IMG/VR virus record: IMGVR_UViG_3300048759_000066
Location: 1-40,279 of that record
DNA: 40,279 nt
Reading direction: 5' to 3' (one strand)
Source of the DNA: a virus
Position numbers and translations under genes: made by a program. The number at the start of each line of letters is the position of its first letter. The stretch's first letter is position 1. Below the pieces are notes generated by a model. The model saw nothing but the letters and a program-made list of their open reading frames with translations, had not been told where the DNA came from and did no database searches. Shown piece after piece: positions 1 to 40,279 of the stretch.

Positions 1-126
1 GGGGATAGCATCTATTCCTAGTGGATTTACCCCTGTTAACTTTAGTGCAAAACTTTCAGAAAATATCGAAAATGTCACTGGAGATAACACTCAATATACT
101 ATTTTGTACGATACAGTCGTTTTTAA
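1..126. repeat. Terminal direct repeat, left copy (contig circularisation overlap)
   Basis: Bases 1-126 are identical to 40142-40267, and both copies lie in the same reading frame of one fibre gene. A 126-base exact overlap is what a de Bruijn assembler leaves when a circular or circularly permuted genome is closed, so I read it as an assembly overlap and not as a biological terminal repeat. The 12 bases after the right copy do not match those after the left copy and look like a low-quality end. Confidence 0.9.
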
Positions 127-478
127 CAATGGCGGAGGTACTTATTCTTCAGGTACAGGTAATTATACAATTCCGGCTACAGGTATATATCAGATCAATT
201 TAACTCACTATGTTTTTGGCGGAAGTGTCGCTCAAACCGATTTTCTAGGTTTCCTTCTCATTAACGGCTCAACAAATATTCGATTGATGGATGCCAACCC
301 AGGGGCTTTAGGGCTGTCGTCAACGTCCAATGAATTTATTGCTTCAGGGTCTTACTTATATTCTGCGACGGTCGGAGATACAATTAGCGGTAATGTTGAG
401 GTCGGCGATGCGACTAAAAACGTTGGTGTGGCTGGAGGAACCGAATCGTGCCTTTTCAGCCTATTTAGAGTCGCTTAA
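2..478 (+). CDS. Tail fibre / receptor-binding protein, C-terminal part (C1q/TNF-like head)
   Basis: This open frame enters from the left edge in the frame starting at base 2 and stops at 476-478. It is the in-frame continuation of the gene that begins at 39522; joined across the repeat it gives a protein of about 365 residues. The visible part ends in a C1q/TNF-like module, seen in the stretch with TIPATGIYQINL followed by alternating hydrophobic strands and an aromatic final strand (SCLFSLFRVA). Such domains form trimeric heads at the tips of phage fibres and bind host surface ligands. A TTG at 104 could be miscalled as a start, but the frame is open upstream to base 2. The fibre role is inferred from the domain and from its position at the end of the tail module. 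Confidence 0.8.
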   Translation, partial: GIASIPSGFTPVNFSAKLSENIENVTGDNTQYTILYDTVVFNNGGGTYSSGTGNYTIPATGIYQINLTHYVFGGSVAQTDFLGFLLINGSTNIRLMDANPGALGLSSTSNEFIASGSYLYSATVGDTISGNVEVGDATKNVGVAGGTESCLFSLFRVA

Positions 479-510
479 TAAATAATGTAGCCAAAAAACA
501 CAGCATTACT

Positions 511-545
511 TAATCTCCTGCGTTTCACAACAAAACAGGAGATTA
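511..545 (+). promoter_or_regulatory. Perfect 10-bp stem-loop covering the Shine-Dalgarno of the next gene
   Basis: TAATCTCCTG (511-520) and CAGGAGATTA (536-545) are exact reverse complements separated by 15 bases. The right arm holds the AGGAG ribosome-binding site of the gene starting at 547. In RNA the hairpin would hide that site. No T-tract follows, so it is not a typical terminator, though it also lies just after the fibre stop codon and could protect that mRNA 3' end. Confidence 0.6.
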
Positions 546-546
546 A

Positions 547-717
547 ATGAATATTCAAATCAATAGCTTCTCATATGGAAATTATGGTAACCAATATCAA
601 GATGAAGAACCTCCCCGACCGGAAATAACTGTTGCCATTCAAGTTACTACACCAGTATACGAAGAAGTGGAGCTACCTACAGGAGATTGCCCAGATTGGG
701 TATGTAATATCCTGTGA
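547..717 (+). CDS. Small hypothetical protein (56 aa)
   Basis: ATG at 547 sits 5-6 bases after an AGGAG ribosome-binding site that is itself inside a perfect hairpin. The product is 56 residues, acidic and Tyr/Pro-rich, starting MNIQINSFSYG and ending DWVCNIL. I recognise no family. Its stop overlaps a GTG at 714 in another frame, a layout common in this phage. It is probably the first gene of a short rightward unit ahead of 862-1131. Confidence 0.6.
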   Translation: MNIQINSFSYGNYGNQYQDEEPPRPEITVAIQVTTPVYEEVELPTGDCPDWVCNIL

Positions 718-861
718 TTCCGTTCAAGCTTCATCCGCAGTTTGCACAATGGACCCCAGTAAAAAGAAACCCGGAAGAAGTGCTACGTTTCTCGCCGGGT
801 GACTGTAATCCGGTCATACAATGTATAACCGACAAAATATATGAACTCACAAGTAAAATCT
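714..861 (+). other. Open segment of unclear status between two small genes
   Basis: A GTG at 714 overlaps the preceding stop and opens a frame whose first ~50 residues look protein-like (VIPFKLHPQFAQWTP, then SPGDCNPVIQ and DKIYELTSKIYAIAT). After about 870 the same frame becomes Arg/Ser/His-rich and is a shadow of the gene at 862-1131. It may be the N-terminal part of a gene that once joined the next frame, or a short gene that lost its stop. Confidence 0.35.
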
Positions 862-1131
862 ATGCTATTGCAACTCAATCCAACCATTCCCGTGATCACG
901 CCGAAAGGAAGGGCACTCGCTCATCTTCTCATGGACTACGGGGAAGAGCATCACCTCATGTGGATCGTATTTCAGGACGACACGGGGGAGTGCTGGACGT
1001 GGCCCAACCCGGACATACGGATTCAAAACAACGTCACGTTCAATCGAAATGTGGATCGCCACCTCACTACTCCGAAGCTCCCTCACTTCACCTTGGAGAG
1101 GAGCAAAGAAGAAAGCCCAGCTAACCATTAA
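862..1131 (+). CDS. Small conserved phage protein (about 89 aa)
   Basis: The product begins MLLQLNPTIPVITPKGRA and contains HHLMWIVFQDDTGECWTW followed by a short polar tail. I recall similar short proteins in many phages, usually starting at this methionine, with no assigned role. An in-frame ATG at 841 would add seven residues; neither start has a clear Shine-Dalgarno. The alternative frame covering this stretch has low-complexity, shadow-like composition. It converges with the leftward ERF gene, whose end lies 17 bases away. Confidence 0.7.
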   Translation: MLLQLNPTIPVITPKGRALAHLLMDYGEEHHLMWIVFQDDTGECWTWPNPDIRIQNNVTFNRNVDRHLTTPKLPHFTLERSKEESPANH

Positions 1132-1148
1132 TCCACTGAAGATATACA

Positions 1149-1748
1149 TCATTTTTTTGTGCTCCATTTTTTGAACGCGTCTAAAAATCCCTCCATCCTT
1201 TGTACAGCTTCTCGCTTTATTTCTTCAACGTTTTTTCCTGTACTATCTGCACATTCCTGTAAAAAAGCATTCATTTTCCTTTTATCGACGGCCTTAAACT
1301 CGGCAGGTATCGCCAAATCGAATTCAAGGCACTTTGCGGGCTCATAGAGAGCTTTTGCGTCCATATCTGGATCTTCGCCGGTTTCTAAGCAGAACGTCTT
1401 CAGCATCGCGTATTTACATGCATAAGAGACTGCCTTTCCGGGACCTTTATCTCCAGAGTCTACGCCATATCCATAATGAGTCACCCTTATAAAATTTTCT
1501 GGGTCATCAACATTTGTAAATCTCATCACAACTTGCGCGCAGGTTCTATTTCCTTCCTGTTTTAGCTCCTCAACATGTGGTATTGCTACAATTCCGTGCT
1601 TCACTAAATGCGGATGTAATGCGGCTGTCACTTGGTCATGGCTGGCAAATCTGTATTGTCCGTTTACAGTCTTGTCGCCTTTCTGTATGTATGACAAGTC
1701 GCCCATGACTCCCAGAATACGCTGATAGATATTAAGTTTTGTTTCCAT
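1149..1748 (-). CDS. erf: ERF-family single-strand annealing recombinase
   Basis: The protein has the ERF signature order: an N-terminal segment on initiation and testing of the fold (NIYQRILGVMGDLSYIQK), then NGQYRFASHDQVTAALHPHL, then VTHYGYGVDSGDKGPGKAVSYACKYAML. ERF proteins coat and anneal complementary single strands during phage recombination and circularisation. The start at 1748 (METKLNIYQ) is preferred over an upstream one because GAAGGA lies at good spacing and the family begins here; the upstream residues belong to the overlapped exonuclease gene. It overlaps the exonuclease gene by 17 bases, which fits the usual annealing protein/exonuclease pairing. The C-terminus is Lys-rich. 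Confidence 0.85.
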   Translation of the reverse strand: METKLNIYQRILGVMGDLSYIQKGDKTVNGQYRFASHDQVTAALHPHLVKHGIVAIPHVEELKQEGNRTCAQVVMRFTNVDDPENFIRVTHYGYGVDSGDKGPGKAVSYACKYAMLKTFCLETGEDPDMDAKALYEPAKCLEFDLAIPAEFKAVDKRKMNAFLQECADSTGKNVEEIKREAVQRMEGFLDAFKKWSTKK

Positions 1749-2316
1749 TCTTTTCCTTCGGTTTGTAAAAGTAGTTCCAGCACTCCAACGCGCACATAAA
1801 CACTTCAAGTTCTTCGTCTAAATTTTCATAAAAGTCCACTCGTGGATATTCTCCGTCTTTATCCAGGTAAACCAATGCTGCTCCGTTAATCTCTATCCCG
1901 TTAAGCTTTAGCAGTAATTTGTAGGCCGCCATCTGTATTGGATAGGTTTTTTGTGGTTTTGCGCTTGTTTTAATGTCGATAAGATATGTCTGTAGGTTCT
2001 CGTCTTTTATCACGTAATCGACTTGTCCAGAATACCCAAAGCCTTCATCGGTATATCTTTTCTCAATGACTAAATACTCCTTTCTTGACGCTTGATGCCA
2101 CTTCTTGAAAGAATCAATATAGCCTCTATGGTCTTCCTGAATTATCGCATCTGGTATCCATACTCCCTTAGCTATTCCAGCGCATAAAGCATGGACTGTA
2201 GTACCTCTAGCTGCCGCGTTCTCAAGGATCTGTTTGGGCACATTGTCGTATCCAGTGTAACTTTTTAGAATCTCTGTGACTCTCGGATATTTAGAAACGG
2301 CTGAGGTAGATGACAT
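1732..2316 (-). CDS. PD-(D/E)XK exonuclease (RecB/Cas4-like nuclease fold)
   Basis: The nuclease core is visible: ARGTTVHAL near the N-terminus, GYSGQVDYVI (the Asp of motif II), YLIDIKTS (the D-x-K motif) and QMAAYKLLL (the trailing Q-x-x-x-Y helix). This order is that of phage PD-(D/E)XK exonucleases that resect ends for an annealing protein. The start at 2316 follows GGGGGA at 5-6 bases; a TTG at 2331 is less likely. The gene runs directly into the ERF gene, so the two likely form a Red-like two-component recombination module expressed leftward from the operator region near 2450. Confidence 0.85.
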   Translation of the reverse strand: MSSTSAVSKYPRVTEILKSYTGYDNVPKQILENAAARGTTVHALCAGIAKGVWIPDAIIQEDHRGYIDSFKKWHQASRKEYLVIEKRYTDEGFGYSGQVDYVIKDENLQTYLIDIKTSAKPQKTYPIQMAAYKLLLKLNGIEINGAALVYLDKDGEYPRVDFYENLDEELEVFMCALECWNYFYKPKEKNGNKT

Positions 2317-2425
2317 AAGATAGTCCCCCAAATACAGCTATGGACACTGCTGAATACATTAAAATCTTGAAAAACAACCCCATTCCTGCTTTTATCTCGT
2401 CCCATGCACTTTTAAATTCACTCAT
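2291..2425 (-). CDS. Small single-span membrane protein (44 aa)
   Basis: ATG at 2425 (or in-frame ATG 2428) follows GGAG. The 44-residue product has a charged N-terminus (MSEFKSAWDEIKAG) and one long hydrophobic segment (residues 16-40, including LMYSAVSIAVFGGLSYV). Its stop overlaps the start of the exonuclease gene, so it is the first gene of the leftward recombination operon. Function is unknown; host-membrane modulation or superinfection exclusion are possible. Confidence 0.65.
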   Translation of the reverse strand: MSEFKSAWDEIKAGMGLFFKILMYSAVSIAVFGGLSYVIYLSRF

Positions 2426-2435
2426 CATAAATCTC

Positions 2436-2462
2436 CAATGTTAAAATTTGAACTTAACATTG
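2436..2462. promoter_or_regulatory. Palindromic operator candidate between divergent genes
   Basis: CAATGTTAA (2436-2444) and TTAACATTG (2454-2462) are perfect 9-base inverted arms around a 9-base spacer. They lie between the leftward recombination operon and the rightward ribbon-helix-helix gene at 2506. An AT-rich symmetric site beside a small DNA-binding protein gene is typical of an autoregulated divergent promoter. Confidence 0.6.
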
Positions 2463-2505
2463 AAAACCAATACGTATCAATAATAAATTTAATAAGGAGT
2501 TGTAA

Positions 2506-2763
2506 ATGGTTAGACCTAAGATGTTTAAAAATAGTGAAATGGTTTCTTTAAGATTGGACGCACAGATGCATATTCAACTTAAGGAGATCGCGGCATTGGA
2601 AACAAGTCTATCCGGAAAGCTTGTCACCATGCAGGACCTAATTAGGAATTCACTGCACTTTTCGTATGATGATGGTGAGCGTCTTAGGGAAGTTTTCCGG
2701 AGAAATAAAGAAAAAATTAATAAACAATTCCGTTTTCTAAAAAAATGTTGCGCCAGAAAATAA
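2506..2763 (+). CDS. Ribbon-helix-helix-like DNA-binding regulator (85 aa)
   Basis: The N-terminus reads EMVSLRLDAQMHIQLKEIA, an Arc/MetJ-like pattern of a short beta strand followed by two helices, then a basic C-terminal tail (RRNKEKINKQFRFLKKCCARK). Proteins of this kind dimerise and bind short inverted repeats. AAGGAG precedes the start at good spacing. The symmetric site at 2436-2462 lies directly upstream and is the obvious candidate target. Family assignment is by pattern only. Confidence 0.65.
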   Translation: MVRPKMFKNSEMVSLRLDAQMHIQLKEIAALETSLSGKLVTMQDLIRNSLHFSYDDGERLREVFRRNKEKINKQFRFLKKCCARK

Positions 2764-2786
2764 AATGAGGTAGGGTGGGTAAAAAA

Positions 2787-2810
2787 CAGAGGTTCACGAA
2801 TGAACCCCTG
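2787..2810 (-). terminator. Stem-loop with T-tract on the minus strand (leftward terminator)
   Basis: Read on the minus strand, CAGGGGTTCA, a TTCG loop and TGAACCTCTG form a 10-bp stem with one mismatch, followed by six T. This is a good factor-independent terminator for leftward transcription, yet no leftward gene lies just to its right. On the plus strand it is only a stem-loop after the regulator gene, with an A-tract in front. Confidence 0.6.
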
Positions 2811-2814
2811 TAAT

Positions 2815-2879
2815 CGCACTTCTATCTTTCCGAACCAAGGTCAGATATGGATAATCAGTTTCATACTACATGAAGTGCG
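2815..2879 (+). repeat. Inverted repeat in the leader of the replication operon
   Basis: CGCACTTC (2815-2822) and GAAGTGCG (2872-2879) are exact 8-base inverted arms 49 bases apart. An inner TTCAT/ATGAA hairpin lies beside the right arm. The element occupies the gap before the gene at 2903 and could be an untranslated leader structure or binding site. Confidence 0.45.
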
Positions 2880-2902
2880 TAATTACTTAATAGAAAAAAA
2901 CT

Positions 2903-3253
2903 ATGGCTAAGGAAAAACGCGCTTCTGTCTATTTCGATCGAGAGACTTTATCTTTCGTGGGCATCGATGCTCTCGTAAAGAAACAGCTTTCCGACGTTTA
3001 CCCAAAAGTGGACATCGACAAAGAACTTATCAAAATGTCGCTCTGGCTTCAGACCCCAAAAGGCAAGAAGTATAGGGCTACCATCGGCTTTGTCATGTCG
3101 TGGCTATCGAATGCTTGTCCGGCACATAATACTGGCCAGCAATATACCATCGGAGATCCTGATTCCCCATTAGTTGAACTTGTGAACGACTATCTTAAGG
3201 GATTATGGAAGGACTCGGAGCACATACTGGAATTCAACACGAAGAGAACGTGA
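2903..3253 (+). CDS. Replisome-organiser-like protein (helicase-loader type segment)
   Basis: The 116-residue product contains LSDVYPKVDIDKELIKMSLWLQ followed by KGKKYRATIGFVMSWLSNA. That Tyr-Pro-x-Val-Asp ... Trp-Leu ... Trp-Leu pattern is the C-terminal segment often seen in phage replication initiators and DnaD-like or loader proteins. The usual N-terminal winged helix is absent here. It overlaps the helicase gene at 3250 by four bases (GTGA), which supports a partner role in loading or regulating the helicase. Family assignment is moderate. Confidence 0.55.
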   Translation: MAKEKRASVYFDRETLSFVGIDALVKKQLSDVYPKVDIDKELIKMSLWLQTPKGKKYRATIGFVMSWLSNACPAHNTGQQYTIGDPDSPLVELVNDYLKGLWKDSEHILEFNTKRT

Positions 3254-4086
3254 AATTCCGTCTAGTTAACAAATCGCATCACATCATTGCGGTTTCAGAA
3301 CTCCCTGTTGATTACCGAAAGGAGATCGAAAAGGGATTTACCACTGGATGGCGCACTCTAGACAAATATCTTCAGGGCTTACGACTTGGCGAGATCACGG
3401 TAATTACTGCGGACACTGGCGTCGGAAAGACAACGTTCTGTACACAACTTATGGTCAACTGCGCCATGCAAGGAATCCCGGTATGGATAAATTCGTGGGA
3501 GATGAACCCTGCCACTATTATGCGAAAGATTGCGTCAATAGTCCTCCGAAGACCGATGAAACTTCAAAACTTCAGTGAACATGAAAACGAACAATTCGAT
3601 GAGTGGTGTGATCGTTATAAAATTTATATCAATCCTAATACTATTGGTACAGACGTTAAAGCTTTGGGCATTCAACTTAAAGCTGCTAAAGAAATAGGTA
3701 TCAAAATAGTCATGCTTGACCATCTAGATTACCTAGTAAACACACACAAAGAGAAACTACACGAAGCAATAGATGAAACGATTAAATCCCTACACGAACT
3801 TGCTTTTAGCTTGGGGATGCATTTTCTACTTATATGTCATCCTAGGCAATCTTCTACGTCATCGGAGGAAATAGGTATTCATTCCCTCAAAGGATCAAGT
3901 TCGATCAAACAATACGCCGACAACGTTCTAGTCCTTCATCGTTGTGCGCGTACTGACTCAACATCAGACCCCTACAAAGTAAAAATCCGCATCGCTAAAA
4001 ATAGGATGTTCGGAACAGAAGGCAACGCGTATTTATTTTATCAACCAGCCTGGGACGGCTACATGGAGTTTACACAATGCACATAG
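3250..4086 (+). CDS. DnaB-like replicative helicase (RecA-type ATPase core)
   Basis: The 278-residue protein carries a Walker A motif TADTGVGKTT (residues 53-62), Walker B IVMLDH (153-158), a sensor-type CHPR (196-199) and the H4-like GSSSIKQYADNVLVLHR. It corresponds to the C-terminal ATPase half of DnaB; the N-terminal DnaB scaffold domain is missing. It would be the hexameric helicase that unwinds the phage replication fork. GTG at 3250 overlaps the previous stop and is preferred; an ATG at 3205 would overlap the upstream gene by 49 bases. Confidence 0.85.
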   Translation: MKFRLVNKSHHIIAVSELPVDYRKEIEKGFTTGWRTLDKYLQGLRLGEITVITADTGVGKTTFCTQLMVNCAMQGIPVWINSWEMNPATIMRKIASIVLRRPMKLQNFSEHENEQFDEWCDRYKIYINPNTIGTDVKALGIQLKAAKEIGIKIVMLDHLDYLVNTHKEKLHEAIDETIKSLHELAFSLGMHFLLICHPRQSSTSSEEIGIHSLKGSSSIKQYADNVLVLHRCARTDSTSDPYKVKIRIAKNRMFGTEGNAYLFYQPAWDGYMEFTQCT

Positions 4087-4304
4087 TTTTAAAAGGAAAT
4101 GACGGATTTCAGAAAGAAGAGGAAAGAGAATTTGAGTCCATTCAAGCACCGTACACCTACAGAATGAGACAATATCAGAGACTCGAAAACCCCTTTATTT
4201 ATCGACCATTTCAAGAATATTTAGGTGTTGTTGATAGGGAATTTTATCTTAAATCCCAGTTTTATGCTCTAGGAAAACAAATCGCGTATTATGAGGAAAT
4301 ATGA
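4077..4304 (+). CDS. Hypothetical protein (75 aa)
   Basis: The gene starts ten bases before the helicase stop and overlaps the next gene by ATGA. The product is polar and Tyr/Arg/Glu-rich (EEEREFESIQAPYTYRMRQYQR) with an aromatic C-terminal half. No family is recognised. Its place suggests a replication accessory role, but nothing in the sequence proves it. Confidence 0.6.
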   Translation: MHIVLKGNDGFQKEEEREFESIQAPYTYRMRQYQRLENPFIYRPFQEYLGVVDREFYLKSQFYALGKQIAYYEEI

Positions 4305-4483
4305 CTTGTTGCAGATCCAACGAAGACGCTTTTTACGAAGACTGGGAAATGTCCGGTCAAGATGAGATGAATGAACTTTATCTCAAAACACGTCAGCTCC
4401 AAAGCTTTAACGACGCACTGGAACGGACGATACGCAACGTTAAGGAACTCAAACGGTTAGGTGAAGAATGCAGATCGAAGTAG
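4301..4483 (+). CDS. Hypothetical protein (60 aa), helical
   Basis: It overlaps the previous stop by ATGA and the next start by 16 bases. The product begins MTCCRSNEDAF and has a long amphipathic helix (NELYLKTRQLQSFNDALERT) that may be a coiled coil. No family is recognised. Confidence 0.6.
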   Translation: MTCCRSNEDAFYEDWEMSGQDEMNELYLKTRQLQSFNDALERTIRNVKELKRLGEECRSK

Positions 4484-4809
4484 GGAACTATCGCAAACAA
4501 CAGAAAGGCGCACTTCAAGGCTTTTTTTCCATCTATTTTGAAGGATTGGAGATCAAAAATTGTGCGCATTTCCGAAATGAAACACGTGAATGGTTCAACT
4601 TTCCACAAGAGAAAATCGATAAGAAAAACGGTGAGAAACCAACATTTTTTCCTCTTGTTATCCCACGCCAATCAGGAATTAAACAAAAAATAGATGAATT
4701 CGTAGTCCCTCAGCTTAAAGACCTTAAACCGGAGCAAATGTATGTCTCAAGATCTAGCAATGAGCAATCGAATCCTGTTCAAAGTGAATCACCCGGGCTA
4801 TGGTTCTGA
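4468..4809 (+). CDS. SpoVG-like / DNA-binding protein candidate (113 aa)
   Basis: The core (GFFSIYFEGLEIKNCAHF, then WFNFPQEKIDKKNGEKPTFF, then PLVIPRQS) resembles SpoVG-type small nucleic-acid-binding proteins, in which a beta hairpin and a 'glFv-mPs' strand precede a charged loop and a proline. The C-terminal helix (IKQKIDEFVVPQL) fits too. Such proteins occur in replication operons. The similarity is by eye and modest; a divergent single-strand-binding protein is an alternative. Confidence 0.4.
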   Translation: MQIEVGNYRKQQKGALQGFFSIYFEGLEIKNCAHFRNETREWFNFPQEKIDKKNGEKPTFFPLVIPRQSGIKQKIDEFVVPQLKDLKPEQMYVSRSSNEQSNPVQSESPGLWF

Positions 4810-4957
4810 AGTGATATTCGATTCGTGGATGACCTTATGCGAACACACGATGGAACTGGCGGAAGACGAGGCTAAACGACAGCTTATGGACGAACTTATT
4901 AGGCGCACGGAACTTATAGCCGACGAAATGATTGCTACGGCCGAAGAGGTCGCATGA
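4742..4957 (+). CDS. Hypothetical protein (71 aa)
   Basis: It overlaps the end of the previous gene by 68 bases and the next by four (ATGA). The N-terminal half has mixed strands (ILFKVNHPGYGSEVIFDSW) and the C-terminal half is an acidic helix (MELAEDEAKRQLMDELIRRT). No family is recognised. Confidence 0.55.
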   Translation: MSQDLAMSNRILFKVNHPGYGSEVIFDSWMTLCEHTMELAEDEAKRQLMDELIRRTELIADEMIATAEEVA

Positions 4958-5733
4958 GAGAAGGATGTTGGGAGGGACCGATAATGGAACCAGAGCCACC
5001 CCCTCCCAATCCATATATCTACACTGAACTTACCATCCCCGGAGATCCCTTGCTTTACAGCTTGAAGTATCCTGTGGGAGAGAGAACGAGGGAGATGAAC
5101 TATTTTCGTAATCGTTCTTGGTATAGTCCATTGCGTAGTATATTTCGTGCAGCTAAAACCTTTAAAGATCCCATGGTTCTGTTTGTCCGATTCTACGTTT
5201 CTCCAATGCCAGGCGTAAAGATTCGCTCTAGGGATTTAGGCTCAGAAAAGGTTCCGGCAGCTCAATCTTGGGAGATAATGGACTACACTTTATCGTTCCT
5301 TGAGATGTTAAAGGGCAGCCTGCTACGAAATTATAGACAATTAGTTAAAATCGACTGCGAGAAGTTTTATAGTAAACATCCTCGGACAGTACTAAAATTC
5401 ATGAGTTATACCGAATATGACGCAATTCAGCACAATCATCCCCTTTACTCCAAAACCAAAGGCATCTGTCAGACTTGGGAAAAGCGGGTTCTTCAATCCG
5501 AGCTCAAGGGGTATGGCCAGAACCGCAGAGCACGTCCGAAAAAACCTGACGTTAGAAAAACCATTGAAAGGGCCATTGCTTATTATTGCTCATTTCGTAA
5601 TGCCGTCCCCCAAGCACGCCCACGTCTCGGCAAGAAGAAAAAGACATCTTCAGCCGCATTGCTCAAAGCCGGATGTAGACAATTTAGAAAAGTACCTAAG
5701 CGATGCCCTAAGAGGAATCGTGTGGGAAGATGA
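4954..5733 (+). CDS. RusA-fold paralogue lacking the catalytic acidic motif, with long 3' overlap
   Basis: Residues 24-150 follow the RusA layout: an opening ELTIPGDP strand, a central VLFVRFYVSPMP strand, then MDYTLSFLEMLKGSLLRNYRQLVKI and FYSKHPRTVLKF. In active RusA the stretch after L-x-G carries an E-D-D motif; here it is R-N-Y, so the site looks dead. The start may be 4954 (ATGA overlap) or 4984, which follows GGAGGG. The frame stays open for 317 bases inside the true rusA gene; that tail is Lys/Arg-rich and probably a shadow caused by a lost stop. A structural or regulatory partner of RusA is the likeliest role. Confidence 0.55.
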   Translation: MREGCWEGPIMEPEPPPPNPYIYTELTIPGDPLLYSLKYPVGERTREMNYFRNRSWYSPLRSIFRAAKTFKDPMVLFVRFYVSPMPGVKIRSRDLGSEKVPAAQSWEIMDYTLSFLEMLKGSLLRNYRQLVKIDCEKFYSKHPRTVLKFMSYTEYDAIQHNHPLYSKTKGICQTWEKRVLQSELKGYGQNRRARPKKPDVRKTIERAIAYYCSFRNAVPQARPRLGKKKKTSSAALLKAGCRQFRKVPKRCPKRNRVGR

Positions 5734-5902
5734 CGCTCAAATTTGTTGGATGATTCTTTCGAAGAGTTCAACAGTTGAAATCGAGGGACATACGTTTCTT
5801 TACGTCCAAGAACTTGATTCACCTCAGCCGGACTACCAAGGAATTCTAGCATCCATAAAAAATAACATAGATTTACAAAAAGGAACTATTTATGCCCTCT
5901 AA
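5417..5902 (+). CDS. rusA: RusA-type Holliday junction resolvase
   Basis: The hallmark KPDVDNLEKYLSDALRG (residues 84-100) and WEDDAQI (103-109) supply the conserved acidic residues Asp86, Asp88, Asp105 and Asp106 that bind metal in RusA. The N-terminus (FTPKPKASVRLGKSG) and the basic stretch SARRKRH fit DNA contact. RusA cuts four-way junctions, resolving recombination intermediates before packaging. Length 161 is slightly above the usual 120-140 because of a C-terminal extension. The ATG lies inside the end of the RusA-like segment of the previous gene. Confidence 0.9.
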   Translation: MTQFSTIIPFTPKPKASVRLGKSGFFNPSSRGMARTAEHVRKNLTLEKPLKGPLLIIAHFVMPSPKHAHVSARRKRHLQPHCSKPDVDNLEKYLSDALRGIVWEDDAQICWMILSKSSTVEIEGHTFLYVQELDSPQPDYQGILASIKNNIDLQKGTIYAL

Positions 5903-6098
5903 AGAACAAGCCATTTTTTGCAACTGGATGATTGTCGAAGGAATCGTACGACACATTCGAGATAACCTTCAAGAAACGCCATTCCAGAACATGCACCATC
6001 TTATTGATACCTTGTGCGATGGAGTTAGAATTGCTGGGGTTCAGATGAAACAATCCCTATTAGAGCAAGACGATGACCATCATACCTTTTCCCGATAG
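5892..6098 (+). CDS. Hypothetical protein (68 aa)
   Basis: It overlaps the rusA stop by 11 bases and follows an AAAAGGAAC ribosome-binding site. The product is helical (NWMIVEGIVRHIRDNLQET) with a His/Asp-rich end. No family is recognised. Confidence 0.6.
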   Translation: MPSKEQAIFCNWMIVEGIVRHIRDNLQETPFQNMHHLIDTLCDGVRIAGVQMKQSLLEQDDDHHTFSR

Positions 6099-6252
6099 GA
6101 TGGTTTATGTCGTCCTAGGCATAGATGAACATGGACACGATCAAGTGCTTTCTGTCTTCTATACCTATGCGGATGCTAAATCATATTGCTCTTCAACGAT
6201 GAAAGACAATATCTATTACGATTTATGGATTGAAAAGCACCCTATTCTCTGA
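6073..6252 (+). CDS. Hypothetical protein (59 aa)
   Basis: ATG at 6073 lies within the end of the previous gene; stop at 6250-6252. The product starts MTIIPFPDRMVYVVLGIDE, with a two-strand pattern, then a helix (TYADAKSYCSSTM) and an aromatic end. It is the last gene of the rightward replication unit and meets the leftward ParB-like gene with a gap of three bases and no room for a terminator. No family recognised. Confidence 0.6.
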   Translation: MTIIPFPDRMVYVVLGIDEHGHDQVLSVFYTYADAKSYCSSTMKDNIYYDLWIEKHPIL

Positions 6253-6255
6253 TTT

Positions 6256-6987
6256 CTATGGCATTACTGCACTCGTTTCAATGCGATGCGTATTTCGCCA
6301 GTTATAGATCGTGAGTATCATCTCCATATAGTCCCGAAAATTCGCTCTTGGCCCTATTCGGGAAATATGCTTTTCAAGATTATCCATCCATTTTTTCACT
6401 TCAAACTCCGGATGCTTCATGACTATTAGCAGAGCATTCCAAAATTTTGATGTCGATGTCCATTTATTATCTCCGGGCTGCTTTTTAATGAAATTTATTG
6501 TACCCCAACATAGTTCTATTTCTTTTGCGACTTGTCCTTCCTGGAAAATAAAATCTCCGTTCTTAAAGGATATCTTTTCTTCATATTTATTCCCCATTAC
6601 AATCATCAGAGCTATTCGGAGTGTAATATTGTTCTTTTTCATAAACTCTTCAAGCTTAATATATTCCGCAGAATGATTCTTTAAATGGAAGTTAAAATAG
6701 TCATTCATTGACCATTGTCGCGATATATTTAGTCGAATAATATCTTGAGCAACTAATTCCTCACGCATTTCATAATAAATCGGTAGGCTTAAGTTTCTGG
6801 CTGCGATTAATCGATGTTGGCCGTCAATAATCTCCATTTCTGCGTTTACCACAATCGGACGAAATTGAAGCATGTTTTTACTTAAAATACTTGTTTCCAA
6901 CATCTTTACATGTGCCGGTATTATGCCACCTTCCCTGTTATCATTGCGAAACTTAAATAAATTATAATCATTTGTCTTTTTTATCAT
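6256..6987 (-). CDS. ParB-like (ParB/Srx fold) protein
   Basis: Residues 20-65 carry the ParB N-terminal signature: IPAHVKMLETSI, then FRPIVVNAEMEIIDGQHR followed by LIAARNLSLPIYYE, with the G-x-H-R box that binds CTP or nucleotide in this fold. The rest is helical and basic. ParB proteins act in plasmid/prophage partition; related phage proteins regulate transcription or nick DNA. No ParA is present, so partition would need a host ATPase, or the protein has another role. It overlaps the upstream HTH gene by 20 bases, within the leftward operon. Confidence 0.7.
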   Translation of the reverse strand: MIKKTNDYNLFKFRNDNREGGIIPAHVKMLETSILSKNMLQFRPIVVNAEMEIIDGQHRLIAARNLSLPIYYEMREELVAQDIIRLNISRQWSMNDYFNFHLKNHSAEYIKLEEFMKKNNITLRIALMIVMGNKYEEKISFKNGDFIFQEGQVAKEIELCWGTINFIKKQPGDNKWTSTSKFWNALLIVMKHPEFEVKKWMDNLEKHISRIGPRANFRDYMEMILTIYNWRNTHRIETSAVMP

Positions 6988-7297
6988 ATTTATCCTTATA
7001 TTTTTTAAGTTCTTTCTCTAATTCATTGATTTTTGCATGATATTCTCCTACTTTTTTGCGCCCCTTACTTAAAAATTCCTCCCTTTGTTTTTTTACTCTT
7101 TCGGCACTTTCTTCCGCTAATTTCTGACCTTGAATAGCGTTGTATACTCTAATGCCTCCTCCCTTTCTAATCTCGATGTTTATCATATTATTTGTGCTTT
7201 TAATTTCGGCAGCTATTTCTGTGATGCTTTTTTTTGCATTGAGTCCGTCTTCGATGATTTCTCTTTCTAGTATTGTTAATGGTTTACGTTTCATCAA
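6968..7297 (-). CDS. Helix-turn-helix protein with C-terminal coiled coil (109 aa)
   Basis: The N-terminus (LTILEREIIEDGLNAKKSITEIAAEIKS) is an HTH like the one that opens IS30-family transposases. It is followed by a basic, Glu/Lys-rich coiled coil ending in KYDKKDK. There is no transposase catalytic domain, and length is complete, so it is a stand-alone DNA-binding protein. It overlaps the ParB-like gene downstream and the related HTH gene upstream. Confidence 0.6.
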   Translation of the reverse strand: MMKRKPLTILEREIIEDGLNAKKSITEIAAEIKSTNNMINIEIRKGGGIRVYNAIQGQKLAEESAERVKKQREEFLSKGRKKVGEYHAKINELEKELKKYKDKYDKKDK

Positions 7298-7634
7298 GTT
7301 CCTTCATTTTATCAAACAATATTTCTATTTGCATTTCGATGACCTTTATCCTTTCTTCAATATCGTTGTGTCCAGTCAGATTTTGATTTTTTTTATTGTT
7401 TTTACTGTCTGCATCCATTTGAGCTTTTTCGGCACAGTACTTTCCTTTCTCGCATCGTTTAAGCTCTTTTCCGATTGAAGTAATATGCACCCCAATCAAT
7501 TCTGCTATAAAAGTGTTATTTATCCCTGCATGGACGAGCTTTTCAATTTTCCTACGTTCATCTATTCCTATTACATTGTTGATTCCTTGCTTCCTCTTTT
7601 CCGAGATCTCTTCTTTTTCAAATAAATCATTCAT
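7284..7634 (-). CDS. Second helix-turn-helix protein (116 aa), relative of its neighbour
   Basis: The segment IDERRKIEKLVHAGINNTFI followed by AELIGVHITSIGKELKRCE is an IS30-like HTH; the following KGKYCAEKAQMD matches what usually follows that HTH. The C-terminal part is a predicted coiled coil (IEERIKVIEMQIEILFDKM). It shares architecture (HTH plus coiled coil) with the downstream neighbour, suggesting duplication and divergence. Its start overlaps the previous stop by eight bases. Confidence 0.6.
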   Translation of the reverse strand: MNDLFEKEEISEKRKQGINNVIGIDERRKIEKLVHAGINNTFIAELIGVHITSIGKELKRCEKGKYCAEKAQMDADSKNNKKNQNLTGHNDIEERIKVIEMQIEILFDKMKELDET

Positions 7635-7785
7635 CCGTAACGTCCTTGATTTGTATTTTTTTGTCCCATAACGGATTGATATTATATTTCTTCATCGCCC
7701 CGACTAAATGAGACATGCTTTTTGCCGTTATTTTGATCTCTTTTACCTTATTATTCTCTACCGTCTTAATGCTAAACGTCTTCAT
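7627..7785 (-). CDS. Small hypothetical protein (52 aa)
   Basis: ATG at 7785 lies 14 bases inside the recombinase gene end, and the stop overlaps the next start. The product (MKTFSIKTVENNKVKEIKIT, then SMSHLVGAMKKYNINPLW) is basic with a likely beta hairpin followed by a helix. No family is recognised; it could be a recombinase accessory or regulator. Confidence 0.6.
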   Translation of the reverse strand: MKTFSIKTVENNKVKEIKITAKSMSHLVGAMKKYNINPLWDKKIQIKDVTDE

Positions 7786-8680
7786 ATCGCCCTCTTGGAT
7801 GGAAGTGTTGAAACTTTTCTTGCATTTTAATACTACTCAATTGAGTATATCGCTGCGTGCTCGTTATGGAACTATGGCCCAGTATCTCCTGGATAAGCCT
7901 TAAGTCCGCGCCTTCATCAAGCAAATGTGTCGCGCAGGCATGTCTTAGGGTATGGGGCGTCACTCCCTCTAAGCGTGCCTTTTTTGCATGTCTTCCAACT
8001 ATCAAAGCGAGAAGTCTCCTCCCGATCCCTTTTTTGTGAGCTTGCGTGATGAACAAATATCCTTCCTCATGTCCTCTATAGTTTGCAAGATAGGTCGTTA
8101 TCCAGTGTTGCGCCTCTAAGTTTATTGGGATGGTTCTGGTCTTTTCTCCTTTTCCGCATACGATTGTAATGTGCTGGCCTTGATAGTTTTTGATCTCCAA
8201 ATCACATAGTTCTGAAGCTCTTAAGCCTGAAGAATACAAGAGTTCCATCATAGCTCTGTCTCTTACTCCAGCTTCATGGGTGATATCTATTCCTTTCATC
8301 ATCTGGCTCACTTCTTCCTTTGTTGGTACGTATGGCGCTTTAACCTTATGCCTTGGTATCTGAATATCTTCCGCTAAATCGACGTCAATGGCCTTAATTC
8401 GCTTCAGGTAACGAGAAAACGATCGTATGGACATATAGTATCGCCTAATGGTTGATTCGCTCTTCCCGGCCTTCTTTGTGTGTCCAAGGTAACTGGTGAT
8501 AATATCCGGTTTGAGTTGCTTAATGCGCTTCATACCTTTCTGTTCTGCGTACGATAAGAACGTTTCTATGTCCCTCGTGTAAGCATCAATTGTGTTCTGT
8601 CCCTTCGTCAGTAGCAGGCTCTCGCAGTAACTTTGCAGAGCTTGACTTAAGGCAGTCGAAGCCGTCCGTTGTGTTTTCAT
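7772..8680 (-). CDS. XerC/D-like tyrosine recombinase (integrase)
   Basis: The 302-residue protein has an N-terminal SAM-like core-binding domain (residues 10-100) and a catalytic domain with Arg154 (SSGLRASEL), Lys180 (GKGEKTR), His243-x-x-Arg246 (HTLRHACATHLL), His269 (LGHSS) and nucleophile Tyr278 (TQRYTQL). All catalytic residues are present. Length and motifs match XerC/XerD rather than long lambda-type integrases. It may resolve multimers of a circular prophage or integrate at a dif-like site. No attachment site can be proven, but the repeat-rich segment near 9705-9817 is a candidate. Confidence 0.9.
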   Translation of the reverse strand: MKTQRTASTALSQALQSYCESLLLTKGQNTIDAYTRDIETFLSYAEQKGMKRIKQLKPDIITSYLGHTKKAGKSESTIRRYYMSIRSFSRYLKRIKAIDVDLAEDIQIPRHKVKAPYVPTKEEVSQMMKGIDITHEAGVRDRAMMELLYSSGLRASELCDLEIKNYQGQHITIVCGKGEKTRTIPINLEAQHWITTYLANYRGHEEGYLFITQAHKKGIGRRLLALIVGRHAKKARLEGVTPHTLRHACATHLLDEGADLRLIQEILGHSSITSTQRYTQLSSIKMQEKFQHFHPRGRYEDV

Positions 8681-8846
8681 CTAATGGTATCCTTTGCATA
8701 TGGTGTTTTTTTTTAAGGTAACGGAGATACTTTATAACTATCTCCGTGGCCGTCAGGTCATGTTTTACTGCCATGATAAAAAGCATATCGTGCAAGTCTA
8801 CTGGTATGCGTATATGTAGTGTCTTTGTGCCTAAGTTATTTCTCAT
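8586..8846 (-). CDS. Small RHH-like DNA-binding protein (86 aa)
   Basis: The N-terminal half (TKTLHIRIPVDLHDMLFIMA, then TATEIVIKYLRYL) fits a ribbon-helix-helix fold: a short strand followed by two helices. The last ~30 residues overlap the recombinase start by 95 bases and look less constrained. It may be an excisionase-like or regulatory partner of the recombinase. The assignment rests on pattern only. Confidence 0.5.
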   Translation of the reverse strand: MRNNLGTKTLHIRIPVDLHDMLFIMAVKHDLTATEIVIKYLRYLKKKHHMQRIPLDENTTDGFDCLKSSSAKLLREPATDEGTEHN

Positions 8847-8905
8847 TAATTCCCTCCATTTATGACGTGTCGAACATACAATCCTGTGTCCTTTTGTTGC
8901 AAGTT

Positions 8906-9385
8906 TTATTCCTTATTGGCGTTGTCTAATGCGTTTTCTAAAGGTCTAATTGCTTCGTATGTTTCAAAGCATCTGAATTTTTTGGATTTTACGACTTGTA
9001 ACAAGTATTCTAGTTCCCTCTTTTCCGCATCGAAAAATTCCAGGCGATCCTTAGCTATTTCCAATGCTCCAGCGTAGTTATATCGTTCAAATTCCTGTAA
9101 TATCCGCTCCCAAGTCAATTGAGGGATTGTTGGCCCCCAATGCGACAGATATAAAGTGAAATTCCTGTCTTTTATTCCTTGTTTGTAGATATGGAGCTTA
9201 GTTGAATGTTGATCTTTGCATATATAAGCATGGTATCCGTATTCCTCTATGCGTTCAGTAAAGCGTTTGTTCACGTGTTTGTAGTGCGCCATTTCGGTAA
9301 TGATCGCCCTAACGCACGCTTCCATTTGGCACATGATTTTTAAGGCTTCAATGTCTTCTTGTATTTGTTTTTTGTTCCAATTCAT
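8906..9385 (-). CDS. Hypothetical protein (159 aa)
   Basis: The product is mixed: an N-terminal helix (KKQIQEDIEALKIMCQM), a central beta-rich part (GYHAYICKDQHSTKLHIYKQ) and a C-terminal helical end (KRELEYLLQVVKSKK). No family is recognised. It sits in a leftward cluster of small unknown genes upstream of the recombinase, separated from the next gene by 59 bases. Confidence 0.65.
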   Translation of the reverse strand: MNWNKKQIQEDIEALKIMCQMEACVRAIITEMAHYKHVNKRFTERIEEYGYHAYICKDQHSTKLHIYKQGIKDRNFTLYLSHWGPTIPQLTWERILQEFERYNYAGALEIAKDRLEFFDAEKRELEYLLQVVKSKKFRCFETYEAIRPLENALDNANKE

Positions 9386-9386
9386 G

Positions 9387-9500
9387 TTAGTTTTCCTCTT
9401 CTTCTTCGTAATTATCTTCTATTGTTTCATCATAAAAACCGTTACAGTTATTTTCATACATATCTTCTAATGCTTGATCTATCCATTCATATTCATTCAT
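9387..9500 (-). CDS. Very small acidic protein (37 aa)
   Basis: ATG at 9500 follows AAGGA at good spacing. The product is strongly acidic (MNEYEWIDQALEDMYENN and ending with a run of Glu). Small acidic phage proteins often mimic DNA or inhibit host enzymes, but nothing specific supports that here. It lies two bases upstream of the next gene start. Confidence 0.55.
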   Translation of the reverse strand: MNEYEWIDQALEDMYENNCNGFYDETIEDNYEEEEEN

Positions 9501-9517
9501 TGTTATTTCCTTTGTTG

Positions 9518-9661
9518 TTATTCATATGATTTTAAGTAAATATCTGTTGGTTCTTTTTCGGATTGGAAGCCTTTTGATTGAGCTTTAAACTTTTCTACAA
9601 ATTCCTCAAATTCTTTAAGATCTAGCCAATCCGTGATATGTTCTTTAGTGTCTTTATCCAT
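9518..9661 (-). CDS. Small hypothetical protein (47 aa)
   Basis: ATG at 9661 follows GAAGGA eight bases away. The product reads MDKDTKEHITDWLDLKEFEE, then VEKFKAQSKGFQ and a polar tail. It is charged and probably helical. No family is recognised. Confidence 0.55.
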   Translation of the reverse strand: MDKDTKEHITDWLDLKEFEEFVEKFKAQSKGFQSEKEPTDIYLKSYE

Positions 9662-9704
9662 TTTGTTTTCCTTCATTTGTTGTTGTTATTTCCGTTCCTG
9701 CTTT

Positions 9705-9817
9705 AGCTAGCTCCGATCTTATCCTGAACTGTTAATCGCGTACTAGGTGACTTAAACCGTCATGAACGTTCACTATAGCTAATGAACGTGTTGAAGGTTT
9801 AAACGACACAAGCTAGC
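9705..9817. repeat. Nested inverted and direct repeats in a 137-bp non-coding gap
   Basis: AGCTAGCT (9705-9712) pairs with AGCTAGC (9811-9817); inside it TTAAACC (9752-9758) pairs with GGTTTAA (9796-9802). At the centre ATGAACGT occurs twice, about 20 bases apart (9762 and 9782), once as part of GAACGTTC. The gap between small genes at 9662-9798 carries no open frame. Such nesting is expected of an origin, attachment site or partition site. Confidence 0.5.
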
Positions 9818-9978
9818 CAAGGTGTTATATTGCATTGCTTGCATTTGTATTCGTGTTGCTGGTCAATGTATTTCCAATTGTAACGATCGAATAATCTTAA
9901 GGATTCGGCTTGGCATTCCTCGTAAATGTATTCCCTGTTCTTTTGTTGGCTATAGGCTTGTTCTTCAAGTGTTAGCAT
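9799..9978 (-). CDS. Small Cys-containing hypothetical protein (59 aa)
   Basis: ATG at 9978 follows AAGGAG at good spacing. The product has a helical N-terminus (MLTLEEQAYSQQKNREYIYE), then NWKYIDQQHEYKCKQCNITP, whose C-x-x-C may be half of a zinc knuckle. The stop lies inside the inverted-repeat region. No family recognised. Confidence 0.55.
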   Translation of the reverse strand: MLTLEEQAYSQQKNREYIYEECQAESLRLFDRYNWKYIDQQHEYKCKQCNITPWLACVV

Positions 9979-9991
9979 TTTGTTTGTCTCC

Positions 9992-10270
9992 TTAGTTTTC
10001 TATAATGTATGAAAGTATTAAGCGATATTCTCCGTTCCATTGGCCATAAATCTGTGCTATTCTACCGTCAAATTTAAGATCTTTAGCTTTTGGAAAATCG
10101 CACCAGCTATTAACTCTCTCTCCGCGCGTGGTGTGGGTTTCAAAGGCAAAACGGTTTGTTTGGACTATGCTAACTATCCGTGTGGAAAATTCTCTTTCTA
10201 GTACGTGATTAAATCCTTTCCATACTGAGCCCAATTTTATTGCACGCTTAAAATCTGCTAATGTTGCCAT
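9992..10270 (-). CDS. Hypothetical protein (92 aa)
   Basis: The product (MATLADFKRAIKLGSVW, then REFSTRIVSIVQTNRFAF, ending GEYRLILSYIIEN) has alternating strand patterns and conserved-looking aromatic residues. I recall similar small proteins of unknown role in phages. It follows a purine-rich ribosome-binding site and lies 12 bases downstream of the next gene. Confidence 0.6.
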   Translation of the reverse strand: MATLADFKRAIKLGSVWKGFNHVLEREFSTRIVSIVQTNRFAFETHTTRGERVNSWCDFPKAKDLKFDGRIAQIYGQWNGEYRLILSYIIEN

Positions 10271-10282
10271 GTTTGTATCTCC

Positions 10283-10465
10283 TTAATAGTAAATGATTGC
10301 GTTAACTAATTTCACGGTGTAGATAATCGAGCCGGATAAGACTTCATCCAGAATGATACGTGCCTTTCTCAAGCTTGTTGCTGTTATGTCAATATTAGAT
10401 TCAATAGTAGGATAGTTAACGGACTGGCGATATCTAACTTTGAATGTATAATCCTGTTTGTTCAT
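10283..10465 (-). CDS. Hypothetical protein (60 aa), first gene of the leftward operon
   Basis: The product (MNKQDYTFKVRYRQSVNYPT, then ITATSLRKARIILDEVLSGS) has a strand-helix pattern. GGGAG precedes the start. It is the gene closest to the leftward promoter at 10560-10588, so it should be transcribed early. No family is recognised. Confidence 0.55.
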   Translation of the reverse strand: MNKQDYTFKVRYRQSVNYPTIESNIDITATSLRKARIILDEVLSGSIIYTVKLVNAIIYY

Positions 10466-10488
10466 GTTTGTATCTCCCTTTGTGTTTT

Positions 10489-10542
10489 GCGCTCTGAACT
10501 AATCTGGTTTCGATTGTGTTACCTACTTCAGATTGTGAGCGC
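10489..10542. promoter_or_regulatory. Inverted repeat in the divergent control region
   Basis: GCGCTC (10489-10494) and GAGCGC (10537-10542) form inverted arms, with partly matching TGAA/TTCA just inside them. They lie just downstream of the leftward promoter, a position suited to a repressor site or a leader hairpin. Confidence 0.4.
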
Positions 10543-10559
10543 GTTTTGTTATGTTCAGT

Positions 10560-10588
10560 AATATATCATATGTGTATTTATGTTGCAA
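10560..10588 (-). promoter_or_regulatory. Sigma-70-type leftward promoter
   Basis: On the minus strand TTGCAA (10588-10583) and TATATT (10565-10560) are separated by exactly 17 bases, close to the bacterial consensus. The -35 box lies in a perfect palindrome TGTTGCAACA (10581-10590), which could be an operator. It would drive the small-gene operon from 10465 leftward. Confidence 0.6.
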
Positions 10589-10682
10589 CACGTTTGTTTG
10601 TGTATTGTGTGAAATACGATTGTAGGGTATGTGTGAGATATGATTAAAAGAATAAGTTAACAAGTGTAAGTGGAGTAGTAAG

Positions 10683-11099
10683 GTGGGAAGGAAGAAAAAA
10701 GGCGAACGGTATTACAAGGAATCGGAATTTGAGTCGGACAAGGAGCTAAGAAAATGGGCGTTTGAGGAGCTTTGCGCACATATCGAGTCAGGGTTATCGC
10801 CACAAGGGTTTGAATTGCTTTCCGTTAATACTGTGAACGCTTGGTTTGAGAGATTCCCTGAGGAGTTTAGGAGGGATAGGTACGAAATCTCTTTAAGAAA
10901 AGGGTTCAACTGGTGGGAAAGCGTCGGAAAACGACAAACTCTTGGCACATGCAACGGGAATTCCCGAACGTGGTACTACAACATGAGTAATAAGTATGGA
11001 TGGAGTGATAGGCAGCATGTTGAGTCCAACGCAAAAGTAACGACGCAAGTACAGATAGTTAATTACGGCGATGGCAATGTAGTTAAGGATAGTACGTAG
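10683..11099 (+). CDS. terS: Terminase small subunit
   Basis: The 138-residue protein contains ELRKWAFEELCAHIESGLSP (an HTH-like recognition part), VNAWFERFPEEFRRDR and, near the C-terminus, GNSRTWYYNMSNKYGWSDR. The last pattern (W-x-y-N-M-x-N-r-y-g-W) is typical of phage small terminases that recognise the packaging site and stimulate the large subunit. GTG start with GGAG upstream. It is unusual that it lies about 6.4 kb before the large subunit, with the accessory genes and tRNAs between them. Confidence 0.75.
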   Translation: MGRKKKGERYYKESEFESDKELRKWAFEELCAHIESGLSPQGFELLSVNTVNAWFERFPEEFRRDRYEISLRKGFNWWESVGKRQTLGTCNGNSRTWYYNMSNKYGWSDRQHVESNAKVTTQVQIVNYGDGNVVKDST

Positions 11100-11417
11100 G
11101 CATAGTACAGTCATAACATTAATTATGCATAGTCTATTTTAGTATCAAGTAAAGTATTTAGTATCATCATCTATCAATGTAAATTAAAGATTGAAATTGT
11201 CTGCCTATTGAGGGGGGTTGCCCCATGTAGGCGGTATACATTCCTATTCAGGACAATCCCAAAAAATTTTTTATTCTCGTGACTTTTCCTATTTTTTTTC
11301 CATCTAAAGCACTTCTGTTCCGTCTTTTACCTAAGTACTTAACATTCAACGACTTATATCTTACTCCAAAAAACGAATAATCATTTACATACCTAAACCA
11401 TTAACACTAAGGCACTT
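11100..11417. other. Non-coding AT-rich region with one nested hairpin
   Basis: This 318-base stretch has no convincing gene on either strand. It contains a nested stem, GCCTA (11203-11207) with TAGGC (11228-11232) enclosing GGGG and CCCC, and several A- and T-tracts (near 11266 and 11294). It may be a termination or control region after the small terminase, or hold a packaging (pac) site; nothing proves either. Confidence 0.5.
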
Positions 11418-11555
11418 ATGACAAAAAAACTAAGCTTTCAGAAAAAAAAGTACTCCGATCAGATGTTGGTCATGGAGTGGCATTATCGACGTGAGAAGGA
11501 AGCGGCACAGATTCGGCACGCAAGAAAGATGGTCTTAAGAGGTGGTAGAGACTGA
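11418..11555 (+). CDS. Small basic protein (45 aa)
   Basis: ATG at 11418 follows AAGG at six bases. The product (MTKKLSFQKKKYSDQMLVME, then WHYRREKEAAQIRHARKM) is Lys/Arg/His-rich and helical, suggesting nucleic-acid contact. No family recognised. Confidence 0.5.
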   Translation: MTKKLSFQKKKYSDQMLVMEWHYRREKEAAQIRHARKMVLRGGRD

Positions 11556-11770
11556 ATTCTTATTATAAGAGATGGGCAAATTGTCATTTTCCCCTCCCTT
11601 ATATATCCCTCCCCTTTGCTACTAATACCCCCAAGAAGAAACCATCAAAAGAAGAAATTTTCATTATCCATTTAATTTGCGAGTTGTCAAGAAAAATTTT
11701 TGATTCAATTTTTTTGTATGCATTTTTTTTGAGTTTTGGTAAGTTAGATTTTTAAACCAAGGAGTCGGAA
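11556..11770. other. Non-coding AT-rich segment, probable promoter region
   Basis: No gene is seen. A small palindrome TCTTATTATAAGA lies just after the preceding gene. Near 11687 a TTGTCA is followed by long A/T tracts, then TATGCA; spacing does not fit a clean sigma-70 promoter, but some promoter for the accessory operon beginning at 11771 should lie here. Confidence 0.4.
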
Positions 11771-11965
11771 ATGGACGTCGAAGAGGAAGTTATTTTTCCA
11801 TGGAACTTAATTAAAGAAACTTGCGGGATAAAAAAATACAAGGAAATGGTTGATGAAATTAAAATTAGAAAGGAAAGAAGAAATGAACAAACGCGTGAAT
11901 CTATATACGAGGACGGCGATACCAGGGTCGATGATTGCATGGCTCTTGTCGTATTCGGTCAATAG
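11771..11965 (+). CDS. Hypothetical protein (64 aa)
   Basis: GGAG precedes the ATG at good spacing. The product begins MDVEEEVIFPWNLIKETCGI and continues with a charged helix. Its last 27 residues overlap the membrane-protein gene at 11883 and look less constrained. It is the first gene of the accessory operon; function unknown. Confidence 0.5.
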   Translation: MDVEEEVIFPWNLIKETCGIKKYKEMVDEIKIRKERRNEQTRESIYEDGDTRVDDCMALVVFGQ

Positions 11966-12074
11966 CAGTCTCCTTTGGGGTCTGGTGCACGGAGCCTTAG
12001 GGTGGATCTATGTCACTTACTGGTTGCTGAACAACACGGACATATGCGCATGGATTCGGACATGGGTGGTATAA
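11883..12074 (+). CDS. Small membrane protein, holin-like in size
   Basis: The 63-residue product has a basic N-terminus (MNKRVNLYTRTAIPGS) and two hydrophobic segments (MIAWLLSYSV and GLVHGALGWIYVTYWLL). I recall similar small membrane proteins with a TAIPGS-type start in many phages, without known function. The start at 11883 follows AAAGGAAAGAAG and is preferred over an upstream ATG at 11850. A holin role is possible but there is no lysin next to it. Confidence 0.55.
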   Translation: MNKRVNLYTRTAIPGSMIAWLLSYSVNSSLLWGLVHGALGWIYVTYWLLNNTDICAWIRTWVV

Positions 12075-12323
12075 ATGGCGGCAATAGATAAGATATACGG
12101 AAGCCGGGAAGAGTGGAAGGAACTTAGGGTATGGTTGAATACCAATCGCTGGGACTTTATGAAGAACATGTACACCGAGCCAGAGATCAGCGGGCCTCTT
12201 GCGAACTTTACGGAGGAACAGGATAAGTGGCTTTGGGAGAACTGTCCTTTGTTTTTCGTGAGGAACCGATTGAAAGAGCAGTATAAGGAATACGATTTAG
12301 AGGGAGAGTACCATGATAGTTGA
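12075..12323 (+). CDS. Hypothetical protein (82 aa)
   Basis: The start follows the previous stop directly. The product is rich in Trp (EEWKELRVWLNTNRWDFMKN, KWLWENCPLFFV) and Glu. It overlaps the zinc-ribbon gene by 11 bases. No family recognised. Confidence 0.6.
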   Translation: MAAIDKIYGSREEWKELRVWLNTNRWDFMKNMYTEPEISGPLANFTEEQDKWLWENCPLFFVRNRLKEQYKEYDLEGEYHDS

Positions 12324-12612
12324 AGTGACATTGAAACCGTGCCCCTGGTGTAAGAAGACGCCGGAGATCTACTTGCCTATTCACGAGACATATGAGGGTG
12401 AAAGTTGGCGATGGGGAGTCGAATGTAGGTGTGGAGAATGTTGGGTCAAACCGAAAGGTAAGCATGTTACGGTTAGGAAGAGTCAGAAGACGGATTACAT
12501 GAAGATCGTTGAGAAGCTGCGCAATTTAGCTTTGTATTGGAATTCGGGAAATGATTATAAAGCGTACGAGAAGAAACGGATTGATTTAAGTAAGATACCA
12601 GGAGCGAAATGA
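12313..12612 (+). CDS. Zinc-ribbon protein, Lar-like
   Basis: The N-terminus LKPCPWCKKTPEI and the downstream VECRCGECWVK give two C-x-x-C-type knuckles, the layout of Lar (restriction-alleviation) zinc ribbons found in phages. Lar proteins modulate host type I restriction. The C-terminal ~45 residues (KIVEKLRNLALYWNSGN) form a helix also typical of that family. The functional call is inferred from the family. Confidence 0.6.
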   Translation: MIVEVTLKPCPWCKKTPEIYLPIHETYEGESWRWGVECRCGECWVKPKGKHVTVRKSQKTDYMKIVEKLRNLALYWNSGNDYKAYEKKRIDLSKIPGAK

Positions 12613-12893
12613 TGATGGGATTTTTTGGAAGAAGTAGCTTTATACCGGAGTTTAGTGAAACACCCAGTCTGCAGCAAAAGATGGAAAGATGGATTCGCGT
12701 CGAAAATGGACTTCCTGATAGTGACAGGTTAGTTCAGACTGTGATAAAAAAGAAAAGTTTTGATAAAATTGAGAAATCTTTTTTAGAACTTCAGAATTTT
12801 TGTCCCCGTAATGGATGGTTAGGTTCTTCCGGGGTAATTGCATGGAAAGAGTGTGATTCTGAGTTATTAAGTATGATTAAGGAAAAACAATGA
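12609..12893 (+). CDS. Hypothetical protein (94 aa), possible DUF551 relative
   Basis: The stretch MERWIRVENGLPDSDRLVQTV resembles the W-I-x-V-x-x-x-L-P opening of DUF551 phage proteins, but the usual C-terminal W-M-P-L-P is not seen; instead the protein has GWLGSSGVIAWKE. It overlaps RtcB by ATGA. Function unknown. Confidence 0.5.
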   Translation: MMMGFFGRSSFIPEFSETPSLQQKMERWIRVENGLPDSDRLVQTVIKKKSFDKIEKSFLELQNFCPRNGWLGSSGVIAWKECDSELLSMIKEKQ

Positions 12894-14068
12894 ATCGAGA
12901 ACAGATAACAATATTTGGGGAGGCCGAAGATGACGTGGTGGGGCAGATGCTTGCTGTATGTGGAAAAAGTCCTGTGGCGCACGCCGTTCTGTGTGCTGAC
13001 AGTCACCTTGGATATTCTGTTCCTGTTGGGGGCGTGGTGGCTTATGAAGGTCGGATTTGTGTCAATGGAGTCGGCTTTGATATCGCTTGCGGGAATAAAG
13101 CTGCTCGCCTTGATGTCGATGCCCTCGGAGTGAAGAAGGACATTTACCGGACAATGAATGAAGTTCAGAAGCATATTAGTTTTGGAATCGGAAGGAAGAA
13201 TAATGAACCAGTTGAGCATATTTTGTTTGATGATGATTTGTGGACAACTATTCCTTTGCTTGCTTCTCTTAAGGATAAGGCTCGCGCTCAACTTGGAACT
13301 GTGGGCTCTGGAAATCATTATGTTGATATATTTACCGATGAGCATAATCGTGTGTGGGTCGGGGTACATTTTGGTTCGAGAGGTCTTGGGCATTCGATAG
13401 CGACACATTTTATAAAAGCAGGAGGAGGAAAGGATGGAGTGCATGCTGACCCGGTTGTATTTGATGAAAGTAGTGACCTCGGAGAACAGTATCTTAAATG
13501 CATGGAATTGGCTGGCCGATACGCTTATGCTGGTAGAGACTGGGTGTGTCAGAGAGTATCAAGAATCTTGCGGGGAGAAATCTTGGAAGAGGTCCATAAT
13601 CACCACAACTTTGCGTGGAAAGAATCACATTTTGGTAAAGATTTGTGGGTCATCCGAAAAGGATCAACACCTGCTTTCCCAGGCCAGAGAGGCTTTGTTG
13701 GCGGATCTATGGGAGACATATCAGTCATTATCGAAGGAACCGATTCAGAAGCATCAAGGGATAGTCTCTTTTCTACAATCCATGGAGCTGGCCGTGCAAT
13801 GGGAAGAACTCAAGCCAAGGGCAAAGTCAATCGTAGAACGGGTGCAGAAATACGACCCGGATTGGTCACTAAGCTTGCCCATGAAGATTGGATGGACAAA
13901 GCTGGAGTAGAAGTGCGTGGAGGCGATTTAGATGAATCACCTTTGGCTTATAAACGCATTGAACAGGTATTGCAGGCTCATGAAGGAACTATCAAGGTAT
14001 TACATACGTTAACACCCATTGGGGTCTGTATGGCCGATTCAAGGGAAAGAGATCCATATAAAGATTAA
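12890..14068 (+). CDS. rtcB: RtcB-type RNA ligase (3'-phosphate/5'-OH joining)
   Basis: The 392-residue protein is full length for RtcB. Visible active-site elements are DIACGNK (metal Cys67), GTVGSGNHYVD (His143), VGVHFGSRGLGH (His160), VHNHHNFA (236-241), RKGSTPAFPGQRG and IHGAGR with His298, the residue that carries GMP. RtcB heals and seals RNA breaks with 2',3'-cyclic phosphate (or 3'-phosphate) and 5'-OH ends using GTP and Mn. Anticodon nucleases and other RNases of phage defence leave such ends, so a repair role for cleaved tRNA is likely. It sits in an operon with a second RNA ligase and upstream of phage tRNAs. Confidence 0.95.
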   Translation: MNREQITIFGEAEDDVVGQMLAVCGKSPVAHAVLCADSHLGYSVPVGGVVAYEGRICVNGVGFDIACGNKAARLDVDALGVKKDIYRTMNEVQKHISFGIGRKNNEPVEHILFDDDLWTTIPLLASLKDKARAQLGTVGSGNHYVDIFTDEHNRVWVGVHFGSRGLGHSIATHFIKAGGGKDGVHADPVVFDESSDLGEQYLKCMELAGRYAYAGRDWVCQRVSRILRGEILEEVHNHHNFAWKESHFGKDLWVIRKGSTPAFPGQRGFVGGSMGDISVIIEGTDSEASRDSLFSTIHGAGRAMGRTQAKGKVNRRTGAEIRPGLVTKLAHEDWMDKAGVEVRGGDLDESPLAYKRIEQVLQAHEGTIKVLHTLTPIGVCMADSRERDPYKD

Positions 14069-14074
14069 GGGGAA

Positions 14075-14239
14075 ATGATGGAAGAAGTTATTAGGCTTTT
14101 AGGTGAGATGATTAAAAGACTCGACACTTTGATCGTTCAGAATGAGGAATGCATTCGCAAAAGAGAACTTCTGGATCGGAGTTATTTGGAGAAGGAAATA
14201 GCCTTAACGAAGCATAAATTGGAAGTGTTGAATCGATGA
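14075..14239 (+). CDS. Small helical protein (54 aa)
   Basis: Tandem ATGs at 14075/14078 follow AAGGGGAA. The product (EEVIRLLGEMIKRLDTLIVQ, then KRELLDRSYLEKEIALTK) is a probable coiled coil. It lies between RtcB and a zinc-finger protein and overlaps the latter by four bases. No family recognised. Confidence 0.6.
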   Translation: MMEEVIRLLGEMIKRLDTLIVQNEECIRKRELLDRSYLEKEIALTKHKLEVLNR

Positions 14240-14439
14240 GAAAGTTATTCTGTAAAATTTGTGGTTCCGCTGCACGGTATTTCACAAATTTCGATGCACA
14301 CTTCTGCGGGATATGCAATACATGGCTCGATAAATCCTGTGAGGATACCACGTGTCGTTATTGTTCAGGAAGACCAGCGAGGCCATTGAAAGTTGAAGTA
14401 CCTGTCGAAAAAAAAGCATCAAAGAAAAAAACCGAATAG
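14236..14439 (+). CDS. Small zinc-finger protein (67 aa)
   Basis: Three Cys pairs, C6-x-x-C9, C24-x-x-C27 and C40-x-x-C43, plus Cys35 and a His, suggest two bound zinc ions. A basic Lys/Pro tail follows (EKKASKKKTE). The fold is compatible with RNA or protein binding. Near the 3' end there are runs of eight and seven A, where slippage could join it to the next frame. Confidence 0.6.
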   Translation: MRKLFCKICGSAARYFTNFDAHFCGICNTWLDKSCEDTTCRYCSGRPARPLKVEVPVEKKASKKKTE

Positions 14440-14539
14440 ATCTGAAGAAGGACACTGGGAAGGTAAGTACTGGTGTAACTGTCGGACAAGAATGTATAGA
14501 TTATGGTTAGGAAAGAAGAGGTGGGATGGAAGAGAATAA
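14393..14539 (+). CDS. Small basic Trp/Cys-rich protein (up to 48 aa), overlapping both neighbours
   Basis: In the frame ending at 14539 the product includes SEEGHWEGKYWCNCRTRMYR and LWLGKKRWDGRE, which reads as real protein. Its stop lies 14 bases inside the RNA-ligase gene, the layout seen throughout this operon. The start is uncertain: a TTG at 14393 or access by slippage on the A-runs of the preceding gene. Confidence 0.4.
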   Translation: MKYLSKKKHQRKKPNRSEEGHWEGKYWCNCRTRMYRLWLGKKRWDGRE

Positions 14540-15494
14540 TAAAGGGTTAGTATATGTTGGGAAGATTATTGAATTGGATCGAATTCCAGATGCGGATTTT
14601 ATTGTTTCGGCTACAGTCGTTTGTGGTCAGGGGGGTAAATGGCGAGGGGTTGTTCGTTCCGCTGACTTTAGTATTGGCGACAAGTGCATTGTTTTTTTGC
14701 CTGATTCATTGGTTCAAGAAAGCGATGATATGGCTTTTTTAAAGTCCTCTGGGTGGCGTGTAAAGATGCGGCGGTTTAGGCGAGCTCCAAGTGAAGTGGT
14801 AATTATGCCGAATAAGTTCAACCTACTCGTTGGAAATGATGTTACGTTTCTCTGCGGGGTTACTAAGTACTGTAAACCTGTGCCTGCGTGTCTTAATGGT
14901 TTAGCTAAAGGGTTGTTTCCAGACTTTATACCTAAGACGGATGAACCGAATTACCAAAGACCGGACGCGAATGTTGCTGAGTTGATAGGAAAACCGTTTT
15001 ACGTCAGCCTTAAGATGGATGGAAGTTCGACGACGGCATTCAAACATAACGGTGAGTTCGGTGTGTGCAGTCGGAACCTGGAACTGAAGAAGGATGAAAA
15101 CAACGGCTACTGGAAGGTCGCGCAGAAGTACAAGTTGGAAGAGAAGTTGCCGGATGAGACAGCGCTTCAGTGGGAGACGTGTGGCCCAGGTATTCAATCT
15201 AATCCTATGGGTCTTAGTGACTTAGAGGGATACGCGTTTTCGGCATACAATATCGTTGAGAAGCGTTATTTTACCATGAAAGAGACGATTGATCTGTGCG
15301 AGAAAATCGATTTTCCTATGGCTGAGATTCTGAGGGAAGGAGACTGTTTTAGTAATTATGGGATTGAAGTTTTAGGTGAAGGAACATACGATAACCACAA
15401 GCAAAGAGAGGGTGTTGTAGTCCGGAGTCAAGAGAACTTGTTAGGACATAAACCCATAAGTTTCAAAGTGATAAACCTAAACTACGAGAAATAA
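14526..15494 (+). CDS. DraRnl/Rnl5-like RNA ligase (N-terminal OB module plus nucleotidyltransferase)
   Basis: The first ~110 residues form an OB-type module (GLVYVGKIIELDRIPDADFI, then GDKCIVFLPDSLVQE). The ligase domain has motif I K163-M-D-G, a motif III-like WETCGPG around Glu217, motif IV EGVVVRS at 295-301 and motif V SFKVIN with Lys314. This order, OB domain first, is that of the Rnl5 family typified by Deinococcus DraRnl, which seals 3'-OH/5'-phosphate nicks in RNA, using ATP. That is the opposite end chemistry to RtcB in the same operon. All catalytic motifs look intact at 322 residues. Confidence 0.85.
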   Translation: MEENNKGLVYVGKIIELDRIPDADFIVSATVVCGQGGKWRGVVRSADFSIGDKCIVFLPDSLVQESDDMAFLKSSGWRVKMRRFRRAPSEVVIMPNKFNLLVGNDVTFLCGVTKYCKPVPACLNGLAKGLFPDFIPKTDEPNYQRPDANVAELIGKPFYVSLKMDGSSTTAFKHNGEFGVCSRNLELKKDENNGYWKVAQKYKLEEKLPDETALQWETCGPGIQSNPMGLSDLEGYAFSAYNIVEKRYFTMKETIDLCEKIDFPMAEILREGDCFSNYGIEVLGEGTYDNHKQREGVVVRSQENLLGHKPISFKVINLNYEK

Positions 15495-15495
15495 A

Positions 15496-15702
15496 ATGCC
15501 ATGTAGATGTTGCGGGGCGAGTCGACCTACCAAGGGGTTAAATCAGACTATGGAAGAGAAGTTGATCAATGCCAATCTAAAGTTAGTTGCTGCTATGGTG
15601 TTGAAAAAGGACGAAGGCTCCTATTACGGAATCGATGAATGGAAAAAAGGATGGTTAGAGGCTTTCGAGCATCATTTATACGGGTGTCCAGAAAAGAAAT
15701 GA
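15496..15702 (+). CDS. Hypothetical protein (68 aa)
   Basis: It begins MPCRCCGASRP, with a small Cys cluster, then a helical part (NLKLVAAMVLKKDEGSYYGI). An in-frame ATG at 15550 follows AGGGG and may be the real start, removing the Cys cluster. No family recognised. Confidence 0.5.
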   Translation: MPCRCCGASRPTKGLNQTMEEKLINANLKLVAAMVLKKDEGSYYGIDEWKKGWLEAFEHHLYGCPEKK

Positions 15703-15899
15703 GCCGAAGTAAACGAAAACCTTATTATGGTAATGCTCCCTATGCTAAATGGTGGAAATCATTATTCAATAAGAATATAAGAAGAAATACCGAAGAAATA
15801 CCCGATGGAAAATTCTATAAACGGTTAAATGAGTCTTGGTGTTCGCCGATGGAGCACAAACATGGTTACTGGGACGTTCCGAAACTGAGGAGAAAATGA
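15699..15899 (+). CDS. Small basic protein (66 aa)
   Basis: The start at 15699 (MSRSKRKPYYGNAPYAKWWK) overlaps the previous stop by ATGA and is preferred to an upstream in-frame ATG at 15639. The product is basic and aromatic (KFYKRLNESWCSPMEHKHG). It overlaps the next gene by four bases. No family recognised. Confidence 0.5.
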   Translation: MSRSKRKPYYGNAPYAKWWKSLFNKNIRRNTEEIPDGKFYKRLNESWCSPMEHKHGYWDVPKLRRK

Positions 15900-16141
15900 T
15901 TTGGAAGAGTAAAGAGCAGCCGATTTACGTCTTTTTGGATGATATTTGGCAGAGAGAGACAGATAAAGCTTGGTTTTTTCCTTTAGAAGAACATAAATGC
16001 TGGGGAAGTGCTTGTGCGTCGGCGGTTTACTGGACAAAACGGACTAGAGTAATGAAAACACGCGGAAATATAAGGAGAGAAGATGAAATTACAGCCTGTC
16101 GGAAGGAGTTTGCTCGTATGTGTGCGGAAAAAGAAGAGTAA
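15896..16141 (+). CDS. Hypothetical protein (81 aa)
   Basis: ATG at 15896 overlaps the previous stop (ATGA) and follows GGAGAAA. The product contains QPIYVFLDDIWQRETDKAWF, a mixed strand pattern, and a basic helical C-terminus. It overlaps the GroES-like gene by 59 bases. No family recognised. Confidence 0.5.
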   Translation: MIWKSKEQPIYVFLDDIWQRETDKAWFFPLEEHKCWGSACASAVYWTKRTRVMKTRGNIRREDEITACRKEFARMCAEKEE

Positions 16142-16346
16142 ACACGGACTTTTGTTGCCTGAAGACCATAGTGATCCTCAGCACGCACAAGTAATTGGAG
16201 TGGGAGAGAAGGTGGAAATGCCAGTGAAGGAAGGGGATATGGTCTTGGTTAGTCCTTATGCTGGAATGAAAGGAGTTGGGGGCGATGATGAAGCTCCATA
16301 TTTACTGATTGCGGAAAAAGAAGTGTTGGGGATATTAATAGAATGA
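16083..16346 (+). CDS. groES: GroES-like co-chaperonin
   Basis: The 87-residue product follows the Cpn10 plan: MKLQPVGRSLLVCVRKK, a mobile-loop region KSKHGLLLPEDH, then AQVIGVGEKVEMPVKEGDMV, LVSPYAGMKGVG and the final strand YLLIAEKEVLGILIE. GroES caps host GroEL; phage versions (such as T4 gp31) adapt the chamber for capsid protein folding. The mobile loop is slightly short but keeps the Gly-hydrophobic-hydrophobic contact (GLLL). AGGAG precedes the start. No GroEL gene is present, so it must work with host GroEL. Confidence 0.85.
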   Translation: MKLQPVGRSLLVCVRKKKSKHGLLLPEDHSDPQHAQVIGVGEKVEMPVKEGDMVLVSPYAGMKGVGGDDEAPYLLIAEKEVLGILIE

Positions 16347-16609
16347 TTATAGAATTAAGTGATGATGAATTAATTTGCATTTTGGCGACATTAAAGATAT
16401 ATGATAATGAGTATGATTTTTCTACAGAAACACGTAAAAATTTGTTAAAACGATTACAAATAATAAGAAATATAATGATTGGAGACGAAGATGCCAGAAA
16501 AGAAAAAATGGATACAGGGTGCGATCAAGAAGCCAGGAGCACTACACAAAGAGCTAGGAGTTCCAGAAGGGAAGACTATTCCGGCCAAAAAGCTCGCCAC
16601 TGCTGCTAA
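16343..16609 (+). CDS. Hypothetical protein (88 aa)
   Basis: It overlaps the GroES-like stop by ATGA. The first 50 residues (MIIELSDDELICILATLKIY, then TRKNLLKRLQIIRNIMIG) look like a helical domain; the rest overlaps the next gene and has shadow-like Arg/Ser composition, so the true gene may be shorter. No family recognised. Confidence 0.45.
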   Translation: MIIELSDDELICILATLKIYDNEYDFSTETRKNLLKRLQIIRNIMIGDEDARKEKMDTGCDQEARSTTQRARSSRREDYSGQKARHCC

Positions 16610-16673
16610 AAAACCCGGGAAAGAGGGTCAACGAGCGCGATTGGCTGAGACATTGAAGGGATTTAAGAAGTAA
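16491..16673 (+). CDS. Small basic conserved phage protein (60 aa)
   Basis: The product (MPEKKKWIQGAIKKPGALHK, then LGVPEGKTIPAKKLATAAKK and RARLAETLKGFKK) is of a type I recognise from many phages and metagenomic contigs: a short, very basic protein with KPGALH and LGVPEGK motifs. Its function is not established. The start at 16491 is preferred over ATG 16479. Expression is likely linked to its neighbours. Confidence 0.7.
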   Translation: MPEKKKWIQGAIKKPGALHKELGVPEGKTIPAKKLATAAKKPGKEGQRARLAETLKGFKK

Positions 16674-16837
16674 TGGAAGAATTTACTAAAGGTTTTGCTA
16701 CGGCACAGAAAGAACCACGCTATACGGACTTGGGTGTAACTCGGAAAGACCTTAATAAGCTGGAAGACTATTGTGTGGATCAGTGGAAAAAGTTGAAAAA
16801 AGAGATTGATGAAATAAGACGTAGCCAAAAAAAATAA
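16673..16837 (+). CDS. Small helical protein (54 aa)
   Basis: ATG at 16673 overlaps the previous TAA. The product (MEEFTKGFATAQKEPRYTDL, then LNKLEDYCVDQWKKLKKEID) is charged and helical. It is the last protein gene before the tRNA cluster. No family recognised. Confidence 0.55.
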   Translation: MEEFTKGFATAQKEPRYTDLGVTRKDLNKLEDYCVDQWKKLKKEIDEIRRSQKK

Positions 16838-16857
16838 TAATAACTATAAATAAAAAT

Positions 16858-16930
16858 GCGGGTGTAGCTGAGTGGCTTAGCGGTCCCCTAATCCGGGACG
16901 ACGTACGATGGTTCGAGTCCATCTGCCCGC
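16858..16930 (+). tRNA. tRNA with CTAATCC anticodon loop (AAT by position; identity uncertain)
   Basis: A full cloverleaf folds: acceptor GCGGGTG/TGCCCGC with two G-T pairs at its base, D stem GCTG/TAGC, anticodon stem GTCCC/GGGAC, T stem GATGG/CCATC with loop TTCGAGT. The 7-base anticodon loop is CTAATCC, which by position gives anticodon AAT (Ile, codon ATT). That is unusual: bacteria use GAT, and base 37 is a C where a purine is expected. The variable region is seven bases. Confidence 0.7.
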
Positions 16931-16936
16931 ATTATC

Positions 16937-17010
16937 GCTGGATTAGCTTAGTGGTTAGAGCAGACTCCTAATCCGAGTCGTGAGGCACAGGTTCGATTCC
17001 TGTATCTGGC
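16937..17010 (+). tRNA. tRNA with the same CTAATCC loop (AAT by position; identity uncertain)
   Basis: Acceptor GCTGGAT/ATCTGGC, D stem GCTT/GAGC, perfect anticodon stem GACTC/GAGTC, T stem ACAGG/CCTGT with loop TTCGATT. The anticodon loop is again CTAATCC although the rest of the body differs from its neighbour, so the loop is shared by conservation and not by recent whole-gene duplication. A CCT (Arg) reading would need a shifted loop that breaks the stem. Confidence 0.7.
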
Positions 17011-17174
17011 GTTCATATAAAGTCCACACCTATAATGGATGGCTGAGATTGGAAGGCGCAGTTGACCTGATCACTCAAATGTTACACAGGCTTTACATAC
17101 CTGTTAAGTTATAGCTCCAGAAATGGAAGGTTGTTGAACTCGTGAGGCCCAACCGTGAAAAAGCCTCTAGACAT
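17011..17174 (+). other. Structured non-coding stretch between tRNAs
   Basis: No gene is recognised here. It can form CTATAA/TTATAG and ACAGG/CCTGT pairings around a loop CTGATCA that resembles an Ile (GAT) anticodon loop, and further right GGTTG/CAACC and GAGGC/GCCTC hairpins. It does not fold into a proper tRNA (no T-loop TTC). It may be one or two decayed tRNAs or another small RNA. Confidence 0.4.
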
Positions 17175-17246
17175 GGACTTTTAGCTCAGTTGGTAGAGCG
17201 TGTGCCCGTTAAGCACTAAGTCGGAGGTTCAAATCCTTCAAAGTCC
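17175..17246 (+). tRNA. tRNA-Asn (GTT)
   Basis: Acceptor GGACTTT/AAAGTCC is perfect, D stem GCTC/GAGC, T stem GGAGG/CCTTC with loop TTCAAAT. The anticodon loop CCGTTAA gives GTT (Asn). Base 33 is C where U is nearly universal, and the outer pair of the anticodon stem is T-T, so the tRNA may work poorly or be modified. Confidence 0.8.
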
Positions 17247-17251
17247 TATAA

Positions 17252-17323
17252 GTCGGGTTAGTTCAATTGGTAGAGCTCCTGTTTTGTACTCAGGGAGTTG
17301 TGGGTTCGAATCCTACATCCGGC
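17252..17323 (+). tRNA. tRNA-Thr (TGT)
   Basis: Acceptor GTCGGGT/ATCCGGC, D stem GTTC/GAGC, T stem GTGGG/CCTAC with loop TTCGAAT. The anticodon loop TTTGTAC gives TGT (Thr). The innermost anticodon-stem pair is T-T. It is followed by A73 and by a GC-rich structured segment. Confidence 0.8.
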
Positions 17324-17410
17324 AAACTTAATATTCCTCGTTGTTTAAGTCCGGTCAAGCTTCTGGTAAGTTCGGGGGCACGTACGATTGACTGGGGGAG
17401 ATAATAAACG

Positions 17411-17438
17411 CGGCTCAGATTTCATGAGGTCTGGGCCG
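17411..17438 (+). terminator. Strong stem-loop before the large terminase gene
   Basis: CGGCTCAGA (17411-17419) pairs with TCTGGGCCG (17430-17438), nine pairs with one G-T, around a 10-base loop. A run of eight T starts 15 bases later (17454-17461). The spacing is long for a classical terminator. It may end tRNA transcription, act as a processing site, or belong to another small RNA. Confidence 0.45.
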
Positions 17439-17485
17439 TAGCTCCTATTCAAATTTTTTTTCTCAAAAATTAAAATAAAGATTAT

Positions 17486-18814
17486 ATGTCTCTAATTCTT
17501 CCTTACGGCTATTCGCCTCGTCCTTATCAAGTAAATATTTTAAAAGCTTTAGACAATGGGTGTAGAAACGCCTGCTGGGTAGTCCATCGGCGTGGTGGAA
17601 AAGATACTACGATGTGGAACTATATGATCAAGCGCGCCTACATGGAACCTGGGACGTACTACTACTTCCTACCCACTTTTGCGCAGGCGAAGCGGGTTAT
17701 CTGGGACGGCATGACGAACGATGGAAAACGAATGATTGACTACATCCCGAAAGAGATTATCGACGGAAATATCAACAACACGGAAATGAAAATCTGGATC
17801 AACGGAGCGCATGGACAAAGTTTGATTCAGTTGGTGGCAGGCGACGCATATGACGGTATCATGGGAACGAATCCTCGCGGCATTGTGTTCAGCGAGTGGA
17901 GTTTGATGGACCCGATGGCCTATGAGTTCGTGAAGCCTATACTAGCTGCGAATGGAGGGTGGTGTGCGTTCATTTACACTCCGAGGGGGAAGAACTGCGG
18001 CTGGGATTTAGCTGAGATCGCCAGGAGGAATCCGCAGGACTGGTTTTACGAGTTGCTTACGGTGGAGGAAACGGGGGTTCTTACTAAAGAGCAGGTAGAA
18101 ACGGAGCGTCGTAAGGGTATGCCCGAGGATATGATCCAGCAGGAATTTTACTGTAACTTCAATCGAGGGCAGGAAGGAGCCTACTACGGACGTCAAATGG
18201 AAGAACTTAGGAAGAAGGGCCAGATATCTCACGTACCTTTTGACCCGGCAGTCCCCATACGAACATACTGGGACCTAGGAATAGGTGACAGTACGGCCAT
18301 ATGGTTTGCTCAATTTGCGGGGAAAGAAATCCATTTAATTAATTATTACGAAAATTCCGGTGAAGGGTTATCTCACTATGCACGCGTTCTGGATGATTAC
18401 CGTCGAGAAACTGGAGGTGTATACGATCTGCATATCGCTCCACACGACATACAAGTTCGGGAGTTGACGTCAGGAAAGACTCGGCTAGAGACAGCTCGGA
18501 AATTAGGGTTGAACTTCCGGGTAGCCCCCAAACTTGGATTAGAAGCAGGGATAGAAAGCGTACGAATGATTCTTTCACGATGCTGGTTTGATGAACGTCG
18601 AAGTGATTTAGGTATAAAATGTCTTGAGAACTATCGGAAGACTTACAATGAGAAGTACAAGGTTTATGGGGATCGACCTTTTCACGACTACACGTCTCAT
18701 GGTGCCGATGCGTTTCGAATGCTTGCAATAACCGAATCAGACTATCGACCCGATCAGGGTGTAGGAGATACTCAATATGAGTTGATGAAGCAGAACTGGG
18801 GGTGGAAAGTTTAG
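17486..18814 (+). CDS. terL: Terminase large subunit
   Basis: The ATPase has a variant Walker A VVHRRGGKDTT (residues 32-42) and Walker B IVFSEW (133-138). The RNase H-like nuclease has Asp263 (YWDLGIGDST), Asp321 (APHDIQVRE) and Asp401/Asp408 (HDYTSHGADAF). The protein is 442 residues, a usual size for P22/Sf6-like headful terminases. It pumps DNA into the prohead through the portal and cuts it. The start follows an AT-rich leader with no strong Shine-Dalgarno. The small subunit is far upstream at 10683. Confidence 0.95.
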   Translation: MSLILPYGYSPRPYQVNILKALDNGCRNACWVVHRRGGKDTTMWNYMIKRAYMEPGTYYYFLPTFAQAKRVIWDGMTNDGKRMIDYIPKEIIDGNINNTEMKIWINGAHGQSLIQLVAGDAYDGIMGTNPRGIVFSEWSLMDPMAYEFVKPILAANGGWCAFIYTPRGKNCGWDLAEIARRNPQDWFYELLTVEETGVLTKEQVETERRKGMPEDMIQQEFYCNFNRGQEGAYYGRQMEELRKKGQISHVPFDPAVPIRTYWDLGIGDSTAIWFAQFAGKEIHLINYYENSGEGLSHYARVLDDYRRETGGVYDLHIAPHDIQVRELTSGKTRLETARKLGLNFRVAPKLGLEAGIESVRMILSRCWFDERRSDLGIKCLENYRKTYNEKYKVYGDRPFHDYTSHGADAFRMLAITESDYRPDQGVGDTQYELMKQNWGWKV

Positions 18815-19118
18815 CCAATTCTTCTCTTCTCAATTGCTTTTCAATCTTTTCTAAGGTCGTAAAAAGTTCTCTGATTTGTTCTTCCACTTTCTTCACATGA
18901 ATCCGGTCGTGTTCCAGGCTTATGATTGAGCTTTCCATTGCGTCAAAATCGTGTTCCATTACTTGAGTGTCAATATCGTCGATTAGGGCGTCTAATAGTT
19001 TAAGTTTATTCTCTAAGCCTCGACTTTCTATTCCGAAATTGTTCAAATCTGTTAAAATCTTATGCATTCCATTTTCTAAGTGATGTATTCTATCTCTCAT
19101 AATTTCTATATCTATCAT
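18339..19118 (-). CDS. Coiled-coil protein overlapping the terminase 3' end in antisense
   Basis: The first ~100 residues (IEIMRDRIHHLENGMHKILT, then KLLDALIDDIDTQVME and KVEEQIRELFTTLEKIEKQL) form a strong coiled coil. After that the frame runs into the end of terL on the opposite strand and stays open for 476 bases as Ser/His-rich, shadow-like sequence. The real gene probably ended near 18810, so the stop may have been lost. It overlaps the metallophosphoesterase gene by four bases and is cotranscribed with it. Confidence 0.5.
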   Translation of the reverse strand: MIDIEIMRDRIHHLENGMHKILTDLNNFGIESRGLENKLKLLDALIDDIDTQVMEHDFDAMESSIISLEHDRIHVKKVEEQIRELFTTLEKIEKQLRREELAKLSTPSSASSTHIEYLLHPDRVDSLIRLLQAFETHRHHETCSREKVDPHKPCTSHCKSSDSSQDILYLNHFDVHQTSIVKESFVRFLSLLLIQVWGLPGSSTLISELSLAESFLTSTPELVCRVERYADRIHLQFLDGNHPERVHSEITLHRNFRNN

Positions 19119-19777
19119 AATTCAATCCTTACCGGTTTATTTACTGGTTTATAATGGAAATTCACGTGGCTGCAATTGATGCTTAAATGTTGAGAATTCA
19201 TCGGTCCATAACTTTGGCCATAAGCTTCATGAATGTGACCAAAAACATGATATTTTAAATAGACTTTACTTAATCTTTTATCTAAAGACTTTGAACCACA
19301 GAATTCTCCATCCATATTTTGATCTAAACAAGCATAGGGCGGTCCATGGGTGATCAAGATATCCGTATTTTCAGGAATCAATTTCCATTTTTTTTCAAGT
19401 TCTTTCTCACTGAGCATGAACGCTTTACACTTAGGGTGCACACCGGAGAACCAAGGAGTCCAGGGCGACCCCCAGATCTTTAATCCTTCAAATTCAGTTC
19501 CGCTGTCCAACAGGTATTCGTAATCGTTTTCATTATAGTGTTCGATCAATCCCATTCGCAATCCCTCGTATGTAGATAAAGAATGGGACAAGAAGTTATC
19601 ATGGTTTCCCCCGACGAGAACCTTCTTTCGATACTTCTGAGCCTGGAACCAATCAAAGAACTCCTTCAGTTGGGGAACGGTATCGGAAGCGGTTATGTCC
19701 CCGGCAATGATGAGTAAGTCTCCACCTTCGAGTTTCGGGTAAAATCCATGCATGTCCGCAATGCAATCAATTATCAT
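19115..19777 (-). CDS. Calcineurin-like metallophosphoesterase (MPPED-like)
   Basis: All metal motifs are present: D8-M-H10 (IADMHG), AGDIT (25-29), GGNHD (56-60), THGPP (143-147) and GHIH (180-183). The middle part, YLLDSGTEFEGLKIWGSPWT followed by PWF, is diagnostic of the MPPED1/2 (UPF0046-like) branch. These enzymes hydrolyse phosphodiesters or phosphomonoesters, including cyclic nucleotides. In phages the target is unknown; 2',3'-cyclic phosphates on RNA are conceivable, given the RNA ligases elsewhere, but this is speculation. Length (220) is normal. Confidence 0.85.
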   Translation of the reverse strand: MIIDCIADMHGFYPKLEGGDLLIIAGDITASDTVPQLKEFFDWFQAQKYRKKVLVGGNHDNFLSHSLSTYEGLRMGLIEHYNENDYEYLLDSGTEFEGLKIWGSPWTPWFSGVHPKCKAFMLSEKELEKKWKLIPENTDILITHGPPYACLDQNMDGEFCGSKSLDKRLSKVYLKYHVFGHIHEAYGQSYGPMNSQHLSINCSHVNFHYKPVNKPVRIEL

Positions 19778-19970
19778 GAAGTTCCTCGTTTTGGTGGCAA
19801 CCTTTGAATGGTTTAAAGTTCGGACACCATTTATTTACAAAAGCGCAAAATTCTTCTTGGTAAATCTGTTCTGAATCGCAGCCAAAAATATGCTCGGAAT
19901 CCGAGAGGCTTATTAAATCCTTCAATTCACTTATAAAAGCTTTTTGTCTAGGACAGTCTGTTGTTATCAT
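19767..19970 (-). CDS. Hypothetical protein (67 aa)
   Basis: It overlaps the metallophosphoesterase start by 11 bases. The product has several Cys (DCPRQKAF, HIFGCDSEQI, FVNKWCPNF, FKGCHQNEE), possibly binding metal. No family is recognised. Confidence 0.55.
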   Translation of the reverse strand: MITTDCPRQKAFISELKDLISLSDSEHIFGCDSEQIYQEEFCAFVNKWCPNFKPFKGCHQNEELHDN

Positions 19971-20000
19971 CTATCTAAAACTCATGATTGTGCAAGCATG

Positions 20001-20177
20001 TTAAAAATTCCGACTTGAGGGTTGAGGTTCCCAATGCCATACCAAATCTTTAGATAATACCATAGAATTTCTTTTAATTTTCCAGCAATCTTCATTTGGA
20101 TGTACACGGATTATTTCATATTCATCGCCGTCTTCAAAAACAAATGAAAACTCAGATACATTTAGTTTAAATTTCAC
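20001..20177 (-). CDS. Hypothetical protein (58 aa)
   Basis: GTG at 20177 overlaps the TGA of the upstream Rep-like gene. The product (KFKLNVSEFSFVFEDGDEYE, then DCWKIKRNSMVLSKDLVWHW) is beta-rich. The overlap suggests coupled translation with the replication-type protein. No family recognised. Confidence 0.55.
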   Translation of the reverse strand: MKFKLNVSEFSFVFEDGDEYEIIRVHPNEDCWKIKRNSMVLSKDLVWHWEPQPSSRNF

Positions 20178-21181
20178 CTTGGTTCCCGGGATTTAGTGTG
20201 AAGGAATGCGTTTATTTTTTCACGTATTTTCAAGAATTCATCATGCCAGTTTAAGTCTTTCCAGGCAAATCCCCAAGTATCTCGGTCTCCTGTTCGAAGT
20301 TCATTAGGAACGATGAATCCCGCTCCGTAGTTGTCAGCGTAGAATTCAAATCCGTTATATAACTTTCCGACAATAAAGGTATTTAAAAGTTTATCTTTGT
20401 TGGATTGGCGTCCTTTTTTGGGGTCGTTTATGTACTTTAAAGTATCAGCGTAGTCGGCCGGGTTCTTACAATACGCATGAAGCTGCTTAATTCGCGCTTG
20501 CGGGCCCTGTAGCTTCGTATTCGGATGATAGCAGTATGATACCCCTGCCTCAACGATTTTTTCATCATAGCGGCCAAATTGGGCCTTTTGCTTAGGAGAC
20601 ATATCATTCACTGCCTCTAGGCATTTATAAATTTCTGTAGAGGAATTATTATTATTGCCGCCGGCAGGCAGGGGATCAGGAGGCACTGGGATCTCAGGGG
20701 GTTCCAATAATAATTCTTCTTGAGATGTTATTTCTTCTATATCTTCTTTCTTATATGACTGACGCTCGGGATCCGGTGCGTCGGGATCCTGTGCTTCAGT
20801 ATATCGGTAACATTTTTTGAATTTGGGTGTTTCCGAGACAAAATATTTATAAGATTTGAGGTTTTTATACTTTTTGTTGGGAATTTCCTCTCTTTTCATG
20901 TAGCCAGCAGCTATGGCCTCATCGAACAATTTATAGGCTTTATCTCTACCAATAAAACTTTTAATATGTTTAGCGACTTGTGCTCTTTTTATCTTCCAAC
21001 CTTTTTCATTAGTAAGAAGGTAAATCAAGAGCCATCGACAATTCGGGGATATAGTTGCATCTCTTATCAGATCATTTTTAACCATTGTATATGGATTTTG
21101 TTGATCATGAGGACATCTTTGTATTGTATCTGTATCTTCATCAACCCCAGATTCTCTTTCTTTTGTTTGATATTTAGTCAT
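20174..21181 (-). CDS. Winged-helix replication-initiator-like protein (335 aa)
   Basis: Residues 28-105 form a winged-helix domain of the kind in plasmid and phage replication proteins: NPYTMVKNDLIRDATISPNC, then RWLLIYLLTNEKGWKI and DEAIAAGYMKREE. A low-complexity linker rich in Pro and Asn (residues ~150-180) leads to a helical C-terminal domain. It could initiate replication of an episomal prophage or regulate transcription. It overlaps the downstream small gene (GTGA) and the upstream HTH gene by eight bases. Confidence 0.6.
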   Translation of the reverse strand: MTKYQTKERESGVDEDTDTIQRCPHDQQNPYTMVKNDLIRDATISPNCRWLLIYLLTNEKGWKIKRAQVAKHIKSFIGRDKAYKLFDEAIAAGYMKREEIPNKKYKNLKSYKYFVSETPKFKKCYRYTEAQDPDAPDPERQSYKKEDIEEITSQEELLLEPPEIPVPPDPLPAGGNNNNSSTEIYKCLEAVNDMSPKQKAQFGRYDEKIVEAGVSYCYHPNTKLQGPQARIKQLHAYCKNPADYADTLKYINDPKKGRQSNKDKLLNTFIVGKLYNGFEFYADNYGAGFIVPNELRTGDRDTWGFAWKDLNWHDEFLKIREKINAFLHTKSREPR

Positions 21182-21452
21182 TAGAATTATCCTCCCATAT
21201 CTGTCCTTCTTTTATCAACTCATCTAAAAGAGAATAAAATCGATCAGGAGGAATGTATGGAAAATGTTTATAAAGGTTTTCTTTTTGGATGTTATAAAAC
21301 AGATTAAGATTGGTTAATATTATGGATTTTTCCAGTCCTATTTTTTCTGCCTCTCGTGAGTCGAAATGATGCATTACTGTGATATGTTTTACAGAAAAGG
21401 TCGCATTTTCGAATTCTTTTAATTCTTTTTTTGTGGGTTTTTTGGATGTCAT
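21174..21452 (-). CDS. Small winged-helix-like protein (92 aa)
   Basis: The core HHFDSREAEKIGLEKSIILT followed by NLNLFY resembles the N-terminal module of DnaD-like and plasmid replication proteins. It is the promoter-proximal gene of the leftward island and directly precedes the larger winged-helix protein, with which it probably acts. Confidence 0.5.
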   Translation of the reverse strand: MTSKKPTKKELKEFENATFSVKHITVMHHFDSREAEKIGLEKSIILTNLNLFYNIQKENLYKHFPYIPPDRFYSLLDELIKEGQIWEDNSND

Positions 21453-21570
21453 TTAGTGGTTTCCTACTTCTTGAAGTATTTTTGCTTGCAGGAAATCAGA
21501 CAGTGTGGATAATAGGAGACGTAGTTGTTTCCTATGTATCATCTTGTTCTTGCAAGCATGATCATGAGTT

Positions 21571-21607
21571 AAGGCCCTATCATCCGTGTTAGGGCCTTTC
21601 TTTTTTT
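21571..21607 (+). terminator. Factor-independent terminator (rightward)
   Basis: AAGGCCCTA (21571-21579) pairs perfectly with TAGGGCCTT (21590-21598) and is followed by a T-rich tract to 21607. It is a textbook intrinsic terminator on the plus strand. No plus-strand gene lies between terL and this point, so it either insulates the structural operon or ends a small RNA made from 21453-21570. Confidence 0.85.
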
Positions 21608-21729
21608 GCCCACCTTATCATTTTAAAGATTTCTTTGTCCAAAATTAAATATCGCTTGCCATAAATTCAAAAAAAATATTTACTGCGAATCAAGAGAGTA
21701 AACAATTATTTTGAGGCGCAAACGACTTA

Positions 21730-23691
21730 ATGCCAGCAGACTACGACATTGTCTCGGACTTCACGCAAGATTACAACCGCGCCTACATGCTGTTAAATAC
21801 TTTTTACGCAGAGGCATATCGTGACACCGGCTTCTACCTTGGGAACCAGTGGTCGTTGGAACAGATGCGGTACCTTAATAGTGAGAGACGCAATTCGTTT
21901 ACTTTCAACAAAATACGAAAAATAATCAACCTGGTTAGTGGGTATCAAAAGGCACATGCGAATTCGAGTATAATTGTGCCGTTTGAGGATTCGAGTGCCG
22001 AAACTGCGGAGCAACTGACTGAGCTTCTGCGACATGTGATGCAACCTAATGGATATCGGATCATAAGCGAAGCATTCCTCAGAAGTTTGATTACAGGTGT
22101 CGCGTGGGTTTCGCCTTGGGTAGATTACAGAAAAGATTATGTCAATGGTCGCATATCCTTCCACCTTGATAATTGGAACGATGTTATCTGGGATCCCTTC
22201 AGCGTACGTGCGGATTTAGAGGACTGTACCTTTGTTGCTAGAAGGAAATATCTTGCTAAGGATGTAATCAAGAGCATGGTTCCTGGTTGCGAGAAAGAAA
22301 TAGACAGCATGGGATATGGTAACAGGGACGAAAAGTTCACATATGAGCCTTACAGTAGGCAGTGGGGACTCCAGGAGCTTCTAGCCTATAATGAGTACTG
22401 GAAACAACGGTACAAGAAGGGCTGGATCATGGTTGACAAGGCTACTGGAGAGCAGAAACCTTGGAAGGGAGACAGAGCCCGACTACAGATGATGCAGAGA
22501 TTTTTCCCCAACATTGCCGTGATCGAAGGGTACTATAAGACCGTAGAATACAATGTCATCGTGGAAAACCGGCTTCTCTACAGCGGAATGGATCCCTGGG
22601 GCATCGGAGAATACCCTTTTGTGCCCTTCTACACAGTCTTCGACGGCTCATACGACCTGTTCCAGTGGAAGATACAGGGCCTCGTAAGACTGCTCAGGGA
22701 CCCGCAGGAGGAGGCAAATATGAGGCGCTCCAAGCTGCTTGATATAGTCGATTCTCAAATTGGAAGTGGCTGGAAGGTTAAGTCTGGAGCCGTTTCTAAT
22801 CCGAAGTCGTTGTTTCAGACAGGTCAGGGCCGAGTTATATTTTTCAATCCAGGTTATGAAACCACAGATGCCGAGAGGTTAGATGCTCCTACGATTCCTG
22901 AAAGTCTATTTGCGTTGTCGGACACATTCGATAAGGATATGGCTGACATGGTGGATCTCAACAATCTCAACGTGGAAGACACAGACCGGATGAGTGCAGT
23001 GCTGTTCCAGATGAAGCAGTCACTAGGAATGATGGGTTTAGGGCCGATATTCGATAATCTACGCGAGTCCCAATACCTTTTAAGTAAGAAAGTTCTCAAG
23101 ATGATCCAGAACTATACGCCGGAAAAGGTGCAAAGGATCATCAAAACACAGCCCACACCAGAGTTCTATAATAAGACGTTTCTTGAATACGATGTCGATA
23201 TTGTTGAGAGTGTCATGACTGATACGCAGAAACAACAAGCGTTCTTACAAGCCTGGTCGATGAAGATGGGTGGTGCAGCGGTTCCGGACGAAATGCTTTG
23301 GGAACTTTCGCCCTTTCCGATTCAGAAGAAGTTCATGGAGCAAATCCAGCAACAGAACGAACAAGCGAAAGCCGACGCAGAAGCCGAACGACAAGACAAA
23401 GAAAGAGTTAACAAACTTCTTGAGGCTAAGACATTTACGGATATATCTCTGGGTGAAGAACGGCTAAGCAGAATTAAATACGATGCGGCTTTGAGTGAAG
23501 AACGTCTGGCTGCGGCACAGGAAGAAAGGGCAAGAAGTGTATTGGATATCATTAGGGCAGGGAAAGAGTTCCAAGAGATGGACATCGGGAATGCGCACAA
23601 GATCCTGGAAATCATCCGTGGCGTGGAAGAGGAACAGAGATGGGCTGCTGAAGACACTATCGTCCCACAACCGGCAGTGAAGGAAGGCTAG
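21730..23691 (+). CDS. Portal protein (P22-like)
   Basis: The 653-residue protein has the P22-type portal layout: an N-terminal DFTQDYNRAYMLLNTFY helix, FYLGNQWSLEQMRYLNSERR, a conserved core (RRNSFTFNKIRKIINLVSGY), the WDPFSVRADLEDC strand region and a long C-terminal Glu/Arg/Gln-rich coiled coil (residues 540-640) like the P22 barrel. It forms the dodecameric ring through which DNA enters and leaves. Type and length fit a podovirus. It starts the late structural operon, after an intrinsic terminator. Confidence 0.9.
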   Translation: MPADYDIVSDFTQDYNRAYMLLNTFYAEAYRDTGFYLGNQWSLEQMRYLNSERRNSFTFNKIRKIINLVSGYQKAHANSSIIVPFEDSSAETAEQLTELLRHVMQPNGYRIISEAFLRSLITGVAWVSPWVDYRKDYVNGRISFHLDNWNDVIWDPFSVRADLEDCTFVARRKYLAKDVIKSMVPGCEKEIDSMGYGNRDEKFTYEPYSRQWGLQELLAYNEYWKQRYKKGWIMVDKATGEQKPWKGDRARLQMMQRFFPNIAVIEGYYKTVEYNVIVENRLLYSGMDPWGIGEYPFVPFYTVFDGSYDLFQWKIQGLVRLLRDPQEEANMRRSKLLDIVDSQIGSGWKVKSGAVSNPKSLFQTGQGRVIFFNPGYETTDAERLDAPTIPESLFALSDTFDKDMADMVDLNNLNVEDTDRMSAVLFQMKQSLGMMGLGPIFDNLRESQYLLSKKVLKMIQNYTPEKVQRIIKTQPTPEFYNKTFLEYDVDIVESVMTDTQKQQAFLQAWSMKMGGAAVPDEMLWELSPFPIQKKFMEQIQQQNEQAKADAEAERQDKERVNKLLEAKTFTDISLGEERLSRIKYDAALSEERLAAAQEERARSVLDIIRAGKEFQEMDIGNAHKILEIIRGVEEEQRWAAEDTIVPQPAVKEG

Positions 23692-23910
23692 ATGCAAGAC
23701 GGCATAGGGCAAGTCGGAGCCGGGCAAAGCGACATGAGATTAGCGGGGGAAGACCTGCAACACAACCGCCAAAAGCGTACAGGAAATAGAGCCGAACACA
23801 GCACACCGATAAGTCAGATAGAAGTGCATGAGGCTTTAATGAACGAGAAACTGTCACATAATGAAGGCAAGAAACAAAGAATAAGCGACTTACAAAGGCA
23901 TTTACGATGA
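23692..23910 (+). CDS. Small virion-region protein (72 aa)
   Basis: The ATG directly follows the portal stop. The product is polar and basic (MQDGIGQVGAGQSDMRLAGE, then helical EVHEALMNEKLSHNEGK). It overlaps the next gene by four bases. Function unknown. Confidence 0.55.
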   Translation: MQDGIGQVGAGQSDMRLAGEDLQHNRQKRTGNRAEHSTPISQIEVHEALMNEKLSHNEGKKQRISDLQRHLR

Positions 23911-24239
23911 AAGAACAAAGATGGCCTGGAGATTACGAGACGATAAAACAAGAGTTCCGTAAGTCTTATCGTGAAAGTGAGATGTCGGCACGCGGAAATA
24001 ACACCGATCTTGGAAACGACTACTTAGCGATGAGGGACGAAGAACCATTAGATCGGTACATGAAGCACGAATTGGAACCATCTGCCTCGATGCAACTGGA
24101 CACAGTCGGAATGCAGCCGCACGCACGGGAATACCTGGAACGCGACTCCACCGGACTTAGAAGCCGAAGACAGTTCATAACCATTGACGGGCAGAGTATT
24201 GACCACACCGAAGGCATTCAGTTTTCCGGTTATCCATGA
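23907..24239 (+). CDS. Hypothetical virion-region protein (110 aa)
   Basis: The product is charged and helical (DYETIKQEFRKSYRESEMSA), with no hydrophobic core, then a less ordered part rich in Arg, Asp and Ser. It overlaps both neighbours by four bases. No family recognised; a disordered assembly or DNA-associated factor is possible. Confidence 0.55.
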   Translation: MKEQRWPGDYETIKQEFRKSYRESEMSARGNNTDLGNDYLAMRDEEPLDRYMKHELEPSASMQLDTVGMQPHAREYLERDSTGLRSRRQFITIDGQSIDHTEGIQFSGYP

Positions 24240-24454
24240 CAGCCTCAATGTTTTCCGGAGAAGGCGGCTTTACTAAGGTCGTCGGCCTAAAAGAAAAGGG
24301 CAGACTTCCAGGACCAGCATTCGAGCCCTATAGACAGGCGATGTTCAATAAGCCGAAGAGTGACCTACAAAACATGCAGGAAAATGAACGTAAACAGCAC
24401 GAGCAGACCTACATTTACGAGAATGGACACAATGACCACGGCCTCGGACAATGA
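24236..24454 (+). CDS. Small hypothetical protein (72 aa)
   Basis: It overlaps the previous stop by ATGA. The product has a Gly/Phe-rich start (MTASMFSGEGGFTKVVGLKE) and a His/Asn/Gln-rich end. No family recognised. Confidence 0.5.
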   Translation: MTASMFSGEGGFTKVVGLKEKGRLPGPAFEPYRQAMFNKPKSDLQNMQENERKQHEQTYIYENGHNDHGLGQ

Positions 24455-24575
24455 ACCTGGAAGATTGGTTAAAGACATTGAGCAATTGTTCTTGATGGTT
24501 AAGGACTTACCGCATGAATATCAGCCGATTTTGATTAAGATAGTATTCATTCTAACACAACTGGAGCAGAGATGA
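24432..24575 (+). CDS. Small helical protein (47 aa)
   Basis: The likely start is ATG 24432 (MTTASDNEPGRLVKDIEQLF) or in-frame 24423; residues upstream of that are a shadow of the previous gene. The C-terminal part (VKDLPHEYQPILIKIVFILT) is a hydrophobic helix. It overlaps the next gene by four bases. Confidence 0.45.
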   Translation: MTTASDNEPGRLVKDIEQLFLMVKDLPHEYQPILIKIVFILTQLEQR

Positions 24576-24733
24576 ACCGAAAAGAAGAGATTAACAGTAA
24601 AATTGATGAGGAATTATTGATTTTAGAGCTGAATTTACAAGACGATCATCGGGTAAATACAGAAGTAATTCATGACTGTTTTAAGAGGGTTTTTCGAGTC
24701 TTTATGTACATGCGTGAACTAAATGAGGATTGA
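24572..24733 (+). CDS. Small helical protein (53 aa)
   Basis: ATG at 24572 overlaps the previous TGA. The product (MNRKEEINSKIDEELLILEL, then CFKRVFRVFMYMRELNED) is amphipathic and helical. No family recognised. Confidence 0.55.
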   Translation: MNRKEEINSKIDEELLILELNLQDDHRVNTEVIHDCFKRVFRVFMYMRELNED

Positions 24734-24735
24734 CG

Positions 24736-25083
24736 ATGGGACGGGACAACGGGGAAGGCAGCCTGAATACACTGAAGCCACAGCCCGGACAGACAGCATA
24801 CTACGACAGGAAGTTCCATCCGCTCCCGGGAGTTTGGGCACAGGAACAAATGGATGGTACGGGGGAGTCAAGTACATTCGAGCAGAGAACACGATCCTAT
24901 CACCGGACTGGAAAGTCAACCTCGTTACAAAAAGCCCTAGCCGATGAGAGAGCTCAACACACTTACTGGGAGAAATGGCAAGGAGTCACTCCAGGAACTC
25001 CAGTATACGAAGACCCAAGAGCCTGGCAGAACACTTTACTCCCCACAGCGAAATACGGTACCGAGGGAAGAGGTTATGGATAG
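24736..25083 (+). CDS. Hypothetical virion-region protein (115 aa)
   Basis: ATG at 24736 follows GAGG; an upstream TTG at 24730 is less likely. The product (MGRDNGEGSLNTLKPQPGQT, then GVWAQEQMDGTGES and TYWEKWQGVTPGTP) is polar and Gly/Thr/Gln-rich, apparently with little regular structure. No family recognised. Confidence 0.55.
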   Translation: MGRDNGEGSLNTLKPQPGQTAYYDRKFHPLPGVWAQEQMDGTGESSTFEQRTRSYHRTGKSTSLQKALADERAQHTYWEKWQGVTPGTPVYEDPRAWQNTLLPTAKYGTEGRGYG

Positions 25084-25221
25084 ATGAAAGCGAAAACAAA
25101 ACCTAAGAAGAACGCGCTAGAGAAAGCTCGCAGCGCACTGAAGAAAGCTGAACACGTCCACACCCCGCGTTCGATCAAACAGAAACTAAAGAAAAAGAAA
25201 GAAACGAAGAAAGGAGCTTAA
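25084..25221 (+). CDS. Very basic small protein (45 aa)
   Basis: The ATG directly follows the previous stop. More than a third of its residues are Lys or Arg (MKAKTKPKKNALEKARSALK, ending KKKKETKKGA). Such proteins may bind packaged DNA or RNA. No family recognised. Confidence 0.55.
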   Translation: MKAKTKPKKNALEKARSALKKAEHVHTPRSIKQKLKKKKETKKGA

Positions 25222-25222
25222 C

Positions 25223-25465
25223 ATGAAAGAGAATCCATCAGGCCGACAAGGCGGGTTTGAAAGCATGGAGCATTACAACGAACGCAGCCCAATGGTTAGT
25301 CATCAATCAGAGACGACCCCAGAGAGCGTAGCGAACGATTGGAATGCAGTCATGATGATGAAAGAGGAAGCAATGGACGAGGCTTACGGTCTGGCTGGAA
25401 AGCGTGGATGCGAGAAGTCAAACTCTATGGCGCACTCTCAGTTTAGAGAATACCCTTGGGCCTAA
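25223..25465 (+). CDS. Hypothetical protein (80 aa)
   Basis: GGAG precedes the start at good spacing. The product (MKENPSGRQGGFESMEHYNE, then VMMMKEEAMDEAYGLAGKRG) is polar with one Met-rich helix. No family recognised. Confidence 0.55.
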   Translation: MKENPSGRQGGFESMEHYNERSPMVSHQSETTPESVANDWNAVMMMKEEAMDEAYGLAGKRGCEKSNSMAHSQFREYPWA

Positions 25466-25466
25466 C

Positions 25467-25877
25467 ATGCAAACGACACTAATAGGACAGAAACGTAACT
25501 CCAACATGCAGGAAATGGGCGAGACGCGGGAACCGATGGCGAGTGATTGCTGGTCGGACGCAAATCGCCTGGCAGAGATGTACGCAAAGAAGATGAATCG
25601 AGACTTCTGGGTGCTATTTGCCGCGAAACCTCATCAGAAGATGGACAACGGGATCGTCATGGGCTGGGAGGTCATAGCTAAAAGACCCCCGGCTGCGATG
25701 GTTGGCGTAATAGTCTTTAAGTGGATCAATGCAGATAAGCGGCTGATTGTAGAGGCCGACCTGAGTCTTCCCTACGACATACCCTTGAGTGAGATGGAGT
25801 TATCCGACAGAAAAGAGGATTTCGTTCCTTCTTTAGCTCAAGCCGCAGAGAAATCGGGGTCAATAATTTTAGCTTAA
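25467..25877 (+). CDS. Hypothetical structural-region protein (136 aa)
   Basis: The start at 25467 (MQTTLIGQKRNSNMQEMGET) is chosen over an upstream in-frame ATG whose segment shadows the previous gene. The middle has alternating strands (DFWVLFAAKPHQKM, VMGWEVIAKRPPAA, VGVIVFKWINADKR). I recognise no family; a small folded protein near the head genes. Confidence 0.6.
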   Translation: MQTTLIGQKRNSNMQEMGETREPMASDCWSDANRLAEMYAKKMNRDFWVLFAAKPHQKMDNGIVMGWEVIAKRPPAAMVGVIVFKWINADKRLIVEADLSLPYDIPLSEMELSDRKEDFVPSLAQAAEKSGSIILA

Positions 25878-25952
25878 AAAATTTTTGTTCTTAGTGACAA
25901 GTATTTTTTTTAAAGGGCGTAAACCAGTCTGTCGCCGAGACTAAAAGGAACT

Positions 25953-26705
25953 ATGAACGAACTAGATATGTCGCGACCGGGGAATGAATTGTTTCCGGAA
26001 GCGCAAGAAGCACAGCCATTCAATTCATACAGAGACGTAAATCAGGATCAAGTCGTCTCAGATCCATATTCGGGCGTAGAAAACGATGTCGCCGGTCAAG
26101 GAAGACTCTCTGATAAGGAGATGAACTTTCGAGCATTACGTGAAGAGACAGCCAAACTTCAGTCTGAAAGAGAGTACTGGAAGGGACAGGCAGAAGCATT
26201 CAAAACGACACAACAGCAAGCACCAAAAGTCGAAGATCCTACAAGCAAATGGGATGAATCGGACTGGAGCGATGGTGGAAATGTCCGCAGAGCTTTTGAG
26301 ACGCTAAGGGATGATAACCAGAGACTTAAGCAAGAGTTTCAGGATCAGATCGCAGCCGTCCGGACCGTTGCAAAGCATTCCGACTGGGACAAGATGGTAA
26401 CTCAGCACGTACCAGAACTAACAAGTAAAAATCCGATATTCGCAGAAATGATCAATCGGGCTAGCAATCCTTACGAGGCAGCTTACTTACTAGCGGAACT
26501 GAATTCAAGACAACCTGGAGCGCAACAAAATCCCTCAACGTTTCCGAACAATGAGAACGCCCAGAGAGCACTTAACAACGCCCAGAAGCCCCAGACGTTA
26601 AATTCGATTGGCGGCCAAGGTAATTTGAGTTCAGCCGACTACTACGCAAGTATGTCCGACGAAGATTTCATGAAAGTAGCATCGAAAAACATGGCGAATA
26701 TCTAA
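25953..26705 (+). CDS. Scaffolding protein
   Basis: The 250-residue product is acidic and Gln/Asn/Glu-rich with a central coiled coil (ALREETAKLQSEREYWKGQA, then RAFETLRDDNQRLKQEFQDQ) and a flexible C-terminus ending ASMSDEDFMKVASKNMANI. It sits immediately before the major capsid gene, the standard place for a scaffold that guides prohead assembly. The call rests on composition and position. An AT-rich segment precedes it. Confidence 0.75.
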   Translation: MNELDMSRPGNELFPEAQEAQPFNSYRDVNQDQVVSDPYSGVENDVAGQGRLSDKEMNFRALREETAKLQSEREYWKGQAEAFKTTQQQAPKVEDPTSKWDESDWSDGGNVRRAFETLRDDNQRLKQEFQDQIAAVRTVAKHSDWDKMVTQHVPELTSKNPIFAEMINRASNPYEAAYLLAELNSRQPGAQQNPSTFPNNENAQRALNNAQKPQTLNSIGGQGNLSSADYYASMSDEDFMKVASKNMANI

Positions 26706-26719
26706 CCATATAGGTTGAT

Positions 26720-27679
26720 ATGCCCATCACAACAACAGCACAAGTCCCTCCAGAAGTGCGGACTTACTTTGACAGGCTTTTGCTCACACTTGCCCGTCCA
26801 TACTACATCTACGACATGTTTGCCCAGAAGAGGACCATTCCTTTGAACTCTGGTGATCAAATGGTCTTCAGACGCTATTCAACTCTTGCAGCCGCTACCG
26901 TACCTATTCAGGATGGAACAACACCTCCAGGAGATAGTCTGAGTGTTACTGACTTTTCTACCCAAATTAAGTGGTACGGAAACTTTGTCACTATTACCGA
27001 TCAGATACAGTTCACAGTCCAGGATCGAGTCTTAAATGAATCCACAAGGGTACTTTCATTACAATTAGGGCTCACAATCGACACCCTAATTCGAAATATG
27101 ATGGTCGCTACAGCTTCCTCAATATCTTGTCAGTACGGTATTGACGGCCTAACCCCTACAGAGATAACTACAGCGGACATTAAGAACGCAGTACGTGCTC
27201 TGAGACTAGGCAACGCACGATTGATGACCAAACCGATCCAGGGAGAAAACCGTTTTGCGACCTCACCCGTCAGATCAAGTTTTTGGGGATTCATAGATGT
27301 CACTTTACAGCCAGACCTAGAGGCATGTGCTGACTTCTTGAGTGCTGCTAACTACCCTAACCCTATGGATGCTCTTGAGGCCGAATGGGGGTCCACAAAT
27401 AATATCAGATGGTTAATGTCAACGAATGGTTACAACAATGGTGCTTCTACACCTGTTTGGAACTCTATTATAGTCGGACAAGAAGCCTACGGAGTTGTGA
27501 AACTGGGATCGAAGGAAGCCGAATTTATTGTTAAGCCTTTAGGTTCTAGCGGCACAAGCGATCCTTTAAACCAAAGAGGCTCAGTGGGTAAAGAGTTAGC
27601 TCACTTTAAATTTTCTCTGATTGACATGGAAGTCCAAGCGGATGACATGGCGCAAGCTGAATATCTTTTAGCAGCGTAA
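26720..27679 (+). CDS. Major capsid protein, N4-gp56 type (exon 1 plus read-through into an intron)
   Basis: The N-terminus (MPITTTAQVPPEVRTYFDRL, then LLTLARPYYIYDMF) and middle (IPLNSGDQMVFRRYSTLAAA, LNESTRVLSLQLGLTIDTLI) are those of the N4-gp56 family of HK97-fold capsid proteins. The conserved SDPLNQRGSVG ends at 27589. The last 29 residues of the unspliced frame (KELAHFKFS... to AEYLLAA) do not fit the family and are encoded by a group I intron. Splicing 27589 to 27813 restores a C-terminus YKYPFATRLLNDNWITRL and so on, giving 314 residues. Without splicing the protein would be 319 residues with an aberrant end. Confidence 0.85.
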   Translation: MPITTTAQVPPEVRTYFDRLLLTLARPYYIYDMFAQKRTIPLNSGDQMVFRRYSTLAAATVPIQDGTTPPGDSLSVTDFSTQIKWYGNFVTITDQIQFTVQDRVLNESTRVLSLQLGLTIDTLIRNMMVATASSISCQYGIDGLTPTEITTADIKNAVRALRLGNARLMTKPIQGENRFATSPVRSSFWGFIDVTLQPDLEACADFLSAANYPNPMDALEAEWGSTNNIRWLMSTNGYNNGASTPVWNSIIVGQEAYGVVKLGSKEAEFIVKPLGSSGTSDPLNQRGSVGKELAHFKFSLIDMEVQADDMAQAEYLLAA

Positions 27680-27812
27680 ACGACTAAGTGAGAAAACCCG
27701 GAAACGGGAAGCGATAGTCTGAACTCTACGTATATATGAAGGTAGAGAGGTTGATCCGAAGAGGTTGGCCCGCCAGAAATGGTCAGTAAGCGAAAGCCGA
27801 AGTAACAGAATG
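27590..27812 (+). ncRNA. Compact group I intron (about 223 nt, no ORF) inside the major capsid gene
   Basis: Pairings: P1, exon AGTGGGT (27583-27589) with internal guide GCTCACT, ending in the required U-G at the 5' splice site; P3, TTTTCTC (27611-27617) with GAGAAAA (27690-27696); P7, GACTA (27682-27686) with TAGTC (27715-27719); P8, CCCG-GAAA-CGGG (27697-27708); P9, CTCTAC (27724-27729) with GTAGAG (27742-27747). The order P3 5', P7 5', P3 3', P8, P7 3' is diagnostic of group I. The intron ends in G at 27812. P4-P6 (27618-27681) are not resolved by eye. It is among the smaller group I introns, near the size of the Azoarcus tRNA-Ile intron. Confidence 0.8.
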
Positions 27813-27887
27813 TACAAGTATCCTTTTGCGACCAGACTCTTGAATGACAACTGGATCACACGCCTCTTGTCTACACAGAATCTATAA
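27813..27887 (+). CDS. Major capsid protein, exon 2
   Basis: This 75-base segment continues the capsid frame after splicing and encodes YKYPFATRLLNDNWITRL plus LSTQNL and a stop. It matches the C-terminal strand expected in N4-gp56 capsids (aromatic-Lys ... Phe-Ala ... Leu-Asn-Asp-x-Trp-Ile-x-Arg). It has no ribosome-binding site of its own, so it makes sense only as a 3' exon. Confidence 0.8.
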   Translation, partial: YKYPFATRLLNDNWITRLLSTQNL

Positions 27888-27905
27888 CGAATAGGAGAAA
27901 ATAAC

Positions 27906-28631
27906 ATGCAATATAGACACGGTATTATTCACAGCACAGGAGCCGCCGTCAGTTTGATGCTCGGCTTCGTGCCTGACAAGTTCGAGGTATACAACTACAC
28001 AGTCCTGGGAAATGGTTCTGGTGGTACAGGTGTAGGTTATTCCCTCTGGCTTAAAGGAGCGGTTCCTAGTGGAAATGCTCTGATCAATACTTACACAACA
28101 GGAGCACCAGTCACCACACTCATCACGTCAAACGGATTTACACCGGTGGTATTGGGAGCAGACTGGCAGAACACGATCTACACCATCACGGGTATTTCGA
28201 ACGCGAATCCAGGCATTGTGACCGTCGACCCAGTCAACCCGACCAACTCTATGGTTCTGGTTAACGGAATGACAGTGACTATCTCTGGTGTAAAAGGAAT
28301 GACTGGTCTTAACACCAACCGTTTCATTGTTACCTCCATCAGCGGGGCAACAGGCAGTCAGACATTCGCTCTATACGACACTTTTGGTAACCCAGTAAAC
28401 ACAACAGCTTTAGGTACTTACGTATCGGGTGGTGAATTGGATGTGATCTCGTATCCTCCAACAGCTCCAATTCTCGATCCCGTTACCGGCCAAGTTATTA
28501 CACCGGGAATGCCAGCAGGTCTTCAGTACGACATTGGTTTTGCAGGAATCACTCTAGGTACAGGCGTTGTGGGAGCAAACACAAACGTTCTGTGGTGGAA
28601 TGCGTTCTTGGAAACACCGACAGGCTACTAA
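27906..28631 (+). CDS. Capsid decoration/structural protein with FCCH-like domain (241 aa)
   Basis: AGGAG precedes the start. Residues ~90-185 form an FCCH-type module (as in E1 enzymes and many phage structural proteins): ITGISNANPGIVTV, NGMTVTISGVKGMTGLNTNR followed by FIVTSI, then TFALYDTFGNPV and YVSGGELDVIS. The rest is Gly/Thr/Val-rich and beta. Placed right after the capsid gene, it is likely a decoration or head-completion protein. A terminator-like hairpin follows it. Confidence 0.65.
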   Translation: MQYRHGIIHSTGAAVSLMLGFVPDKFEVYNYTVLGNGSGGTGVGYSLWLKGAVPSGNALINTYTTGAPVTTLITSNGFTPVVLGADWQNTIYTITGISNANPGIVTVDPVNPTNSMVLVNGMTVTISGVKGMTGLNTNRFIVTSISGATGSQTFALYDTFGNPVNTTALGTYVSGGELDVISYPPTAPILDPVTGQVITPGMPAGLQYDIGFAGITLGTGVVGANTNVLWWNAFLETPTGY

Positions 28632-28637
28632 ACCATT

Positions 28638-28662
28638 GAGAGGGACTTAAAACGTCCTTCTC
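28638..28662 (+). terminator. Stem-loop after the capsid/decoration genes
   Basis: GAGAGGGAC (28638-28646) pairs with GTCCTTCTC (28654-28662), nine pairs with one G-T, loop of seven, then TTCCTTT. It is a weak intrinsic terminator or mRNA 3' stabiliser that would let capsid and decoration genes be expressed above the tail genes. Confidence 0.55.
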
Positions 28663-28677
28663 TTCCTTTGAGGTTAC

Positions 28678-29052
28678 ATGAATTCATTAATAGGATTTCC
28701 ATTAGGAACTATTTATCAGATCACGAATATCACTCGAGGATTTCCAGGAGTGGTCACTTTGTCCAGCGTGGCACTGCCTTACTCCTTCCCCATAGAACTC
28801 GGTATGACGGTAACGATCTCCGGTGTTAAGGGGATGCTAAAAGTGAACGACAACAGATACATAGTCGCTAATTTTAATTCTGAAGCGATGACATTCCAGC
28901 TTTACGACCTCAAATTCAATCCAGTTAACACAACATCATTTCAGCCCTACATCAGCGGTGGACAAGTGAACATCATTTCGTATGTGTCACCTCCCGCTCA
29001 ACCTCCTGGGCTTATGTACAACAATCAAAAGGTCCCCAATGGCATTCAATAA
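28678..29052 (+). CDS. Stand-alone FCCH-domain protein, paralogue of the decoration protein domain
   Basis: The 124-residue product matches the FCCH-like part of the previous gene closely: IYQITNITRGFPGVVTL, GMTVTISGVKGML, NDNRYIVANF, TFQLYDLKFNPVNTTSF and YISGGQVNIISY. The identical stretch GMTVTISGVKGM suggests a domain duplication. It may be a second decoration or minor head protein. AGGTTAC precedes the start. Confidence 0.65.
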   Translation: MNSLIGFPLGTIYQITNITRGFPGVVTLSSVALPYSFPIELGMTVTISGVKGMLKVNDNRYIVANFNSEAMTFQLYDLKFNPVNTTSFQPYISGGQVNIISYVSPPAQPPGLMYNNQKVPNGIQ

Positions 29053-29434
29053 AAAAGAAAAGAAAATCCCTGTCGAAGAACTGCAAGAGAACTTCCTGAC
29101 GGGTGCAATGGACGAGCCGATCGAGAAAACGAAAAAAGAGCTTCAGGTCGGAGAAGTCGTAGTTGCAAAAGGAATCCCGCATATGGAAAAGATCATCTTC
29201 CGTAATCAGCGCGATCCTGGACATGACCTCGAATTCCACTATAGCTCTAAAACGCATCCATTTAAGCAATACAAGCTCGTAGACGGTCAGACCTATGATC
29301 TCCCATGGGAAGTCATTCGTAACCTTGAGGGCTGCCGTGAGAACATAGAGAAGTACAAGCGCAACGACTCAGGGCTTCCGACGATCTACGTTGCTGGTTA
29401 TCGTACGCACTTCGTATGTGAGAGGGCTGCATAA
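29039..29434 (+). CDS. Hypothetical head/connector-region protein (131 aa)
   Basis: The start at 29039 (MAFNKKEKKIPVEELQENFL) follows AAGG; upstream residues shadow the previous gene. The C-terminal half has mixed strands (DLEFHYSSKTHPFKQYKLVD, then TIYVAGYRTHFVCE). I recall similar proteins near phage head-tail connectors, function unassigned. Confidence 0.6.
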   Translation: MAFNKKEKKIPVEELQENFLTGAMDEPIEKTKKELQVGEVVVAKGIPHMEKIIFRNQRDPGHDLEFHYSSKTHPFKQYKLVDGQTYDLPWEVIRNLEGCRENIEKYKRNDSGLPTIYVAGYRTHFVCERAA

Positions 29435-30417
29435 TGGCGAATTTCACTGGCGTTATCTGGAATCTACAGAGCATTATCTCCGAGTTCAGAGGGATTACTG
29501 GGCTTCCTGATCCGTCCATGTATTCCGACCAACAATGCACCAACCTCATCAATTACTTCTATCAATTCGTGTTGCCCAAGGAGCTTAAAATCTTCTGGGG
29601 CTACACATACCATTCATTCTATACAACCCCTCATGTCGATCAGTATCTTGCGCCAACGACCTTCCAAACATTAAATCCTGGGGTCTATTGCGACGGCTTC
29701 CCGATGGAGTGGTACTTAGATCCGGATAACTTCTATTCAGACTATCCTCAGCAAACGAACAAAACGGTGGTCGCTCAGGGAACGGGCACTTTATTTCCTT
29801 TGACCTTTCAAATACCGGCCTTTCCAGTTTTAGCAAGGAGCGTTTATGTTACTGATGGAATCCAAATCGCACAAGACAACGGAGCCGGAGGGTTTGTTAA
29901 TCCTCTTAATAATTACGCTCCTCTTACAGGTACTATTAACTATGCAAGTGGCGTAGTTTCTGGATTACTTTTCCCTGTCGCTCCTGATTTAAATGCGAAC
30001 ATTGTCCAGACTTCCCAAACATACATGCCCGCGCGTCCTAGAGGTATCCTGTTTTTCCCAACGCATCTTCTCCCTAACGCCGATGGACCAAGTTCAATTC
30101 CTCCTCCCCCTCCGACGACTTTAGCCACACGCGACTCAGTGAATATGTTCGTTGTTCGTCCAGTTCCCGGAGAAGTACATCTGATCAAAATGCAGGGTAT
30201 TCAGATCCCAGCTCCGATGATCAACTACACAGACGTTCCTTTCCGTCCAGACCTAGGACCATTGATCGCATTAGGCGCGGCATTACACAGGTTTAAACTC
30301 TTCAACCAGATGGACCAGTACGACCAATACATGCCCGAGTTCTTAAGATTCAAGGACGTAAGTATGCAGGACACGTACGAAGAACTTATTTACACACGCT
30401 CAACACCAACATTCTAG
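29434..30417 (+). CDS. Head-to-tail connector/adaptor protein with inserted beta domain (327 aa)
   Basis: The N-terminus (WNLQSIISEFRGITGLPDPS, then LINYFYQFVLPKELKIFWGY) and C-terminus (PLIALGAALHRFKLFNQMDQ) are helical, as in adaptor proteins below the portal. Between them (residues ~110-195) lies a beta module with ITDG-like VTDGIQIAQDNGAGG and GTINYASGVV, a module also present in the next large protein. The role is inferred from position and layout. Confidence 0.6.
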   Translation: MANFTGVIWNLQSIISEFRGITGLPDPSMYSDQQCTNLINYFYQFVLPKELKIFWGYTYHSFYTTPHVDQYLAPTTFQTLNPGVYCDGFPMEWYLDPDNFYSDYPQQTNKTVVAQGTGTLFPLTFQIPAFPVLARSVYVTDGIQIAQDNGAGGFVNPLNNYAPLTGTINYASGVVSGLLFPVAPDLNANIVQTSQTYMPARPRGILFFPTHLLPNADGPSSIPPPPPTTLATRDSVNMFVVRPVPGEVHLIKMQGIQIPAPMINYTDVPFRPDLGPLIALGAALHRFKLFNQMDQYDQYMPEFLRFKDVSMQDTYEELIYTRSTPTF

Positions 30418-30424
30418 GAGCAGT

Positions 30425-31006
30425 ATGGCCTATTTAGAAAACATCCCGCAGCCGAGTGATCAGATTGCTTCCTCGCAGCCGGAGATACTTGGAAACTTTC
30501 AATACATTCAGTCCACGATGCAAGTAGACCACGCGTGGGACGGTAGCGGCATTTCCCCGAGTATAGACGGAACTCATCAGACGCTTTCGATGCCGAACCA
30601 GGCTGTGGATATAACATCTTTAGGTGCAACTGGATGCGCTTTGATTGGGTACGCTCTCGCGGGCAATCTATACACATGGAATGGCGCAAAGAACCCAGTG
30701 TCCGGAGTGTCTTACTTTAATGCCGCACAAGCCTTAACCACTACAGCATCCTTAATCATTACAGTTCCCTCGGCATGTATCGGCATTATAATGTTCGTAC
30801 TTACAGCATCTGGAACTATCCAATATTTTCCGTTCTTGAGTGCCGGCGGCCAGGTCTATCTTCCAAGTAATCCTATATCTCCCCCCCCCGGAACTGTTCT
30901 TGTGACTCTAACGACACCTTTACCATCCTTGAACATAAATGCAAAGTTGTCCGCATCTACAGCTCCTCAGAATGCCATCGTTAAATCAATCTACTGGCCG
31001 ATATAA
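30425..31006 (+). CDS. Tail structural protein (193 aa)
   Basis: The product (MAYLENIPQPSDQIASSQPE, then ILGNFQYIQ) has an N-terminal motif seen in many phage tail or fibre-base proteins, followed by beta-rich Thr/Ala/Ser sequence and a Pro-rich turn. It overlaps the next gene start by one base. Position suggests a tail or neck component. Confidence 0.6.
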   Translation: MAYLENIPQPSDQIASSQPEILGNFQYIQSTMQVDHAWDGSGISPSIDGTHQTLSMPNQAVDITSLGATGCALIGYALAGNLYTWNGAKNPVSGVSYFNAAQALTTTASLIITVPSACIGIIMFVLTASGTIQYFPFLSAGGQVYLPSNPISPPPGTVLVTLTTPLPSLNINAKLSASTAPQNAIVKSIYWPI

Positions 31007-33372
31007 TGCCTAGAGAATATCAAGCTTTTCCCATATCCAACTTCCGTACCGGGTTTGACGAAGCAGTTGAACCTTGGTTGCTCCCTCGCGATGCCTATCA
31101 GGTAATGTTGAATGCCCATCTTTACCGCGGGGTTCTTGAAAAGGTGGAGGGATACCAACTCTTCGCGGAAATGAGCAACAGAACGCAGATGGCACTTTCT
31201 CCTGCACCAAATGGCACGACAACGACATTCACGGGAACGCTCACATCTAAGCCGACAACATCCAACTTCTTTGTTTACGGAACTTTAGTTGCTGGTGTTT
31301 CAGCTCAGACCTTAACATACTCGACAGATGGCACACCTCCGATCATTAATTTAGCTGGAGGTGTCGGAACAACAGGAACCGTAAACCTTACGACGTTAGC
31401 GGTTTCTGTAACGTTTGCCACACCTCCTCCTTCGGGAATGTACAGCACAGTCTTTATCGAATGGGACAGTGCACCGGCAACGAAGACAGCAATCATGGGA
31501 ATCAAGCAGTACTACACCGACACAGGCACGCAAGAAGTAATGGTGTTCGACCAAAGACGCATGGGTATCGTTGGAAACAACATGGGAATACTTGCTTCGC
31601 CTCCTAACGCGTTACAGTACATCGCAGAAGTCCCTCACGACTACTACCAAGCTGCGGTCATTACAGGAAACGGTAGCACTACCACCTTCACCGGAACACT
31701 TCATACCAATATTGTCCCGGGAACAGTTCGATTTTATCAGTTCGCAGCAACCACAGCCATTCCGACACCACCTTTCTCTCCGACAAACCCTAGTGGCAAC
31801 CTTATCTTGGACAACGGAGTAGGCGGCCTTTCTGGTGACATTGGTATCAACGGAACTCCAAATCCAGTCACAGGAACTATTAACTATACGACTGGAGATT
31901 ATACACTTACATTCACAACAGCTCCCTTAACCGGGAACAGATTCGATGCAACAAGCGGGATATATGGCGACCTTTTTACTGGTTCTATTAGTAATTTCTT
32001 CTCTGTGGTTAATTACCTTTATAATGCTTTTTTTACTAATGGAGTGAATCCGATCTTCTATTACGACGGAACGGTCATTCATTACCTTAACACAAGCCTG
32101 GAACACCAATTCACCACAGCATCAAGCGGAGCTCCAAACAACTACAACTTAACGACTTGTCTTCACGTAACAGTCAATCGCTCACGACTTTTACTCCTCT
32201 CTCCGACGCTTCGTAACGTTGGAAAGCTCGTGAACTTCATCTACTGGTCTGCGGTATTTGACCCCTTCGACTTTACGGACGATTTCAACCTTCCAGCCCC
32301 GACGAGCCAGCCCATACGCGCCTTCGGGTACATCAATACAGATCTTATTGTACGGTTCTCTTCTTCAGAAAGATGCTTTAGGTACACAGGAGACGCATTC
32401 GATCCTTGGCGTTGGGACAGCACTAACAATATCTGGGATTGCGACACATCCTACTCGACAATTAACTACGACACTTGGTTCTCAACGGTCGGAAAGCCAG
32501 GGATTGTGGGATCGGACGGAGTGAACATCAAGCGCGTGGACGAGATCTTGCCGGACTTTACAGACCCTACACGACTGTCCCAGCAAGTTCCAGTCCCGTT
32601 CATCAGTCAGACGAGTATCCAGCAATGCTATGGAGAAAGATTCGACGATGTCAAGGAGGGTTGGCTGTGCTATAATTCTGGCTTGGCTGAAACGAGTGTG
32701 GTTGCGTCAGATAACGTGCTGGCGTTCAATTACATCGATGAAACTTATGCGATTTACCAGTTCCCTCTTAGTTGTCTTGGATACGGCACAGTCACAAACG
32801 GTCAGACCTGGGCGCAGACTCTAACTACGTGGGAGGAAACACCGAATACATGGCAATCATACTACTGGCAGAAGAACGCGCTTACGACTCTTGGTGGCGA
32901 TCAATACGATAGGGTGTACGCTTTGAATCAGGGAAACACTTTAACCCTTCCCGGTGATGCGACTACTACACCTTACCCCGTACTTTTCAATGTAATCTCC
33001 AAGAACTTCAACCCTTTCATTGAGGAAGGACAACTTGCCCGTCTCGGCTACATCGATCTGTATGTATCTGCGTTTCAGACATCTACGCTTCGTGTTCAGT
33101 TCTACGTCAACGATCAGCTTGGGGTGGACAGCAATGGAACTCCAATCGGTTACTACCAGGAAAACATCTTAGTCTTCACACCGACAGACCCTTTAAGTCC
33201 GACGAAGCAGCAAACCAAAGTCTGGAAGCGCATCTACGTAGGATCAATTGCACAGACACACACTATACGTTTTTACCAGCACATAGATGACTTCAGCACG
33301 AACATAGAGCAGCCGATTTACATCCATGCTATGGTACTGTACATGAAACCCGCAGGAAGGATTTTCCAATGA
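31006..33372 (+). CDS. Large tail hub / stabilisation-type protein (788 aa)
   Basis: The N-terminus (FPISNFRTGFDEAVEPWLLP, then ayQVMLNAHLYRGVLEKVEGY) is typical of podovirus proteins of the P22 gp10/T7 gp12-like nozzle class. Two inserted beta modules appear: residues ~65-155 (GTTTTFTGTL ... GTVNLTT) and ~215-320 (NGSTTTFTGTL ... GTINYTTGDY). The C-terminal half (VNRSRLLLLSPT, SERCFRYTGDAFDPWRWDST) is a beta-propeller-like domain. It probably forms the tail tube or nozzle below the connector. Confidence 0.65.
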   Translation: MPREYQAFPISNFRTGFDEAVEPWLLPRDAYQVMLNAHLYRGVLEKVEGYQLFAEMSNRTQMALSPAPNGTTTTFTGTLTSKPTTSNFFVYGTLVAGVSAQTLTYSTDGTPPIINLAGGVGTTGTVNLTTLAVSVTFATPPPSGMYSTVFIEWDSAPATKTAIMGIKQYYTDTGTQEVMVFDQRRMGIVGNNMGILASPPNALQYIAEVPHDYYQAAVITGNGSTTTFTGTLHTNIVPGTVRFYQFAATTAIPTPPFSPTNPSGNLILDNGVGGLSGDIGINGTPNPVTGTINYTTGDYTLTFTTAPLTGNRFDATSGIYGDLFTGSISNFFSVVNYLYNAFFTNGVNPIFYYDGTVIHYLNTSLEHQFTTASSGAPNNYNLTTCLHVTVNRSRLLLLSPTLRNVGKLVNFIYWSAVFDPFDFTDDFNLPAPTSQPIRAFGYINTDLIVRFSSSERCFRYTGDAFDPWRWDSTNNIWDCDTSYSTINYDTWFSTVGKPGIVGSDGVNIKRVDEILPDFTDPTRLSQQVPVPFISQTSIQQCYGERFDDVKEGWLCYNSGLAETSVVASDNVLAFNYIDETYAIYQFPLSCLGYGTVTNGQTWAQTLTTWEETPNTWQSYYWQKNALTTLGGDQYDRVYALNQGNTLTLPGDATTTPYPVLFNVISKNFNPFIEEGQLARLGYIDLYVSAFQTSTLRVQFYVNDQLGVDSNGTPIGYYQENILVFTPTDPLSPTKQQTKVWKRIYVGSIAQTHTIRFYQHIDDFSTNIEQPIYIHAMVLYMKPAGRIFQ

Positions 33373-33560
33373 AGCATAAGATATTTACTCTTTATGAATA
33401 TTTCCCTGGAGAAAACTCAAAAGGAGAATACGTGGATGAAAAGCGTCGGATATATACGTTTTACAATTACAATGCAGCCTATGAAGTGATGCTCTGTATC
33501 CAGAAGAACGACGAATTGGACAGAGCTATAGGGATCGAGGAACATGAAATTACAACCTAA
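33369..33560 (+). CDS. Small hypothetical protein (63 aa)
   Basis: It overlaps the previous stop by ATGA and the next start by 17 bases. The product (MKHKIFTLYEYFPGENSKGE, then RRIYTFYNYNAAYEVM) is aromatic with a strand-strand-helix pattern. No family recognised. Confidence 0.55.
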   Translation: MKHKIFTLYEYFPGENSKGEYVDEKRRIYTFYNYNAAYEVMLCIQKNDELDRAIGIEEHEITT

Positions 33561-34023
33561 CTTTAGCTGGCAGAAGTACTTAGATAATGAAGAAGATTCA
33601 AAAGACCAGTTTCAATTCCAGCTTCAGTCCCAACACAAACTCGTAGCAAACGCAATAAACGCAACCATCGACGACATAAGTTACTGGACAATAGAAAAAC
33701 CCACAGGAGAGACATGGATAGATCAGAACCAGATATTCACGAAGACCCTCACTGGGATCATAGTAGGTTCCATTGCGACACCATACCCGATTGGCTCGAC
33801 GATGCTGAATCTTGTGAGTATGACCGGGATTATGCAAGATACAGTTCCAATGACTTCTATGGGGATGCCTTTGCCGTTTATTAACTCCAGTAACCAGAAC
33901 GTCGGCATCTACACGAGTCCTACGACGGTGACAGTTGACGCTTTCGACGGAACCTGGACTGGCTACACCTTCTACATCACCCTTAAATACACCAAACAAC
34001 GAGGCAATAATGGCAGCACCTAA
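33544..34023 (+). CDS. Hypothetical tail-region protein (159 aa)
   Basis: The N-terminal part is helical and Gln-rich (DQFQFQLQSQHKLVANAINA), the rest beta (YWTIEKPTGETWIDQ, VSMTGIMQDTVPM, YTFYITLKYTK). It resembles small tail-associated proteins found before the ejection proteins in podoviruses, but no named family is recognised. Confidence 0.55.
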   Translation: MKLQPNFSWQKYLDNEEDSKDQFQFQLQSQHKLVANAINATIDDISYWTIEKPTGETWIDQNQIFTKTLTGIIVGSIATPYPIGSTMLNLVSMTGIMQDTVPMTSMGMPLPFINSSNQNVGIYTSPTTVTVDAFDGTWTGYTFYITLKYTKQRGNNGST

Positions 34024-34564
34024 AGTAACGCAAGCCACATTAAAAACACCGGAACAGACACAATTGATGAAGCTTATCACGGATGCGCTTACCTCAGGAT
34101 CAGGACCTCTCGCGGATATCTTCGGACAGTTCAATGAGGGAGAGTTCCAGAAAGGCGTCGTTCAGCCAGGACTTAAGAACTTCACAGAGAACATCTTACC
34201 GCAACTTCAGGAACAGTACGTCAGTCGGAATCAGGTCGGTGGAAGCGGCCAAGCAAGAGCGCAACTGAAGGCCGGCACCGATCTACAGTCGCAATTCGAT
34301 GCACTGAGATATGGCGCACAGAACCAACAGAAGCAGAACAGGATCTCTGGGGCACAAAACGCAATAAGTCAGAACACATTCGATAACATCGTGGAGGAGA
34401 AGCAGCCTAAGTCCTCGATTTGGGAAAGCATTCTTCCGGGACTGGTTACTACAGCCGCAGGATTCGCAGGAGGTCCAGGAGGGGCTGCACTCGTCAATGG
34501 ACTATTCGGGGTAGGTAAGGCAACTGCGGGCGCGAAACAACCTAATGCAACGGCGGTGGGGTAA
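34010..34564 (+). CDS. Internal virion (ejection) protein candidate (184 aa)
   Basis: The start at 34010 (MAAPKVTQATLKTPEQTQLM) follows GAGG; the longer frame from 33935 shadows the previous gene. It has a helical middle (LKNFTENILPQLQEQYVSRN) and Gly/Ala-rich hydrophobic C-terminal stretch (TTAAGFAGGPGGAALVNGLF), the composition of small P22-type ejection proteins that enter the host envelope with the DNA. Position supports this. Confidence 0.55.
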   Translation: MAAPKVTQATLKTPEQTQLMKLITDALTSGSGPLADIFGQFNEGEFQKGVVQPGLKNFTENILPQLQEQYVSRNQVGGSGQARAQLKAGTDLQSQFDALRYGAQNQQKQNRISGAQNAISQNTFDNIVEEKQPKSSIWESILPGLVTTAAGFAGGPGGAALVNGLFGVGKATAGAKQPNATAVG

Positions 34565-35385
34565 TGGCGACAGTAATTCAGGTACCAAGAAAAGGCGAAG
34601 GGCTCAAGCAGGCGATCGGCCAGGGCATAGGGAACTTCGTTCAGAAGACCGCCGAGGGCTATCAGACCCGAGCCGACGAGATGGCGTTACAGAAAGCCGT
34701 CAGCGACTTAGGCCCGAAGGCCAGTCCGCAAGAAGTTCTGAAGGCCATTACGGGCACGCACACGTACAGCCCTGCGGCGAAGCAGAACGCACTGAAGAAC
34801 TATGTGGGCATTGCTGAGTACGAAGATGCGAAAGCCAAGAGACAGGCGGTAGAAGAACAGAATAATATTAAGAATGCTCAGAGAGATCGAGCGTTAGATA
34901 TTCAAGAAGAACGACTAGACAAGACCGCAAAAGATCTAAAAACAGCATCCAATATCAAAGCGGGACTTCAGACTGTTAAGGAAATGAAGGACTTAGGGAA
35001 AAAAGGGAATCTAGGAAGAGGATCTAATATCTTGAAGGTGTGGGGAGGAGAAACAGCGAAGGATTATGCCCAATATGAACAGCTCGGTAAATCCCTTATT
35101 CAGCTTTCGACTACTATTCCTATTAGAAACCGACAAGAATTTGAAACGTTGGCGCATAATCTTTACGATCCTTCCTTACCTGACTCCGCTAGAGAAGGTA
35201 TTTTGAATGCGATGGAGAATATTCTTAATCGATCACTTCAATCAGAAGAATCGAATGTAGTTCAAGATGTTGCTAAAGATGTTCAATCAACTGGCGAGAA
35301 AATCCGCGTAAAGAATAAGTTAACTGGTCAAACAGGAACTATCCCTTTAGATAAATTTACGGAAGATAAATATGAACGAATTTGA
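34564..35385 (+). CDS. Internal virion protein candidate (273 aa), helical
   Basis: The product starts MATVIQVPRKGEGLKQAIGQ and is almost wholly helical, with a charged coiled coil (QNNIKNAQRDRALDIQEERL). A domain with SPQEVLKAITGTHTYSP lies near residue 60. It overlaps the previous gene by one base and the next by 14. Likely one of the ejection proteins, by position and composition. Confidence 0.55.
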   Translation: MATVIQVPRKGEGLKQAIGQGIGNFVQKTAEGYQTRADEMALQKAVSDLGPKASPQEVLKAITGTHTYSPAAKQNALKNYVGIAEYEDAKAKRQAVEEQNNIKNAQRDRALDIQEERLDKTAKDLKTASNIKAGLQTVKEMKDLGKKGNLGRGSNILKVWGGETAKDYAQYEQLGKSLIQLSTTIPIRNRQEFETLAHNLYDPSLPDSAREGILNAMENILNRSLQSEESNVVQDVAKDVQSTGEKIRVKNKLTGQTGTIPLDKFTEDKYERI

Positions 35386-38059
35386 TGATGGTTTTGAACC
35401 TGATATTGAAGAAGATGGTTTTGTTGCCGATGAACCCACTAAGCCTGAGCGTCATCCAATTGCTAAGGGTGCTCGCGCTGCTTCTCAGTATGTTTTAGGA
35501 AGAATTGAAGGAACTCCTGCGGGCATAGTTTATGATATTGGAACTACTCCTGCTCGTTCAAGAGGATATCTGACCAATTTAAGTCTAGAAGATGCGGGAA
35601 ATGAGATCGAATATCTTTATGAAAAAAATTCCGGTAAAACCTTTGATGATTGGTCCCCGAAAGACAAAGAAATCTATGAAGATCTGGCAGATAGAATAAA
35701 GAATCCCAAGAAGATTTATGAAGAATCCAAACCTGTAGATCTTAGTATTCATTCTCTGGCAGGCGCGGTCACCGGAATAGACTTTACCCCCGAAGGAGCT
35801 TTAGAGAAAGCAGCTCATTGGGCTGGGTTTGTCAAAGACCCCACTAAAGCTAAAAGTCTCCTTGAAATCGGATTGAATCCTAAAGAGCTTGCAAAATCAA
35901 TCCTTCCGTTCCCTAAAGAAATATTTCGTGGTATCGGGGCTGGGACAGCACTTCAAATGGCAGAGGAAAATCAATTTGGACCTATAGGAACCATCGCAGC
36001 AGCCGTCGCGGGGGATATCATCGGTCATACTCCTAAAGGCATTTACAAAGCCGTAACCAATCCTAAACAGACAGCAGCGCAAGCCGTTAATTTCCTAACA
36101 CTTAACAACACAAAACGCTTAGCTGCAACCCAAATCGCAGAGGACTTTGCAAAGAGCGGGATTCAGGTCGACGCAGGGACTTTAACTGGTTCTCCTTTAG
36201 TCCAGATGATGCAAGCGCGTCTTACTCAGTCCGGCCTCACAGGAAGCGCCTTAGATAACTTTCGCAAAGAACTCTCTGGTCAAATCACAAAAGAATACGA
36301 AAACATCATTGGCGATCTGGGTGAACTGGTCTTTGAAAACAATCACCAAGCCGCCGAAGCCATTAAAAACGCGGTCAAAGTCGAAGAAGTCGCACTAAAC
36401 ATCCCTAAAGAATCTCTCAAAGAACAGCAAGCTAATGCCCGTTCGCTTCAAGGTCGTGTGGCTGTTCAAGAACGTCCTGACTATCAAGAAGCATTACTCA
36501 ATCGAATTGCTCCAGAGGAAACGCAAAGCAGTTATCAGGGTGGCGTGAATTTAAAGACAGCCGCCGAGGATATTATTACACCGATCAAGGAAGATTTCGA
36601 TCAACGTTGGACTAACTTGAATGAACGAATAGCTGAACTTCCTGCTCAACCTGAAGCTCAATTAGCCCGTGAACTCGAAACGTTTGTCGCCGAACATGAA
36701 GGCTCGCTTTTACTGGGTGAATCAGCTCCAGAAGCTCGTGTATTAGGAAGTGCTCAAAGGCTTTTACAGCAATTAAGGACTCAGCAAGGGGGATTAATTG
36801 GTGTTACTCTTCAGGATTTAATCAAAACTAAGCGAACTTTGGCTGACGTTGCGAACTGGGAAATGGCTGGTTCCAACTTTGAGTCCGCATATAAAAAGCT
36901 AGTAGGGGATATTAATGCAGCAATAGACCGACAGTTAGTTAATCATCCTGAATTAAGGAATGAGTTTTTACATCTTAACGCTGACTATTCTACATTTAAA
37001 GATATATTCGAAAATAAAAATGTTCAAAAACTATTCGAACCTAAAAATGAAAACTACAATTCTATTTATAATGATTTTGTAAACAATCCAGATAAATTGC
37101 GTTCTTTAGAAGATGTAATGCATAATAATCCAAGAGGCGATGAATTAATCAATCAAGTCAAAAGAGACTATGCACAAAAAATCCTGGAGAAACCAGACCT
37201 ATCTGCTAGGGACATCCGTAACCTTCAGGAAGTTCTCGGACCTCAATTTGATCCAGACATTCTTGAATTCATCACTCGCCGGCAAGAAGCTTTAGAACAT
37301 CCACTTCCACGTGCAGCTCCTCAAGAACGTCTAGGCATAAACGCACAGATTGCCCCGCAGGAAGCGACAAAACCTATCGCAGGACGTAAGGTATCCGAGA
37401 CTGGAACTGAACGCGCTAAGGCCGGTTTAAGGAAGAAATACGCAGAATTCATAGCTGAAAAAGAACCGCAAGAAATTCTTAGTGAAATGGATACTATTGA
37501 AGGCATCCGTAAAATGCGTAGAGCGTTAGAAACTACAAAAGAAGGTAAACAGCTATTTAAGGAATTATCTCGATTCAAACTTGCTGAAATGATCGACAAA
37601 AAGATGTCGGATGCGATTACGGAACAAGTCAAGCTCGGTAAGTTCTCCAACCTCTTAAATTCACAAAAGAGTAAAGACATTGTGAAAGAACTTATCGGAA
37701 AAGAAGCCTATAGCCGTCTAGAATTACTACAAAAAAACTCTGGAAGACTCGCTCAATCCGCAGGTAGGTTCTTTAATGCAAGCCAGTCCGGAACAACCAT
37801 TGTTGATGCTGGACTTGTTGGTGCCGCTGTTTCTGGAGTCCTGCTTGGTAACCCTTGGATGGCGATACCAGCTATAGGTAAAATCGGTGGCTCTTATGTC
37901 CTCGCGAACTTGCTTGCTGATCCGGTATTCCTGAAAGAATTGGAAACGGCTATCAAAGCTAAACCAGCCGACTTTGCAAAGATCTTAACCGAAATGCTTC
38001 CTAAGATTGAAAAGGCTCACCAAGAAGCAAATCGTCTAGACAAAGAAGGTAAGGACTAA
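35372..38059 (+). CDS. Large internal virion / DNA-ejection protein (895 aa)
   Basis: The largest gene of the window. The product is mostly helical, acidic at the N-terminus (MNEFDDGFEPDIEEDGFVAD), with Ala/Gly-rich hydrophobic stretches near residues 190-225 (GIGAGTALQMAEENQF, IGTIAAAVAGDIIG) and near 815-850 (VDAGLVGAAVSGVLLGNPWM). Such large helical proteins at this place in podoviruses are internal core proteins that form a channel through the envelope. No lytic-transglycosylase or peptidase motif is visible to me. It ends in a Lys/Glu helix. Confidence 0.65.
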   Translation: MNEFDDGFEPDIEEDGFVADEPTKPERHPIAKGARAASQYVLGRIEGTPAGIVYDIGTTPARSRGYLTNLSLEDAGNEIEYLYEKNSGKTFDDWSPKDKEIYEDLADRIKNPKKIYEESKPVDLSIHSLAGAVTGIDFTPEGALEKAAHWAGFVKDPTKAKSLLEIGLNPKELAKSILPFPKEIFRGIGAGTALQMAEENQFGPIGTIAAAVAGDIIGHTPKGIYKAVTNPKQTAAQAVNFLTLNNTKRLAATQIAEDFAKSGIQVDAGTLTGSPLVQMMQARLTQSGLTGSALDNFRKELSGQITKEYENIIGDLGELVFENNHQAAEAIKNAVKVEEVALNIPKESLKEQQANARSLQGRVAVQERPDYQEALLNRIAPEETQSSYQGGVNLKTAAEDIITPIKEDFDQRWTNLNERIAELPAQPEAQLARELETFVAEHEGSLLLGESAPEARVLGSAQRLLQQLRTQQGGLIGVTLQDLIKTKRTLADVANWEMAGSNFESAYKKLVGDINAAIDRQLVNHPELRNEFLHLNADYSTFKDIFENKNVQKLFEPKNENYNSIYNDFVNNPDKLRSLEDVMHNNPRGDELINQVKRDYAQKILEKPDLSARDIRNLQEVLGPQFDPDILEFITRRQEALEHPLPRAAPQERLGINAQIAPQEATKPIAGRKVSETGTERAKAGLRKKYAEFIAEKEPQEILSEMDTIEGIRKMRRALETTKEGKQLFKELSRFKLAEMIDKKMSDAITEQVKLGKFSNLLNSQKSKDIVKELIGKEAYSRLELLQKNSGRLAQSAGRFFNASQSGTTIVDAGLVGAAVSGVLLGNPWMAIPAIGKIGGSYVLANLLADPVFLKELETAIKAKPADFAKILTEMLPKIEKAHQEANRLDKEGKD

Positions 38060-38117
38060 GTGGGGTCCCAAAAAATACTGACAATTGCGATGGTCATTAC
38101 AACCCAAAATCCTAATG

Positions 38118-38306
38118 TCATTTCTTCTCCTTCAGTAAATCAATAAACATCTCATACAGCTTATCCGTTCTGGCTCCTTGGGCACGAACGTCTGTATCCA
38201 ATTTATTTAAACTAATTCTGATTTCCCTAGTAAAATACCACCCAATAGCGCACATGGATAGTATTGTCTGCCAATTAAGTTTTTCTATGTAATTTATTAA
38301 TTCCAT
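38118..38306 (-). CDS. Small membrane protein with coiled coil (62 aa)
   Basis: The product has a hydrophobic segment (WQTILSMCAIGWYF, residues 12-25) and a charged helix (ISLNKLDTDVRAQGARTDKL). This plan resembles XhlA/spanin-like or holin-accessory proteins in phages. It is encoded leftward between the rightward ejection and fibre genes, together with a second small membrane protein. A lysis role is a guess. Confidence 0.6.
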   Translation of the reverse strand: MELINYIEKLNWQTILSMCAIGWYFTREIRISLNKLDTDVRAQGARTDKLYEMFIDLLKEKK

Positions 38307-38310
38307 ATTT

Positions 38311-38403
38311 TTACCAATTTTTCCATATTTTTTTTAATATTTCGCATACAAGAATTACCAAACCATTAGCCCCGATAATAACCAAAACTTCTAGCCATCC
38401 CAT
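38311..38403 (-). CDS. Very small membrane protein (30 aa)
   Basis: ATG at 38403 follows AAAGGA at eight bases. The product (MGWLEVLVIIGANGLVILVC, then EILKKIWKNW) is a single membrane helix with a basic end. It precedes the 62-aa membrane protein and is likely cotranscribed leftward. It could be a pinholin-size lysis factor; unproven. Confidence 0.5.
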   Translation of the reverse strand: MGWLEVLVIIGANGLVILVCEILKKIWKNW

Positions 38404-38524
38404 TTTGTATCCTTTTGTTGCACCGATTTTGCCATATTCCTCTATATAAAAAAAGTAAAGAAAAAACTATACAGTTAACTCCTTTTGCGTTATTTATCAA
38501 GAAAATACTTTAAAGGAGTCATTC

Positions 38525-39172
38525 ATGGGTCTATTTACCAATCCTCTGGGTCATGCCGGGTTTCCACCTGCGACTACAGGGTCTACTGCCACCGTTCAAA
38601 CACCTTACACACAGCCAAGTGAAGTCCGAGCTGCCACGCTTGCCGAAGTAGAAGCTGGTATCATCAACTACGCGTACGTTTCCCCGGCAACATTCAGTGC
38701 AGGTTCCACGGCCGACTTCGCTGCACCACCTCCGATCGGAAGCACCACACCGAACACCATCGTAGGCACAACCGTTCGCTCTACGGGACTTCTTACCGGA
38801 GGAACAGGCGTTACAGCAACCACGGGAAACCTTACTGCATCGGCTGTCGGATCAGGTCTTTTGCTTACACCAACTGTCGCATCTGGGGCTGCTTCGGGAA
38901 CTGTAGTTGCTAATGGAAGAGTGGTTTCAGTCACTTTTACGGGTGTCAGTATTGCCGCAGCCGCAACACAGGCCTTTACTACCTCGAACACATCAATCAC
39001 TGGAACAGGAACATTGCTGTCTATCACTATGGTTGGAGCTACTTCTGGTTCTGCCCTGACAATTCAATCAGTAGCTAACACAGGGGGACAATCCGTTATT
39101 ACAGTCACAAACGGAACAGGCGCGACTACAACGACGGCGAACATCACTTTCACTTATCTCGTTCTTAACTAG
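38525..39172 (+). CDS. Tail fibre-like protein (215 aa), Thr/Ala/Gly-rich
   Basis: AAAGGAG precedes the start. The product begins MGLFTNPLGHAGFPPATTGS and contains RAATLAEVEAGIINYAYVSP, a segment common in phage fibre proteins. The C-terminal half is a Thr/Ser/Gly-rich beta domain (SGLLLTPTVASGAASGTVVA, SALTIQSVANTGGQSVITVT) typical of trimeric beta structures. Likely a fibre or fibre-attachment protein. Confidence 0.65.
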   Translation: MGLFTNPLGHAGFPPATTGSTATVQTPYTQPSEVRAATLAEVEAGIINYAYVSPATFSAGSTADFAAPPPIGSTTPNTIVGTTVRSTGLLTGGTGVTATTGNLTASAVGSGLLLTPTVASGAASGTVVANGRVVSVTFTGVSIAAAATQAFTTSNTSITGTGTLLSITMVGATSGSALTIQSVANTGGQSVITVTNGTGATTTTANITFTYLVLN

Positions 39173-39180
39173 GGGGTGTC

Positions 39181-39522
39181 ATGGCACAAGTCAGATTCGA
39201 CGTCTTGCGTTCTGTGGCATTCGGGGGAATTTCTGGTACATATGCTGTATTGGGAAGTGCCCTTTCATTTCCTGCCAGAATGTTCAAGATCACCAACAAT
39301 ACCAACGGCGACCTATTCATCTCAACGGATGGCACTAACAACATGCTATTCGTGCCAGCCGGAGGATTCACTCTCTACGACTGCTCCACCAATGCCGCCA
39401 ATGTAAAGGTCACAGATAACTTCCTGGTTCCAAACGGCACTCAGTTCTACGTCAAACAGTCCACAGCTCCCACAACAGGCGCAGTGTACTTGGAGATCGT
39501 TTACGCCTACGGAGGTCCATAA
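39181..39522 (+). CDS. Tail/virion beta protein (113 aa)
   Basis: The product (ALSFPARMFKITNNTNGDLF, ISTDGTNNMLFVPAGGFTLY, then NGTQFYVKQSTAPTTGAVYL) is an all-beta protein of the kind seen near phage fibres. It overlaps the fibre gene by one base (TAATG). A small adaptor or fibre-linked protein is likely; no named family. Confidence 0.6.
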   Translation: MAQVRFDVLRSVAFGGISGTYAVLGSALSFPARMFKITNNTNGDLFISTDGTNNMLFVPAGGFTLYDCSTNAANVKVTDNFLVPNGTQFYVKQSTAPTTGAVYLEIVYAYGGP

Positions 39523-40279
39523 TGAGTCAAGCTGGATCTAATGGAAAAGGAGGAGGGGGAGGAGGCACTATCACAAGTGTTCAGACTTCTAATGCTACCC
39601 CTCAATTTGCGCTCTCAGGAACGACTGAAACGGTAAACTTTGGGATTTCCAACCTTTTACTCGGAAATAATGGCGCAACTATCACTTCAGGTACGCTTAA
39701 CACTGGGTATGGACTATTATCATCTGCGGCATTGACCAGCGGGATTGCCAATACATTTTACGGGAACAGTTCCGGGAATTCGATGAGTACTGGCGAAGCG
39801 AATACGGGCATCGGATTCGCTGCGCAGTTTCTTGGAGTCTCTGGGAATTTCAATACGTCTGTGGGATACGAAAGCTTATATGGCGTTGTCAGTGGGACCA
39901 ACAATATCGCTCTAGGATACCTTGCCGGGTCAGTTTACGAAGGCGCATCCAGTTCAAATATCTCGATCGGTAATTCAGGTGTAAACACGACTGAATCCAA
40001 TACTATACGCATCGGAACACAGGGTACGGGAGCGGGACAGCAGAACCGTAACTTTCAGGCTGGTATTACTGGAAATACAATTACAAACTCGCCGATGATG
40101 GTAACTATTGATAATTCAGGGGGGGCGACAAATGGTCAACTGGGGATAGCATCTATTCCTAGTGGATTTACCCCTGTTAACTTTAGTGCAAAACTTTCAG
40201 AAAATATCGAAAATGTCACTGGAGATAACACTCAATATACTATTTTGTACGATACAGTCGTTTTTAAAAAATTGGGATG
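39522..40279 (+). CDS. Tail fibre / receptor-binding protein, N-terminal part (runs off the right end)
   Basis: ATG at 39522 overlaps the previous stop. The protein opens with a Gly-rich linker (MSQAGSNGKGGGGGGTITSV), then repeats of a YadA-head-like type: NTGIGFAAQF, NTSVGYESLYG, NNIALGYLAGS, SSNISIGNSG and NTIRIGTQGTG. These beta-roll repeats are usual in fibres. The frame stays open to the window end and continues at base 2 on the left after the 126-base overlap, adding a C1q-like tip. Host binding is the inferred role. Confidence 0.8.
   Translation, partial: MSQAGSNGKGGGGGGTITSVQTSNATPQFALSGTTETVNFGISNLLLGNNGATITSGTLNTGYGLLSSAALTSGIANTFYGNSSGNSMSTGEANTGIGFAAQFLGVSGNFNTSVGYESLYGVVSGTNNIALGYLAGSVYEGASSSNISIGNSGVNTTESNTIRIGTQGTGAGQQNRNFQAGITGNTITNSPMMVTIDNSGGATNGQLGIASIPSGFTPVNFSAKLSENIENVTGDNTQYTILYDTVVFKKLG
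40142..40267. repeat. Terminal direct repeat, right copy
   Basis: Identical to bases 1-126. The bases after it (40268-40279) differ from 127-138 and are probably an unreliable contig end. Confidence 0.9.

Follow-up and report, generated by a model that had tools for sequence, protein, structure and literature searches.

The window (the whole 40,279-nt stretch of viral DNA analysed here) carries P22-like portal (21730-23691) and terminase (17486-18814) genes and, on the minus strand, an integrase gene (7772-8680, phrog_1), which suggests a temperate podovirus-like phage. Four tRNA genes are clustered at 16857-17324 (plus strand): two adjacent tRNA-Ile genes, both with an unusual AAU anticodon according to the ARAGORN call, tRNA-Asn and tRNA-Thr. 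An RtcB-type RNA ligase (12890-14068, plus strand; phrog_1075, E 2e-73) and a second RNA ligase (14526-15494, plus strand; phrog_968, E 9e-39) are encoded near these tRNA genes and could conceivably form a tRNA-repair set with them. Downstream of the capsid gene, two ORFs (27906-28631 and 28678-29052) share a repeated domain (NGMTVTISGVKGM.. and LGMTVTISGVKGM..), and the former shows a weak E1_FCCH-like match just under the Pfam cut-off.

The ORF at 26720-27679 (plus strand, 319 codons) encodes the major capsid protein, as indicated by a Pfam Phage_capsid_4 match and by a match to the phrog_1357 major head protein (E 6e-40, best stretch residues 3-291). This ORF consists of an exon that reads on into an intron, and the gene is organised as follows.

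26720..27589, plus strand: exon 1 of the major capsid gene, residues 1-290 (Phage_capsid_4; phrog_1357; homologues match residues 1-290)
27590..27812, plus strand: group I intron, 223 nt, ORF-less, phase 0, last base G (absent from 28 homologues; covarying core)
27813..27887, plus strand: exon 2, encoding YKYPFATRLLNDNWITRLLSTQNL and the stop codon (agrees with the C-termini of homologues without the intron)

Among 2.9 million viral contigs scanned, 35 loci homologous to the window capsid gene were found, 28 of which (L003-L029 and their like) contain no insertion. In all 28 homologues with no intron at any site, GSVG runs straight into YKYPFATRLLNDNWITRLL(S/A)T, and the same unbroken junction is seen in loci that contain introns elsewhere in the capsid gene. 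In the window, this continuation starts only at 27813, after the 223-base insert. Removal of the insert restores the conserved protein, as expected of a clean insertion, and gives a 314-residue capsid with the codons GGU UAC at the join. An alternative placement of the junction (27588/27812) yields an identical protein; 27589/27813 was preferred because it satisfies the rule of a U before the 5' splice site and a G at the intron end and allows a 7-bp P1. The terminal base expected of a group I intron, G, is thus present at 27812. A second record (L002) is identical over 6957 bases and probably derives from the same phage.

The insert folds into the following group I helices.

27583..27605, plus strand: P1, exon AGUGGGU (27583-27589) with guide GCUCACU (27599-27605), U.G at the splice site (7-bp pairing)
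27611..27696, plus strand: P3, UUUUCUC (27611-27617) with GAGAAAA (27690-27696) (7/7 pairs change on both sides in relatives, 98% paired)
27650..27677, plus strand: P6, GCGC (27650-27653) with GCGU (27674-27677) (5/6 pairs change on both sides)
27682..27719, plus strand: P7, GACUA (27682-27686) with UAGUC (27715-27719), forming a pseudoknot with P3 (invariant in the set)
27697..27708, plus strand: P8, CCCG-GAAA-CGGG (4/4 pairs change on both sides)
27725..27746, plus strand: P9, UCUAC with GUAGA (5/5 pairs change on both sides)
27749..27770, plus strand: P9.1 (7/7 pairs change on both sides)

Covariation was assessed in an alignment of 53 related introns comprising 42 pairs over P3, P4, P5, P6, P7, P8, P9 and P9.1. 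In this alignment, 97% of the cells are paired, versus 40-46% when the partner strands were slid. All of these helices covary except P7, which provides no covariation test because it forms part of the search pattern and is therefore invariant. A P1 of 6-7 bp with U.G at the junction and an exon-matched guide is present at all seven homology-defined splice sites tested; with shuffled exon ends, 9% of trials give six pairs. One occurrence of the core motif is seen in the window, where 0.01 would be expected. Single-sequence folding, which was only mildly better than that of shuffled sequences (z -1.9), was not relied on. The covariation over 53 relatives is decisive: the P3-P7 pseudoknot core with P4-P6 and P8 is that of a group I intron, and this intron splits the major capsid gene at the boundaries given above. 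Splicing in the cell, and self-splicing with a guanosine cofactor, are inferred.

No match to the Rfam model RF00028 (Intron_gpI) was obtained for the window intron or its relative L060 at E<=10 in permissive mode, and none was found in a search of the window and 18 related loci. The T4 td intron, used as a control, was found by RF00028 at 40 bits, which is below the curated cut-off of 50. Given the unambiguous covariation, and with even T4 td scoring under the cut-off, we regard the missing match as a blind spot; the family lies outside RF00028, which is a limit of the model and not a defining feature of group I. The P7.1/P7.2 helices of group IA are absent from the window intron, in which only AGU (3 nt) separates the P7 5' strand from the P3 3' strand. 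The initial annotation, made from sequence alone, had proposed a compact ORF-less group I intron in the major capsid gene, with P1 (including its U-G pair), P3, P7, P8 (with a GAAA loop) and P9 in the right order, and a join of 27589 to 27813 that gives a natural capsid C-terminus. All of these claims held: the exact junction is seen in intronless homologues, whose C-termini exon 2 matches, although splicing itself is still inferred. The Rfam search it had proposed as a check was negative, and the intron was upheld by covariation instead.

To define the family, we searched for the RNA-core pattern CGACTAAR..GCGATAGTCTGAAC, which is blind to genes and tails; at least 120 contigs matched. Of the 140 introns identified in the core-pattern loci, 94 lie at many positions within two major-capsid families, namely the capsid family of the window (51 introns) and P22-type coat genes (phrog_283; 43 introns). 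Other introns checked are located in genes for further head proteins (phrog_9953 and phrog_1328), terminase, anaerobic ribonucleotide reductase and the tape measure protein. Within the window's capsid family, L030-L035 contain introns at five other positions, with two introns each in L034 and L035. The insertion phases at resolved capsid sites, read from the junctions, are phase 0 (window, L034 and L035), phase 1 (L030) and phase 2 (L033). The window intron is not an isolated case but a member of a large capsid-associated phage family. This capsid-centred family, unseen by Rfam, makes annotators split capsid genes: the coat gene of the public genome MW202674, for example, appears as two separate genes (UOF80249.1 and UOF80250.1) around such an intron. 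Several introns of the family occur within a single capsid gene in L092, L066, L070, L132 and L109. The introns at capsid residue ~88 in L034 (2391-2927) and L035 (2198-2893) contain an ORF for a LAGLIDADG-like homing endonuclease (motif read by eye).

The exon 1 frame stays open into the window intron and terminates within it, resulting in a C-terminal tail with the features below.

27590..27679, plus strand: in-frame read-through tail KELAHFKFSLIDMEVQADDMAQAEYLLAA, stop codon UAA at 27677-27679, just 5' of P7 (ORF 26720-27679; comparative tails)
27659..27676, plus strand: ssrA-like C-terminus EYLLAA, codons UUA GCA GCG in the 3' side of P6 (same-site introns L114 and L134)

The end of this tail, AQAEYLLAA, resembles that of the ssrA tag (NYALAA). 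The initial annotation had taken it as meaningless read-through, and this part was not upheld, as an ssrA-like C-terminus is common to many related introns; the finding that it named as refuting the intron, capsid homologues naturally ending in AEYLLAA, was encountered in none of the homologues found. Introns at the same insertion site in distant phages encode the tails AQAGEYLHAA (L114) and AQAEQFALAA (L134). At other sites in the window's capsid family, the tails are LIDLDLLAA (L030), LIDLDRLAA (L033), QEEIYMLAA and EQQVLAA (L034), and TNEELQLAA and EQEALAA (L035). The introns found via the protein (those of the window, L030, L032 and L033, and two each of L034 and L035), located at 6 sites in more than one phase, all encode tails ending in LAA before the stop. 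The degron-like tails QEEIYMLAA and TNEELQLAA belong to the residue ~88 introns, where they lie in the P1 loop beside the endonuclease ORF.

Similar tails are found in P22-type coat genes, including CGYLQAA and, as alleles of one site, QEAYLLAA, QDAYFLLAA and QAANSAFFALTA. At coat residue ~387, the tails are ECANDQSFALVA, VANDEKFALVA and VANDSSFALVA. Some tails mimic the whole tag (VANDEKFALVA, ECANDQSFALVA and VASNDAVFALAA). ARAGORN identifies the tmRNA tag of E. coli as ANDENYALAA; in a Burkholderiales genome that itself contains an intron of this kind, the tag is ANDERFALAA, of which VANDEKFALVA is a near copy. This resemblance is seen in relatives; the host of the window phage is unknown, and a comparison with its own tag is lacking. 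The same Ala-Ala end arises from three architectures, in which the stop is located in the P1 loop, in P5 or beside P7. From these comparative data (different codons, different places, many relatives), the AEYLLAA tail is the most unusual part of the intron. The terminal Ala-Ala is the key element recognised by ClpX, and YALAA on GFP is enough for degradation (PMC7652416).

To examine the dependence of Ala-Ala on translation, we used a core element that encodes SLIDLE in one frame and contains stops in the other two; that frame was translated in every intron, and an intron was defined as read when the exon frame reaches the core element, with >=60 open codons upstream. Ala-Ala ends are present in 32 of the 46 introns in which the exon frame reaches the core versus 4 of the 64 in which it does not (p 1.2e-12; overstated, as kinship was ignored). 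When only stops in P5 were considered, the numbers were 21/28 read and 0/16 unread (p 6e-7; kinship ignored). When all architectures are pooled, Ala-Ala closes 33 of the 69 unique tails, as against 33 of 1278 other ORF ends from these loci, and some of the latter are themselves missed tails. Related introns are not independent, so these p-values overstate the significance, but the qualitative read/unread contrast is unaffected. The 41 Ala-Ala tails are encoded by 37 distinct 12-mers, among which each of the four Ala codons and each of the three stop codons is represented, indicating that the protein, not the RNA, is conserved; the differing insertion phases likewise indicate that the tail frame is fitted to each site. 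Thus, the Ala-Ala enrichment is specific to the frame that is translated, and it holds over many sites and codons. The read/unread contrast and the codon diversity led us to reject RNA constraint as the only cause; it is retained as a partial cause for tails ending beside P7, where GCAGCG is partly dictated by P6.

The tag rule is not strict. Ala-Ala is missing from about half of the unique tails; among these are tails that stop immediately, tails with ..VH at their end in a P2-like loop, and tails ending in VVAFS/EVVIN. Coat introns at residues ~35-53, which would give very short truncated products, carry no tag, and sites 356 and 387 are tagged; coat sites 109, 206 and 382 are also untagged. 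The second recurrent tail (VVAFS/EVAIS/EVVIN/EVVFN), found in L045, L070, L109, L132, L147, L048 and L092, is also present unread (L062) and looks RNA-driven, its uniformity being unexplained. The idea that the ..VH and VVAFS/EVVIN tails are other degrons is unsupported, the latter type occurring unread. In addition, the P22-type coats of L181, L185 and L201 have a native C-terminus ..CRVAA, itself Ala-Ala; therefore, Ala-Ala alone is no proof of instability.

We consider it likely that the intron RNA encodes, in frame with exon 1, a degron mimicking the ssrA (tmRNA) tag, through which truncated capsid translated from unspliced mRNA is removed; the required feature, a short in-frame tail closing with Ala-Ala, is present in the window. 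Splicing, Clp degradation and the benefit are inferred, with no experiment. In this model, spliced mRNA would yield the 314-residue capsid, and a ribosome entering the intron before splicing, as the coupling of translation to transcription in bacteria leads one to expect, would produce a truncated capsid ending in EYLLAA, with the stop just before P7. Host ClpXP/ClpAP would be expected to destroy the tagged product before it poisons shell assembly. Truncated capsid subunits can co-assemble, so capsids are plausible beneficiaries. The benefit would be a lower cost, letting introns live in highly expressed, assembly-sensitive genes. A bolder reading, which we also judge likely, is that a mobile group I family has evolved protein quality control of its own, with a cis-encoded ssrA mimic present in every copy in the frame demanded by its site, so that the truncated product of every unspliced transcript would self-destruct; splicing and degradation are again inferred. 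If true, introns equipped with the self-destruct tag could spread into genes where a truncated subunit would poison assembly, those for major capsid proteins above all.

The rival that survives best, although we regard it as unlikely, is that this is an ordinary group I intron whose tail is meaningless read-through, with Ala-Ala being an accident or a by-product of RNA structure. Arbitrary stops are indeed normal in group I introns (T4 td stops at once), and GCAGCG before P7 also exists where it is unread. However, Ala-Ala depends on the translated frame (32/46 versus 4/64), and the dependence remains when the P7-adjacent class is left out (21/28 versus 0/16). Furthermore, the residues are constant while codons and stops vary freely, and ssrA-tag mimics with AND motifs are present.

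It is very unlikely that the tail recruits a factor other than ClpXP (e.g. Tsp/Prc or an adaptor) or mainly halts ribosomes to protect the folding of the core. Tsp/Prc also prefers non-polar C-termini, LVA, QAA and VIAA tails suit several tail-specific proteases, and the P1-loop class stops before the core. However, Ala-Ala is kept although stop placement differs widely between classes, and the AND..FALVA mimics have the whole ssrA layout. A functional alternative capsid isoform of 319 residues, with splicing setting the isoform ratio, is also very unlikely and was rejected: the unspliced product of the window is nearly full length (290 shared residues and a 29-residue tail), but similar tails follow truncations at residues ~61, 66, 88, 92 and 104, too early for any capsid to fold, the isoform would lack the conserved C-terminal YKYPFATRLL, and no homologue has such a natural end.

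The rarity of introns in protein genes of bacteria and phages is commonly ascribed to translation-transcription coupling, with ribosomes making junk protein. If the degron reading is true, a degradation tag borne by the intron and favoured by selection would directly solve this coupling cost and give a selfish element a new route to lowering its burden, and the question can be tested with a simple reporter. Group I introns and ssrA tags are already known; an intron that encodes such a tag is possibly new, as no report of intron-encoded ssrA-like tags was found in the open-licence literature searched, which is no proof of novelty.

The family shares with known phage group I introns (T4 td and nrdB, Twort, LL-H and others) the P1-P9 core, the 5' U.G, the terminal G and the protein-gene hosts, and some members (L034 and L035) likewise contain LAGLIDADG-like ORFs. 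It differs from them in its concentration in capsid genes, from group IA in having 3 nt between P7 and P3 and hence no P7.1/P7.2, and from T4 td, which is detected by RF00028 and has no in-frame degron-like tail. Similar to tmRNA/ssrA tagging, a C-terminal (A)ANDxxFALAA-like tag is expected to send truncated proteins to ClpXP; unlike tmRNA, the intron tag is encoded in cis and would reach the protein through ordinary translation up to an ordinary stop codon, without trans-translation. Engineered ssrA fusions (LAA and LVA) also have a genetically encoded Ala-Ala tail, whereas the intron tag is natural and would be conditional on splicing failure. Eukaryotes clear the translation products of retained introns through C-terminal degrons, the signal there being generic hydrophobicity. 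The two systems are alike in that a C-terminal signal removes, or in the phage would remove, the products of unspliced RNA, whereas the intron tag is specific and apparently selected.
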